Shown: positions 1-64,000 of the stretch, one piece after another
Layout: every line of letters starts with the position of its first letter
How positions within the stretch are numbered: the first letter of the stretch is position 1
Assembly: GCA_032622095.1 (NCBI GenBank)
Contig: CP136061.1
Location: 57,243,301-57,307,300, forward strand
DNA: 64,000 bases
Direction: 5' to 3'
DNA from: Siphonodentalium dalli
Taxonomy: Eukaryota; Mollusca; Scaphopoda; Gadilida; Siphonodentaliidae
Program-made: the position numbers and the translations under genes
The notes under the pieces: model-generated
Databases searched by the model: none
The model's input: the letters and a program-made list of their open reading frames with translations, nothing else
Told to the model about the DNA's origin: nothing

Positions 1-545
1 CCGAACCCAAATACCACCTAGAAACACCCCACCCATCACCCCGGAGGGGGTGTTGCCACCCCGAGGGGTGAAAATGGGGTATGGACCATTTTCGAGAACG
101 GTAAGGATTTCGACCGATTTGACGGCATGGGTGGGTGGCCGGCCCCATGTACCACCTAGAAACACCCCGACCCCCACCATCACCCCGGGGTGCCACCAGA
201 GGGGGTGAAAATGGGGATATGGACAATTTTCGAGAACGGTAAGGATTTCGACCGAGTTGATGGCATGGGTGGGTGGCCGCCCCCAAATACCACCTAGAAA
301 CACCCCGATCCCAACCCATGACCCCCGGGGGTGCCACACCGAGGGGGTGAAAATGGGGTATGGACAATTTTCTAGAACGGTAAGGATTTCGACCGATTTG
401 ACGGCATGGGTGGATGGCCGGCCCCAAATAGCACATAAAAACACCCCGACCTTTACCAATCACCCCGGGGGGTGCCACCCCGAGGGGGTGAAAATGGGGT
501 ATGGATCGTTGTTTAAACTCTGTTTGAAAATATTCCAAACTTTAA
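1..545. repeat. GC-rich minisatellite, ~140-bp unit, about four copies
   Basis: A GC-rich unit recurs with a period of about 137 to 142 bp. The landmark AAAATGGGG occurs at about 71, 208, 350 and 491, each preceded by a run of C and G (CACCCCGGGGGTGCCACC-like). Most copies continue with a stretch reading GGTAAGGATTTCGACCGA and then GGCATGGGTGGGTGG. The last copy diverges after about 505. The array is cut by the left window edge, so its full length is unknown. The open frames across it are products of the repeat, not genes. Confidence 0.9.
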
Positions 546-622
546 CGGCGGACTTTTCTCGATAACTGTGTCCAGTCACTCCAGTGGAAATAGCAACCAC
601 GTCTCTCTGCCTCTGGCAGTAC

Positions 623-670
623 GGTACGAAACGACCAGATGGTACGAAACGTCCAGGTACGAAACGTCCT
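623..670. repeat. Three short direct repeats of GGTACGAAACGWCC
   Basis: The 14-mer GGTACGAAACGACC/GTCC occurs three times in tandem, spaced by two to four bases. No gene overlaps it convincingly. It could be a subterminal repeat of an unrecognised element. Confidence 0.7.
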
Positions 671-689
671 GTACCCGCCCGGACCACGC

Positions 690-1060
690 GGTCGGAACTT
701 CCTCTGTTGAGTTTAGATGATTAAAATAGGACATTGCATTCGTTCCCATGGTAAGTTTCTTTTGTACTATCGTATGCACACATAGGAATGAGGTTTTTAT
801 AGGAAATATGACATTTCACGTCCAATTATGAAGCGATCATGGGTGATACATGTACCTCGAATATTGGAAAGGTAGCTTTCAGGCCTAAAAATAATAGTAA
901 AGACTAAAGTGTCAGTGGTCTTTTTTATTAGTAATGATTAATGTGAGAAGAAAATTTTTGTGTCCAACACAGTCACTGTACATAAACCGTTCTTGGTAAA
1001 CAACGGATCGATATACATGTATAATGGCCCGATCGGGCTAAAAGTTAAAACAGTCAATTG
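690..1060. other. No gene recognised
   Basis: AT-rich sequence between the short repeats and the inverted-repeat element. I see no coding signal, RNA gene or element terminus here. Confidence 0.6.
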
Positions 1061-2122
1061 GTGAATGTTCAGACGACCACGATTCAATCGTAAGTGGAAA
1101 AATTTCCATTATCGATAAAGGAAGTAACCGGTAGTTGAATTGCGCATGCTCATGACAATGTTGCAAGCCAAAAATAATATCAAGCACTGTTTTATTTTAG
1201 ATGCGAAATCGTGGCATATCCTTGGCTACTTCCACTTATTGTGGCATAATCGCCGTCGTACATGTATGTACGTAAAATCATAGCTGGATATGATTGTAGG
1301 GTAGTCAATCACATGCTTTACGAGCAACTTGCGATATCATGTACGACAACATCACAATCGTTAGATCCATTGGAACTTACTATCAAGGCTTACGCCTTGT
1401 AAGTTCCAACATTAGCCCTAAACGCTATAGGCGAGTAGATTTTCAATAAAAGTAACAATTATGACCAACGCACATGTATTTATCAACTAAATAATAATAC
1501 AAGTATGAAACCACCCACTCACCAATGTGTCATTTATCCTTAAAATGACAAATAATAGAACGTAAACACTGGCAGACATGTCTACCATAACATGTGACCG
1601 CAACATGTCATTACACACGTTCATGAATCCCGTGGAATATCCGAACAATCCACAATTATGTCGAGTTTAACTACACCCTGCGCATGCGTGACCTTTGTAC
1701 TACTTACCTTACTAGGGGGAACTCACATGGTTTCGGTCACATGTGACGTGACGTGTTGTCATGTGATATTTAGGACCTCCTACTTTCCTTGCTTCGGCCA
1801 TTTTCAACATGTGTTTTCTCGATTGGACTTTTGGATTAAATAATTACGGAATTATACACACTTTCGTGTAGGTGTCAGAGTTAATATAGATTGCAATATT
1901 GTTAACATTAATGACTGTGTTAGTTGATTATTAAAATTAAGTGTATTTAAAAAAATTAGCTACTCGCCCATGCTGAAGCGGCAGGGCGGTTCGACCTGGA
2001 TGGCCATTAGCCATATTACTAGGTCGGAGTCTGACTACACAATCGTGTGAACAAACTATCCATGATCTCGTCTGGCCCGATTCCTCCAGTTACGATTGTA
2101 TCGTGATCGTCCGAGCGTTCAC
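1061..2122. mobile_element. Inverted-repeat DNA element, copy A (1.06 kb, nonautonomous)
   Basis: The two ends are imperfect terminal inverted repeats of about 37 bp. The left end begins GTGAATGTTCAGACGACCAC and the right end, read inward on the other strand, begins GTGAACGCTCGGACGATCAC. Both continue into a CAATCGTAA block, with about seven mismatches in 37. A related copy lies at 16164-16950 in the opposite orientation. Between the ends there is no transposase-like frame, only AT-rich sequence and a hairpin near 1370-1408. I could not identify a clear target-site duplication, so the superfamily is not assigned. Confidence 0.75.
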
Positions 2123-5023
2123 TTAGTTGTTGACTATGTAGCCGAATTATCAGACAGCTGATTAATGTCACCCAGTTCAATCTGTCTTTTTGGCACATCT
2201 GTATCTGTATGTGGTTTCAGTGCAGGATCCTGTCGGATGTATTAGCACACGGGATGAGACTATGACGTGGTGTTTGATGTTGTTTCGTCCTCTGATGGAA
2301 GTAGAGAGCGCATAGAATCCTCTTCAAGATGGTTTCAATCAAGAATAGTCCGTGGAAAGTAGGAATTTCGGTATTCTGCACGATCGGCCTTAATAATTTC
2401 ATATGGTTTAGAGTTTATACAGTCTAGGCTTTGAACAAAGTTATTTGCAGTGAAGCCGTCGAATATTTTGGCCTTGATTTTTCTCCCACTTTGATGTTTA
2501 GGTTTCAAGAGTCCTTTGGTGTTGATAACTGGGACCAGTCCATCCACTATCTTGCCAAACAATTGCACTGTTTGGTCTGTCCTCCTGCCTTCCATGGTCT
2601 GCAGCATGATATGTTTCCGCATGTTTGTTACAGCTACTTCTTCTCTAGATGTATAATCACCGGTGATAAACCTTACTGCCCTCCTCTGTATCATCTCCAA
2701 ATTTTCAATGTCTCTCTGCAGATGAGGGTCCCATACGACTGCTGCATACTCTAGTTTGGTGCGCACTAGTGTCTCATGCGCGATTTGTTTGCTCTTTCCT
2801 GGTGCTCTTCTCAGGTTCCGGCGAATAAATCCTAGAGTGCTATTTGCCTTGCTTACTGTTTTCCCGATGTGAGGTGACCAATGCATGTCGTTGGATAATG
2901 TGACGCCAAGATATGGGCTTTCCTGAATCCATGATTTAGTTTTGATAGGATGTCATGGTCTTCCAGATGGTTTATGATGTGGCGGCATATTATGTGTTCT
3001 AATATCTTGCAACACACATATGTAAGCGAGACCGGTCTGTAATTTTCGACTTGGTGCACGTCCCCTTTCTTGTATATTGGTGCGATGTTTGCACTGAGCC
3101 AGTCGTCTGGTAGAATCCCTGTTGCAATGGATTTCTGGAATATGGTGGTAAGTCCTGGTGCAATTTCGTGTGCACATGTTTTCAGCACGATGTTTGGGAT
3201 ACCACCAGGTCCGGGAGCTTTCCCTCGCTTTACGTCCTTCAGCAGTTTGGTTACACCGTCTACTATTATGTCCAGTTGTTCTATGCTTTCGGTGTCCTTG
3301 TTCAGTGGTGGTATACTCTCATCAGGGTTTTCTCTGGTGAATACTGATTTGAACTGCTGTACCAGAATGTCGGCCTTTCCCACACTGTCATCCACTAACT
3401 TCCCCTTGTTCTTTAAGGGTGCAGTGCCGATGTTGCCCTTGTTTTTAGTCTTCACGTAAGACCAGAATGGTTTGGTGCTTTTCTTCTCCATTCCATTGAT
3501 CATGATCTTGTTCAAGTGATCCCATTCTGCCTGCCGAAAAGCTCTCCTAGCTGTTTTTTTTTAATTTTCTATATTTCTCCCACTTGTTCTTATCTTTGGA
3601 TTTCTTCGCTTTCTTGTATAGGCGGCACTTTTTCTTTAGTATGTTCTTCAGTTTCTTGTTCATCCACGGGACTTGGTTTTGTTGTCTTGTTGGTATGCTG
3701 GGGACATTTTCATGGATGGATTTCATGATGCCGTTTTTAAAGTCCTCCCATAGGCTGTTTGTATCTACTTCAGGGTTTTCTGCTAGGGTATTTATTTCCT
3801 TGCTCAAGTTTGTTATGTCTTCAGCTATCGTGGACCACTTCGCCTTTTTGAAAGCGTATGCTTTGCGCTTGATTTGTTTTTTGGTATACGGTTTAGTTGT
3901 GCAATCCGTTACTACGATGTCATGGTCTGATATACCTGGTGTTGTGCTTGTTGCCTTGATCAAATCGGGGTTGTTTGTCAGTACGAGGTCAATGACATTT
4001 TTCTTCTCTGGTTGGATTTCTCTGTACCTGCTTCAGTCCATGTTCAATACATATATCAATCAGTGTTCTCTGGACATCTGCGTCAGCTGCTCCTGATTTC
4101 ACTACCAAGTTGTCCCAATTTATGTCCGGGCAGTTGAAGTCGCCTGAGATAATGATGTCCTTGTGATGTTTTACGTTGAGAGTGCGCAGCGATTTATTGA
4201 GTTCCGTCAGGTGTTTTACGTCTCGGTGTGGCATGTAAAAGGATGCAAGATAGAGGTCTTTCTTGGCTGTGGTTTTTATCTTTGCCCACTCAACTTCACA
4301 GTCTGTAACAAGGTCCGAAAGTTCAACTGTTGGTATTGAATCCTGTGTACAGATGAAGACGCCTCCCCCTTTAGTGCTTCTGTCGTTTCTGAGCACATTA
4401 AGATTTGGTGGGAAAATCTCTGAGGATTTAATAGCATCAGCAGAAGTGGGTCTACCTGGTTTCACTCCTCTCAGCCACGATTCCGTGCCTATGATGATAT
4501 CTGGCTTGATGTAGTTTATTGCAGCTGAGAATTCTGATCTGTTTTGTTGTACGCTTCTACAATTTGTTGTCATTATCCTCATATTGTGTTTGTCGGGGAG
4601 TTCATATATTTGGTTGGACGAGCTGGTGCGTTCACTCGATGATATTTGAATTCCTTTCCTCGTAGCTGTAGCAGTGGTCGTCTGATGTGGCGATGAAGCA
4701 GCTGGGCTGCTGGTTCTCGGTGGGTTAAAAACAGAGTTGTTTAGGCTATTGAGACTTATATTCATTGAGTCAGGGTAAAAATAGTCGCGTGAGGTTTCCA
4801 GTTCATAACTCCTGTAGGTGAAGCTGTCTATACTGACATTGTCGCATTTGCAACAGTACCATTGTATACTTGGGTTTGCCAGTTTTTCATATTCTGCTGT
4901 TGACATCTCCATGCAGGATTTATGGTACCAAATATCGCACTCTTCGCAGCAAACGACACCTCTTACCCAGGTGACATCATCTTGGCAGAAGCCGCATGGG
5001 TAAATGCTGGCTTGTCTTTTCCT

Positions 5024-5050
5024 CGGACCGGGGTTTAGTGAGACATCACC
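5024..5050 (-). other. 2A-like ribosome-skipping motif (GDVSLNPGP) in ORF2
   Basis: Residues 171-179 of the ORF2 frame read GDVSLNPGP, matching the 2A consensus D-V/I-E-x-N-P-G-P except that Ser replaces Glu. A short hydrophobic stretch precedes it and the PHD finger begins about ten residues later. In related elements such motifs let the ribosome release the upstream peptide and continue. Whether the Ser variant is active cannot be told from sequence. Confidence 0.75.
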
Positions 5051-5291
5051 CCCTAGTATGATCATTAATCTGAGTGCTGATCGTTGTCTTCGGCTTGTGT
5101 GCATAGGCTTGGTGTTCAAAGTTGATGGTCTGATCCGAAGGCCTTTCATGATCAATGTGTAGGTTGGTATGGCCCGGTTGATTATTAGGAAACTGTTTCC
5201 TTTACTGTGGCAATTGTTCAGCATCACTCGAGACAGCATCATTAAGAGTATGATGGTTGCACTTGAGTTGAGTATTTGTTTTGTGTTGTGG

Positions 5292-5500
5292 CATCTCCTT
5301 TTGGCAGCCTGTACTCTGTTAGGTGTTTTAGCAGAACCTTGGGGAGCGTGGAAGCGCCCACACTCCCTAGGCTTGTTGTGACATCTCCTTTTGGCAGCCT
5401 GTACTTTGTTAGGTGTTTTAGCAGAACCTTGAGGAGCGTGGAAGCGCCCACACTCCCTAGGCACATCAGCATAGCGTGGAAGCGCCCACACTTTCTGGGG
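5292..5500 (-). repeat. 90-bp in-frame tandem repeat in ORF2 N-terminus
   Basis: Two 90-bp units (about 5292-5381 and 5382-5471) with few differences, plus a third partial unit near 5472-5500. Ninety bases are 30 codons, so each unit adds a 30-residue block containing ECGRFHAPQGSAKTPN to ORF2 upstream of the 2A-like motif without shifting the frame. Confidence 0.85.
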
Positions 5501-5546
5501 TGGATGTGGGACAGAGCTCTTGTCAACCCACATCTCTGTAAAGCCC

Positions 5547-5775
5547 CTACCAGCAGTCATCTCTTACCTGGTTTCTTATCTTCCTCAGCCAAACTTTACT
5601 CAATGTCGTGTTTGGGTGGATTCCATCTCTGTATAGTCCAAATGAGTACGCTGGGTGATGTTTTTGTTTCTTTGCAACCATAGTATTTTTGCTCAGGTCG
5701 ACAGAGAATTTCAGCGAATGTCTGTGATAGAGGTCGTTTATTTCCCGCACACTGTTGCTGATGGGTTTGTCAAGT
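5547..5775 (-). pseudogene. ORF1 C-terminal remnant, possible SGNH-type esterase tail
   Basis: The frame upstream of ORF2 ends 14 nt inside the ORF2 start (ATG...TAG overlap). About 70 residues remain. They contain the motif D-G-I-H-P-N, which resembles block V (D-x-x-H-P) of SGNH/GDSL hydrolases, a domain known in ORF1 of some CR1 and L2 group elements. The other catalytic blocks (GDS, N) are missing, because the element is truncated upstream at an in-frame TAA. The assignment rests on one motif and its position directly before ORF2. Confidence 0.5.
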
Positions 5776-6140
5776 CTTTAATAACATGTTATACATTAGA
5801 TGATGCCATGAATCTCTACTAATGCTAACGCCCTTAGAGATCATACACCATCAGTTCAAAACCCGGGAACTTTTTTGACAGGGAACCGTATAAAGTTGAA
5901 AAAATAACGCGGGGAATGTACTTCTTTGTTCATACCTGTTGCTTAATGATTTATTCATCGGTACGTGAAGTTCCCAGCTCGAGACTTTTGAGACCCGATT
6001 CCGCGATAAATATTTATTTTATTCCCTGTAGCCAAATTCAGGCGGCCGTAAGCGGCCGCACGCTGAAGCAATTTTGTATATTCAAACACATTTGCTTTGT
6101 TTTTATTCACGAATAAATGTCAGTGTGATTGTAAAACAAT
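5776..6140. other. No gene recognised
   Basis: AT-rich sequence beyond the truncated end of the CR1-like element. It contains a small GCGGCCG hairpin near 6050-6062. Nothing else is supported. Confidence 0.5.
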
Positions 6141-7393
6141 TACAGTGATGTGAAACACTCTGGTAGGCTGATCAAATATAGAATGGAGAATAATTTTGAG
6201 GCAAAAGAAACAAATATACGTACCCTATTTTAAACCCCCTACCCTAAACTTTTTTCCCATGGTTTTCAAGTAAAACTATTTAATTTTTTCTCAAATTTTT
6301 TTATAAAACACAAAAACACATTTAATTAGCTCATAATAGGTTGATTTCTTCTAAATGTATTGGGTAATGTTAAAATTTATACAAAAATAATCAAAAGTAG
6401 TTTTATGTCAATCTTGCAGAGTAAAATACGAACATGAAACGTCATCAGAAAATGTCAACAACAAAAAATTAATTTTAAAAATCAGGGTTGGTCGATTTAA
6501 ATCAAGTGATTTAAATCAATGATTTTTTCAAAAAAAATCATTGATTTAAATCAAAAAATTTGAAATGATGGCAAAAAGTCATGAATTGCAATATCTAATA
6601 AGGTTTTTGTAAACTATAACATAGCATGCTTAAACAATATACAAAATTGGATAAAGAGATATGAAATTGTACAGTAATTGTCAGCCCAAAAGAAACTACA
6701 TGCATGCTGCAGTGTACGTTGATTACTGCTCCAGCAACGGTCTGTACAGCTTAACATTGTTAGTATTATTTGTAACAACACTCAGATTCAGCACTCCTCA
6801 TTACACTGTTGATTACCCCTTCCTTTTCTGATTACCATACATGTAAAAGCTAAGTGTATGCATAAAGTACATGGTCGCTATATCTGTACTGCCATGATAT
6901 TTGAGTTTGATAGGTATACAAAAAATAATAATATAATAATAGAATGCTGATTAATCCAGCATTGGATATAATAGGCAACACCTTTTAGAATCTTAGTTTT
7001 TCAAACACATTGCACAATTACATATTTTCATAACAGTTTATAAAAAAATCAAAAAAACCCAAACCAGACATTTAATTTTCTTTGGCCTGATCAAAGTAGT
7101 TATTTTTACAAATATTATATCCAAATTGACAGCAATCACTGTCATTCAAAAGTACATATCATTTAAATGCAGTGTCTATCAATGGGGAAATCATTTTCAT
7201 TAGTTTATCGCTGATAAAATAGATGTATCCTGATTCAAGAAGTAAATATATATTTACAATGGCGCGTAGTTCAAAAGATGTTTTCTATGTCCAGAGTGGT
7301 ACGCTTTTTGGTAGAATACTACATTCCTCCAGTTGGCATTGTGCATGAAAACTAACTTATCAGTTTCGCGCACCTGGAAAAAGTCCATATAAG
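6140..7393 (+). repeat. Dispersed repeat, first copy, interrupted at ~6206-7085
   Basis: The stretch 6140-6205 (starting near AGTGATGTGAAACACTC) and the stretch 7086-7393 match consecutive parts of 7952-8325. In this copy an extra ~880 bp separates the two parts, as if something had inserted. The extra sequence is AT-rich, holds the hairpin at 6507-6553 and shows no coding frame. Confidence 0.6.
6507..6553. repeat. 22-bp perfect inverted repeat (TTTAAATCA type)
   Basis: Two 22-bp arms (6507-6528 and 6532-6553) containing TGATTTAAATCAATGATT are perfect inverted copies around a 3-base centre. A further TTTAAATC unit precedes them. Likely part of a foldback element; function unknown. Confidence 0.8.
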
Positions 7394-7951
7394 GCCAAAC
7401 AAAAATGTGTGTTAGTTTGGGTTTCCCGACCGACCATATTCTTTTTTGCGACCCCTAAACATTTTTCCGCCCCCGTCGTCAAAAAGAAAAAATATCGTAC
7501 AAGTACGAATTACGGAAGTATGTTACTGGTACGAATTATCGTAAGTGCACGCATCCACTGTTATCGGAGTGCATATCGAACACACGCAATATAAAATGTC
7601 TATTTTTTATGCACTTGCATTCAACGACATGCTTAGTTTCTTTGGTAACGCAAACACAATCACTGTAAAATTCTAGACTAATTTCTTCTTGTCTTTGGCC
7701 TTCAGATGCAAAATTCGGATCGTGGAACAGAATTTACCAAACACCGTAAACGTGGTATTTTGTATTTTGCTCGGTTCAGTTTCTCGGTGTTGTCTCAAAA
7801 CTGTTTAAAACCGACACCGTTACAACTCTAATATCCAGATCTTCATTGTACAATGTATATAGAATCTGCTCAATTATTATTGGAAGACAAAAACAATGGA
7901 TTTTAGTACAATTTATCCAGATCTTCATTGTATATAGAATCTGAACGATTA

Positions 7952-8325
7952 TTAAAGTGATGTGAAACACTCCGGTTGGGTGATCAAATAGAAATAGAGA
8001 ATAATCTTGCTCAAAGTACCATAGTTATTTTTTACGAATATTAATCCAAATTGACAACACACATCGTCATTCTGATATTTTAACTCAATGCAATGACTCT
8101 CGATGGAGAAATCATTTGTATGTTTTTATTGTCGATAGTTGCGTCCCGAATCGAGATGTAAATATTTACAGTTGATCGTAGTTCAGACGATATTTTCTAT
8201 GAAGTGGTATCGTCGATTTCTTTCAAATTTAGTAGAAAGTTAGCAGAATGGTACCTTTCCCAGGTTGGCGTAATGCCTGAGTATACTAACTGGTCACTTC
8301 ACGCACCCAAACAAGTCCATAATAT
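7952..8325 (+). repeat. Dispersed repeat, second copy, uninterrupted
   Basis: Same order and orientation as 6140-6205 plus 7086-7393. It includes AGTGATGTGAAACACTC at the start, a CAAATTGACA block and an AAGTCCATA-type end. It preserves the continuous form from which the first copy was split. No coding frame is supported. Confidence 0.65.
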
Positions 8326-9389
8326 GTCTTTAATGGAAGACAAAAACAATTGATTTTAGTACGATTGAGGTTGAATATATATTCTATTTTTTTCTCCCTT
8401 TCACGGGGGGGGGGGGGGGGATTTCCGGCACGTATGCCGGGGTGGGTGAGTGGTCAAAGCCACCAACAAGCAATTTTTTCCGCATCGTGTTGTATTTTGT
8501 TGCAAATTTTGAAATCCAAGATGGCCGCTGGCAGCCATGTTTTTTTGGCCGAATGACCTCAAAATGACTCATTCCTATTTACTAGTACATGTCCATGTTA
8601 ACATCCATGATAAATAGTATGCACAGAAATTCATATACAGCTGTTTACAGTGAACTTCCCGCCACAAATCTCTGTTTTAGTGTTAAAAGGGGGGTGGGTG
8701 TCAAAAAATGGTCGGAAAAAACTGCCGAAAACGGAAAAAAATTTGGCAGTGGGGGTGGGTGGGTATAAAAAATTATCGAAAGGGAAAAAATGCCATACGT
8801 GCCTGAATTTTTTTTCCGACCCCCCCCCCCCCTGCCTTTCATAGATATCATGTACTAAAACTACTCAAATACTAGATATGGGTTGATATCTCAAAAGTGC
8901 ATTCTGGCTGAATAAAAAACTAATTTTGAAACATGAATACGGAAGGAAGTTCAATACTTATCATTATACATGATTTGCAGGTACTGGAAACGTGCAACAG
9001 TGCTAAAATGACATAAAAACATATGCTACTGTTAGTCTAAAAATAAAAATTTCCTCCTAATGGGCACTTGTAATTTCTGGTTCGAAAATCAAGCAATGAG
9101 AACAAAATACTACCCCCCCCCCCCCCAAACCACCCTGTTGCCACGTCCCTGGTACTGGGGCAAATTGGGTGCAATTGTCAGGTGGACAAATTATTGTACG
9201 TCTGCAAGTACATTTCAAGAATGCCTGGACAAACATACATGTATATGATATCTCTGATTAATCGTTAATCATAAATTTTTCGCATTCAGAAAAGTTTACA
9301 ATATGACCATTAGCGTGATCGATGAGAAATGCACTGCACTCTTAGTGTTACATGGTTGCGAGGTACATGTATATGGTACAAGTCTGCGA
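8326..9389. other. Homopolymer-rich intergenic stretch
   Basis: Contains a run of about 16 G at 8405-8420, about 13 C near 8820-8832, and another C run near 9113-9126. Around 8510-8625 one copy of the AAGATGGC...GGCAGCCATG monomer occurs, of the type arrayed at 11090-11890. Short open frames here come from low-complexity sequence. Confidence 0.6.
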
Positions 9390-10157
9390 GTTACATCACA
9401 GGAGCTTGGAATTTGGTCAAAACCCCTCTTTTATTGGCAGAACCACCACCCGGGACCATAGGTCACGGAAGGAACGAAACAAAACATTTATGCCACCCAT
9501 TTTGAACTCAACTGTATTCCTACAAAAAATATATTTTTACTAAAAACTGTTGGTAACTCTTACACATTAGATGCCAATCTACAACATTCCATAGGTATAT
9601 TTGTCCAGTTCTTCGAAAACCTCATTTTATTTCGGTAATATACCAACGAACACAAATTTGCATATTCTCCATCACCTGTTTTAGAATCGGAATGACAAAC
9701 GGCACAAAACCATTTTTCCGGAATAACGAAGTCCGAACGAAATAAAATCGAAACCTAAATTTAAAGCCGGCGAAATTCAAAAATATTTGAAAGTGCGTGC
9801 GGTTTTCGAACCTAGGCGCCAGGAAACTTAAATCAGTTTATGTTTGCGTCATACTATTCGCGTTTTTGAAGATCTAATCCTGATGTTTTGTGCATTTTCC
9901 TGAAAATTTCTGTATTTTTCTGTGTCTGCTGTTATCATCTCATGAAAATGACGACTACCCAAGAAAATATTCTTCATTTGACTGAATGGTAATTAGTACA
10001 AATATTTTACATATAATTTATTTCTATTCATGGCACGACCATGTGGTATTGTTTTCTTCTTCTTGTTTTATGTTCGTTCTGTACCGGTAGGCCTATGTAC
10101 TACTTGACTTTGTAATGCTACTGGTTGCAATGATTGGTCATGAGGGGACCAAAACTC

Positions 10158-10160
10158 TCT

Positions 10161-10202
<42 letters not shown>
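10158..10202. repeat. (CT)n microsatellite
   Basis: An uninterrupted CT dinucleotide run of about 44 bp inside the 2.9-kb element. Confidence 0.95.
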
Positions 10203-10208
<6 letters not shown>

Positions 10209-10620
10209 CTTGTGTCGCGCTCCGTTGTATACGCCTAAAATATCCATCATATAATAGTAATAGTAATCAACCCACTGATTACTGGTCGAATATCACGAAG
10301 TAGAAGAAAAAGAAGATATATAGATTCACGGGTAGGCCTGGTATATATGCCTATGCATGAAGCGATTCCTTTGTGCGTTTTTGTGCAGATTCGTTGCCAG
10401 AATATCTTAATTATTTCCACATAAAATGCTGTTTTTTACTAGTTCTGACGAACAAATATATGTCTTAGTTGATGAGAGAAGACATTTTTCTTGAGTTAGG
10501 TAACGATATTGGCCATGCATATATAGAACGAGTGTTTAGTTTCGCGAAATTCAAAATTGTCAATGTAGGCTACAAAAAGTCGCCATTAATATGCCAAATA
10601 CAGTAACAAAATGTAATAAG

Positions 10621-11055
10621 ATTGTCACAAGGCTCCGCGATCCGATCACATTCGTAGCCAGGTTTTTTAATCGATCACAAATGTAGCCAGCTTTTCTATG
10701 GCGATCACATTTGTAGCCAGCTTTTCATATTCAGGCGAGCCTCAATGAACAAGATCAGGTTAATCTAATTTTTCTGAGTTGATGGATGAACAACTTGAAT
10801 TTTGTTTTGATATTAGTTCATCTAATAACCTGATGTTTCGGATCAATGTCGTTGGAATGCTCGAATTATATTCCAATATAAGTTGATAAACGAAGTCAGT
10901 TTTGGAGCATGACGTCGACATTTTAGTCACGAACGTGATGACGTCATATTTCGAGCAATATAAACCACGAATTAGAAAAGCTGACTACGAATGTGATCGC
11001 CGGTGAAATAAGCTGGCTACACTGGCTACGAATGTGACCGGAGCCTTGTGACAAT
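10621..11055. mobile_element. Nested inverted-repeat element, ~435 bp, with subterminal repeats
   Basis: The ends are inverted copies beginning ATTGTCACAAGGCTCCG. Inside each end the motif GATCACATTYGTAGCCAGC repeats: three times in direct order near 10635-10730, and two to three times inverted near 10965-11040. Clustered subterminal motifs are typical of transposase binding sites in nonautonomous DNA transposons; that role is inferred. No coding frame is present. Confidence 0.75.
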
Positions 11056-11089
11056 GACCCCTTCGGCGTAACTTTCATGTTCGATGAAA

Positions 11090-11890
11090 CGAGTGGCTGA
11101 AATCCGACGGCGGCCATGTTTCTATGACTAATTACACGACGATCGCACCATTGTTACAGTCCCTAGCAATGATTCGTTCTCATTTTGATACCAATGTCAT
11201 GACCCATGAATAATTTCACGATGATCGGTGCATCGACATAGGCCTAGGCTCTAGGCAGTGCTATTGATTTAATTATATATGCAGTGTTGTCGCTGAAATC
11301 CGACGGCGGCCATGTTTCTTTGAGAATTCACACCAAAATGACTCGTTCCCATCTACATGTCAATGTCAACCTCCGTGACAAATTTAATTATGATCGGACC
11401 AACACTGCGACCTCTTGCCCGTGCTAAATGATGCAATTTTGTAATCCAAGATGGCTGTTGGCGGCCATGTTTTTTTTCATGCAAATAAGCCCAAAATGAC
11501 TCGGTGTCTTCTATATATCAATGTCATGATCGATGAAAAAATTCGTAATGATAGGTGCATCAACACAGGCTCTAGGCTGTGTTATTGATTCAGATTTATA
11601 TAGTATTATCACTGAAATCGAAGATGGCCGATGGCGGCCATGTTTCTTGGAGGATTCACACCAAAATGACTCGTTCCCATCTACATGTCAATGTAAACCT
11701 CCATGACAAATTTAATGATGATCAGATAAACACTGCTTCTTCTAGCCCATGCTAAAGGATGCAATTTTTAAATCCAAGATGGCTACCAGCGGCCATGTTT
11801 TATGCAAATGAGCCCAAATGATTCGTTCCCATCTAGGCGCCAATGTCATCATCCATCAAAAAGTTCATGATGATCAGTGCATCGGTACGG
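11090..11890 (+). repeat. Tandem array of GGCGGCCATGTT monomers, alternating types
   Basis: About five monomers each carry CGGCCATGTTT (near 11111, 11307, 11462, 11635 and 11790), spaced 155 to 196 bp. Two versions alternate: one continues to ATTCACACCAAAATGACTCG, the other starts AATCCAAGATGGC and continues to ATGCAAATRAGCCC. This implies amplification of a dimer of roughly 330-350 bp. A lone monomer lies at about 8510-8625. Confidence 0.75.
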
Positions 11891-12571
11891 TCATGTAATA
11901 AACATGTAATCAGCAGCTGTGTTCGAAATTATAAACGGTACATTTATGCTATCCGTCTCCGGATCATAGTTTTAAAGTTTCCGCATATTTCGGTACTAGT
12001 TCCGCTACTTCGATTCTGAAACAGGTGATGGAGAATATGCAAATTTGTATTCGTTGGTGAATTTACAATACATTACCGAAATAAAGTGAGGTTTTCGAAG
12101 AACTGGAAAAATATACCTATGGAATGTTGTAGATTGGCATCTAAGGTGTAAGAGGTACCAACAGTTTTTAGTGAAAATATATTTTTTGTAGGAATACAGT
12201 TGAGTTCAAAATGGGTGGCAACAATTTGTTGTTTCATTCCTTCCGTGACCTATGGTGGTGGTGGTGGTGGTTCCGCCAATAAAAGAGGGGTTTTTACCAA
12301 ATTCCAAGCTCCTGTGGTTACATGTATGCTAAAAAAAAATCTATATCAGATTTATGGAGGCACGTACTCAGCACTAGGATGATTTTTCATTGCTTCACAT
12401 GTGCTTGCTTTGAAAGTGAGCTAGAACAAATATTTTGAATTTTGGAAAATTCCCAGGCCCTCCTTATAAGCTAATATAACATGTGAGATCTAAAACCCTA
12501 ATGTAAACCATGAATGAAATATGTCCACCTACATGTGCTAGTACCTCCTCATAATCCTTGAAATTCTACAA

Positions 12572-12720
12572 ATTTGTTGAAAAATACTAGCGATATAACA
12601 AGATACACCAATGCATTCATATGTTTTTGCACATAAAACCATGATAGATTTGAAACTTTCAATTTGAATCTATAAATGCATTGGTGTATCTTGTTATATC
12701 GCTAGTATTTTTCAACAAAT
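12572..12720. mobile_element. Foldback (MITE-like) element, 149 bp
   Basis: Arms of 50 bp (12572-12621 and 12671-12720) are inverted copies with one mismatch and flank a 49-bp centre. The arms begin ATTTGTTGAAAAATACTAGC. Near identity suggests a recent insertion. No target duplication is obvious. Confidence 0.85.
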
Positions 12721-12723
12721 AAA

Positions 12724-13335
12724 ATAGGTCTATCAGAATAGTTCACTATCTAAGGCGTTGTGTAATTACGGTGTCACATTGCAAGTTATGTGACAAGCTC
12801 TGAGCAGCACAGTAAAGACATCAAATCATTTTCTTGACCACATATCTACTACAAACATATTTGTCATTGATCCCTAATGGAGTTTCGCAAATGTAAGAGC
12901 ATGCATTGGCACAGGGTTTTCGCAAAATTTCAAGAAGCTCCAGTCATAGAAGGGTTTTAAATAATTAAGACAGTTGTATACATTTAACGGACATGGCTCA
13001 TTCGAACCCTAAATTTACTAGTATGTTTACGTAATTCGAGAAAAGGGGTCTCAAAACATATATGCAAACCAGCGTCCCTATCATTTTCGGTACGCGATAA
13101 TGTGTTTCCATTGGATCTTATTTGTCCATGCGAGAATAATAGCCTCTGTTGACATGGATGTAACAATAGAACAGTTTTCCAGTTTGTTACACAATGTCAA
13201 CATGAATTTTAGTCATTTACATTGATTCTTGGAAAACATTGATTTTTCTCAAATATACTCTAATCGCAATTTAGTAGTCAATAATTTTCAGTTGACTGTC
13301 GATGAACTGCAGTTAGTTAAATTCCGTAGTTTTTT
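12724..13335. other. No gene recognised
   Basis: AT-rich sequence. Open frames are short and shadow-like; no repeat boundary or RNA gene is recognised. Confidence 0.5.
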
Positions 13336-13790
13336 TTAAATGTACTCAATCCAATCAAACAGTACCCATACCATCAAGATACAACATTTCTTCAAAATAT
13401 GCTTTAGTTATCAGAATCGATGTATTGCAATAAAATAATGCTAATCACTGTCAACTATGGTATCAAATTACTCAAAACTTGTTGTTTACCAACATTTTTT
13501 CAACAAAATATGGTAGTATCATCACTAAAGTATATCAAAATTTGATCGTATTACCACTTGACTTTAGAGTTATCCATTTTCTTCCGCAATTTGTCCGAGA
13601 ACCTCAGTTTGACCACGTGTTTCTGGGCCACATATTATACATCTCGAGAAATAACAAACTTCAAAAATTTATATCTGATCACTCTGAGCTTTGATGGGTG
13701 GGTTCCTCGACTCAAATCAAATATTTTTTGCCCCAGAAACAAAAGAAATAGTAATATAGGAGTGTCTGGTCGGATTGAGTGCCTCCTACC
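13336..13790 (+). mobile_element. TTAA-type element family 1, diverged copy
   Basis: Begins near TTTAAATGTACTCAATCCAA and ends near GGATTGAGTGCCTC, diverged from the AGGTACTCAATC ends seen at 18380-18774. It shares the internal landmarks TTATCAGAATCGAT and GAGCTTTGATGGGTGG with the copies at 18380 and 21236. Noncoding. Confidence 0.65.
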
Positions 13791-14887
13791 CAGGTGGTGA
13801 AAAATAAAAGATATGAAAAATTGATATCTGATAACTAATTTAGGACCGAAATGAAAATTGGGAAAATATGGTTCTACTTCTAATAAAAGGGAACGATATT
13901 GAAAACTGTCACTCAAATTTAAAAAATTTTATTTCACCATCAGTTTAATTAAAACCACCTGCCTCTGAGGTACAAGATGAAATGTGGGAAAATGGCAAAC
14001 ATGGTAAGACCTCCAGGCTATAACACACCTGTTACCCCCATTTGATATTGGAATAGTTAGAAAATAGACATGAAAAATAACACCAAGAACAGTGTCTTCA
14101 CCATCGGTTATAGTAGTAGAATCAGGGTAGTATAGGATTAAATTTGTTTTCAATTATTTTTCCTCAATATGTGTCTACAGTATATTGTTTACACGCCGTT
14201 CACTCAACACAACATTCAAATTATACAGCATTGCGGAACACAAAGCTCATATCTTATACTTTCATATCATATCTAATTTTTCTGTGTGTTGAACAAAATT
14301 CTTTAAAACATTTAATCCAAGTAGATAATTAACACAGTTCCAATGCTACGTGCATGTGCATACTCTCCCCATCTTTCTATTGTTTACAGTTGATTTCAAC
14401 ATATAAACGCGCAGTGGACGGATCTACGTAAATTGTGAAAAACTATGTGGATATATACTTAGGCCAATGAAAAAAGATACTACATGTTTCCGCACGTCGA
14501 CCGACCCTAAAAATAACCTCAGACCAGGGGGGGTCTGGAAAAATATTGCACATATAGGGCCAAAAAAGTTTTTTTCCGACCCCGAAAAAACCATCAACCC
14601 ATTTGTGCAAAATAAATCCTCAAAATTATGGGGGCCCACCCCCCTTTCTCATGTTTTTTTTAGCCGTTCATCAATAACTGTGTTAACTGCCTTTCAATCC
14701 CATTCCACTATCCTTTTTTGGTGCAAACTCTTGCTGTGTACCATTAAGACTCAAGCAATAACATGCTTAATTGGTAAACACATATCAGAAAAACAAACTG
14801 TATTTCCAGGTGTTTCCTGTATCTAACAACAATGATAAAGCATGTAGGTACATTATAATGTCACAAATAGTCCTAGACCCCATTATA
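13791..14887. other. No gene recognised
   Basis: The first ~130 bp resemble parts of the preceding element. Near 14500-14640 there is a G/A-rich stretch with GGGGGG and TTTTTTCCGACCCC similar to 7430-7470 and 8800-8830, probably a dispersed repeat. No coding signal is supported. Confidence 0.45.
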
Positions 14888-15107
14888 CAGTAATGCCCTA
14901 AGTAATCAACTTCTTAACCAAAGCAGAATTATGGGTAACGTTTCAGGATTTAGTCGGAAATATGGCTTGTTGCCATTCATCGGAAAGCTCTCGCCGTGAG
15001 CTTTCCGATGAATGGCAACAAGCCATATTTCCGACTAAATCCTGAAAAGTTACCCATAATTCTGCTGGTTATTTAAAGAGGTCGATTACTTTAATAGGGC
15101 ATTACTG
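14888..15107. mobile_element. TA-flanked foldback MITE, long copy (220 bp)
   Basis: Almost the whole element is one inverted repeat of about 105 bp per arm around a short centre near 14996. The ends read CAGTAATGCCC inward from both sides, and each end is flanked by TA, as expected of Tc1/mariner-type insertion. A second copy lies at 39492-39645. No coding capacity. Confidence 0.85.
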
Positions 15108-16163
15108 TAGCCTTAATATATCGAGTGTGTTGTGTCTGACAGAACACTGGCCAGTGTAAATAGTGGTAAACATGTCAGGGGTTCCACAATTATTTGTACA
15201 TGACCAAAGAACTCTTCAGTCTTATTCACCGAGGTGGGGTGATGGAGGGGAATTGTTTTTGGTTAGGTATACACAGAGATATATGGTTATTATATCCCCC
15301 GGACACATGGTGTGTACCTCCAATATCTGTACAGTATTGTATACATGTGTATGCACATGTTGTGTATGTTTCAAGTTTTTCTGTATTTACACATATATGT
15401 GTAAACACTTGAACAGATATGTGTATCGAGTAACATGCAGACATGCGCACTGATAAAACTCTACACGTTGTCTCATGGAATCCATATTTGTTTGTTGGTG
15501 TTGATCACAGTTTCGACTCCAATAAGGACCAAGACCACTGAATTTGAGCCGTTTACAAGAAGAATATTTTTAGTAAAGGTGAGAATATTTATGCAAACAT
15601 ACGAAGAACGTAATTAGATACTTCGTACAGAATGTTGATTGAAGGTAAATTCGACGAAACAGTAATGCGTTAGTCCTGGAATTTACACTCGACTCATCAT
15701 CAATTGGTAATGTTATGTTATACTAGTAGTTGGAACTAATAACTATATATCCAAATTTCCAAAGTTATTTAGTCTAGTATGGAAGCCGGAATCCGGTAAA
15801 GGTGTCGAACAAATGTGTCCGGAAATTACCTTTCCCTGCGACCGGAAACCTTGACCTTTCTATTTCTGCCGTAAAAATGCGCACAATTTCTTGTTCGATA
15901 ACACGTATACTGCACTTTCTGCAGTACTATTCCTTAAATTATATTCAGTTCTCAACAATGTGAAGTATGCCTACATATTCATTTTTCTAAATGAAAAAAA
16001 CTCCCAACAGGCTGTCACTCACTGTGACTGTTCACTGGCAACCTGCACGCACATGCATTCTGAAAGTTTCACAAACTTTCAGTGAAAGTTCTGTCGAGTT
16101 CTGAACAGTGAGTGATAACTAATTAAAATACATTTATATTATTTATTAATATCTGCGATATAA
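15108..16163. other. No gene recognised; TACACATATATGTGTA palindrome
   Basis: Includes a TTACACATATATGTGTAA palindrome near 15390-15407, similar in type to the cluster at 24660-24985. The remaining sequence is AT-rich with short frames only. Confidence 0.5.
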
Positions 16164-16950
16164 GTGAACATTCAGACGACCATGATACAATCGTAACTGA
16201 CAGCTGACTGACGTAAGTGGAGGAATCGTGGCCCGATGAGATCATGATTGCGATGTTGACATCATGTCACATCATGTTGTCGTACATGGTGATATCGTAC
16301 ATGTACTAGTACTCGTACCAGCTGGACTGTCGGACAAAACAATTGTCCATTGGCACCATGTTGTATTTGCCGTTCGGCCGCGGAGTCAAGAGTTTGTAAC
16401 TGTAGCAGTTGAGCACTGCGGCCGAACGGCAAGTGAACCGCGGCCGAATGGCAAGTACACCATGGCCGAGAGGCAAATACAATGGAGCCGAATTGCATGT
16501 ACAACATGGTTAGATTTCTAGTTTGTATCATCTTTTTTCAGTTTAATGAACGTACACCGTGGCAACTACATGTACACCATGGATGAATGGTAAGTACACT
16601 GCGGCCCAACTGTAGTTAGTAGGTGGAGCATCGGTGTAGTTGCATTTTGGCCGCGGTGGCAACGCTAACCATACCGCGGTTAAGTAGTGGACACTTGTTT
16701 TGTCCAGCTGAGTAGGTTGTTTGTATAGCATGTGATTGACTACCCTGCGATCTTTCCAGCCACGATTTATATGTACACACGACTGCGATTACGTCACAAG
16801 TGGATACTAGTACGACACAATTTTGAATCTAAAATCAAACAGTGCTTGATATTTTTTTTTTACTTGAGCATGCGCCGTCTAACTATCGGTTACTTCCTAC
16901 GACGAAAATCCTTCCACTTATGATTGAATCGTGGTTGTCTGAAAGCTCAC
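16164..16950. mobile_element. Inverted-repeat DNA element, copy B (0.79 kb, opposite orientation)
   Basis: The ends match copy A at 1061-2122 in reverse. The left end here starts GTGAACATTCAGACGACCAT and the right end read inward starts GTGAGCTTTCAGACAACCAC. The GTAAGTGGAGGAATCG block near 16214 matches the inverted right part of copy A near 2080. The centre differs from copy A and carries a short tandem repeat. No transposase frame. Confidence 0.75.
16365..16530. repeat. GGCCGAANGGCAAGTACA tandem motif with inverted unit
   Basis: A 21-22-bp degenerate unit (GCCGAACGGCAAGTGAACC and relatives) repeats about four times from about 16420 to 16515. The unit TTGCCGTTCGGCCGC at about 16367-16381 is the inverted form of GCGGCCGAACGGCAA near 16420-16434, so the region can fold. 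It lies in the centre of copy B. Confidence 0.7.
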
Positions 16951-18150
16951 TAAGTAGATAATATTATTTCATTTCCAATTTCCAACAACACCTAATTTCG
17001 AATTAATGGAATATGCACAAGTAATCAAAAGCCAAAATTTGTTTTTACACATTTTATAGCTCGAACAAGTTATCACAGACCACAGTTGTTGGAAACTTGT
17101 GTCGAAACCTCGAAAAAATAAATATCTCAACCTCTACTTATAATACTGTCAATAGCAAGCCCACGGGTAGCCATTGGGCTTGGTACCCTTTGAACGAACT
17201 GCCCTTTTTACTGCAAGTGCCCGGTGGTGGTGATCGCCATTCAGGTGAACATGTCATGTGCAGCATTTGCTGAGCAGCAATTACCGAGAGGGACCTCTCT
17301 TCCAACGAACGATGTATATACGTTCCGGTGCACACAAATTCAATAAATACATATGTATAGACTGCCAACCCATGTCGGTATAAAGCTGCTATTACAGACA
17401 TGCGGCTGATGCATGAGGCTAGATGGGTTTATATATATAGGCGCAACATTTCAAATCATATATATTATATAAATCACTGGGGTTGTGGCTGACGCAGTTA
17501 AGCACATTTTTAAATCGAATGGGTTTAACTGCATCAGCCACAACCTCAGTTGTCGCACGCGTCAGTTGCAGGTCTGTAAAAACAGGATGGGGTTCAACAA
17601 CATATTGACAAACTAAAAGTAGCCTGACAGAATCACTGGATATAAAGACCAATGTATACAGCAAATGGGTATCGTGTAAAGTATATCATTCGAATGTCCT
17701 GCGAATATCATATCAACCTATAGCCGGCAGAGACTGGTAATGCTACAATTAACCTATGTCCATTAACCTTGGTCAAAATTTTCAACTGTTCTAAATATCG
17801 TTGAATTCCAGACATGTACATTTATATTCGGAAATTTCACACGAAACCATAGGTTGAAATCTTTTTGTAGATTGGTTATCAAACAATCTATTAGTGTGGA
17901 ATAATTTGTGTTAGACCAACAGGTCAGGTCTGAAGTTTCTAAAACCTTGAGGCTACTCAATAGATGCTATAGGATTTTTCAATTTTTATGTTCAAATTTC
18001 AAATGTTCTCACACGGCCCAGTGAATTCTGTGTCACCAATCACACAAGGACGGAGTTGTATTAATAATAATAACATGCATGAGCGTTGTTTTATTAACAG
18101 CCCTTTGGAGGCTTGGACCTATTTGTGGTCCTTGACCGTCGGGACATTAT
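16951..18150. other. No gene recognised; one hairpin
   Basis: AT-rich sequence. The only clear structure is the inverted repeat at 17479-17547. Confidence 0.5.
17479..17547. repeat. 23-bp inverted repeat (hairpin)
   Basis: GGGGTTGTGGCTGACGCAG at 17479 pairs with CTGCATCAGCCACAACCTC ending at 17547; the 23-base arms show two mismatches around a 23-base loop. Function unknown. Confidence 0.75.
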
Positions 18151-18990
18151 TTAATGCCCTCCACAATTATTATTATACCTCCCCCTGCAAGTTGTGGGGG
18201 GTTATACTGGAAACATCTTAGCCCTCCGTCTGTCCATGACACAAATTTGTGCAGAGTTTTTCTCAGTCATTTTTAATCATTTTCCATGAAACTTGGCAGA
18301 CAGCAACCACAATGAACCTGTGCACCTGTGATTATGAGGTCTGTCCAATTGTTTTTAGTTATCCCCCTTTTTGACTTAAAGGTACTCAATCGGATCAGAG
18401 GGTCCCCCATCTCAACAGATTCCAACAACACCAAAATTTTATCAAAGGTCACTTTATTTATCAGAATCGATTAATTATCCAAAAATAATGCTAACGACTG
18501 TGAACTATCGTATATAATTGCCCAAAATCTGTTGTATAGCAACATTTTGTTCAATGGAATTTAGTATCGAGAGTATGTCGGCCGGCTTTTCGGGGACCTT
18601 CTGGGACAGAATGTATTCCCGATAATGAAAAATAATAGATTTCTAAAATCGATATCTAATAAATCTGAGCTTTGATGGGTGGCTTCCTCGACTAGAATCA
18701 AATATTTTTACCCCCCCCCCCCCCCGAAGCCATTGAAATAGTAATTGAGAGGAGTTTTATCAGATTGAGTACCTTTAAGAGAATTTTCAATAGATTATAC
18801 AGGGGTAATACTTTGAGCTTTTGTTCCTATAATTTTTGGTCAACAGACATTTAGTACCATGGGAAACTGCATTATTCCAACATTTTTGTTAAATTTAAAA
18901 AAAAATGGCACAGATATTTATTACCATATGGGAATCTGTGCACCTGCGATTTTAAAGTCGGTCAGAGTGCACTTGCACTTTACTTGCTAC
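18150..18990 (+). repeat. Dispersed repeat interrupted by a TTAA element
   Basis: The 5' half (about 18160-18375, with GGGGGTTATACTGGAAACA and GTTATCCCCCTTTTTGAC) and the 3' half (from 18779, GAGAATTTTC) appear to be one dispersed repeat. The family-1 element at 18380-18774 splits it at TTAA. A second diverged unit with CTGTGCACCTGYGATT follows near 18940. Noncoding. Confidence 0.55.
18380..18774 (+). mobile_element. TTAA-flanked element family 1, best copy (395 bp)
   Basis: The ends are AGGTACTCAATC and its inverted form, flanked by TTAA on both sides (18376-18379 and 18775-18778). TTAA duplications are typical of piggyBac and Kolobok groups; assignment beyond that is not possible here. A C run at about 18711-18725 sits near the 3' end. 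Related copies lie at 13336 and 21236. No coding frame. Confidence 0.8.
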
Positions 18991-19204
18991 CAAAGCTCAT
19001 ATACAGAGAATACTCTATTTTATTTTATCTTCTTTTTTTTCTGTTTTATGCAGAACATAACTCAACATTTTAGTTGAGTCGCTATGGATGCTTGCGACAA
19101 AAATGGCAAAGATAAGTTCATCATAAGTTATTGTCGTTAAAGAGACTGTTCAGCAGACATTCTACTAGTACTTATGTTCCAATTCACAATTTTAACCGGC
19201 TCCA

Positions 19205-19492
19205 ACTTGATTGGTTTGGTTTATTAGGGTTTATTGTCGTTCTAGCCGCTATGCCACACATGACGTTGTCAATTTTACTGGTGGAGGAAAGACCACGCAG
19301 AGGCTTGATTTCACCAATAAATCGTCCCACTGCGTGTAGAAACCACCGACCCCAGAAAGCAACTGACAAACTTGCCCAGATACACGATTCCTTCCTATGA
19401 CGGGGTTCGAACCAGCTTCGTCAGCGCTGAACGGCCTGTGACGGTGTAATTCACCTGGAACTCTACCGATTCGACCACCGGGGGCCCCTGCT
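19205..19492 (-). mobile_element. tRNA-derived SINE, near full length (~288 bp)
   Basis: On the minus strand the head carries an A-box-like TGGTCGAATCGG (19466-19477) and a B box GGTTCGAACCC (19403-19413), the two internal promoters of RNA polymerase III. A conserved body follows, with CTGGGCAAGTTTGTCAGTTGC, and the tail near 19205-19235 is A/C-rich with TAAACC units. A second copy lies at 25364. It encodes no protein and would be moved by a LINE enzyme. The open frame over it is spurious. Confidence 0.85.
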
Positions 19493-21235
19493 CAAACTTG
19501 AAAACAAATTTGACTTCTTGTCTGATATAATACAACATGTGTTGGATATTTTAGGAGGTGGGTGTGGGGAAGGGTGGCTTTATACATTTCAAGTTCAAGG
19601 TGCATCCCTCCCCAATGGAGACCCTCCATCCACGTCCCTGATGAATGTTGGTGAAGTACATATGTGATTTTATAGCCCTGGAAGTTATTGCTGTGGCCAA
19701 TTTTCAGATTTCATGTGTATGTATACAATTGCAATTAAATAACTAGTCTGAGTAATAGCTTTTTCTAATGAAAACAATATTGTAATAAGTGTTTACTAAT
19801 TTTTGCAGATAACCCATGATAACCTCAGCTTATCGTAAGAATGAGTGATGTGATCCTCTGAATTTGCTGCAAGACAACTTTGCCAATAATTCTGAAATTT
19901 GTGAGAGGACAAAACATTTCCAATGGCAGTCTGTGTCTGTGAGTAAAATATAATGATGTTACTTTGCATTTCAACTAATCTTTTAATTTTGAGGGGCATT
20001 GTGGCTACCGGTACATGATCTGACTCACATGTATCACAACCTACATGCACATGTACAGTCGGTCAGGATGCTGAAATCAATCATGAAAAGATGAACTACT
20101 CTCATAATGAGTGTGTGTTTACGACTCTACGGCAATGCCATCGATGTGTGCTTCTTACGGAACACTCATTTTAGCACTGCGAAGCTCAACAGGTATATTA
20201 TATAGATATATTCTTCGCTGATATTGAATCGAATATGAATCATATACTCATGCAGCAGCATGTTTAATTGAATATGATTTTTTAAATATTTGCAGGATCC
20301 TAAAATTAAGTTACCCTTAGTGTCATCGAGAGTCTTTTATCAAATGAGTTGCAGAAGGTGCATGGATATATTTTGCGACAGCAAAACTCGAGCAGAATGT
20401 AATTATGCACTGTCCACCACGATTTTGATAAAATATTTGATATTATGGTACAAGTTGTGTTCTGTATTTATTCTACATCATTGTGTCAATCCATGATTCA
20501 GCTACCTTTATTGTGATTTAAGTCTGATGGATAACCCGTTATGATCGGGACATCACCTGAAGCTGATTGTTGACTTACTAAATGTACCTATAATAGCTGT
20601 TTGTCACCTTTCTTGGTGACAACATCAACAAAAATAGTTCCGGCTTCTATTCCACTAGAGGCATACAATAATAGGTATTCAATGGTGAGATTTGGTTGAA
20701 TAGTCAATAGGTGTGGAATAAAGCTTTATTTTATTTTATTTCTATTTACACAGCTGCAATATTTTGGTCTATTTCGTAAATTCATTTACATTGGTGGTAA
20801 TTTCAGCTTGTCCACTATAGCGCAATCCTGATTGAGACTCGCAACATATTTGACATCATACATGACAACCCATCCAGTACCAGATAATTAATTTATTTTC
20901 TTGCCATGTATAATAGATAACCAACTTGCCTAGAAAGTGGACAGATATTATTATTTGATTGAATAGTGGTGTGTAGTAAATACAAAACCAAACCACACCT
21001 GCACTTGGAGTAGGCAAACAATTGTGCACTTCTTTGTTAAAGTGTTGTGCTGCAAGATGCAACTTGACACTGGCCGCTCATGTAATATTTCACGGAACTT
21101 GAGCCCCCAACAAATTCGTGCAATAACGTTCACCACATTGAAAGTCTGTATATTTACATGTTTTTTTTATCATTGGAGTGATTATTTATCTTACTTCATT
21201 GTACCATAATTATAAGCTTTTCATGTATAATTTAG
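19493..21235. other. No gene recognised
   Basis: AT-rich sequence with short frames on both strands. A GTTTGTCACC/GGTGACAAC hairpin occurs near 20598-20622. The minus-strand frame at 19796-20050 (84 residues) has no recognisable motif. Pyrimidine tracts ending in TTTGCAG near 19808 and 20295 could be splice acceptors, but no exon is supported. Confidence 0.4.
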
Positions 21236-21668
21236 CGTGCAAGTTCTCAATCCGATTCAATGGTCCCCATATATTCAGGTTCCAACAACAACATATTTTG
21301 AAATGCCGCTTCAGTTATCAGAATCGATTAATTGCTGAGAAATAAAATAAAATTGCTCAAAATGTGCTATTTATCAACATGTTGTTCGACGAAAAATTTG
21401 CCTCATTATCAACACAAAGCTACTTGATTTTAGAGTTATCCATCTTCACCCGCAATTTGGTCCGAGGTAATCGGCTCGTTGACTTTTTCCCAGGCCACTA
21501 ATAAGTCTCGATGGTGAAAAATAATAGATTTAAAAAATTGATATGTAATAACTCTTAGCTTTGGTGGCTGGGTGTGGGTTCATCGGACTCGAATCAATTA
21601 TCCCCCCCCCCGAATTCAAATATATAGTAATTGAGCCCTTATTGAGGGGCATTTAATCAGATGATGCA
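21236..21668 (+). mobile_element. TTAA-type element family 1, diverged copy
   Basis: Shares GTTCTCAATCCGATT near its start, the landmark TTATCAGAATCGATTAATTG, a C run near 21603-21612 and an ATTTAATCAGATGATGC end with the copy at 18380. The TTAA duplication is no longer clear. Noncoding. Confidence 0.65.
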
Positions 21669-22990
21669 TACTTAATATTGGTTATATTATAAACAGTTTA
21701 CAGCTCATGTTTGTTCTGAGCGATAACTATTTCTAAAAATAGTGACAAATATATGTCCCACTTGATAGTCACATTATATAAGAAAATCAATATTAATTGA
21801 TAGTAGCGTTCCCAAATAGGTGTTTTTGACCCATTTTAATTATGTTATACCCAGGAAACTATATCATTTTTGTTATGGAAACAGACGTTTCATCTTTAAG
21901 TTTAAATTCAAGTCTGGAAATCATAGAGTGTGTCATTTCATATTTGGGAAATATGATTAACATTGGTACAAGTGACGTAGATACATGTAGCTGGAACCTG
22001 ATTTGTGGATTTTCATCAACAAGTGGGTGGGGGTGTCTGAAAATGGGTGGTTAAATGTTAAGGTCCATGCTATTATAGATTTTCTTCAGTTCAAACCATG
22101 ACATACATATAGAATAATTTAAAATTCTGACTTAATATATTTATTTTTTTCAGGAAGACTACAGAATCAGATATAAAATGTGCCATATCAGGAAGTAGAG
22201 GTCTACCATACAGTACTTAATGATCTGTTACTACATGTGTATTTAGCCCTAGCTCCAAAATGCCATGAGTTGAATTTCCCATTCAATGTGGATGACAAAA
22301 ACAGTATTTATGGATCAGTTCTCAAATGTGTGACAATCTTCAGCTGTGTAATATCATACACATGCTTTGTAAATTACCATTTAATATGTTATTGTGAAGG
22401 AGGATGGATGACAAGTCAAATTATTGTAATTGGTGATCTGACAATCTTCAACTAAGGAATTTTCTGTTCTCTGTTCATGAAAATCATTTTAAATGAAGCC
22501 TTGATTTTGGCTAACAACAGGATTGGAGCAGTGGTCGTACTATTATTCCTCTAATTTATTAACTGACTGAAACAGCTGAGGCCTTTCCAAGAACTTCTGA
22601 AGTGGATCATCTAATTTAACTTTTCTCCAGTGAAAATGTCTGCTTGTGTCTCAACTGTTACTGCGGTGTCAACCAGAGTTTGAAGGCTCCTCCAGCACAT
22701 GAAATATGAATTCTCAGCTTCATTTGTTCGATATATAGTTATATACCATTAAAATAAAGTTCATGCAAATTAATGTTTACTCTTTGCGAGTAAACTTTTC
22801 TCTAACAAAGTAATGGCGGCAACATGGTATTGAAAAACGATGTCAGTTATTATATGGGTTTATTTATCTACTGAAATAGGATAAGTCAGTCGGGTGTCCA
22901 TTAACCCATTAATTCTTTTCTCTATTTGAGGAATCTACTCACAATTTTGAATCGTGGCTAGAACAATTAAACAACTTCAAAGAGACCATA
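21669..22990. other. No gene recognised
   Basis: AT-rich sequence. The longest frame (22180-22455, 91 residues, plus strand) follows a pyrimidine tract ending in CAG near 22153 and has no recognisable motif or conserved pattern; I do not call it a gene. Confidence 0.4.
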
Positions 22991-22992
22991 TA

Positions 22993-23322
22993 TAATCTGG
23001 GTGTTTGGTGTGGTGATACCTTATAAGTGTCCTGTGGATTCTGCTTCTGAATTGCAATGTTGGCATTGATACTGAATCTTATACAAGAGGATACAGCACT
23101 GTCCAAAAAGTAATAGCCCATAAGTTATCATATACATGTATATCGGATTTATGGAATGGACCTAACGTCAGAGATAGTTGGCATTGAAATTCACATATTC
23201 CGGTACAATAAAATATATACTCTTGTATATATAGTCTGGGTGTTTGGTGTGGTGACACCTTATAAGTGTCCTGTGGATTCTGCTTCTGAATTGCAATGTT
23301 GGCATTGATACTGAATCTTATT
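22993..23322. repeat. ~90-bp direct repeat flanking an inverted-repeat arm
   Basis: The stretches 22993-23082 and 23234-23322 are nearly identical direct copies (GGGTGTTTGGTGTGGTGA near the start). Between them, 23096-23214 is an inverted copy, about 94% identical, of 23755-23873. Together this is a recently rearranged local duplication. Confidence 0.8.
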
Positions 23323-23529
23323 TTTCATGATACACCATTAATTCCTATCTGCAATAATTGAATAAAAAAATGAGTTTGTCATGAAATTAATGGAGAAGTG
23401 ATTCCTGTTCAATGACTGGTGGTACCCTAACTACATGTAATACAGCAGACACTGGTGGTCCCACTATTACCTGTAACTTATTTCTTAAATTTTAACTGTA
23501 CTTACTGTATCTGTCAGTGCTGTCACGTC

Positions 23530-24640
23530 AAAAGTTCAAAACAGATAAAAATGATAATTATATGCTCAGTTTTCGAAAACTCCTCATGTCATTGATACGG
23601 GAGAGGTGGCTTGGAGTCATTCCAAAGATCCTCGCGCCCTGTCAATTGAAGAGGTGACTTCGATGCTGGGTTAAGAATGAGAGCAATTATTAAAATGCAT
23701 GTAACATGCATGTAACTCGATTCATAATAGCATTGTTTGTATTGTCATTGCCATTTTATTGTACTGGAATATGTGAATTTCAATGCCAACTATCTCTGAC
23801 ATTAGGTCCATTCCACAAATCCGATATACATGTATATGATAACTTATGGGTTAATACTTTTTGGACAGTGCTGTGTCCTCTTGTCAAAACTTATCAAAAT
23901 GATATTTTCATGCTCACTCGGTTTTTGAAAAATCCTCTTGTCATTGACATGGGAGAGGTGACTTGGAGTCATTCCAACGATCCTCGTGCCCTGCCAATTG
24001 AAGAGGTGACTTCAATGCTGGCTCTATGTTGCAAGAAATTAAAATATAAACTTTAGTGCCTCTAACTTTTCCTATCAAATATAATTGTTTAGTTGCCAAT
24101 TTATTTTACATGACAATGTCAACTGTGGCTGATGTTTAGGTCATTTAAGCATACTGGAAGTATATCTGATAGCACATTCTTCATGATTTTGTCCTGGGTA
24201 ACATTTTTCTGACACGCTGTTTTCTTGACAAAATTTATCAATATGATACTCCGATGCTCACTCAGCTTTGAAAGATCTTCATGTCATTGACATGGGAGAG
24301 GTGACTTGGAGTTAATCCAAAGATCCTCATGCCCTGTCAATTGAAGAAGTGGCTTTGATGCTGGCTCTAGAATGCAAGCAATTATTAATTTAAAAAAACA
24401 GTGGGTTTCAACTATTCTTGCCCATATCATTGTTATGGCAAATTTATTATACCAGTACATGTAAGTGGCAATGTTGAAGTTGGGTCCATTCGGCATATAT
24501 AACATATGATAGCATATTTTTCATGATTATATTTTGGCTAATAATTATCGCTTTTAAGAACAAACATTGATTTGATGGCTTAAATTTAGTGCCCTCGACC
24601 ATATGAATCTGATATAACCCCAAAATTTCAAATATTTGCA
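23530..24640 (+). repeat. Three tandem ~350-bp units with a shared peptide-like segment
   Basis: Three diverged copies begin near 23530, 23877 and 24227 (period about 347-350 bp). In each, one plus-strand frame reads a related segment of about 36 residues containing VID(M/T)GEV(T/A)WS and then DP(R/H)AL and IEEV. Copy 2 is open within the 116-residue frame at 23706-24056, copy 1 stops after its last Leu-Gly and copy 3 has a TAA inside. It may descend from a host exon or an unknown element. I cannot name a protein family, and repetition alone could explain the shared reading. Confidence 0.5.
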
Positions 24641-24659
24641 AAGAGAATGCATGTAAATT

Positions 24660-24985
24660 TATTACACATAAAGTGTATAGATTGTTTAGTACTACTGTGT
24701 ACTACACATTTATCACACAAAACTGTGTAGCATTTCAGTACACTTAAGTGTGTAATGGCTACACATATATGTGTAAAACAGTACACACATTACTAACTGT
24801 GTGGTAACTGTGTACTAACTTTTTACTGCACATAAGTGTATAGTGGCTACACATATATGTGTGTAGCGAGCTACACATATTGTGTGTACCAAAATTACTC
24901 TACAGTTTCTTCACATGATTGTTGGGGAGCAGATGTTACACATATATGTGTACAAAGTGTGTAGCGTTTCTACACAGTGTTTTTC
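24660..24985. repeat. Dense cluster of TACACA / TGTGTA palindromic motifs
   Basis: Within about 320 bp the words TACACA, TGTGTA and ACACATATATGTGT recur many times in both orientations, including near-perfect palindromes around 24761-24775, 24849-24862 and 24938-24953. No coding frame crosses it. It could form cruciforms or be a decayed foldback element. Confidence 0.7.
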
Positions 24986-25363
24986 AGAGAGTATTGTTGA
25001 CCGTCCGACCGTAGAAAAATTGTGCATTGTAACTCGGGAGTCGGTTGTCATATTTTGATGCCCTATGGTACGGTGACAGACCAGAAATGGGGAACGAATA
25101 TGCATAATATCACGGGTTGTGACCATCGATGCCTACCAGAGTTGTGGGCCCTGTTCGACTTTATGAAATTCAGTCTGTTCAAAGTTTTTGCAATATAAGT
25201 GTCTGTTGTCGAATTTCCGATTTGGTTTGGTATGGTGATAGACCAGAATGATAGGGAATGTCATATGCACATATTACTGCATATCACAGGTTTTGCCTGT
25301 CAATGCATACCAGAGTTTCCGGTCTTGCTCCATCCGTAAACACATTATGCATTATTTTAACTC

Positions 25364-25530
25364 AGGGGCTCCCGGTGGCACAGTCGGTAGAGTGCCAGGT
25401 GAATTACACCGTCCAGTGCCGACGAATCTGGTTCGAACCCCGTGATAGGGAGGGTGACTGGAATCGTGTATCTGGGCAAGTTTGTCAGTTGCTTTCCGGG
25501 GGGTCGGTGGTTGCTACACGCAGTGAGACG
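25364..25530 (+). mobile_element. tRNA-derived SINE, 3'-truncated copy
   Basis: Head with A box TGGCACAGTCGG (25376-25387) and B box GGTTCGAACCC (25430-25440), followed by the same TCTGGGCAAGTTTGTCAGTT body as the SINE at 19205-19492. Similarity stops near 25530 after ACGATTT, so the tail is missing or replaced. Confidence 0.8.
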
Positions 25531-28420
25531 ATTTGCAATTTGAAAGGAATATATACATGTATGTCACTAATAAATTGTTGGAAAATCTATGACCACAATT
25601 TCAACCTATTTTTGGTATAAAGTTTCCAACTAAATGTTGAGTCAGGTTTGACTGCAGTTGGTGGGATTAAGACCCATGCATAACCAGCCCACGTCCCTCT
25701 CTGATGCCCCATCCCAAGAGGGTGGTCTTGCATTCATTACTGATGATGAGAAATTGTCAATATTAGATTTCATTGGAAAACGGGGTTTGATCTCACCAGG
25801 GAGGGGATACAACCTCTTGTCCATGAGGGTTAGCTGCACCCATTGGGGAGTTCTGCAATAGTCAGCCCGGTATTATAATCGGGGGATATCCTGGTGGCAC
25901 CCATGTTGGAAAAGATATAAATATTTTTAAAGACAACAGAGCAGAAATCAGGGGGCCAATAACAAGGCATGCATGTGGTCTCATAACCACAAAACTACAT
26001 GAAAGTCACCCAAATCAACCCAAATTGGATGCAGTATATATATATGATTATATATGATTTCATTATCTCTATATCATATATATTCGGTCTCTTAAAACCC
26101 TTAAATGCACTCGACATGTGATTTCTCATGCTCCTGTTGCGCAAATTCTAGTATAAAAAGTTTGTTTATTTCAGACAAAGCTCAAACATAACATCTGACC
26201 AGACAAGACATAGAAACCGCTAATCCCATTACCAAGCTAACAACATCAGTCGAACATGATAAACCTTCAAAACAATAACACCGGACACTAGATTACGACC
26301 AACCACAGGCACACACGCCATGGATAAATACACTGTCAAAAGCACAGTATTTTTTTTGTACGGTTATATCTGGCATATATCCATGGTTATATATAAACAG
26401 GCTACGAGCATCTGACCACAGGTCATTTGCGTAAAAAAAATAATATCTAATTCTTTCATTCTTTCATTCCCTCAAGGTACTTATATCTTCAAAGGATGAA
26501 GCAGAAGTTTTTAGGCTGTCAGTAAGATTTTAAGAGATAAGGTGGCAACTTAAGGTTTAAAGGGATACTGTACACAAATGTTGTTGTTGGCTTCTATAGT
26601 CTCTGAGTTGGAGAATAAGGTAACAATTTTTACATTATTTGAAAGTCTGTTGAGTACGAAGTAGTGTTACGGATGGCAAATTTACCGGAATGCAAAAATA
26701 CAAATTGTCGTTGTCGAGTAATTTTTGTACAGTTTTCAACCAAATGTATCAAATAAAAGTTATATTATATGCATACTAGTCCCATATACTTATTTAAGTT
26801 ATTGTATAGTCACTAGTCACTGAGTGGCTTGAGTTTTCTCCCTGTATCAGCATACTGTTTAAAACGATCGTGTGTGCCATTTACCAATCCAGTATCCCTC
26901 AATTAATTTGATTACGTCTTGTACACGGAAATTCGTAATTTAATTTACGCCATTTTATGGCTCCAGTCATAAATTGAATTTATAGCAAATTATTAACTTT
27001 GATTTTAAGATAGCCTATTAACCTGAGCGTTTATAAAATACATCTTTGACTCAAATTACTTATGTTTCTTTATATTATCGATTTTAGATCGTTGTTATCA
27101 CCGGAAATTTATTATCGGAAACATTTTTTTCTTAGACGTATCTCCACAACATTTGTCTAATATTATTATTATATATTAATACCAGGCAAATACATGTATA
27201 TAATACCTTGATCATGTTCAGACCAACTATCCATGAGAAACCAGATCTATATAATATTAATATCTGTACCCATGTTAATGAAGCGAATGATGGGTATACT
27301 GGAATGTGGATTTATTATGCCCGGACCCCTGAAAGACGTTCAGGGCATATAATAGTACATGCAATCAAGGGCTGTCATTCATCTACCAGTCTGTCTGTAT
27401 GAACATATCACCTTGTAAATCAGGCGCTAACAATAAGAGTTTATTGTCCTTCTGCATGGTGATAGCACATATTGGGGAAATTAAGGGATTCCCGTATACA
27501 ACTGGAGTTGTGCATTCATTTTTCTCAGTTGCGGCCCTTGTTTGACCTTGTTGAAATATATTGAATTTACACCCCAATCATGACTACATCAATATCCAGT
27601 AAACTGATGTCAAAAGTAGCTTTTGATTCTAAAAATAGGAGGTTTACCGTTTTTCAGTTGTGTTAACTATTTTTTCCAACTCAGTCACATCCATATGCAA
27701 TTACAGGGCGTGGTAAACGAATGCACATAGTTGAGGTGGGTGCAAAATGGTACATGCTTGCCTCTAAACAGTCAGCAATCAAATTATATGACTTGAAATT
27801 GTGTCGAAGATGGCGAACTCATGCCCTCATCCAATTGGGAATGAGTATTTTGAATTTATAGTGGGAAATAGTAAAAAAGTGAATAGTATATTAAATTAAT
27901 AGAGTAGTAATTATATGGTGTCGAAGGGGACATTTTGATGAGAGTGAAATATTTTGACATTTGTTATTTCCAGGAGAACGGACATAGGTGCTTTATTCAT
28001 ACTACCAATTCACTCTCCCTAACTTGAAGCATATTCATTAGAAGTTGGTCAGACCATTGGTAAAACATTATGGAGATTCGTTTTTGAGTTTTAATCCAGT
28101 AAGTATTAATTATCATGCTTTACAATTGGGACAGGCACACTATCACTAGCTTTAACTCTTTTTATTCTAAATCCTCATTGACGAGTAGTTCCATTAGAAA
28201 ATTTACAGGTAATAAGTTCAATAAACAACCTTTGGTTTATTGGAACTTATAAGTTATTATGTGAACATGTCCTTCAATTAAATAACTCTTTTGTACCGGT
28301 ATTAACTGTTATTATGTGCTTATATTTCATGAACACACCTCCAGATTAATAACAGGAAATTCCAATGTATACTTTCATAACTTAGGGAAAATACATAAGT
28401 ACCGGTATAGAAAGACTTGA
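25531..28420. other. No gene recognised
   Basis: The frames at 25658-25861 (plus) and 25642-25839 (minus) lie over one moderately GC-rich block of unknown origin. A small inverted repeat around TTCAGGGCAT occurs near 27318-27355 and a hairpin (AAGTTCAATAAAC / GTTTATTGGAACTT) near 28215-28254. Otherwise AT-rich and noncoding as far as I can see. Confidence 0.4.
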
Positions 28421-28938
28421 AGATATGGGCGGCCTTGGAGGTGGGTTTGCTGTTTAAATATTCACCTCAGTCAAAAACCACCATAAACAGAAATAATAGT
28501 AAAATATCGACAGACCTTGTTCTTATCCCAATCAGAAATATGGCATAAACAGTATGCTATTGTAAATGTTTTCCCCTTGTTATGTAAACAGAAGCAAAAA
28601 AGGTTACGTTTCCTGACTTTTGATTAGATCCGGATATGGTAAACATAAAGAGCGTTATTTGTTACTCTTTTCCCGATATGGAAATAATAAAGAGCGTTTA
28701 TATAATTTTTGTGTGATTAACCAATAAATTACGTTGTGTTGTGTAAACAGAAGCACAACTGCTGTAACACAAGCAGGTTCTTGTTTACGTACACCATCGT
28801 ACGTCTTGACGACAATGTTATATTTACGCTCTGATTATGTTTGGCATATGAGCGGAACTGTATGTATTTTCGTGTTCCTTCCGTTGATGGCGATTTGAAC
28901 AAATATAAATATTCCCGCAACCAACGCTGCCCGTGCCT
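28421..28938 (+). mobile_element. TTAA-type element family 2, copy 1
   Basis: The right end reads CCCGTGCCT followed by TTAA (28939-28942); the left end is diverged (TTGAAGATATGGGCGGCC against TTAAAGGTACGGTTGGCC in copy 3). Shared landmarks are GGTAAACATAAAGAGCGTT and a second AAAGAGCGTTTAT about 55 bp further on. Noncoding. Related copies lie at 40710 and 41660. Confidence 0.75.
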
Positions 28939-28942
28939 TTAA

Positions 28943-30607
28943 TGTTCTCCAGATAATACTGAGTATCAGATGACTTTCATGTCAAATCCCATTATCATCA
29001 GCAAATTCTTGCACAGACAAGGTCTACTATCAATGGAGCGAATTTATACAACAAACATGATCTGTTGAATCTTCCCATCTAGAGGAAAGGGGGGGGGGAT
29101 CTGATGGGGGGTCTAACATTTGATGATATTGAGTTGGGAAAATCCTGTGCCAATGCATTTTCTTATATAAGAGTCTCCCCCGCCAATACAAGATAATACA
29201 TTGGCCTAACAATATTTACCATGACCTTGTAAGCCAGTGCATTCTCTTATATATCAATTAATAATATGTGAGGCTCCATATGCCAGTGATCTTTACTGAT
29301 TAGACCGTGTTGTGGCTGAGGTAGCTGTCACCCGGAGATGGAGAAATTCCTATGTTGATTTTCTATTTCTGGGTACTATTCTACATCAGAATTTCTGAGG
29401 TGTATGGGGCAAAGCCCAGAATTTTGTTTTTAAATGGTCAAACTCATGTCAAAATTCCTTGAAAATGGCTATATTCTAAAAAATCAATCAATGATAGTTA
29501 AAATTGTGATAAATGAAACGAAACATCCACTTAACTGACCCCAATTAGTCTACTTATTATGAGCAAAAAGAAATATCACAAAAGGATAGACGTATTTTGA
29601 AAAAAAGTCGATAATTTTTTGGCATATATATTTGACGAAATTTCAATGGTCATAACTTAAAAATCGTTCCTTAAATCACAACCAAATGAGCTTTAAAAAC
29701 AGCTCACATCATTTGTGCTACTATCTAATGAGAAATAATTACCATTTATTGTATATGTTTCGTTATATTCATGATATTGTTACCCCTACCGTCATTTTGT
29801 AATCTAGAATTGTCATGTCTCCCAATGTTTGCACTACGAACTCCCACGTCACAGGGATCTCTATTCAAGAAATATCAATCATCAGCACATTGCTTATAAA
29901 CCCCCTTGTTTATGTAATACAATTCCTTGTCAGAAAAAGCAGCATGTATTGGATCAATGTACTTTCTCCTTGCATATTATAAAACTGTTTAAGTCGGTTA
30001 TAACTTATTGGACTCGCTACCGGACATTCATAAACTAAATGGTCCCGGGTTATGCCCTTGACCATCTTCGCATCTAGTTTACGAATGTCCAGTAGCTCTT
30101 CCATTAACCCTGACATAGAGCCACATCGGTTTTTGTGTACAGGTACTCCAATCAATAATGCAGGCATGCCAAAAATATCTTCAGAAATTCCACCAGATAT
30201 TTACAAAAATAATGCTCTGCTAGTATTTAATGTTATATGTACATGTAGCTACAATGGCACTGATTATTGTTACGTCCAATGCTGTTTTAAATTTAATTAG
30301 ATCTTTGAGCATTTTCCAAAATATAGTTAATGTACAAAAACATGACAAATTCTGAATATTATGGTTTGGTTATAACCAATTTTGGGCACCCAATCCTGTT
30401 GTAATGGGTCGGCAAAGCCTAGAACAATGTGTGATATATGAATCCGCTTAACAGAAGGTATACGCTTCAATCCATCACTGGAATTTCCACCTTCATCATT
30501 CCATGATGTTCTGTGAGAATTATATCTCATGTCCAAGCTGAGCTACATTAACACTTTTATTAATGTACATGTACACCATCTCGTTTGGCCCTTATTTGCA
30601 GGTAGGA
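28943..30607. other. No gene recognised
   Basis: AT-rich sequence. A minus-strand frame at 29910-30167 (85 residues) has protein-like composition but no motif I recognise. A G run occurs near 29089-29097. No element termini identified. Confidence 0.35.
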
Positions 30608-31190
30608 GCATGTTTGGAACTACATTGGAACTACAGAGAAGAATATGATCCCGATCTCTGAGCTTCGGGTAGTGTAAATCGATGTTCATACTAAGAATTA
30701 AAGGTTCAACATCATACCCACAGGTTGCATCCATGTACATGTGTATGTATAGCAGGAAATTTTCTAACGTGGTGACCAGGATGAAAGTCATACAATGTTC
30801 CGCTTCCAGTAAGAAACCACATATTTGATTGGTCAGAAAGTCGCGCAATATATCCCATGTTTACATCTGGAGCCATCAACATAACGGAAACATGTTTGGA
30901 ACTACATTGGAAGTACAGAGAAGTTCAACACAACAAACTCCTAAATGATTCTGAGCTTGAGGCAGTGTAGTTTGGTGTTCGTACTAAGAATTAAAGGTTC
31001 AGCATCGTATGCGCAGTTTGCACTTATGTACATGTGTATGTACTGCAGGAAATTCTCTTAACATGGTAACCAGGTTGAAAATCATACAATGTTCCGCTCC
31101 CAGTAAGAAACCGCGTCTTTGATCAAAGAGTTGCACAACATATTCTATGTTTACATCTGGAGCATCAACATAACGGAAACCAAGACCGTT
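30608..31190. repeat. Tandem duplication, ~285-bp unit, two copies
   Basis: Copy 1 (about 30608-30892) and copy 2 (about 30893-31180) share CATGTTTGGAACTACATTGG starts, ACTAAGAATTAAAGGTTCA, ATGTACATGTGTATGTA and CATAACGGAAAC ends. They differ by many substitutions and small indels, so the duplication is not recent. Noncoding. Confidence 0.8.
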
Positions 31191-31275
31191 CCATCGTCTC
31201 TCGATGGCCTTTTCATGACGTCATTTATGTTGGAGAGAGGTATAGGAGATTTTGACATTTTCTGCTGATCATTCT

Positions 31276-32175
31276 TCGGAATAAGTGCCAAATTAATGTG
31301 AATGACCAGGACTGTTGGTAGGACATAGGATAGAATATTTTATTTCGATATACACATATTAATACATAATACATTTGACAAATAGTGTATTGTATATTCG
31401 AGGGGGTGGCATAGTCAGGCTAGACTGTCTTACTGTCACCCCCTATACTGTCACATATACGCTATTGTGGTGGATTGGCGGTAACATGGCATGACATTGA
31501 CCGCTTCTAGCGTATGTTCAACCTCGTTGCTTTGCGAATTGGTTGAACATAAACCCGAAGTCGTCAATGTCACACCATGTAACCATCAATCCACCACAAC
31601 TAAACTAAAAAGGTTTTACTGAACAAACAGTTTCGTTATAAAATTATGAAACGTTCTTAGATATTATAATTGAAATTACCATGTAATCACATATTGAATG
31701 CATACAATGTGTTCATTTTATCTCAGATTTAGAAACCTGAATAATACGTTGAAAATGTTTTTGGATCTTGAATCTACAGTTAAAGGTGACATTCGGAATA
31801 AGTGCCAAATTAATGTGAATGACCAGGACTGTTGGTAGAACATATACGCTATTGTGGTGGATTGGCGGTAACATGGCATGACATTGACCTCTTCTAGCGT
31901 ATGTTCAATCTCGTTGCTTTGCGAATTGGTTGAACATAAACCCGAAGTCGTCAATGTCACACCATGTTACCATCAATCCACCACAACTAAACTAAAAACG
32001 TTTTACTGAACAAACAGTTTCGCTATAAAATTATGAAACGATCTTAGACATTATGATTGAAATTACCATGTAATCACATATTGAATGCATACAATGTGTT
32101 CATTTTATTTCAGATTTAGAAACCTGAATAATACGTTGAAAATGTTTGGATCTTGAATCTACAGTTAAAGGTGAC
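31276..32175. repeat. Recent direct duplication containing a foldback segment
   Basis: Copy 1 (31276-31794) and copy 2 (31795-32175) are very similar over about 380 bp from TCGGAATAAGTGCCAAATTA to GTTAAAGGTGACAT. Copy 1 contains about 130 bp extra (about 31325-31455). Both hold an inverted repeat whose 37-bp arms begin TTGTGGTGGATTG (31460-31600 and 31850-31987), so a foldback element lies inside the duplicated unit. Confidence 0.8.
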
Positions 32176-33703
32176 ATATGCAACTGGTTTCATCATTTGG
32201 CAAAAATAATGAATTTAATTGGTTGCCCATTTGGTCAACCAACATATCCTGCAATCGTGCTATTTTATAAATGCGCTTATCTGCTGATGTGCAGCGTAAC
32301 ATTTCAATGTTTTGAGATAGGTTTCGCATCATGACGTATCTCCCCATATTTTGTGACATCACTGATTGAGGTTAAAGCAATTGCTGTTTATTTCTCCCAA
32401 CACATATCATATTTCAGCAAGATGATAAGTCAAGTGATATATGTATTTATTCTTTTACAAAGTGTATCTTATAATTGGATACAGAGCCAATGATAGAATT
32501 TTACCAGAAAAAGAAGAGTTTACCGCCTGTCTCAAAATTATTTTAAAAATCTGATAAACAATTTTGGGGCTATCCCCTATGTGATATAGGCCTATTGTGC
32601 GACGTGAATATGCCGCTTGTGAAATAGTATTCCTTGAACTCATAAAATATAGGGTGGATTCTCATCTAACTGAAAAGTGTGGTTGTTACACAAACACAAC
32701 CTTCGGGTTTCCACTTTTTGGGATCATGGAACATTAATATGTGGGACCCAGATCACTCTAAAAACTGTTGCATGTCACCTTGCAGATTTTTTTCTATTAT
32801 TTTGTGTATTAATTTCACTATATCATTGAGATGTGTGAAGCGTGTGTGTTATATAATTATATAAATTGAACAAGCTACCGGTATACATTAAAGAGTCTAA
32901 GGAAAATATCTTGGAATTCCATTACCATGAAGAATCTTTACATCAGCGTCAGTCAATCACAACATTTAACAGTAAAGTGATGAAGCCAATCAGTCAATTG
33001 ACGATTTTCATCGAATCAAGAGTTTTTCGACACATAGCTAAAATAGCATAATAAGTTTCCTGTCATTATGTCATATCTAGTCACATTGCTATTTTCACAG
33101 TGTTAACACATTTGGTGATTACAACAACTAATTTAACACTAATGTGTGTATACTTGAAGAGTCCATAATTGATCAATAATACCCATCAAGGAGAATAGAA
33201 TTAAGCATTTCCAAGAATTGCAACAGTTAGCACCCGTTTTTTCTTATCGCCAAAATGAAAGTGACAGGAGATAGCATTCTGTCCATCGTAACACTGCGAG
33301 TTGATGTTATACAACAGGAATTGTATGCAGAAGCTATTTATAGCGACGGCTATTTGACTGATAGTTATATTCATTAAGACTCTGTTATGTGTAACTTATT
33401 CTAGAGCCTAATTTTAATTAGAACTGATTATACACATGTATATGGAGGTGATGTACACATGAAAAACTTGTTCGTTCGTTTGTATTGACAAGACACAACA
33501 GGTGTATCCTCATGTCGTGGCTGATTGGTCATCTGTAGCAGTTGATAACACATGCATGCCGTGAACATGTGATTAGAATGCAGGGACATTTTCATTAACT
33601 ATATATGCTCTTTGTAACTTTAACAGAAATAAAATTCTGAATGCAAAAAATTATGGGCGCAGTGCGTGTTCAGCTGAAGTTAAGTTGAGATCAGAATAAT
33701 ATT
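32176..33703. other. No gene recognised
   Basis: AT-rich sequence with only short frames. I see no element boundary or RNA gene. Confidence 0.45.
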
Positions 33704-33837
33704 ATCCATCATGACCTGGGGTGTGGGGATGGAAAGATCTCACCCGAGGGACAAGATATTTCGACCGATTGTTCGGACCCAATAGCTGGCCCCGAAGATA
33801 AGATTTTTCTATGCCCACATCCCAGGTCATAATGGAT
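33704..33837. mobile_element. Foldback element, ~134 bp
   Basis: Arms ATCCATCATGACCTGGGGTG and, inverted at the other end, ATCCATTATGACCTGGGATG. The similarity extends a few bases outward into ATAAT on each side. Noncoding; MITE-like. Confidence 0.65.
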
Positions 33838-33974
33838 TATTTTTCTCCCAAACCCAAGAGCCTCATACTCATTGTTTTGTTTTATACCAAATATTGGCAC
33901 ATTTCAGTAGTTTCATAACGGTACATCTGGGGAGAAATCTGATGCCACATTTGTGATTTTATTTGTTGATTTTG

Positions 33975-34330
33975 GTATATACTGGGAAAGCAAAGCACGA
34001 TACCCACACAAGCTAGCCTATGTCATCATTGCTCCTGTCATGAATTACAACACATTTTGTTAGACTGCCAGTCATTGCTACATATTCCAAATGACGTGTG
34101 GTACCATGTCATTGACCAATATGGTATTGAATGTTTTCTCTACCTGGACCAATTACCCTGTTTGCAGCTGTTTTCTGCCACTTTGGGATCTCCTTCAAGA
34201 GATCTCGCTCTACTGTCAGATGATCACTGACAACAATATGACTCGCGTGCTGGTTAGGTCGGCCGCATTTATGTGGAAACAGTTTCATTTTGATAATGGT
34301 GATGATGTTCAATTGCCCTTACAATTACTT
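33975..34330 (+). pseudogene. LINE ORF2 C-terminal fragment (zinc-binding tail)
   Basis: The plus-strand frame beginning near 33975 reads a C-x2-C-x-C-x5-H-x4-C knuckle (SLCHHC, then QHILLDC) followed by Y-G-I-E-C-F-L-Y-L-D and a Leu-Gly motif. The same order occurs at the C-terminus of the intact ORF2 at 43128-46703 (C1094, C1097, H1107, C1112, then YLYLD and LLG). A stop near 34230 and a frame change lead into the open frame at 34091-34456, which may hold the last residues. It is a decayed, truncated copy of a related but distinct LINE. The 121-residue frame in this place should not be taken as an independent gene. Confidence 0.55.
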
Positions 34331-34458
34331 GTTTGCGATTCTGTACTTGGCGGAATTGATCCCCAGATAATGATGTCACGAGGGGAGAGAGTTGTTGTCA
34401 CTCTCGGGCATCGCATCGATGAGTTGATTGAGTGGTTAAATATAGAATATCCATAAGT

Positions 34459-34607
34459 ACTGTTTGACGAGATACATCGTTTATTTTCGCGAGTATGATT
34501 CAGTAAATAAATTCCAAATGGGAACCGAGCTTTAGCGAAGTTCCCCCTTTTGCTGAATTAAATATCCGAGCGAAAATAAGCCTTGTATTTCGTCAAACTA
34601 TATTATT
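34459..34607. mobile_element. Foldback element, ~149 bp
   Basis: Left arm TTTGACGAGATACATCG and inverted right arm TTTGACGAAATACAAGG, both followed inward by TTATTTTCGC and later TTCAG. Arms are about 45 bp. MITE-like, noncoding. Confidence 0.7.
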
Positions 34608-36440
34608 TTTATCAATTTTAAATATCATAATGAAATTATGTGCAATTGTTGGCTAAAAAGACAGTACACAAGAGCGTTCTCAATTATGATTGTCTATACT
34701 CTTTGCTTTTGTGGATTTACGTGATACCCATACAAATAATGGTGATGCCAAGTATTTTTCCTTGTAAGCTGAACATTATCTAAGGCAATTTTGACAAATT
34801 TGGTGATTAATATTTTCTTTCACTGCATATAACGATACATCAAGTGGACTACACACAATTATAAAATTATCTTTTGGCTAATGGCTATGGGAGGCGCGAG
34901 GGCTGTTGTGACTCTGCTCGACTGAAATGGTATGAAAGAGGCTACAATACTATTTCGGATGCCACGCACCTGGTGTCTCGATGCTCGTGATGAATGATAC
35001 GGGAGAGTGGCTCCGCCCAGTTGTGACGAGGGATACTAATCCATGCCCATAATGTTCTCTGGGTTGAAGACTGATATAGTGTCTGAAGGGTGCTTCCGTC
35101 TTTTTTATTATTGGTTAATGCTATAAAACAATATTTTGAACATGAACATGTTATGTTCTTTGGAATTATTTATCGACTCTTGTGTAGTCCACAACTGCAT
35201 ATAAACAATACAACCATTAGTTCATGCACTCCCATTAGTATTGCAAAGCCCACAAAGTGAATTTTATATATATATATAAATATGTTTGAACAAATAAAAA
35301 TCTCTAAAATAGATAAAAACGTCCCAATACGTGAATTTTTTGGAATAAAGTAGAGACCCAGTGAAAGACCAGGATTTTTTTATGCGGAACTTTCACATGA
35401 ATATATCAATTGAGTTTGAAGATTTATTTTACCAGAATTATAGCCCTTAGTATGTCAGTTTTGTAATGTTATATATGACCTTTGGCACGATAACATGAAC
35501 AAACTTCAACAATTTCCATTCATATTGGTTATATGGATCTTTCACAACAATATCTCATTTGAGTTCAAAAGTAGGGATTGTCAGATATCTTTTCTACCAG
35601 AGTTATGGCACTTTGTTCTTCTTTAGTTCATCCATTTTGTTTATATATATACATAAATTTATTGATTCTTGGTAAAACAGATTCACTCTAATATGAGCAA
35701 CCAAAAAAAAACTTGACCAGGGCAATTTTTTATGCACAACCTTAGCTGGGTACCATCAGTGCTCATGTTAAGAATGCGTTATTTGCGACCCTTCAAGTCA
35801 TTTAAATAATTAAGTATCTGGGATAAACAGCAGCTGAAATATAACTCCTGATAAAGTTACATCTATGTTTTAAGAATATTATCAATGCTCTTTATTGCTG
35901 ATTAGTAGCCCATTTATAAATAATTTGATGCCCACAGCACCTATCCAAAATATTAACCATGCATTACTAGTTTTACTTTTGTCCAATTTTGCTACATATT
36001 TTTAAAGGAACGCTCTTTATTGCTCATTTTTGCTTTTTAAAGACGTCTGAGGTCAAATGACACTCCATTTCAGTTTATCGCTGTTTTTAAAAATTGACAA
36101 ATCAGATTGCAACAACCATTTTTGGTTATATAATCAATTATTTGGATGAAATAAGTTTTAGTGTCCTTTTAAGACATTTGAAGTCTGATGAGATTCCCTG
36201 GCAGTGGGTAAAATTTTCAACTATTAGAATCCATCGATTTTCACAAAATTGACATTGTTTTGTGCAGGCTAATGTACTTATTCCTGGTAAGAAACCTTGT
36301 ATTTGCAATGTGCTAAAAGCACAAATGCTCTGAACTATATATATATATATATTTATGTTTTGTTTTGTTTTTAATAAATATTGAAATTATTTTCTGCATT
36401 GTCTTATTTTGTGGTCCACATGTCATTACTATCTTTAGAG
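34608..36440. other. No gene recognised
   Basis: AT-rich sequence with short frames only; a small TATATATATA run near 35267-35277 and another near 36338-36350. No supported feature. Confidence 0.45.
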
Positions 36441-36599
36441 GCAAAATTATCAATTAAAAGTTGATAATATAGCTACTTGGAGTGGTTAGATGGGACACCT
36501 TTGAATTACCAATTAAAATAGTTAGAATAACCACTCTAGGTAGAAAACTTTCCCACCAATATTAGTTAACAGATTAACTACCCACAGGTAGCAAAACAT

Positions 36600-36860
36600 A
36601 CAACCACATATAAGTAGTAAAATTAACTAATGGGTAGTTCGTATTCATCCCCCTACCCAAAGTAGTTAAAAATTAGCCTCCCGTTGGGTAGTTAAAATAG
36701 CAGCCGGGGGTAGTTATTTCAACTACCGAATGTAGTTATTTTAACTACCAAAGGTATTCAATTTTTTACCTACCCACCAGGTAGTAAAATTAACCTCCCA
36801 AGGTAGCGGGATGAATACGAACTACCAAAAGTAGTAAAATTTAGTTAATTAGTTAATTTA
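36600..36860. repeat. Palindromic element built of GTAGTTAAAAT-type motifs
   Basis: The block GGTAGTTCGTATTCATCCC at about 36633-36652 is matched inverted at about 36806-36826, and the inner sequence is a mosaic of GTAGTTA, TAACTAC and TAGTAAAATTAA words in both orientations around a centre near 36728. Similar words continue to about 36480. It looks like a foldback element made of a short symmetric motif. Noncoding. Confidence 0.75.
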
Positions 36861-36869
36861 CCAACTTTG

Positions 36870-38640
36870 AATTTAGTGTGTAGACTATTTCAGTGCATAC
36901 TTTTATAGCTGATTGGGTGATTCCATTGTGCAAAAAAAACGGTTAAAGGCATCGACACAGTACATCACATATAGGAAATTCAGTTGTTTGCCAAAACATG
37001 CTGATCCTATTTGTATGCCAGTAAACAAGTACACCTACATGTATAAGCAAACTTCAACTAAACTAGTTTAGCAATATAAAAGTCAAATGTAAAATGTTAG
37101 GGGATTCAGGTCTTAGATGTTTGACTATCAGCGAAAAGAACATTGACAAACATGAAGCCCACAAGAAACGTCATGGCAGAGTTATGTCCACCCACTCCCC
37201 CGCTGCGTTTGAGCTTAAAAATGCCAGAAAACAAAGAAACTTGATTCGTGAAATTCCCTCTTCAGATTTTTGGTGAGACCACACTCATTGTTTTTTTAAT
37301 TTCGGAAGCTAAGGGTGGATACACACATGCATGTATATATAATCTCTGTAAATATCGTGTATTTTGCATTTTACATGGCTCATACAAACATGAAATATGT
37401 GTCCGCTGACAACCCAATCATTGCGGCTATGTCTGACCACAGTGAGTCAAGCTCTGAACGTGCAGAGAGCTGTTGACTTGGACGAAGTCGCCAGGCCGCT
37501 TAAAATAATTGTTCGCGCGATAACCCAAATGGTGAACGTTCTGATTAAATCATTGTCACTCCTTCTCTTGATTTTTATACCAGTGATGGCCTCAGGATTT
37601 CCCCAACGCAAGGGCTATGATCCCCAACATGTGGCTATATTACCCGGAAGCTACCGGACTGACCATTCCATTGCATATTTCCTCGACCGGGGGGGGGATG
37701 CATCACCCTGAATCATTCGTACAACAACGGAATATTAGTAATACTAATATTTAAGTAAAACATATCTTGTGCATTCTTTCCCAGATAATCCCGGATGAAG
37801 CATTCAATTAAATCCCTTAGTTATTCGAAGCTTTCAAGAACCAGACCCCCTCCCCCAAACGTGGATTATGGCCGAAGATGTTATAATTACAGGCTAAAAT
37901 TGTGACAGTTAGGAACTTGTTCAACCTTTGGCTTGAAAAACATAACTAAGTTCTGTAAATTATGGGTGAAAAATGGGGAGGTGTCACTTTTTATAATTTC
38001 AACGCTGTTCCTACATTAATTTTTGGCGCTGTTATGGATATTTGCATGGAAATCCCAACTGAATGTTATCACAAGAGCTCGCTCTCAGATTATCAGAGCA
38101 ATCTCAACAAACCGGTATTGTCCTAAAAGAGCTTCAAATTCTGCGTATTTTATTTTTGTTTTGGATAAACCCTCTTTCCAAGAAATAACGAGAAACAAAT
38201 CAAGTATAAAATCGACGGACTCAAACCACTTTTCGAAATGAATTAAAACTCGTGAAAAACAGCAACAGATATCAGACATGATTCATTCATTTCGGCAACC
38301 ATGAAAGAAGAAAAGAAGCAATTACTGAAATAATGTATCCATATAATTATTTAACAATACGTGATTATACATCTGTAATCGATGAACCTGTAGCGGTGCG
38401 TGCCCGTTTGGCGTATGCGTAAATTTATTATGTATACACTGGTAGTCCCAACCCCATCCCTGGCATGTGGCATGAACTATACATTCGCTCTTTTTGTATC
38501 ACATTCATAATGTTGCCATTTCATGTTTATGTATGCTTTGTTATTATTGGGAAGGGCAGCCAGTGTATAATCATTTTGTACTTTTCTTGAAATACTTTTT
38601 TACTTTTGTACTTTTCTTGAAATACTTTTCTTGAAATAAT
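36870..38640. other. No supported gene; two unrecognised short frames
   Basis: The frame at 37397-37711 (104 residues, plus) includes a hydrophobic stretch near residues 46-68 but no family motif. The frame at 37094-37276 is basic and also unrecognised. A short tandem of TACTTTTCTTGAAA occurs near 38579-38637. I do not call genes here. Confidence 0.35.
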
Positions 38641-38649
38641 GGTGATGAG

Positions 38650-38900
38650 AAATAAACGCATTTGAATTTGATGACGTGACATTGACCTTCAAACGGGTAC
38701 CCGCAAATGATATTTCGGGCATCAGCATGCTGCCGGCGTGCCTGTACGGGGTTACCTTGAAAAACAAAAAATAATGGATCGACCAAATCCATGGGTCGAA
38801 TCTCGCCAGTTGCGGGCTAATCTGCAAATCGGGTCCAATTTGGCATGCGCCCGTGTCCTTGCTCATATACGCTCATATAGTCATGTTTCTGACAAATGCT
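38650..38900. repeat. Fragment similar to the Helitron-like core at 62.9 kb
   Basis: GCTCATATACGCTCATATAGTCATGTTTCTG near 38863-38893 closely matches the stretch near 62912-62941, and CCGTGTCCTTG also occurs in both. No CTAG end or terminal hairpin is present, so it is a partial relative. Confidence 0.5.
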
Positions 38901-39491
38901 CCAAATTTGTATTATAAAATTTATGAAAATAACTACTTTATTACCATTCAATGACTCAAGCACATTAGTATCCCCTTTGCCGTTGTTCAAATGAAACAAA
39001 TGTTTAGAACCAGATACAACATAAACTAGTCTTACAAATAATAAATTATATTATTTTGTTATTGAAAAAATTAATCTGATAACTATTACTTTCTCTCTAA
39101 CTCACCAAAGCTATGTCAAATGAATATAAAATTCAATATAAAACAGGATTGTATCTTTTGGTGGTACGTATCGTGGCATATATATATATACACTCATATC
39201 TTAACACAAAAGCAAAATCGGTTTCCAAAAAATGGTCTGAAACCCTAAATACATATTTCAAGACTCGCTAAAATCCATATGAACAATGTTTAACCCTTTC
39301 TATACTAAATGGATTCTCACATCAGTTATCAAAGTATTTATTGGAATGGTTTATTATTCATCAAAAGAGGGATGTTCGGGTAACAACGACAGACAGAAGA
39401 TATCCGAAAAGCTAATACAAGTTACAGGTGCAGAGCATTCATATTCTTTGGAAATGTTCCGATGGAAAGTTAAATAAACGACCTACATGTA
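38901..39491. other. No gene recognised
   Basis: AT-rich sequence with short frames only. Confidence 0.5.
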
Positions 39492-39645
39492 CAGTAATGC
39501 CCAACGTAATTGACCACTTAACCACAGCAGAATTATGACCGAGAGCTTTCCGATGAATGGCAACAAGCCATATTTCCGACTAAATCCTGAAAAATTACCC
39601 ATAATTCTGCTGTGGTTAAGTGGTCAATTACTTTGGGCATTACTG
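39492..39645. mobile_element. TA-flanked foldback MITE, short copy (154 bp)
   Basis: The ends CAGTAATGCCC and GGGCATTACTG are flanked by TA. Compared with the copy at 14888-15107 it keeps the full right arm but lacks most of the inner left arm (joined near ATTATGACCGAGAGCTTTCC). Terminal arms are about 45 bp. Confidence 0.85.
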
Positions 39646-40705
39646 TATATGGTCGTTTGTTGGACTTAGTATCTGAACATTCCTAAGGGAACTATACGCG
39701 AGCAAATATTTAGTATAGAAAGGGTTAGAATATTTGTGATACACGTCAAACACATAAATGGTCCATACGCCAGACTCAATATACACATTAACTCACTCTG
39801 AGAAATCTGTGGTCGCTCTGAACGGTGTCACTTGAAGCACGATGCAGATACGCAGCTATTGGGCTCAGTCTAAGATATTCCGTTTTTCCAACGTCCTAAC
39901 CTCCAAGGGAAACTGTTCAACTGGGTGTGAACCGCAAAGAGACGGGTGTGTTTTATATAGGCAGTACCGCTTTGAGCTCATCCACACAAGCGAAACTAGC
40001 CCAACCCCAAAAAGAATGGCCGCTATTTAGCGCATATCTATATAATCAATAAAAGAAAACTTTTTTATTGGCGAATTTGGCTAATGGATTGGGCGTTATG
40101 CAATTTTGATAAGGCGTTCCACTAGAGCGTTATGCAATTCTGATAAGGCGTTCCACTAAGTAGATATGAAGCAACCCGGGAGATATGCTCGTAGACCGCG
40201 TTGGTGTTACCCGATGCGGCAAGCCTTCGGGAGAAAAATAGTACAGAGCGAGTGTTATCCGTGTCGATGAGAATTGAGGACAGATGTGATGTCTACATTA
40301 CCACACCGGTCACCCGCGTATCGCCACGTGAATATACACGTGAATATACAAACTGGCTCATGTCCATATAAATGTAAGTCGCGCGGGAAAACGTTTACCG
40401 CTAAAGAGTACCCGCAACCGTCATGCAAAAGCATGCGGTGGAAACTCTGGCTACTCATGATCAGAATGTACGCTGTTTTACCCTGATACAAGCAGTTTAA
40501 GGGTTCACATAATTTCCGTACACAGTGGGACCACATTCAGCTGTGAATGTGGCAGGGGGTACAAGTACAAGACAGAAGACAAAGTATTAAGTGTTTATGG
40601 GACGGCCAAATTCACATATTATAATTAATTGCGCTTAAGCGCAATTCATGGTTATATGTAACTAAACACCCCTGGTGAATATGTAGGTTTGTCCATATCT
40701 TATTC
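39646..40705. other. No gene recognised; 34-bp tandem pair
   Basis: GCGTTATGCAATTTTGATAA and the following GGCGTTCCACTAGA recur once in tandem (about 40093-40159). A CACGTGAATATA doublet occurs near 40326-40350. No gene is supported. Confidence 0.45.
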
Positions 40706-40709
40706 TTAA

Positions 40710-40832
40710 AGGCACGGGCGGCGTTCGCTGCAGAAATATTCATATTTGTTCAAATCGCCATCAACAGAAGGAATGTTAAAATATATATAGTTTTGTTCAT
40801 ATGCCAAACATAATCAGCGCGTAAATAGTATA
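40710..40832 (-). mobile_element. TTAA-type element family 2, truncated copy
   Basis: Starts with AGGCACGGGCGGC after TTAA (40706-40709) and matches the inverted 3' end of the copy at 28421-28938 for about 120 bp. Confidence 0.7.
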
Positions 40833-41655
40833 TTGTACTCCTCCGTGTTGGTGATACGCCCTATGTCAAGTATTCAGGGCCCAGTTTCGTGAAAGCAACT
40901 TATTACATAGTTGGGACTTAAGATGGTCATAAGTTCAAACTTCAGCCATACGTGCGTTTCACGAACTTAATATGGCCTTAGCTTTGGTCTTAACTTTGGT
41001 CTTAACTTTAAGTATGGTGTGCATGATGTGTCTTAAGATAATCTTAAAGTTAAAACCTAAGTTATGATCCGCATTTTGTCAGAAATATGGATGGGATCTT
41101 GTTCCTTATGTTATTGTAAAAAAAATTAACTGAATAACATCTTTCGAACACGGAGGGCTGTTTCGGAAATGGTAGTAAATAATAAACAACTGGCACACTA
41201 TAGCAGGCACGTGGTCAGTGGTTGCGCGATTGGCGGTGTGTGACCGGGTGTCCACGCACTCTACTAACTGGTAAACCGACAAGACCGAACTATACATTTC
41301 TAATTGATGTAACAATTAGCTATTCAAATCACACAATCGTACTGCAGACATTAATCATGTTGTGACCATTGGTCCGAACATTTTCAAATCTAGGATAATA
41401 ATGAATAACTTATACTCAGCTGTTTGATAAATTCTGATGTGGGCTATTATTATTATTATTATATCATTTCCTTTCTATATTATATTATTATATTATAATG
41501 TGATTGTATAATGTATTTTGTAAACCATGCTCTTCTAGTTGGGGGGGGGGGGCAAAATATATATGTCAAATGTGTCGATGCTGTACCATATATTTTGATT
41601 ATGAAAACGCGTAGCCGTATGTGCTGTTTAATTACCTTTTGACATGTGTAACCAG
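40833..41655. other. No gene recognised
   Basis: Contains a CTTAAG/AACTTAAG-rich repeat near 40880-41060 starting GGGCCCAGTTTCGTGAAA, and a G12 run near 41540-41551. Noncoding as far as I can see. Confidence 0.45.
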
Positions 41656-41659
41656 TTAA

Positions 41660-42144
41660 AGGTACGGTTGGCCTTGGCGGTGGGTATCCTGTGAAAATAT
41701 TTCCACCCGTCAAAAACCGCCACAAACATCAAAATGTAGACAGACTTTGTCCGTATACAAATAAGAAATATCGCATAAACAGTATGTTATTGTCATATGT
41801 TTGACCATTGTTATGTAAACAAGACCATAAAAAGTTACTTTTCTGGTGTTTGTTTATATTATGATGGTAAACATAAAGAGCGTTCTTTGTTGGTGAATTC
41901 CTGATATGGAACTTATAAAGAGCGTTTATGCCATTTGTGTGTGGTTAGCCAGTAGCATTGTGCTGTCTTCTGTAACACAATCAGGCTCTTGCTTAGGTAA
42001 AATATAGTAGGTCTTTATGATAACATGCTGTTTACGCGATGGTCATGGTTTATATGAACGAAACTGTATGCGTTTTAATGTTTTTCTGTTTACAGTGTTT
42101 GGAACAAATATGAATATTTTCGACAATTAAAGCCTCACGTGCCT
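41660..42144 (+). mobile_element. TTAA-flanked element family 2, complete copy (485 bp)
   Basis: The ends AGGTACGGTTGGCC and, inverted, AGGCACGTGAGGC are flanked by TTAA (41656-41659 and 42145-42148). It shares GTAAACATAAAGAGCGTT with the copy at 28421. Like family 1 it starts AGG(T/C)AC after TTAA, which suggests mobilisation by the same or a related TTAA-specific enzyme (inference). Confidence 0.8.
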
Positions 42145-42148
42145 TTAA

Positions 42149-42639
42149 CAGTCATTGTGGTTGACCCCTCCCTTGGCGCCTGACGCATGTATTGACGAGC
42201 ATAATTTTTATCACGCACTTCTAATTCTACCACAACTCCATCTTTATAATCCCTGCACTCGCTTAACTAACTTCCAAACATTTATTAGAATCACAGAACA
42301 ATATTCAAATTCCCGCCTTTATCACCCTGTAGCTGTCTGTATTGACACTCGGGGTTTCTAGAGGAAAGGATTTTTATAAAAGTCATAGTTTATGGCTTGT
42401 TATCCATTTGAACTATTTGTTTTTCTATATGTATAATTGGCAATGTGATGTTCTGTTCTTTTATTCTGTTCTTTTGTTCAAATAAATACTGTTTACATTA
42501 AAGGAGGTATAATATAGGTTGACAAGTGCACGAAATTTTGACATACCGGTTTCATATGCTCTGAAAAATACATGGCATGGTCACAGCCATCCCATCATTA
42601 AATGTTTCGCACCGCACACAAATGAAACAAACGCTCTTT
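42149..42639 (+). other. Unassigned 68-residue frame and AATAAA signal
   Basis: The frame at 42155-42361 has protein-like composition (residues include RITEQYSNSRLYHPVAVCID) and is followed by an AT-rich stretch with AATAAA near 42481. It could be the 3' end of a decayed retrotransposon or a host exon. I do not recognise the family. Further on, GCTCTTTATG words similar to element family 2 occur near 42632. Confidence 0.3.
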
Positions 42640-42975
42640 ATGTATACGCTCTTTTCGGTTCCATGCATGCCGTACACATGGTGTTGTTTGTTTTGGGACC
42701 CAAACATCGTGTACAAAGTTTTTTAAGTCTTAATTTGTTCTGATAAGAATATTCTTCAAGCTTGTCAAGACATATATGTAAGCCCATCTGGCTGTCCGCC
42801 ACCAGTGCCATATCGTCAGCAAAGAGCAGATGGTTTTCTTTGTGATTTGGAAGAGTGACGGCTCCACAATTGTCGTCAAATATATTTTTGATATTCTCGA
42901 TATAAAGAGGTTTGGAGATAAAGTGTACCCGTGTAGTACACTGTACGCCTACGTTAGAGAGACATTGGGACCCTA
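42640..42975 (-). pseudogene. Older LINE RT fragment, part 2 (FADD box)
   Basis: On the minus strand one frame reads GYTLSPNLF (RT block before the palm) near 42905-42930, then after a frameshift VTLPNH, LLFADDMALVAD (catalytic motif C, about 42820-42855) and GLHICLDKLEEY. This is the middle of a non-LTR reverse transcriptase. It continues, in the same orientation, the RT blocks at 48246-48600, and the intact LINE sits between the two parts. Stops and frame changes show that it is dead. Similarity ends near 42640. Confidence 0.8.
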
Positions 42976-43127
42976 ATCATATGCTTGTTTTTGTAACATA
43001 GTCATATATCATATATTTATTGTATGCCTCCAATGTGGAGAAGAATATTTATAACATGGTAATCATATATACATGGTTGTTACACAAACTTAGATGTATA
43101 CACAATGAAGTGTATTATGCGATAAGA

Positions 43128-46100
43128 TCATTTTGATTTTCCGCGAATGCATCGACACATGATGAACAGGTAGGAGGATGAGTCAATAATAATGTGGTCC
43201 ATGTATTGAGTTACCACGTCGGGAGGCGTCATAACCACAGTTCCAAGCAAGAAGGCACATAGGGTGGAGTCATCAATTGCATCAAGGTAGAGGTATGTTG
43301 TCACTCCATATTTACTCAGAATGTGTTCCAAGTAGCTATTCCGAAGTTTGACCATGTGGTCTGAGATACAATAACGTATCGCATGAAGGAGCTCATTGTC
43401 ATAGTTTTTAAAACAAACATGACACACGGTATTATTTACATACGAAGTTTTGTTTAGCAGCAGTGCAAGATTCTTCAATTGATCGCCATAATCAGGGTAT
43501 TTCCTCAGTAGAGACCATATGCTCCAACTTGTTGAAGGGTCGTTGTGTATTTTATGGAAGATATTAAGGCTAGCATCACCCGAAACTGAAGCCGACCACT
43601 GTTGCACATAGTGTTGCCACACTGCATGCTGAAATATCGATTTCCATGAAGACTTTGAGGGAAAAGTACCATTTTTCACGAATGAGTCGAGGTAAGAATA
43701 AAGGCCATAGTATTGCAATATATCTATGATGTCTGGTACGAAGCCTGTAGTCATGCGATCGAACAGCGTAAGTTGGAATAATTTCAGTAGGAATATTCTG
43801 AGGGGTGTCTGCAGATCCTGTGGTAGGTGAATTAAATTGGATAGAAATGCAAGTTTCTTCAAATGTATTTCACTCTCAAGTGGCAGGAGACCAAGCAAAC
43901 TCAGCGAAATAGTAGTCGGTGTGCGCGATGGAAGAGACTGAATGTGTTTTACACACGTCCGATATGACTTCTCAATTGTGTACGTAGCTGTAATGTTCGG
44001 AAGCTCCAATAGTTCACAGCCATACAAGGCTTTTGGTAACGATACTGATTTGAGTAGAGTTGCTTTCGTTATCGGTGTGCACATATTGAGTAGGTTTTTA
44101 CCAGCTAAGCTGAAATATGACTTTCTCAATTTGTCAGCGACCTGAGAACATCGAGTTGCCATGGACTGAAATTTGCACTGCTTAATGCCAAGGTGTAAAC
44201 ATTCCGCGCTTTCGTCTAATTGTTTATCACCGAGGAACCATGTTCTGTTGTGTGCAGAATCTTGACGTTTTGTTTCATTGAAGACGACAACGACGCTCTT
44301 TGTACATGAGAAGGTGAACCGCCACATCTGGCTATATTTATAACACACGTCAATGAGACTTTGAAGACCAGACTTGGACAAGGAAATTATGGCAATATCA
44401 TCAGCAGCCGATGGTGCGACACAAGATATATTTCCTACACGTACACCGTGTTCAGATTCCTGTAGATTATTCAGAAGATCGTTAATGTATGCAAGGTAAA
44501 AGAAAGGAGAAGTTACAGCTCCCTGTCTTGTTCCTTGTAGAATATCAAACGGTTCTGAAAGGGAACCACTGTACATAACACGACTTGTGCAATTTTCGTA
44601 CATGTTTTTAACAATTCTCAGCATCTTTCCGTTGATACCAAGCTCGTGAAGTTTCACTAACAGGCATTCGTACCACACGCGATCGAATGCCTTCTGAGAA
44701 TCCAGGAAACAAACAAAGGCTCTTGAATTTAGGTCTCGGGCATAGAACACAGACTCCTGTAGTAAATAAGATGTCATAAGACAGTTGACGCCTTTTTGGA
44801 AGCCGTTCTGAAGCTCGTTTGGGAAGTTGGCGAATCTCCCATCCTTAAGGAATCTTCCCAACATGATGCATTCGAAGGTCTTGTACATTACAGGTAGTAG
44901 TGTGATAGCTCGATAACTATCCGGAATATTTCTGGGTTTGGGTGTCCCCTTGAAAAGTGGAACAATAATGCCAATTTTCAGTGAAGTTGGTATACACTCT
45001 AAGTCCACCATACCATTATAAAGACGACAAATCAATAATTTGAGTGATTCACTGCCATGCACGAGATGTTCATTCACCACGTGGTCAATACCACTAGATT
45101 TTCCAGACTTTAGGCCTCTCAAAACTTGCGTAAGTTCAGAAACACTGATTTGTTCACAGAAAACATTGTTTGTATAACTAGCATCTGACACGTCGAAAAT
45201 CGATGACAGTCGCATCTTTATGGACTCTTCGAATGCTGGATCACAATGAATGTCTGGTTTGTACAGAGTCTGAAAGTAGGATCTCCATGCAGAAAGAATT
45301 TCAGCTGGGTGGCGAAGAATTTTATCATCGAATGTCATAACCGAGCACAGGCCATTTGAATGCGACGTTTGTTTTGATGCGTTCAATGTTCTCCAGAACT
45401 GCGCATCGTTATTCTTCGCGTGCAATTCAAGATTTTCACACATTTCTTTATCCTTGCATCGAATTGTTGTGCGTAGCGTTTTCCTGAATAGACGCTTAGC
45501 AGACTTATAATTAGAATACGACAACACCTCGCACGTATTTGGTCTTCCGTCGGCAATCCAAACGTTGCGCCTGTCCTTCAGTAAACGATGAAGTGGTCGC
45601 AGTTCCTCGTTCCAGAAGAATTTTGCTGATTTATGTCGTTTCTTCATCCGGCTGGCTACTACAGATGAATATAATATTGCGTCGGTAATTTCGGTATAAA
45701 GTACGTGTAGGTCGGTTTCAGTTGAGACTGTGAGGTCCATAACATCAGAGAGGTAATTATCAAGCGAACGCTGGTACAAGGAAATATCCATCTTCTCCCA
45801 GTTAAAAGAAAGTCTGTGAAACGGTTTAAGTTCGTTAGACAAGTCGGAGGGAATCTCGATGCAGCAAGTCACAGGTAAATGGTTGGACATATTCTGCTCA
45901 CTATCATCGAGTATGACACGATTCGTTGTAATGTCATTTAGCTCTAGTGGCAGTAATATGTGATCGATACGACTGGGTGATGCCACAACTGATGCTGGAT
46001 AGAATGTATAAGGAGGCCCTTCGCATGATGATGAAGTGGTGACGGAGAACAGTTTCTCCTGGTCTATGAGATTTGTTGCGAAAGCCATTCTATCGGCGTG

Positions 46101-46616
46101 TCCCGAAGGTACATGATGTTCGTAGGAACGGCACAAATGAACGTTGAGGTCGCCCATAATAATCACGGGTCCACATGTTGAGTATAACGATATAAGATCG
46201 GCGACATTATCAAGACAATTTTTGAAGTGATCATCGCTGTGATTCGTACTCGGCAGGTATGTTTGTATAACAGTGAGAGTCATCGTCGAGTTCAATTTTA
46301 GCTGTAAACCAATGCATTGGTCATTATATGTATCAATCGAAACACAATGTGCTGCGATGCGTTTGTTCACAATGAGAGCAACGCCATCTCGCGTGAATGA
46401 GCCGCCTGTACTCGTGGTTATAGTACGGCCAGGTTTGCCGAGGACAATATATGACTGGTGTATAGAATGTAGAAAAGTCAGGGTTTCTTCGTTAAGCCAA
46501 TGTTCGGAGATACCAAGAATATCATATTCTAGAGAGTTCAGAAGAGACGACAAATATAGAAAATTGGACTTAACGCCAGTGGCATTCCATGTCATGAGAT
46601 TAACTTTGTTCGTCAT
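43128..46616 (-). CDS. LINE ORF2: AP-type endonuclease and reverse transcriptase
   Basis: The open frame extends upstream to 46703 (1191 residues), but the ATG at 46616 (residue 30) is the likelier start because it overlaps the ORF1 stop by 17 nt and begins just before the endonuclease. Endonuclease residues, counted from the 46703 Met, are N40 (TWNATG), E67 (SEHWL), D185 and N187 (GDLN), D247/H248 (SRIDH) and S273-N274-H275, where an Asp is usual at 274. The RT spans about residues 525-850: fingers K-S-G-I-D (near 540), motif A F-L-D-S-Q-K-A-F-D (D668), QGTRQGAVTSP (723-733), and motif C A-A-D-D (D768, D769). A CCHC knuckle (C1094, C1097, H1107, C1112) lies near the end. No stop or frameshift is present. 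Expected role: target-primed reverse transcription of the element RNA. Confidence 0.9.
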   Translation of the reverse strand: MTNKVNLMTWNATGVKSNFLYLSSLLNSLEYDILGISEHWLNEETLTFLHSIHQSYIVLGKPGRTITTSTGGSFTRDGVALIVNKRIAAHCVSIDTYNDQCIGLQLKLNSTMTLTVIQTYLPSTNHSDDHFKNCLDNVADLISLYSTCGPVIIMGDLNVHLCRSYEHHVPSGHADRMAFATNLIDQEKLFSVTTSSSCEGPPYTFYPASVVASPSRIDHILLPLELNDITTNRVILDDSEQNMSNHLPVTCCIEIPSDLSNELKPFHRLSFNWEKMDISLYQRSLDNYLSDVMDLTVSTETDLHVLYTEITDAILYSSVVASRMKKRHKSAKFFWNEELRPLHRLLKDRRNVWIADGRPNTCEVLSYSNYKSAKRLFRKTLRTTIRCKDKEMCENLELHAKNNDAQFWRTLNASKQTSHSNGLCSVMTFDDKILRHPAEILSAWRSYFQTLYKPDIHCDPAFEESIKMRLSSIFDVSDASYTNNVFCEQISVSELTQVLRGLKSGKSSGIDHVVNEHLVHGSESLKLLICRLYNGMVDLECIPTSLKIGIIVPLFKGTPKPRNIPDSYRAITLLPVMYKTFECIMLGRFLKDGRFANFPNELQNGFQKGVNCLMTSYLLQESVFYARDLNSRAFVCFLDSQKAFDRVWYECLLVKLHELGINGKMLRIVKNMYENCTSRVMYSGSLSEPFDILQGTRQGAVTSPFFYLAYINDLLNNLQESEHGVRVGNISCVAPSAADDIAIISLSKSGLQSLIDVCYKYSQMWRFTFSCTKSVVVVFNETKRQDSAHNRTWFLGDKQLDESAECLHLGIKQCKFQSMATRCSQVADKLRKSYFSLAGKNLLNMCTPITKATLLKSVSLPKALYGCELLELPNITATYTIEKSYRTCVKHIQSLPSRTPTTISLSLLGLLPLESEIHLKKLAFLSNLIHLPQDLQTPLRIFLLKLFQLTLFDRMTTGFVPDIIDILQYYGLYSYLDSFVKNGTFPSKSSWKSIFQHAVWQHYVQQWSASVSGDASLNIFHKIHNDPSTSWSIWSLLRKYPDYGDQLKNLALLLNKTSYVNNTVCHVCFKNYDNELLHAIRYCISDHMVKLRNSYLEHILSKYGVTTYLYLDAIDDSTLCAFLLGTVVMTPPDVVTQYMDHIIIDSSSYLFIMCRCIRGKSK

Positions 46617-48189
46617 TGTAGTTTTCTTGGCGTTTCGGTGGGTCGACATTCCAAAGCCTAAAGCTAATCCCTGCAGGCCAAAAGTCATCCCGGTAGAGGG
46701 CATTCATATCGGTTACATGAATATGAATACGCGCTGATTGTGAACCTCTACTAGAACTCCACATCAGTCGCACGAAAGTGGGCGTTATGCCCCTCTGTTC
46801 GAAATATTCCCAGATGTCAGTTTCTGTAGATTTCAACGAGATCCCGCGAACGAATATTTTCCTTGTACGTTTGTTTGATTTGTAAGGGACACCGACGAAT
46901 CCAACTGGTTCAGTGTCTTCATCAAGCTGAGAATTGCGAAAGTTTGTACCTGCTCCTTTCAAGACATGTTTACTGACAGGTGTGGATGTTTGACGATGGC
47001 TCACTTGAGGAGTGTGGTTCTGCGACTTATCCGATGAGAGATCTTCAAAATTATGGTTTAAAATGTCCACACTGTTAAAATCGGGCTGATCCGGTTTGTC
47101 AGGACATCTCGTGTCGTTTTGATTAAAGGAACAAGTTTTGTTTAATACAACGCAGTTGGCCCCATTGGTAGTCTGCTTCACGGGAGAGTTAATTTTGCTA
47201 TGATCGATAGTCTGCTGAAACTTCACGGGTGACTTAGCATTCTGAATATCACCAATTACACCTGATGTGTCTATCGGTGAGGCACTTGGAGGTCGCGATG
47301 CTTTTGGATTAGGAAGCTTCGGTTTCATCGGAGTAGATGATGACATCTTTTTGGAGTTCAGGTCCTGTGTGAAAGAATATGATAGGTGGTGATCGGGCGG
47401 GAAAGGCCCAACAACAGCTGACGGAGGTGTGCTAGGCGGGAGGTGCTGTTCCACAACTGAACACATCCGGTTGAACTTTTCATTTAGATCTTGGGCCAAG
47501 AACTCAAACATTGTACCAAACTTGCGCTCGATATTTTCGATGATCTGATCCATGGAATTGGAAGATTCTTTCACAGTTTGTTTTACATTGTTGATTTTGC
47601 TCATAACATTCTCAGACTTAGCAAATGTCCTTAAGAATTCCTTCTCCTGGGATTCCAACTTTTTGGTGAACATATCGTATTGTTTTGTGTGATCAGCGAC
47701 ATCGTTTTCAACGAACTTAATACGGTTTTTTAAACTGACGACACCACTACACTTTTCATCAGTTAGTCGGTCTATAGACTGTTCTAATGTAGTACACTTC
47801 CCGAGAGAAGCGCCGATCGACGTGGCGTTTGATGAACATTTTATTTCCAGCCTTTCTTTACTCTTCTCAAGATCATCTAAGCGCTTGCAAATTTCTATTT
47901 GTTTCTCTGATATGGACTTTAGTTCAATCTGTATCACGCTGGAAGAGGTAACATTGTTGGCTTTGAGCAAAGTGACGTCGGCAAGAACTTCTGACAATTT
48001 TTCTTGAATACATACAGAGTCACATGGGCATCGAGGTGCCGTACTATCTGGTCGATGGTTAGACTGCGATTGTGATAATTTGTGCTTAGTAACACAATCT
48101 TTTATATCGTCGAATGTACCTCCTTTAGTGAACTGCACAATGTTATATATGTCTTTCACTAGGCGGGTGCTCACTGGGATACCTCCCAT
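46600..48189 (-). CDS. LINE ORF1: coiled-coil protein with C-terminal RNA-binding-like domain
   Basis: 529 residues. About residues 60-250 are rich in heptad-like Leu, Ile and charged residues and probably form a coiled coil. Residues 250-440 are Pro/Ser/Asn-rich and likely disordered. Residues 440-525 contain KIFVRGISLKSTETDIWEYF and end with FWPAGISFRLW, a pattern found in ORF1 proteins of several invertebrate LINEs and reminiscent of an RRM fold. A cysteine group (RCPCDSVC) lies near residue 53. By analogy the protein coats element RNA; this is inference. The stop overlaps the ORF2 start by 17 nt, suggesting reinitiation. The frame stays open upstream of the Met into flanking sequence, so the native start is not certain. 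Confidence 0.8.
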   Translation of the reverse strand: MGGIPVSTRLVKDIYNIVQFTKGGTFDDIKDCVTKHKLSQSQSNHRPDSTAPRCPCDSVCIQEKLSEVLADVTLLKANNVTSSSVIQIELKSISEKQIEICKRLDDLEKSKERLEIKCSSNATSIGASLGKCTTLEQSIDRLTDEKCSGVVSLKNRIKFVENDVADHTKQYDMFTKKLESQEKEFLRTFAKSENVMSKINNVKQTVKESSNSMDQIIENIERKFGTMFEFLAQDLNEKFNRMCSVVEQHLPPSTPPSAVVGPFPPDHHLSYSFTQDLNSKKMSSSTPMKPKLPNPKASRPPSASPIDTSGVIGDIQNAKSPVKFQQTIDHSKINSPVKQTTNGANCVVLNKTCSFNQNDTRCPDKPDQPDFNSVDILNHNFEDLSSDKSQNHTPQVSHRQTSTPVSKHVLKGAGTNFRNSQLDEDTEPVGFVGVPYKSNKRTRKIFVRGISLKSTETDIWEYFEQRGITPTFVRLMWSSSRGSQSARIHIHVTDMNALYRDDFWPAGISFRLWNVDPPKRQENYNDEQS

Positions 48190-48245
48190 ATCTGGGTCCC
48201 TTTGGATACGACCTTTTAGACTATAATGCTGCAGATCTTCAGAGT

Positions 48246-48600
48246 TAAACGTTTTTCTGAAATCTGTAAAAAAAATTTAGCATTGTTGTATTTGTCCACG
48301 ATTGTTTTCAACACAAAAGCGATATATGTTGTGCTTTTTCCTTCACAAAAACCAAACTGATTATCACTTATTATTTCGTTGTCAAATAAAAACTTCGTAA
48401 GCCGTCTATTGATTATTGTATATTAACAATTTCCCTACCGCTGAATTTACTGCAATAGCCCGATTATTATTTGGGTAATTTCTATCACCTTTCTTGCAAA
48501 TTAAACTGAATTTCGGGACGTTTAACAGAGACACGCAAGTGAATTGGTTGCACGTGCGAGCTAGTGTGAAAGCATATTCTTCTATATCCCCTTCTGGGTG
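48246..48600 (-). pseudogene. Older LINE RT fragment, part 1 (fingers and block 2)
   Basis: The minus strand reads VPKFSLICKKGDRNYP (RT block 1), then VGKLL, and after a one-base shift IINRRLTKFL, EIISDNQFGF and GKSTTYIAFVLKTIVDKY (block 2), and finally after another shift TDFRKTFN, which is motif A with its second Asp changed to Asn. These blocks directly precede, in RT order, those at 42640-42975. Upstream sequence to 48732 stays open in one frame but has no recognisable motif. Confidence 0.8.
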
Positions 48601-48732
48601 ATATCGATGTTTATCTAAACGCGTTTTTTTCCTATAATTTAACTGTTGAGCGTATAATAAAATACGATATGATCTCACTATAGCTTTGGTAAAGATGCAT
48701 TTTATACGCACGTCGTTCATATTCTGCATCAT

Positions 48733-49150
48733 ATGGTTGTGTGTGACGAATTTATTGCAAACAAATACACGTCAAATTTGCCTGTTGTGTGGGGGAACCC
48801 TGAGTGGTATAACCCTGGTTTAAACATATTTTATTTGCTCAAAGCATAATATAGATATATACCAGGGCAAACAGGATGGGATGACAAGTGTTGTCCTTCA
48901 CAACAACATCCTCTCCCCATTGTCAAAACACTGAATATAAACAATCAAATACTGACAAGAGCAAGGAAATATGTTATAACAATATAACGTTGTACAAGTT
49001 CGGTAATGACAACTAAAAGTAGAATTGATGGATTGTTTCATTTATGTTATGCATGAGAGAAGGAAGAGTTACAAAAAACGCGATAGAGAGACTGAAATTA
49101 AGCAAACGGTAGAGATGGATAGATGTATGGGAGAGATGGTGAGATATGTA
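48733..49150. other. No gene recognised
   Basis: AT-rich sequence between the older LINE fragment and the GA-rich microsatellite. No supported feature. Confidence 0.5.
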
Positions 49151-49208
49151 GAGAGAGAGAGGGGGAGAAGAAATGTTAGAGTAACTGTATAACCTGCGTC
49201 AGAGAGAG

Positions 49209-49245
<37 letters not shown>
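49150..49245. repeat. (GA)n-rich microsatellite
   Basis: GAGAGAGA runs from about 49152 to 49163 and, longer, from about 49200 to 49243, with interruptions. The minus-strand frame over it is an artefact of the repeat. Confidence 0.9.
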
Positions 49246-49439
49246 GAGGATGAAGGCATGGGGAGAGATCAAGGTATTGCATGTGTATGGTGTCGACAGC
49301 TTTACTGAGTTCGATATATTTTTAACATCAAGGGCGATATATCAACAATTACAGTAAATTCGCCTTTTCTTTCTTCTGTTAGCACTACACATCGCAGTCG
49401 TCGAGATCGAAGCGTTCTGTTGCTTTAATGAACCGATGC

Positions 49440-51190
49440 ACGTAATTAAATTAAAGATTATAGTATTCATATCGTCATGTATGTAAGTGTCTTGACTGAT
49501 ATGGTATTCACAATAAAAGGTATCAAACTATTGTATAGCCTCAGTCTTTCTCGAGCATACAGCGTGCATTCAAAGAAATAGTGGTCAACAGTCTAATCTC
49601 CGAGACCAAAATTACACAATTTATAGTCTATCAAATGGTTAACTATACGCTGTGTTCCCGCATGTCACTGCATCGACACCGGAGATGACATTGTATAACA
49701 TTTGAACGCCGCTTCCAAAATTGAGAAATATTTCGGTGGTTTCAGCTTAGAATTTGCGAACTTTAATTGTTTTTTTTTAAATCTGTGAGACAGTTCGAAA
49801 AAAAAGGATGAGTCCATTCGTTTGGTGTTGTGGCGGAGAGGTTTGAAATTAAATGCATTTCTGAGGTCATAATCAGTTATATCGGCAAACCGGAGTGGGA
49901 GCAGACAGACCTGACAAGAACACCATAATCAGAAATGGTAACGCCCTCAAGATCATATTATTAGCCATAAATATAAATTACAATATAAAATATATTGGTT
50001 TCACGAATGCACCGCCTCAGAATTCCGTTAAAACAACTAATCCTTCAAATTATTACAAAAAAACTACGACTTATTACTGCAGGTTTCTCATTCACCACAC
50101 CAGAAAGCTTCTAAATGCGATCAAAAATCGGAGGCATTGTGTTCCCGCCAAGAGTGCATGGCCCACCCATTGTTCATACCTAAACATCGAAAGCACTGAA
50201 CGTTATCTAATTTATCAAGAAGGTATAAGGGGCCGCCAGACCTAACTAGGCTCGCATACTCGTATGTATGATAGGTAACGCGTTTCTAGTGAGTTACGAT
50301 TAAGGATATGTTTTAATGTCCGTAACTGGGCGAGTCCAGAATTGGCTCGATTACACAAGTTTTCAATATGGTATTCCACGAAAAATCGTCATGGAGATCT
50401 AGTCCCAAATGTTTATGCGTTTCAGTATAGACTAAAGTATCTTTGCCCAGTATGATAATTGGCATCCCTTGGTCGCTGTGTTTAGCGAAAAACATAAGTT
50501 TTGGTTTTGGAAGAATGAAATATTACCAGCGAATTATTAGCCCTCTCGTTAATTGTAAACATGTCCTGATCAAGAGTTTGTTCCAATAGTTGCAAGTCTT
50601 TATGGCTTTGAAATAGACAGGTGTCGTCGGCGTAAAGGCGTATTTTGGAGGAAATTTTATCCCCAATATCGTTGATGTACATACAAAACAACACAGACCC
50701 CAGTACAACCCTTGAGGAACTCCAGCCGCAATCGGGATGTTTCAGAATTTGATCGAACTCTTTGCGATCGACCACTAAGGTAGCTTACCATGTATTTTGT
50801 AGCTGTTCATCTCTACAATAAGCCCATCGTACCAAACTGTGTCGAAGGCCTTTGATACATCACAAAATGCAGCACGTGTCATGAGGTCAGCATCAATAGC
50901 CTTGAATAAATTATGAAATATTTCAATTAATTGACCTTCAGTACTATGGTTGGACAGGCAACCTGATTGGTGTTCGTACAAAGGATTGTTTTTGTTTAGG
51001 TGTTCAAGGAGATTTTTTAAAACGATTGTTTCGAAAACTCAGCACGCTGAATACGACACAGGCATGTAATTGTTGACGTTACTAAGGTGACCCTTTTCGG
51101 AGATGGGTACAATCTCCGCTTTCTTCCATTCAGATGTTTCTAATGAAAGTTTAAACAAAATATAAAGGGGTTTGCTCACTGATGAATACG
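49440..51190 (-). pseudogene. Decayed LINE ORF2 (RT and C-terminal region)
   Basis: Read on the minus strand: IVPISEKGH and NNYMPVS (RT blocks near 51060-51120), QSGCLSNHSTEGQLIEI and FCDVSKAFDTVW (motif A, about 50850-50960), VLGSVLFCMYINDIGDKI and RLYADDTCLF (motif C intact, about 50610-50640), KHLGLDLHDDFSWN (50400-50430), YLSYIR near 50260, ITDYDLRNAFNF near 49860, and a knuckle-like HYFFECTLYARERLRLYN near 49545-49590. Multiple stops and frame changes separate these blocks, and part of the region between 49870 and 50200 reads poorly. The endonuclease is absent, so the copy is 5'-truncated. It is a different family from the intact element and from the CR1-like one. Confidence 0.85.
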
Positions 51191-52100
51191 TGGTATATAA
51201 CCCTGTCTATATTAAATGGATTATCCCAGTCAGTTAAACGGCTTATTACGCCACATGGTGGTGTAAGTTGTTTCGGAGATTTTGATTTTCTGTGGTCGAC
51301 TGGGCGAATGTATTGTAAGAGATTTTTTTGTACCTTACTCAACCGTACCGATAGAATCACGTAGATGCTGAAATTGTAACGTTACCGCCACCGGTGTATA
51401 ATATGTTTTTGAAAATATGACTCAATCGTATCGATAGAGTCATGACAGGCTGAAATTGTAAACTTAAAGTCACCGGTGTAATAATATGTTGTGAACATAT
51501 AAATAATCTGATAGCCTGAAAATAATGTATAACCCATTGGGAGCCCCTGGTGTAGTGAAGTGAATTATGGGTAATTTTAATAGGAGTGCGCATGCCTGTT
51601 CTGTTGGAGTAATCGCGATCTTTTATTTTCTGGTCATCAAGTCAAATTTGTATCGTATACACAATGTGTTTGTACCGATGCATGTATCGTGACTCGACTC
51701 GTTTTCGTGGTCATATAGGCCCTACATAAGATATGATCACGAAAACGAGCAGTCGTACATTCACTTTCAATAGTATTGATTCTCTTAATCTGCCGCGGAT
51801 TTCCCAAAAATTGCAGTTTCATTTTCAATAGGATTCTCCGAATTTTCACTTTTACTTTTCATTTTTACCACGCAAAGCGACCTTAGTTGACACACACATA
51901 TATATATATATATGACACACTGGCTGAGTCCATGACAAATAGTTGATATATAGCATTGCTTCTTTCATTTAATTAAAGCTCACCTCGTTAAAACGCATGT
52001 CAAGCGTATTTGTTTACAAATTGCATTGGGTGCGACAATTTGCAGTAGGTCCCTATTTGCGGAGGTCACTTTGCGGAAGTCTCCGAATTCGCGGATGCCT
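51191..52100. other. No gene; direct repeat and hairpin
   Basis: An ~82-bp direct repeat (about 51344-51423 and 51424-51505) shares CAATCGTATCGATAGAGTC-like and ACCGGTGTA words. A 19-bp perfect inverted repeat lies at 51698-51716 and 51731-51749 (CTCGTTTTCGTGGTCATAT). A TATATATATA run is at 51899-51912. No gene is supported. Confidence 0.55.
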
Positions 52101-52101
52101 A

Positions 52102-52769
52102 TAAAATGGGTGATATATGTATATTTTAATGAGGGATCGGGTGCGTATATGTCAATTGATACGTATTTTAAACAAATAACGACACGACCATCACAATAGA
52201 GGTCTAGCTGTTCTATCAATTATATATGCGCCGAGTTCACTTGGTGCAAATCAAACGGCGATAAATATTCTCGTGTTTCAGAAGGACTCCTTAAAGTTGT
52301 GAATAAGATGAAGAATATTTATTAGATGTTATTTATTAAGTCAATCAAATAATGTTATTCATTAGTTATATATATACACTCCCGGAGATTGCTGCGCGGG
52401 TATCCTGATCACGCAAATTAAATCGCGGAAGTCCCCTAAAATGGGCGAAATATGTTGATTTTAATGAGGGAAAGGGTGCGAAGATGTCAATTGATACGTA
52501 TTTTAAACAAATAACGACACGATCATCATAATAGAGGTATGTTCTATCAATTATATATGCGCCGAGTTCACTTGGTGCAAATCAAATGGCGATAATTAAA
52601 CATTCTCGTGTGCCAGAAGGACTCCTTAAAATTGTGAATAAGATGAAGAATATTTATTAGATGTTATTTAACAAGTCAAATAATATAATTTGATTGACTT
52701 GTTAAATAACATCTAATAAATATTCTTCATCTTATTCACAACTTTAAGGAGTCTTTCTGGCACACTAGA
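52102..52769. repeat. Two direct ~250-bp repeats, the second ending in a large hairpin
   Basis: Copy 1 (52102-52350) and copy 2 (52436-52684) share TCAATTGATACGTATTTTAA, TGCGCCGAGTTCACTTGGTG and GAATAAGATGAAGAATATTT. The last ~76 bp of copy 2 (52602-52677) are repeated inverted at 52696-52769, giving a near-perfect hairpin with an 18-base loop. Noncoding. Confidence 0.85.
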
Positions 52770-52855
52770 ATATTGTAGTCAATTCAATGTCAAATCGCGC
52801 CTTTCGCCGGAAAGCAGATGGGAACAGCCCGGACGAAGTCGGGCCCACCAGCCAG
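52770..52855 (+). mobile_element. Helitron-like 3' end, degenerate
   Basis: GCCCGGACGAAGTCGGGC (52828-52843, a short stem with a GAA loop and one bulged G) is followed after eight bases by CCAG and then T. The same hairpin precedes a perfect CTAG at 63152. CCAG is a one-base departure from the Helitron CTRR end. The upstream boundary is not identifiable; the start given is nominal. Confidence 0.55.
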
Positions 52856-53009
52856 TGTAATAAAAAGCGAGACAGCTTGAAGAATGTATGTATAACACGA
52901 GAAACGGTAAAACGTGGTATATGGAAGTATCCAAATTTCCCACATGGAATTTGAAAGCTAGTTTATATTATAATTATATTATAATATCTATTTATGGCTA
53001 ATAATATGA

Positions 53010-53390
53010 CTGAATAGGTCACTCTCACCGGTTTTCTGTGATAAAGTTACCCAGGTTCCTGAAATTGTGATAAAGTTACCCAGGTTGGAGAAGAATGTGA
53101 TAAAGTTACCCAGGTTAATACTAGTTCATGTTTAGCAACAAATTATTGATTTTTGTGATCAAAATGACGAACTACAGTACTAATATGTCTTAATTTATGC
53201 TTGATAAGGGCTATTACTTGCCAAAACTGAACAATATTTCCCTCTGTCACTTTTAAATCGAGTTGATATTGTGAGATTTGCTTAAACTGGGTAACTTTAT
53301 CACAATTCTCACCAACCTGGGTAACTTTATCACAAAATTAGGAACCTGGGTAACTTTATCACAGAAAACCGGTGAGAGTGACCTATTCAG
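53010..53390. mobile_element. MITE with ~109-bp inverted ends and 11-bp target duplication
   Basis: Left end 53010-53118 and right end 53282-53390 are inverted copies, about 92% identical, starting CTGAATAGGTCACTCTCACC. Each end contains three copies of TGTGATAAAGTTACCCAGG spaced about 28 bp. Flanks are TAATAATATGA (52999-53009) and CAATAATATGA (53391-53401). The joined flanks match continuous sequence on the minus strand at about 49890-49990, which is an empty site. Long inverted ends with 9-11-bp duplications suggest a Mutator-like (MULE) origin; this is inference. No coding capacity. Confidence 0.85.
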
Positions 53391-53499
53391 CAATAATATG
53401 ATCTTGGTGGCGTTACCATTTCTGACTATGGTTTTCTTGTTCTCACTTTGCCGACGAGCCTGCAGAAATATCGCCTATGGTATGTATTAATTAAATAGC

Positions 53500-56400
53500 A
53501 GTTTGCTCCCGATGCAGTGTTGTTTTAGCTTGCCGCCTGAAAGCATTTCAAGAAACAAAAACAGACAGCACTGATGTGGTCCGGGTTCCTGGCTACCATA
53601 CAGTCTCAATGAAAAACAGAGCTGATATTGCTGTCTTTAGGTCGGGTGGTATAGGCCTACTGGTTAAGGACGAGCTGGTACATGTGGTAGAGTTGTTTGA
53701 AACTAGCGACACAAATGACATCGCTCAATGGTTCAAAATTAACAGTGACAATGGGAATCCCCCAATTGTAATTGGTAATATTTACGTACCCCCAGAGAAT
53801 AGCAGATATGCCTCCCCGGAATGGGCAAATAAGCTTTATGCAATGATTATTGAAAAGCTACTTATAACTGACAAAATTATCCTTATTTGTGATTTTAATG
53901 CTCGAACAGCTCAATTGATTGATTATGAAGATGAGGAAGAAATGATAGAATTAATTGATTATGGTGGTGGCTTGGATCAGTTTTCACTAACAAGAGTCTC
54001 ACAAGATAGAAAGACAAATAATTATGGTTTCAAATTAATTCATATATGTAAGACTGCAAAACTACTTATATGCAATGGTAGAGAAGGAACAGACAGAGCA
54101 ATTGGCACAACTACATTCAAAGACATCAGCCTTATTGACTATGTAATTTGCTCACCATTTGCATGCAAATTAATTAACGATTTGCATGTACATGACCAAG
54201 ATAGTCTTTTATCTGATGCACATTGTCCCTTAACTGTAAAAACTTCAATACCATGCAATGAAGAAGAAATACCTTCAGTAAATTGTACAAATCTGAATGA
54301 AACAATCACTATTAAACCATGGACAAGCGAAAAAGGTGTGCAGTTCTCCGAAACTTTCACAGATGATTCAGTACAGAATCTTGTAGAAATTTTGAATCAA
54401 ATGCAAGATAATAGTGAATTGAGTGATAAAGAATTATCTGAATTCTCAGAAATTTTGACAAGTAACTTGTTGCAAAATGCAACAAATGTATTGGGTTCCA
54501 AAAAGAAGAGGAACGGTGGGTTTCCAAAAAATAAATCTAAAGCACCATGGTTTGATAGCGATTGCTCCAACACAAGGAAGAAATATAGAAAAGCATGGAA
54601 ACTCTATCTGATGTATAAATCTCCCCAAAATCATACCAATTTGTTAGAATGTAGAAGGGCATATAAGGTCGCAATGCGCAGAAGGAAGTTCAAATACAAT
54701 ATTGAGTTTCAAAACAGAGTTAAGAGCCTTAAAGGCACAAATCCGAGGGAATATTGGAAACTTATTAATAGTATAGATGATAAAAAAATGTCATCACCCC
54801 ATGCCCTCAGTTGATGAATTCTATTCCCATTTTTCAAATGTTACAGGTTGTGTTGATACTCCGCTCCCAGAGTCTGTAAAACCAAACTACGATACATCAT
54901 TACTGAATCGAGATATTAATATCGAAGAGGTCGAAAAGGCAGTACAAGGTCTTAAAACAAGGAAAGCACCTGGAATCGATAAAGTTACAAATGAGTATAT
55001 CAGAGGTTCCTACCCTAAAATGAAAATAGCTTATCTCAAATATTTTAATCTGATTCTCAAAACTGGACATATACCCAAAGAGGGGAGTATTGGACTTATT
55101 AAACCAATTTATAAATCTGGGAAATTTTCTTCCCCTGATAACTATAGACAAATTACACTTGTCATACTCAGTAAGAGAATATACTCATTCCTATAAATAA
55201 ATGGCATCCTCTCTGTAAATCAAGCTGGATTTCGGCCAAACTATTCCACCATTGACCACATACATACATTGAATTCGACGATTGAGTTAACCAATTCTAT
55301 TAATGGTAGTTTATATTGTGCCTTCATAGACCTGTCTACGGCTTTTGACAGTGTCTGAAGGAATTGTCTTTGGTATAAACTTATCTCATCAGGTATTGAT
55401 GGAAAATTATTAAAGGTCATGCAAAGTATGTATCAGGATATAAAATCATGTGTTTCAGTTGATGAAAAGAGTTCCCCCTTTTTTAAATGCCCAATTGGCG
55501 TGAGGCAAGGCGATAATCTCTCCCCGATACTTTTTGCCCTATATCTGAATGATCTGGAGTCATAACTTGGCCAAAACTGTCAAAATCTCCAAACTTTGTC
55601 AGCCTTGAGTGGTAAAGCAATGCACAGATTAGTTAAACTGTTTTCGCTTTTATATGCTGATGATACCATACTCATGGCTGACACAGCTGAGGGATTAGAA
55701 GAAATCCTAGATTCTTATCATCAATACTGTCTAGACTGGAAACTCAGCATTAACTGCTCTAAAACAAAAATTGTTGTATTTGGCCAAGGGAAATATGAAG
55801 ATGAGATATTCTATATTGGAAATGAGCCTATAGAATTATCCAAAAGTTATAAGTATCTTGGGGTGACATTTAGCAATGAGAACCAATTTATTGATGAAAA
55901 GAAAAAAAGGTGTGCTGCGGCCAAAAAGGCTATGTTCTCACTCATTCACAAAATGAGAAAATCACATCTAACCTTTGATGTTATAATTGATATATATAAT
56001 AAAGCAATCTTACCAACCCTCACGTATGGATGTGAAGTATGGGGATATGGTTCTAATGCTATGATTGAGACAACATAGTTATGGTTTTTTAAATTCATCT
56101 TGGGCATGAAAACTACAACACCGACTGCTATGGTATATGGTGAACTGGGCATAATCCCAGTTTCAACTATATTAATTAAACACAAAATGTTATGTACTGG
56201 ACCAGAATAATTGAAGGCGAAGGCTGGAAATTGACAAAAATACTATATGATTCAATGATTTGTAGTAAAAAAACTAAGCGTGCCTTTAAATGGGTGAATG
56301 GCATCAGAAAAATATTAAATGAAACTGGAATGTCATTTATTTGGAGCGACCAAAATTTATGTAGAAGTAAATGGTTCAAAAATGCAACAAGGGGTGGACT

Positions 56401-56830
56401 AAGAGATATGCACATGCAAGAATGGAGGGGTAAACTTGATACTTCTAATAAATACATATTTTATAGAGCAGTTAAACACAATTATGCAATAGAACCATAT
56501 CTCAAATACTTCAACCAATCAGATGCAAAGGTCATAGCAAGATTTAGAACCAGAAACCATAGACTCTCTATAGAAACTGGTGATTGGGAGGAATTGGATC
56601 TCTCAAAGAGCATTTGTAAAGCCTGTAATGAAGGTATAGGTGATGAATATCATGCTATTTTAGTGTGCAAAAAACTCAAAACACTCCGAATGAAATGTAT
56701 GGATAAGTACTTCTATGAAAGACCAAGTGTGTTCAAAATAAATGAGTTATTTAATTTGAACACTGATAAATTAAAGCCAATTGTAAGACTTATCAGAGAA
56801 ATACCTAAGATTTTATGTGATTAGAAACAC
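53500..56830 (+). mobile_element. Non-LTR retrotransposon, 5'-truncated and inactivated
   Basis: Plus-strand LINE with the end of an endonuclease domain, full RT and C-terminal knuckle, all in order but split by stops and two frameshifts. The first ~60 endonuclease residues and any ORF1 are missing. The 3' end is set at the ORF2 stop; untranslated sequence beyond it is not delimited. Confidence 0.85.
53540..56824 (+). pseudogene. LINE ORF2 pseudogene: endonuclease and reverse transcriptase
   Basis: The endonuclease part begins AFQETKTD (catalytic Glu) near 53545, before the GTG taken as start at 53576, and includes CDFNAR (Asp and Asn present) and SDAHCPL. A frameshift near 54777-54814 moves to the frame used until 56078. 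In that frame RT blocks are RKAPGIDKVTNEYI, NYRQITL, QAGFR, FIDLSTAFDSV, IGVRQGDNLSPILF and LLYADDTILMAD (motif C, about 55654-55689). Stops at 55194 (TAA), after DSV (TGA, where Trp is expected), after LES (TAA near 55564) and at 56076 break it. A one-base shift near 56185 leads to the last frame (56192-56824), which holds the C-x2-C-x8-H-x4-C knuckle (ICKACN, then YHAILVC). It is related at the RT level to the older LINE at 42640/48246. Confidence 0.9.
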
Positions 56831-59800
56831 TAATGATTTACAATTTAGCAGCCCCAACCCCTGTCAAATGAAATGTGAATTTACCGCATACACAATACCC
56901 AAAATCCACTTATATGAACTTATGAAGTGAGAATGACATAACCCGGGAATTAACTTAAGGCCCACTATATGTACTAGTGCTTCAGGAACTAAAGATTACA
57001 AACCCGACCATACATGTTGCTGAATATGGCAACACCATCGACATTGATGGAATTATAACTGACCGTGATGGCATGGCGGCCATGTAAGACTAGCACCAGA
57101 CTGAATTGACCTCTCATATGGAGAGTATACTTAATTGTATAAATTGTGTATATATTTTCATTATAAATTACAAATCAAGTCCAAAATTATTATTTGATTT
57201 GTATAAAAATGTATATGATGTTTAATCATAAATTTGATAAATAATAATCATCATGTCTGAACATAAACTCACTCTGTCTCAACTACATTAGTAATACTAA
57301 TAGTAATGGGTAAGCACTTGCACAAATAAATTGCTGCTTTCTCTCAGACTATAAATGTTAAAACCTACATATGACTTTAACTTAAGATGTTACAATTTCA
57401 TGGGTATTAGACATCATAAATATCATAAATTCAGATGGACATCAGCTCCTAAGTAGCAAAGGGCTAACCATGTAACTATATATTAGTGGATAAAATGTGT
57501 ACTATTAATTAGTTGCTGAGAATGGTGGAACAGAGTGAGAGGTGTTAAACAAAGTTCCTTGACACTTGGGCTGAAATTGTATTTACTGGCCGATTGTGCC
57601 ATTTGTGGACGAGTTAAGTATATTCCAGTGTAATCTATAATATAATTTATTATTTTAAATTAAGGAATCTGCATTTACTTTTGTGAATAAATCATTAACA
57701 AGTGTCTGGAAACTGTAGAGCATACTTGTAAACCGTACCACTAGTATCAAGTGGACTATACTCACCCTTTGAGCATGCAGCAGAGATATTAGTCCTTCCA
57801 TCTGTCATGAACACCGTGAATTCCCTTGTGACTAATTGCCATTAAAAAGCACTGCGGTGTGAACTGAGCTGAATCTGACACAATGTATCAATACTATCAT
57901 GTTTCAATATATATCCGAATGTGCGAACATAGTGAATTTAATACCGGTAACAATTGAATTTGATTTATTATTGACGGAACTTCGGAAGTAAAATATAAGT
58001 TGAACGTTCTCCGTATAGCAATTAACACAAATGTCGAGTTTCTACAGCACTGATACATCCACATTAGTAGAGTCGCTTATGTACTTTCGTGGGACTTTTT
58101 TGACCAAATGTAGAGACTATGATATTATGATAGTGTATCACTTACTTTGTCGGAAAAAGTTTGTTAGACTTCATGGGTCCGCGACTGGCGAGAATTATGA
58201 CGTCATAAAGATGACGTCATTGTCAGTTCAGTTCAGATATAAGGTTGTCATAAGAACTGTTGAATTCTGCGTATATTTCTTAATTGTTATACATTTTTTT
58301 TCAGTGAGGGCAATTCACCATTAGTTGTTCTCAAAGTACAGTACCCAAATTCACGGGAAAATATTATTCCAGTCAAGGATGGCTGCCAAATTGGCACCAG
58401 AAAATCACCAATTTTGCGATTTTCAAGAATATCATGTAAATGACCTTCCGTTTGGCAGCGACTGCGAATTGTGACATTTCTGTGTTTAATTATTGCTTCA
58501 GCAATGTAGTGATGCAATTGTATTGTACAAAACATGTTCGATCTGTCAAAAATCCACTTTAGACAACCGAATTATAGCATCTTGTCAAATATCATTCCGA
58601 TATTGTAGCAATAGATTTAAAGAAATGAGCTGAATTCAGTAATGGGAAAGAAATAGTCGTGCCACATACGGTATTATTATCACACTTCAACAGAACTCTT
58701 CAGTTTCATCCAAGATGGCTACCAAAATGGCAGTCAAAATACAAAAGTCAGTTAGAACACCATTAGAACACCAAATATCGCCCTTTCAGTCCATCATGGG
58801 GAATTAGGTTAATCGGATAATTTTAAGAAAATCTAGGATAGCTTTAATTTCTTATACAAATTGGTGATATAAGTGAAGAGGGTGTTGAAGAGGAAATCCA
58901 AATAACTATGTGAAATTAGAAAGTATCTTAGACCGCCATCTTAGCTCGGGGGACAAGTGTTACCATCCCGAAGTCTAGCCTTCTGTAAGCCAGAGTACTA
59001 ATTGAGAAATATTGGTGGTTACCATATCAAATGGCAACATATGATGCAGATACGCATTGGTTTTAATTCTTGTTATAACATATCAGTAGAAAATGCATAT
59101 AGTGTATCATATAATGTAGCAATACACAATTGTTTATTGTGATAGCTATGAAGTGGGATTGTACTTCTCAGCTATACCATGAATTTTGGCAAGCATGAAA
59201 CAACACCTTGTTTATCAACACAAACAATAGTAAATTTAATTATAAGGCTGTCACTTTGCATGCTTGTCTCACTGTTAGTTGCACTGTAACATTTAATTAA
59301 ATTTGCATGTTGATATCATTCGAACCTCGTTTAGCTGAACTTAGCAGGTTTCAATCGTATTGATAACCACGGCAGATCAAAATAGAATAGACCCCCATAT
59401 GTGGGTAATATATCCGTATAAGGGGGTAGCGTCCCGAATCAAGCTTAAAGTGATAAATTGTGAATACCAGGCTCTGAAATATGGATGATGGTATTCAACA
59501 AAGTAGCCCAACCACTTTCATAGCATATGTGGAGTTTTGAGAAATTTCTATGTATAGGATAATGGCTGAAAAGTGTACATTATTTCAGGGAATGGATCGA
59601 TCGAAACCGCAGGTCGAGATCGTTCCAATCGCTGAAATAATGTACAGTTTGAAGCTATTATCTGACTTAAAACATGGCCGAGTCCATTTGTTTGATGCGT
59701 CACTTCTTATCAGAATTGATTAACCTGAAATTAGGTCAAGACACCTGAGTTGTTCCATGTGTTCGACCCTATCCACTCGCTCATTGGCTGCACGGATGGC

Positions 59801-62800
59801 GTGACATCTTAACCCATTGTCAACTTAACGGACAGGCAGCACACCATTGCGTTTCCGACCGTTGAATGAACACGACGTACCGACACTGAGTTCCTTTTGC
59901 CCTTACATTTCGGCATTTGTATCAAATTAATTATGCGGCATATTTCGGATTTTGCGGAGAATTAGACATTGCATGGCAGATTGGTGCGAGCGGTGTGCAA
60001 CATCTGATATCTGGCGATCTTGTAGTTTGAGATCGCGGGTAATACTGAAGATCGAAGGACCACATTTACATGTAAATTACTATATATATTTTACGTTTTA
60101 TCGTGAGTGGTGCTACAACATGCCACCGGGAACGGAATCAGATTCGAGAAATGTTAACAGTTGCAAATTCAATGCCTATTCATGAAACGACAAGCATGGA
60201 ATTTGAAGTTGTACGCCACCCCTCCATTTCATCCCAACCCGAGTGGCGAGGCTATATATAATCGTCCGCAGCAAAATAACCGTTCATTAAATTGGATACT
60301 GAGCGTCCGATATTAAAATAATGAATCGTTGTTTGAAAAATAATATACGATCTCGACAATAACCATCCTTATCCTATAAACTGAACTCGACGAACAAAGG
60401 AGTGACATCATAGCCATGTTTTAAATATAAGTTATTGACCACCCCGGACATGTTCATTCAGTTCAAATGAACATTATCATAAACCAGGCTAGATCCCCGA
60501 AACAGGCGAAGTGGTGTGTCTGGGTCTTGGCTTTCCTCTTCGGTTAATTGGTGGTAGCCACACAAAGTGATTCGCCCAATATACGAAAGGTGTCTTGGTA
60601 TGAACACAGTAGGCTGGTATGGACCATTGATAGTATAAAGCATGATTTTGGCATGTCAATAGTTTAGTGAGATAATGCATTGCGTTTGTATATGAGAGTG
60701 GTTCTTGGCAATGGTTATGAGTGTGCAGCCGGTTGCACGTGATTAGTGATTATTTTGAAGTTTATCGAAATCAACAGGGACTGCGCAACTGCTCTGCATA
60801 TCCAACACTGCAGCTTAGATGACGAAAGAATGTCAATGGTAAACGCAACAGATACGAGCCAAAAATAGATAGGCGATACTTATTTTAATACTAATTCCCG
60901 CGTTTTGATGAACCCGGTGGGAAACGGGTGAAGAATCCATTGGTAGTGATGGTCTTCTGGTGCCATATCATCAGTTTGATGTATTATGTCCATTGTCCAA
61001 TATACTCTGGAATCCAGGCTCTGAATACTGAATGAAATTATGGGGGAACGCAGTCCACTAACTTCTTACAACATAATGTGAAGTAATAGTTGGAGTTAAT
61101 AACAGCTCGTGACGTGCCATGTTGATTATGGTTAGAACGTTATCATGAACCAAAGGAAGTGCGGAAATGAAGGAAGTTGAATTAGCACGTGTAACTACGG
61201 AGGTGGCCATGATTCACTATAATAATGGCATCTTTCAGATCATATTACCTAGGCCGATCCATATATATCCTAATGCCTCAAACTGTTCTAATTCTATTCG
61301 ACTAGAAGTTATCACATCAGTCTGGCTATATCCCATAAATTGTATATATCATGCTGCATTCGTGCATCATGATAATCTACCCCAACTATGTGGCATATAT
61401 AGATTAATTTCAGCAGAACACGGTCATGGTGAAGCTACGAAGAGCTCCATACATTTCCACATGCTAAGCAATCCAGTTTGATCAGATAGACCTTAGTTTA
61501 TATAATATTTATTCCTTGAATAATACAACAACAATAAGTATACGTTTAATCGTGGATCGGATTCGACATCCACTGTGCAGGCTTATGCGAGTCATTTCCG
61601 GGAATAATTTATATTCACCCCTCCCGTCGAGAGTGTTATGGTGCAAATACACATTATCGCTACGTGTATATGAGACAAACTAATTATATACATAAATGTA
61701 GTGATACATAAATATGCTAATATCGCTGTAATACAAGTAAATATATTTCTTGAGTTCTAGTTCAAATTTGTCACGATCCCATCTTGGTCATCATATTAAT
61801 GCACATGTGGAAATGTACCGGTACTTAGTATGAACTGATGATAAGAAACAGTTTAAGCATGATGCAATCATCAACATTTCTTCCTAAGCATATATGTTTG
61901 TTAGAATTGTAGAAGAGAGTGTCTGATCATTTTGTGACGATTTTCCATTCCAATCACCCATACAAGGATTGATTTTACGAAGACTTATGGATATTATGTC
62001 AGAAAACGTCCATGTAACTTCGACAGACTATCCAACCTCGTTCATCTACCAAGCCTATACCGGCGGTATACATGTGCCATGGTGAAATGGAAAAGAATAA
62101 AGTATGGCTATAATTTCTGGACGAGGTCCCGGGCGATCGCCTGGTTTATATTTTCAATTTCAAGCTTCAAAAGCCAGCCACTGTTAGTTATATACAGTAA
62201 TCTGATTGGGTCCGTCCTTAGACCCTTTAGTGTACAAGTAGATATAGCCAATCTTGATCGATATGCAATAACATATGGTGATCACATGCACTATTTGAGC
62301 GTTTGTAGCTGACAGCGCCTGAAGTTGGCAACTTCACAATTCTCTCCACATACCATGTTGGTCTCTATGAAAATATTTATATAATATCAGAATCGTGTTT
62401 GGCACAAGTCCATATACTTAACGTGCTTGAACATATATTTCGGTTTTATATAGTGAATGGTATGTTCTCATCGAAAGTCCATGTATGATAATGATATGCA
62501 TATATTTCATTCTTACACGCTGGGATATATTGCGGAAATATATGTGTTTTAATGTTAAATTTCGACATTTCCGCCACATTGGCGGCCATCTCGATTATAA
62601 TAAGGTATTAATAACTCCGGATTATCTAAATCGGAGTCCATTCATTAATACATCTAACACCGAGATATCGTTCTCCTGTGATGGACATGTTATTTGACGT
62701 ATATTTTTGTTTGGTGAATTTTCACGATGCTTATTTGGACAATAATTGTCACTGGCATTTTGAGTCATTTTGGTAAGACAGCTAATAGGAATGTGTCATA

Positions 62801-62840
62801 ACATGGCGATTATTTATTTGGAAGTTGAAAATTAGTCTAA
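56831..62840. other. Long stretch without recognised genes
   Basis: AT-rich sequence. AAGATGGC-type words occur near 58376 and 58712 and GGCGGCCATCTCG near 62580, probably single monomers of dispersed repeats. An inverted repeat TGTACATTATTTCAG at 59574-59588 and its complement at 59632-59646 frames a 43-base centre. The frames at 58031-58324 (97 residues, two hydrophobic stretches) and 61167-61481 (104 residues) have no family motif and are not called as genes. Confidence 0.4.
59574..59646. repeat. Hairpin with 15-bp perfect arms
   Basis: TGTACATTATTTCAG pairs with CTGAAATAATGTACA. Inside, GGAATGGATCGATC and GATCGTTCC extend partial pairing. Function unknown. Confidence 0.7.
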
Positions 62841-63155
62841 TACATTCACCTTCTAAAACCAATTTCACGTGAGACCGTGTCTTTGATCTTGGCGGTAATG
62901 ACCTTGGCATCGCTCATATACTCATATAGGCATGTTTCTGGACCTCGACCGATCCAACTCAAATTTGGTATGTATGCCTACTTTGATCCCGGGAACAATA
63001 TGGGCGAGTCCAATTTCACGGCGACCGTGTCCTTGACCTTGACCTAGACCTAGACCTCGCCCATAGTTTGTCCAAACGCTGTATATTCTGCCCAGACGGA
63101 GGCGATCACAAAGAAATCCCTAAGTAGCCCGGACGAAGTCGGGCACATCAGCTAG
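62840..63155 (+). mobile_element. Helitron-like unit, 3' part, ending in hairpin plus CTAG
   Basis: Ends with hairpin GCCCGGACGAAGTCGGGC (63127-63144) and, after seven bases, CTAG (63152-63155). Upstream are two copies of a ~156-bp core repeat (CCAATTTCACG, then ACCGTGTCYTTGA, near 62860 and 63012), similar to 38650-38900. The 5' boundary is unclear. Core repeats plus a Helitron end recall HINE/pearl elements of molluscs. Confidence 0.65.
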
Positions 63156-63787
63156 TCTCATATATATTTTGAAGACCTCTGTTTGTCTGTCTGTCTGTCT
63201 GTATGTCTGTCTGTCATTAATACAATTCTACGATTATCGACCGATCGGGACGAAACTTGGTACGTGGGTGTAGTTTGACAAGGCGGTCGTCGTTGTCGTA
63301 TTGGCGAGCCCGTGTGGCGCCCGCTTCGCGCATGCGCAGACGAGATCTCGGAAACGGGTGGATCAATCGACTTGAAATTTGCTATGTGAATGTATCTTGC
63401 CCCGGATACGAATTGTATCGGGTCGCCGAGACCGTGCGTCGCCAGCTTCGCGCATGCGCAGACGAGATCTCGGAAACGGGTGGAGCAATCGACTTGAAAT
63501 TTGCTATGTGAATGTATCTTGCCCCGGGTACGAATTTTATCGGGTCGCCGAGCCCGTGCGTCGCCAGCTTCGCGCATGCGCAGACGAGATCTCGGAAACG
63601 GGTGGAGCTATCGACTTGATATTTGGTATGTGAATGTATCTTGCCCCGGATACGAATTTTATCGGGTCGCCGAGCCCGTTCGACGCCAGCTTCGCGCATG
63701 CGCAGACGAGATCTTGGAAACCGGTGGAGCTATCGACTTGAAATTTGGTTTTTGAATAGCCCGGACAACGTCGGGCTCATCGGCTAG
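63156..63787 (+). mobile_element. Helitron-like unit, complete, 632 bp, in tandem
   Basis: Starts TC directly after the CTAG of the preceding unit (TCTCATATATATTTTGAAGA), carries a (TCTG)n run near 63183-63215, four 122-bp repeats (CATGCGCAGACGAGAT at 63331, 63453, 63575 and 63697), and ends with hairpin GCCCGGACAACGTCGGGC, then CTAG (63784-63787). The next unit again starts TC at 63788. TC start, hairpin and CTAG end match Helitron termini. No Rep/helicase frame; the GC-rich open frames here come from the repeats. Confidence 0.75.
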
Positions 63788-64000
63788 TCTCATATATAGT
63801 TTGAAGACCTCTGTCTGTTTGTTTGTTTGTCTGTCTGTCTGTCATTTATACAAATCTACGATTCTCGACCGATCGGGACGAAACTTGGTACGTGTGTGTA
63901 GTTTGACCAGGCGGTCGACGTTGTCGTATTGGCGAGCCCGTGCGGCGCCCGTTTCGCGCATGCGCAGACGAGATATCGGAAACGGGTGGAGCTATCGATT
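63788..64000 (+). mobile_element. Helitron-like unit, cut by the window edge
   Basis: Repeats the start of the previous unit: TCTCATATATAGTTTGAAGA, a TCTG/TTTG run, the CGACCGATCGGGACGAAACT block and the beginning of the first 122-bp repeat (GCGAGCCCGTGCGGCGCCCG). Continues beyond 64000. Confidence 0.75.

Follow-up and report, generated by a model that had tools for sequence, protein, structure and literature searches.

The window analysed here is a 64,000-nucleotide stretch of the Siphonodentalium dalli genome (C1:57243301-57307300), and the structure that we describe occupies its last 850 bases. Direct reading of these bases revealed a complete, non-autonomous Helitron of 632 bp at 63156-63787, assigned to a family that we call A, which starts with TCTCATATATA and ends with a 3' hairpin followed by CATCGGCTAG. 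The next family A unit starts at 63788, also with TCTCATATATA, and there are zero host bases at either junction. The features of the array, in window coordinates, are as follows.

62899..63155, + strand: 3' part of a Helitron of a second family, X, ending in a hairpin and ACATCAGCTAG; matches loci L092-L096 from about 62860/62899
63127..63144, + strand: 3' hairpin of the X unit, GCCCG...CGGGC (DNA folding, -5.6 kcal/mol, z -2.2)
63152..63155, + strand: CTAG 3' terminus of the X unit, abutting the TC of the next unit (read from the sequence)
63156..63787, + strand: complete family A non-autonomous Helitron, 632 bp (read from the sequence; identical ends genome-wide)
63156..63181, + strand: 5' terminus TCTCATATATATTTTGAAGACCTCTG, TC and then TA-rich (15,772 exact genome copies)
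63178..63215, + strand: CTGT microsatellite near the family A 5' end (repeat analysis)
63305..63747, + strand: internal 122-bp tandem repeats, 3.6 copies; their number differs among units and sets unit length
63758..63777, + strand: 3' hairpin of the family A unit, AGCCCG...CGGGCT (DNA folding, -6.4 kcal/mol, z -2.4)
63784..63787, + strand: CTAG 3' terminus, abutting the TC at 63788 (read from the sequence)
63788..64000, + strand: second family A unit, 628 bp, to window coordinate 64415; two further units follow to 65457, then host DNA

An earlier sequence-only reading of the window had described two successive joins at which a hairpin plus CTAG runs immediately into TC, without host bases between units, in an array that continues past the window edge. 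All of this was borne out: CTAG at 63152-63155 and at the end of the complete unit is followed directly by TC at 63156 and 63788, and extension into the genome showed that the array reaches 1.46 kb beyond the edge. The family A units are 632 bp (C1:57306456-57307087), 628 bp (ending at 57307715), 533 bp (ending at 57308248) and 509 bp (ending at 57308757) long; the fourth has its initial TC mutated to TA. The array ends with CTAG at C1:57308757, followed by host DNA starting with T (CTAG|TATTAATATATT). The proposed 632-bp period describes the first unit and not the later ones, unit length varying with the 122-bp internal repeats and the CTGT microsatellite. Nor is the unit 5' of 63156 a copy of the same repeat, as had been supposed; it belongs to family X, which has its own body and a hairpin similar to that of family A. 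We found X-to-A junctions like that of the window at at least 30 loci. Elsewhere in the window, a 141-bp tandem repeat (3.6 copies) lies at the start (6-505), and two short arrays of ~29-bp repeats, with units that resemble mutual reverse complements, lie at 53037-53116 and 53287-53363.

The units in the window are canonical Helitrons (Helitron1), the short ones being non-autonomous derivatives. The window units and thousands of copies have a 5' TC and a 3' CTAG (CTRR). The hairpin AGCCCG...CGGGCT lies 10 nt from the 3' terminus (z -2.4) and is less pronounced in families B and C; the elements insert between a host A and a host T, and no target-site duplication is formed. Among 39 loci on contig C1, picked by exact 5' ends, solo copies were common; a host A preceded the TC in 30 of 31 copies lacking an upstream element, and CTAG was mostly followed by a host T. 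The outer ends of all sampled arrays were clean (A|...|T). Dispersed single copies with the same boundaries as the array, for which the earlier reading had proposed a search, are common. Unoccupied look-alike sites pass through A^T without duplication, although their left halves vary; when the sampled flanks were searched with BLAST for empty sites, the matches were mostly the arrays themselves, with boundaries off by a few bases, and were set aside. Membership of the Helentron, Helitron2 or HINE groups was rejected on the basis of the A^T insertion and CTAG end, where T-T insertion and subterminal inverted repeats would be expected.

A RepHel-coding partner with 5' and 3' ends as in family A lies at C2:141790964-141799534. 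This 8.57-kb element has a 1650-aa RepHel open reading frame with Helitron_like_N, REP_ORF2-G2P and PIF1 domains and with an HUH motif (LPHSHIL), a two-tyrosine motif (YVCKY) and a Walker A motif (GGTGKT); the first 466 bp of the element share 96% identity with a short family A unit. The shared ends of this partner, together with the dispersed A|TC...CTAG|T copies, confirm the Helitron-like identity first proposed for the window units. Another RepHel element, at C1:13739600-13749400, also has the family A 5' end; no 3' end was identified in that locus. The RepHel N-terminus carries 23-aa repeats matching Pfam STPRs (E 8e-23; L089:3029-6400, equivalent to C2:141793328 on, and also L036). The STPR is a DNA-binding repeat known from silkworm FMBP-1; of the ten papers listed by a literature search, none combined STPR and Helitron. 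Further RepHel domains, 8-12 kb apart on one strand, occur at C6:36914596-36934946, C2:137056337-137069026, C1:114628540-114639087 and C1:179793298-179817598, and are perhaps more tandem autonomous elements. At C1:114628540-114639087, the RepHel domains are separated by a stretch containing two family B-type CTAG|TC joins.

We next consider how often, and how exactly, such elements are joined. The exact 26-base family A 5' end occurs 15,772 times in the genome, and CTAG lies immediately before 7,872 of these copies (49.9%), compared with ~62 (0.4%) expected if the four bases were random. Reversed-pattern controls gave 0 matches. Exact counts were used because counts with up to two mismatches mix families, the A and B 5' starts differing at two positions. 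Within the 39-locus sample, 47 of 65 family A 3' ends (counting L045) ran straight into another Helitron 5' end; only this total is used, since the loosely matched "5A" class of following ends includes B starts. For family A 5' ends of the sample no more than 40 bases downstream of a 3' end, the spacer was 0 in 109 cases, -1 in six, +2 in one and +11 in one. The tandem arrays show exact CTAG|TC joins. About 5% of close joins are CTA|TC, without the G of CTAG (L040:405 and 1031; L044:393; L070:1409 and 2838; L088:745). Both inner joins of L040 are of this kind, and its outer 3' end is a normal CTAG.

Joins are not confined to one family. We found A-B, C-A, A-C, B-B, X-A and A-X joins, all with the same exact CTAG|TC. 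In the sample, A was followed by B 20-25 times and C preceded A eight times, A before C and B before B were also present, and one locus (L093) has the order A-X-A-X. A-to-B joins far outnumber B-to-A joins, with a ratio of exact-hit density of ~10:1 genome-wide and counts of 25 versus 1 in the sample. Among the matches listed, about half of the family B 5' ends follow G rather than A. One A-type element lies within a C-like element, at an A^T 11 bp from the start of the latter.

We compared neighbouring units by diagnostic sites, rare variants and internal repeat number as well as by identity, because a burst of copies of similar age would look alike and identity alone is therefore weak evidence against amplification. 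Within the window array, identity among the four units is 93.1-94.6%, lower than that of each unit to its nearest relative elsewhere in the sample (95.2-97.4%). Median identity was 95.1% in 64 adjacent pairs and 94.2% between arrays; concordance at 14 diagnostic columns was 0.688 for adjacent pairs and 0.619 for random pairs; and internal length was equal in 17% of adjacent pairs, as against 7.5%. In 46 of the 64 adjacent pairs the two units had no rare variant in common, and in 9 they had two or more. Units of one array are not, in general, near-identical siblings of equal length: by both estimates, sibling pairs make up about 10-20% of adjacent units. A burst of similar age would not account for the different families or the different internal repeat numbers. 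Most neighbours being unrelated copies, the majority of chains appear to have been put together from separate elements and not copied out of a single circle.

We also observed signs of copying. The autonomous element is itself present as a dimer (C2:141790964-141808110), whose two units are 99.87% identical and meet in an exact CTAG|TC; directly upstream of the dimer lies a short family A unit, and the 3' boundary is CTAG|TATTATATATAATG. A long array, L011 (C9:171486500-171496400), consists of repeated trimers of unlike family A units, a satellite-like higher-order structure in which units three apart are mostly 98-100% identical and neighbours about 95%. The dimer and the trimer repeats indicate that, besides being assembled from unlike units, arrays also undergo copying of units or of blocks.

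The sites of insertion share a motif. In 20 of 22 host 3' flanks, T is followed by TATATA within +2 to +14; among A^T sites used as controls, the proportion is 2.15%. Neither of the two exceptions is a true host flank, one being a CTA|TC junction and the other an internal site. The starts of the elements themselves (TCTCATATATAT, TCTATTATATAT and TCTATACTATATAT) match the layout of the host motif. A resident 5' junction, formed by the host A and the T of the element, is therefore a good target under the family's own target rule. TATATA look-alike sites are very common (~4.4 per kb), so that target similarity alone cannot yield the 50% share of joined ends, and we therefore assume specific recognition of resident ends. 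Target similarity must be supplemented, either through such recognition on the part of the transposase or through arrays being copied as blocks.

Taking these observations together, we narrowly favor a model in which most joins arise by serial insertion at resident 5' ends, with occasional amplification of whole arrays afterwards. In this model, a Helitron group sharing the TC...hairpin...CTAG layout (families A, B, C, X and others) would be served by one autonomous RepHel transposase, and head-to-tail joins would arise mostly one element at a time. The transposase would recognize and presumably nick the resident 5' junction (host A|TC), since this site shares the feature of the host targets, A^T followed by alternating TATATA. 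The 3' CTAG of the incoming element would be joined to the resident's TC, leaving the host A outside and giving A|TC...CTAG|TC...CTAG|T, in which the units abut without intervening host bases. The new 5' junction would again be a target, so that arrays would probably grow at their 5' side. Pre-formed arrays may sometimes be copied as a block, by end-bypass and rolling circle or by unequal exchange, yielding higher-order repeats and sibling units. If arrays grow at their 5' side, an age gradient from 5' to 3' is expected, with the 5'-most unit youngest; the gradient observed had the predicted direction and was not significant (p 0.10-0.15; adjacent steps 32 versus 31). A more specific proposal, which we put forward tentatively and at somewhat less than even chances, is that the transposase prefers the 5' end of any resident relative as an integration site, the TA-rich start mimicking the host target, and that arrays of unlike elements grow at the 5' end and then move as units.

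The earlier reading had attributed the array to rolling-circle amplification without termination, in which a single circle containing CTAG|TC is copied repeatedly and the concatemer inserts at one A^T, making all units siblings. Exact CTAG|TC junctions are what Helitron circles contain (PMC4778049, PMC5876387), and the near-identical autonomous dimer, the trimer repeated at 98-100% identity in the long array and the 9 of 64 adjacent pairs with two or more rare variants in common all fit such copying, which stands for a minority of joins (~10-20%). However, subfamily alleles, internal repeat number and rare variants distinguish most neighbours from one another, different families are joined, and the estimated sibling share is only ~10-20%. 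For most junctions the attribution lacks support, as it does for the window array, whose units are closer to copies elsewhere than to each other. Rolling-circle amplification as the main route is already contradicted, and we consider this account of the arrays unlikely. Slightly better placed, though still improbable on balance, is the spread of rare mixed composites by end-bypass, whereby transposition starts at one TC, skips internal CTAG hairpins and stops later, moving arrays as blocks. End-bypass is established for Helraiser (PMC4778049), and the recurrence of the window's X-to-A junction at at least 30 loci, the clean outer A|...|T ends of all arrays, the repeated trimers of unlike units and the recurrence of the variant CTA|TC inside arrays with a normal final CTAG are all consistent with it. 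The first mixed join would nevertheless need a separate origin, and the orders A-X-A-X, A-C-A, C-A and A-B suggest many different joins. It also weighs against serial insertion that junctions could multiply through the copying of mixed arrays already in place, with no further insertion events; the recurrent X-to-A join may reflect either repeated insertion or a composite spread by end-bypass.

Two further explanations fare worse. Unequal crossing-over or gene conversion between tandem units could build or reshape arrays, in keeping with the higher-order repeats and 98-100% identity blocks of long arrays and with the variable number of 122-bp internal repeats; but neither process can make the first dimer or join different families at exact termini, and both predict alike neighbours, which are the minority, so we regard this route to the arrays as quite improbable. 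Chance clustering through many independent insertions into shared AT-rich hot spots would draw on the strong TATATA preference at host sites. Hits within TATATA would, however, leave 2, 4 or 6 host bases between elements, whereas there are none in 109 of the 117 close pairs and 2 in just one, and a random CTAG before the 5' end would be expected ~62 times rather than the 7,872 observed; the spacer distribution already refutes this explanation, to which we give almost no weight. Plain AT-rich targeting was ruled out by the spacer distribution and the number of look-alike sites.

Head-to-tail Helitrons are already known from bats, maize and plant centromeres, and the scale and mixed composition are what is notable here. 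Such arrangements are frequently cited in support of rolling-circle replication. Tandem Helitron arrays in plant centromeres were described by Xiong, Dooner and Du 2016 (cited in PMC5148889). They were reportedly attributed to rolling-circle replication; the units of these centromeric arrays are said to be truncated, often with many 5' ends and one 3' end. The present arrays likewise have many Helitron ends in tandem, but each unit has both ends and the short arrays are dispersed. In Myotis lucifugus, Helibat elements lie head-to-tail with an exact CTAG|TC and no host A between units (Pritham and Feschotte 2007, as cited in PMC2267711 and PMC5876387); the citing accounts describe several cases, read as tandem repeats, whereas here there are thousands, mostly with unlike neighbours. 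At maize r1, two different adjacent Helitrons are joined CTAG|TC, and one of the routes proposed there takes the host A together with the T of the resident's 5' end as the insertion site (PMC2267711). That study concerned one pair, followed by PCR across maize lines, with no array or genome-wide count, whereas here joins were counted genome-wide.

The RepHel elements resemble Helraiser and Helibat1 in their TC...hairpin...CTAG structure, A^T insertion, 3'-flank AT preference and HUH and helicase domains (PMC4778049, PMC5876387). Helraiser has an AT-rich left end and an AT-rich target preference strongest on the 3' flank (PMC4778049), and CTAG|TC circles and end-bypass are described for this system (PMC4778049, PMC5876387). 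By contrast with the present genome, the cell-culture work on Helraiser shows circles and not mixed arrays, and the protein described here adds N-terminal STPR-type repeats. The short units also recall the oyster Cg_HINE Helentrons, which are non-autonomous, have internal tandem repeats and a microsatellite near an end, and reach high copy number (PMC7492417); those elements differ in having subterminal inverted repeats and another insertion site and protein, where ours have A^T insertion and CTAG ends.

The thousands of natural joins in this genome allow the prediction of sibling units to be tested, and most of them do not bear it out. Should serial insertion at resident 5' ends prove to be the main route, a tandem arrangement of Helitrons would not on its own point to concatemeric replication, and genome data could be used to test how the transposase chooses its targets. 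A transposon can also become satellite-like arrays and mixed composites. In L009, the 3' end of an array is partly duplicated together with its host flank (2317-2885 and downstream), and a reverse-transcriptase-like non-LTR sequence lies at ~3150-4500.
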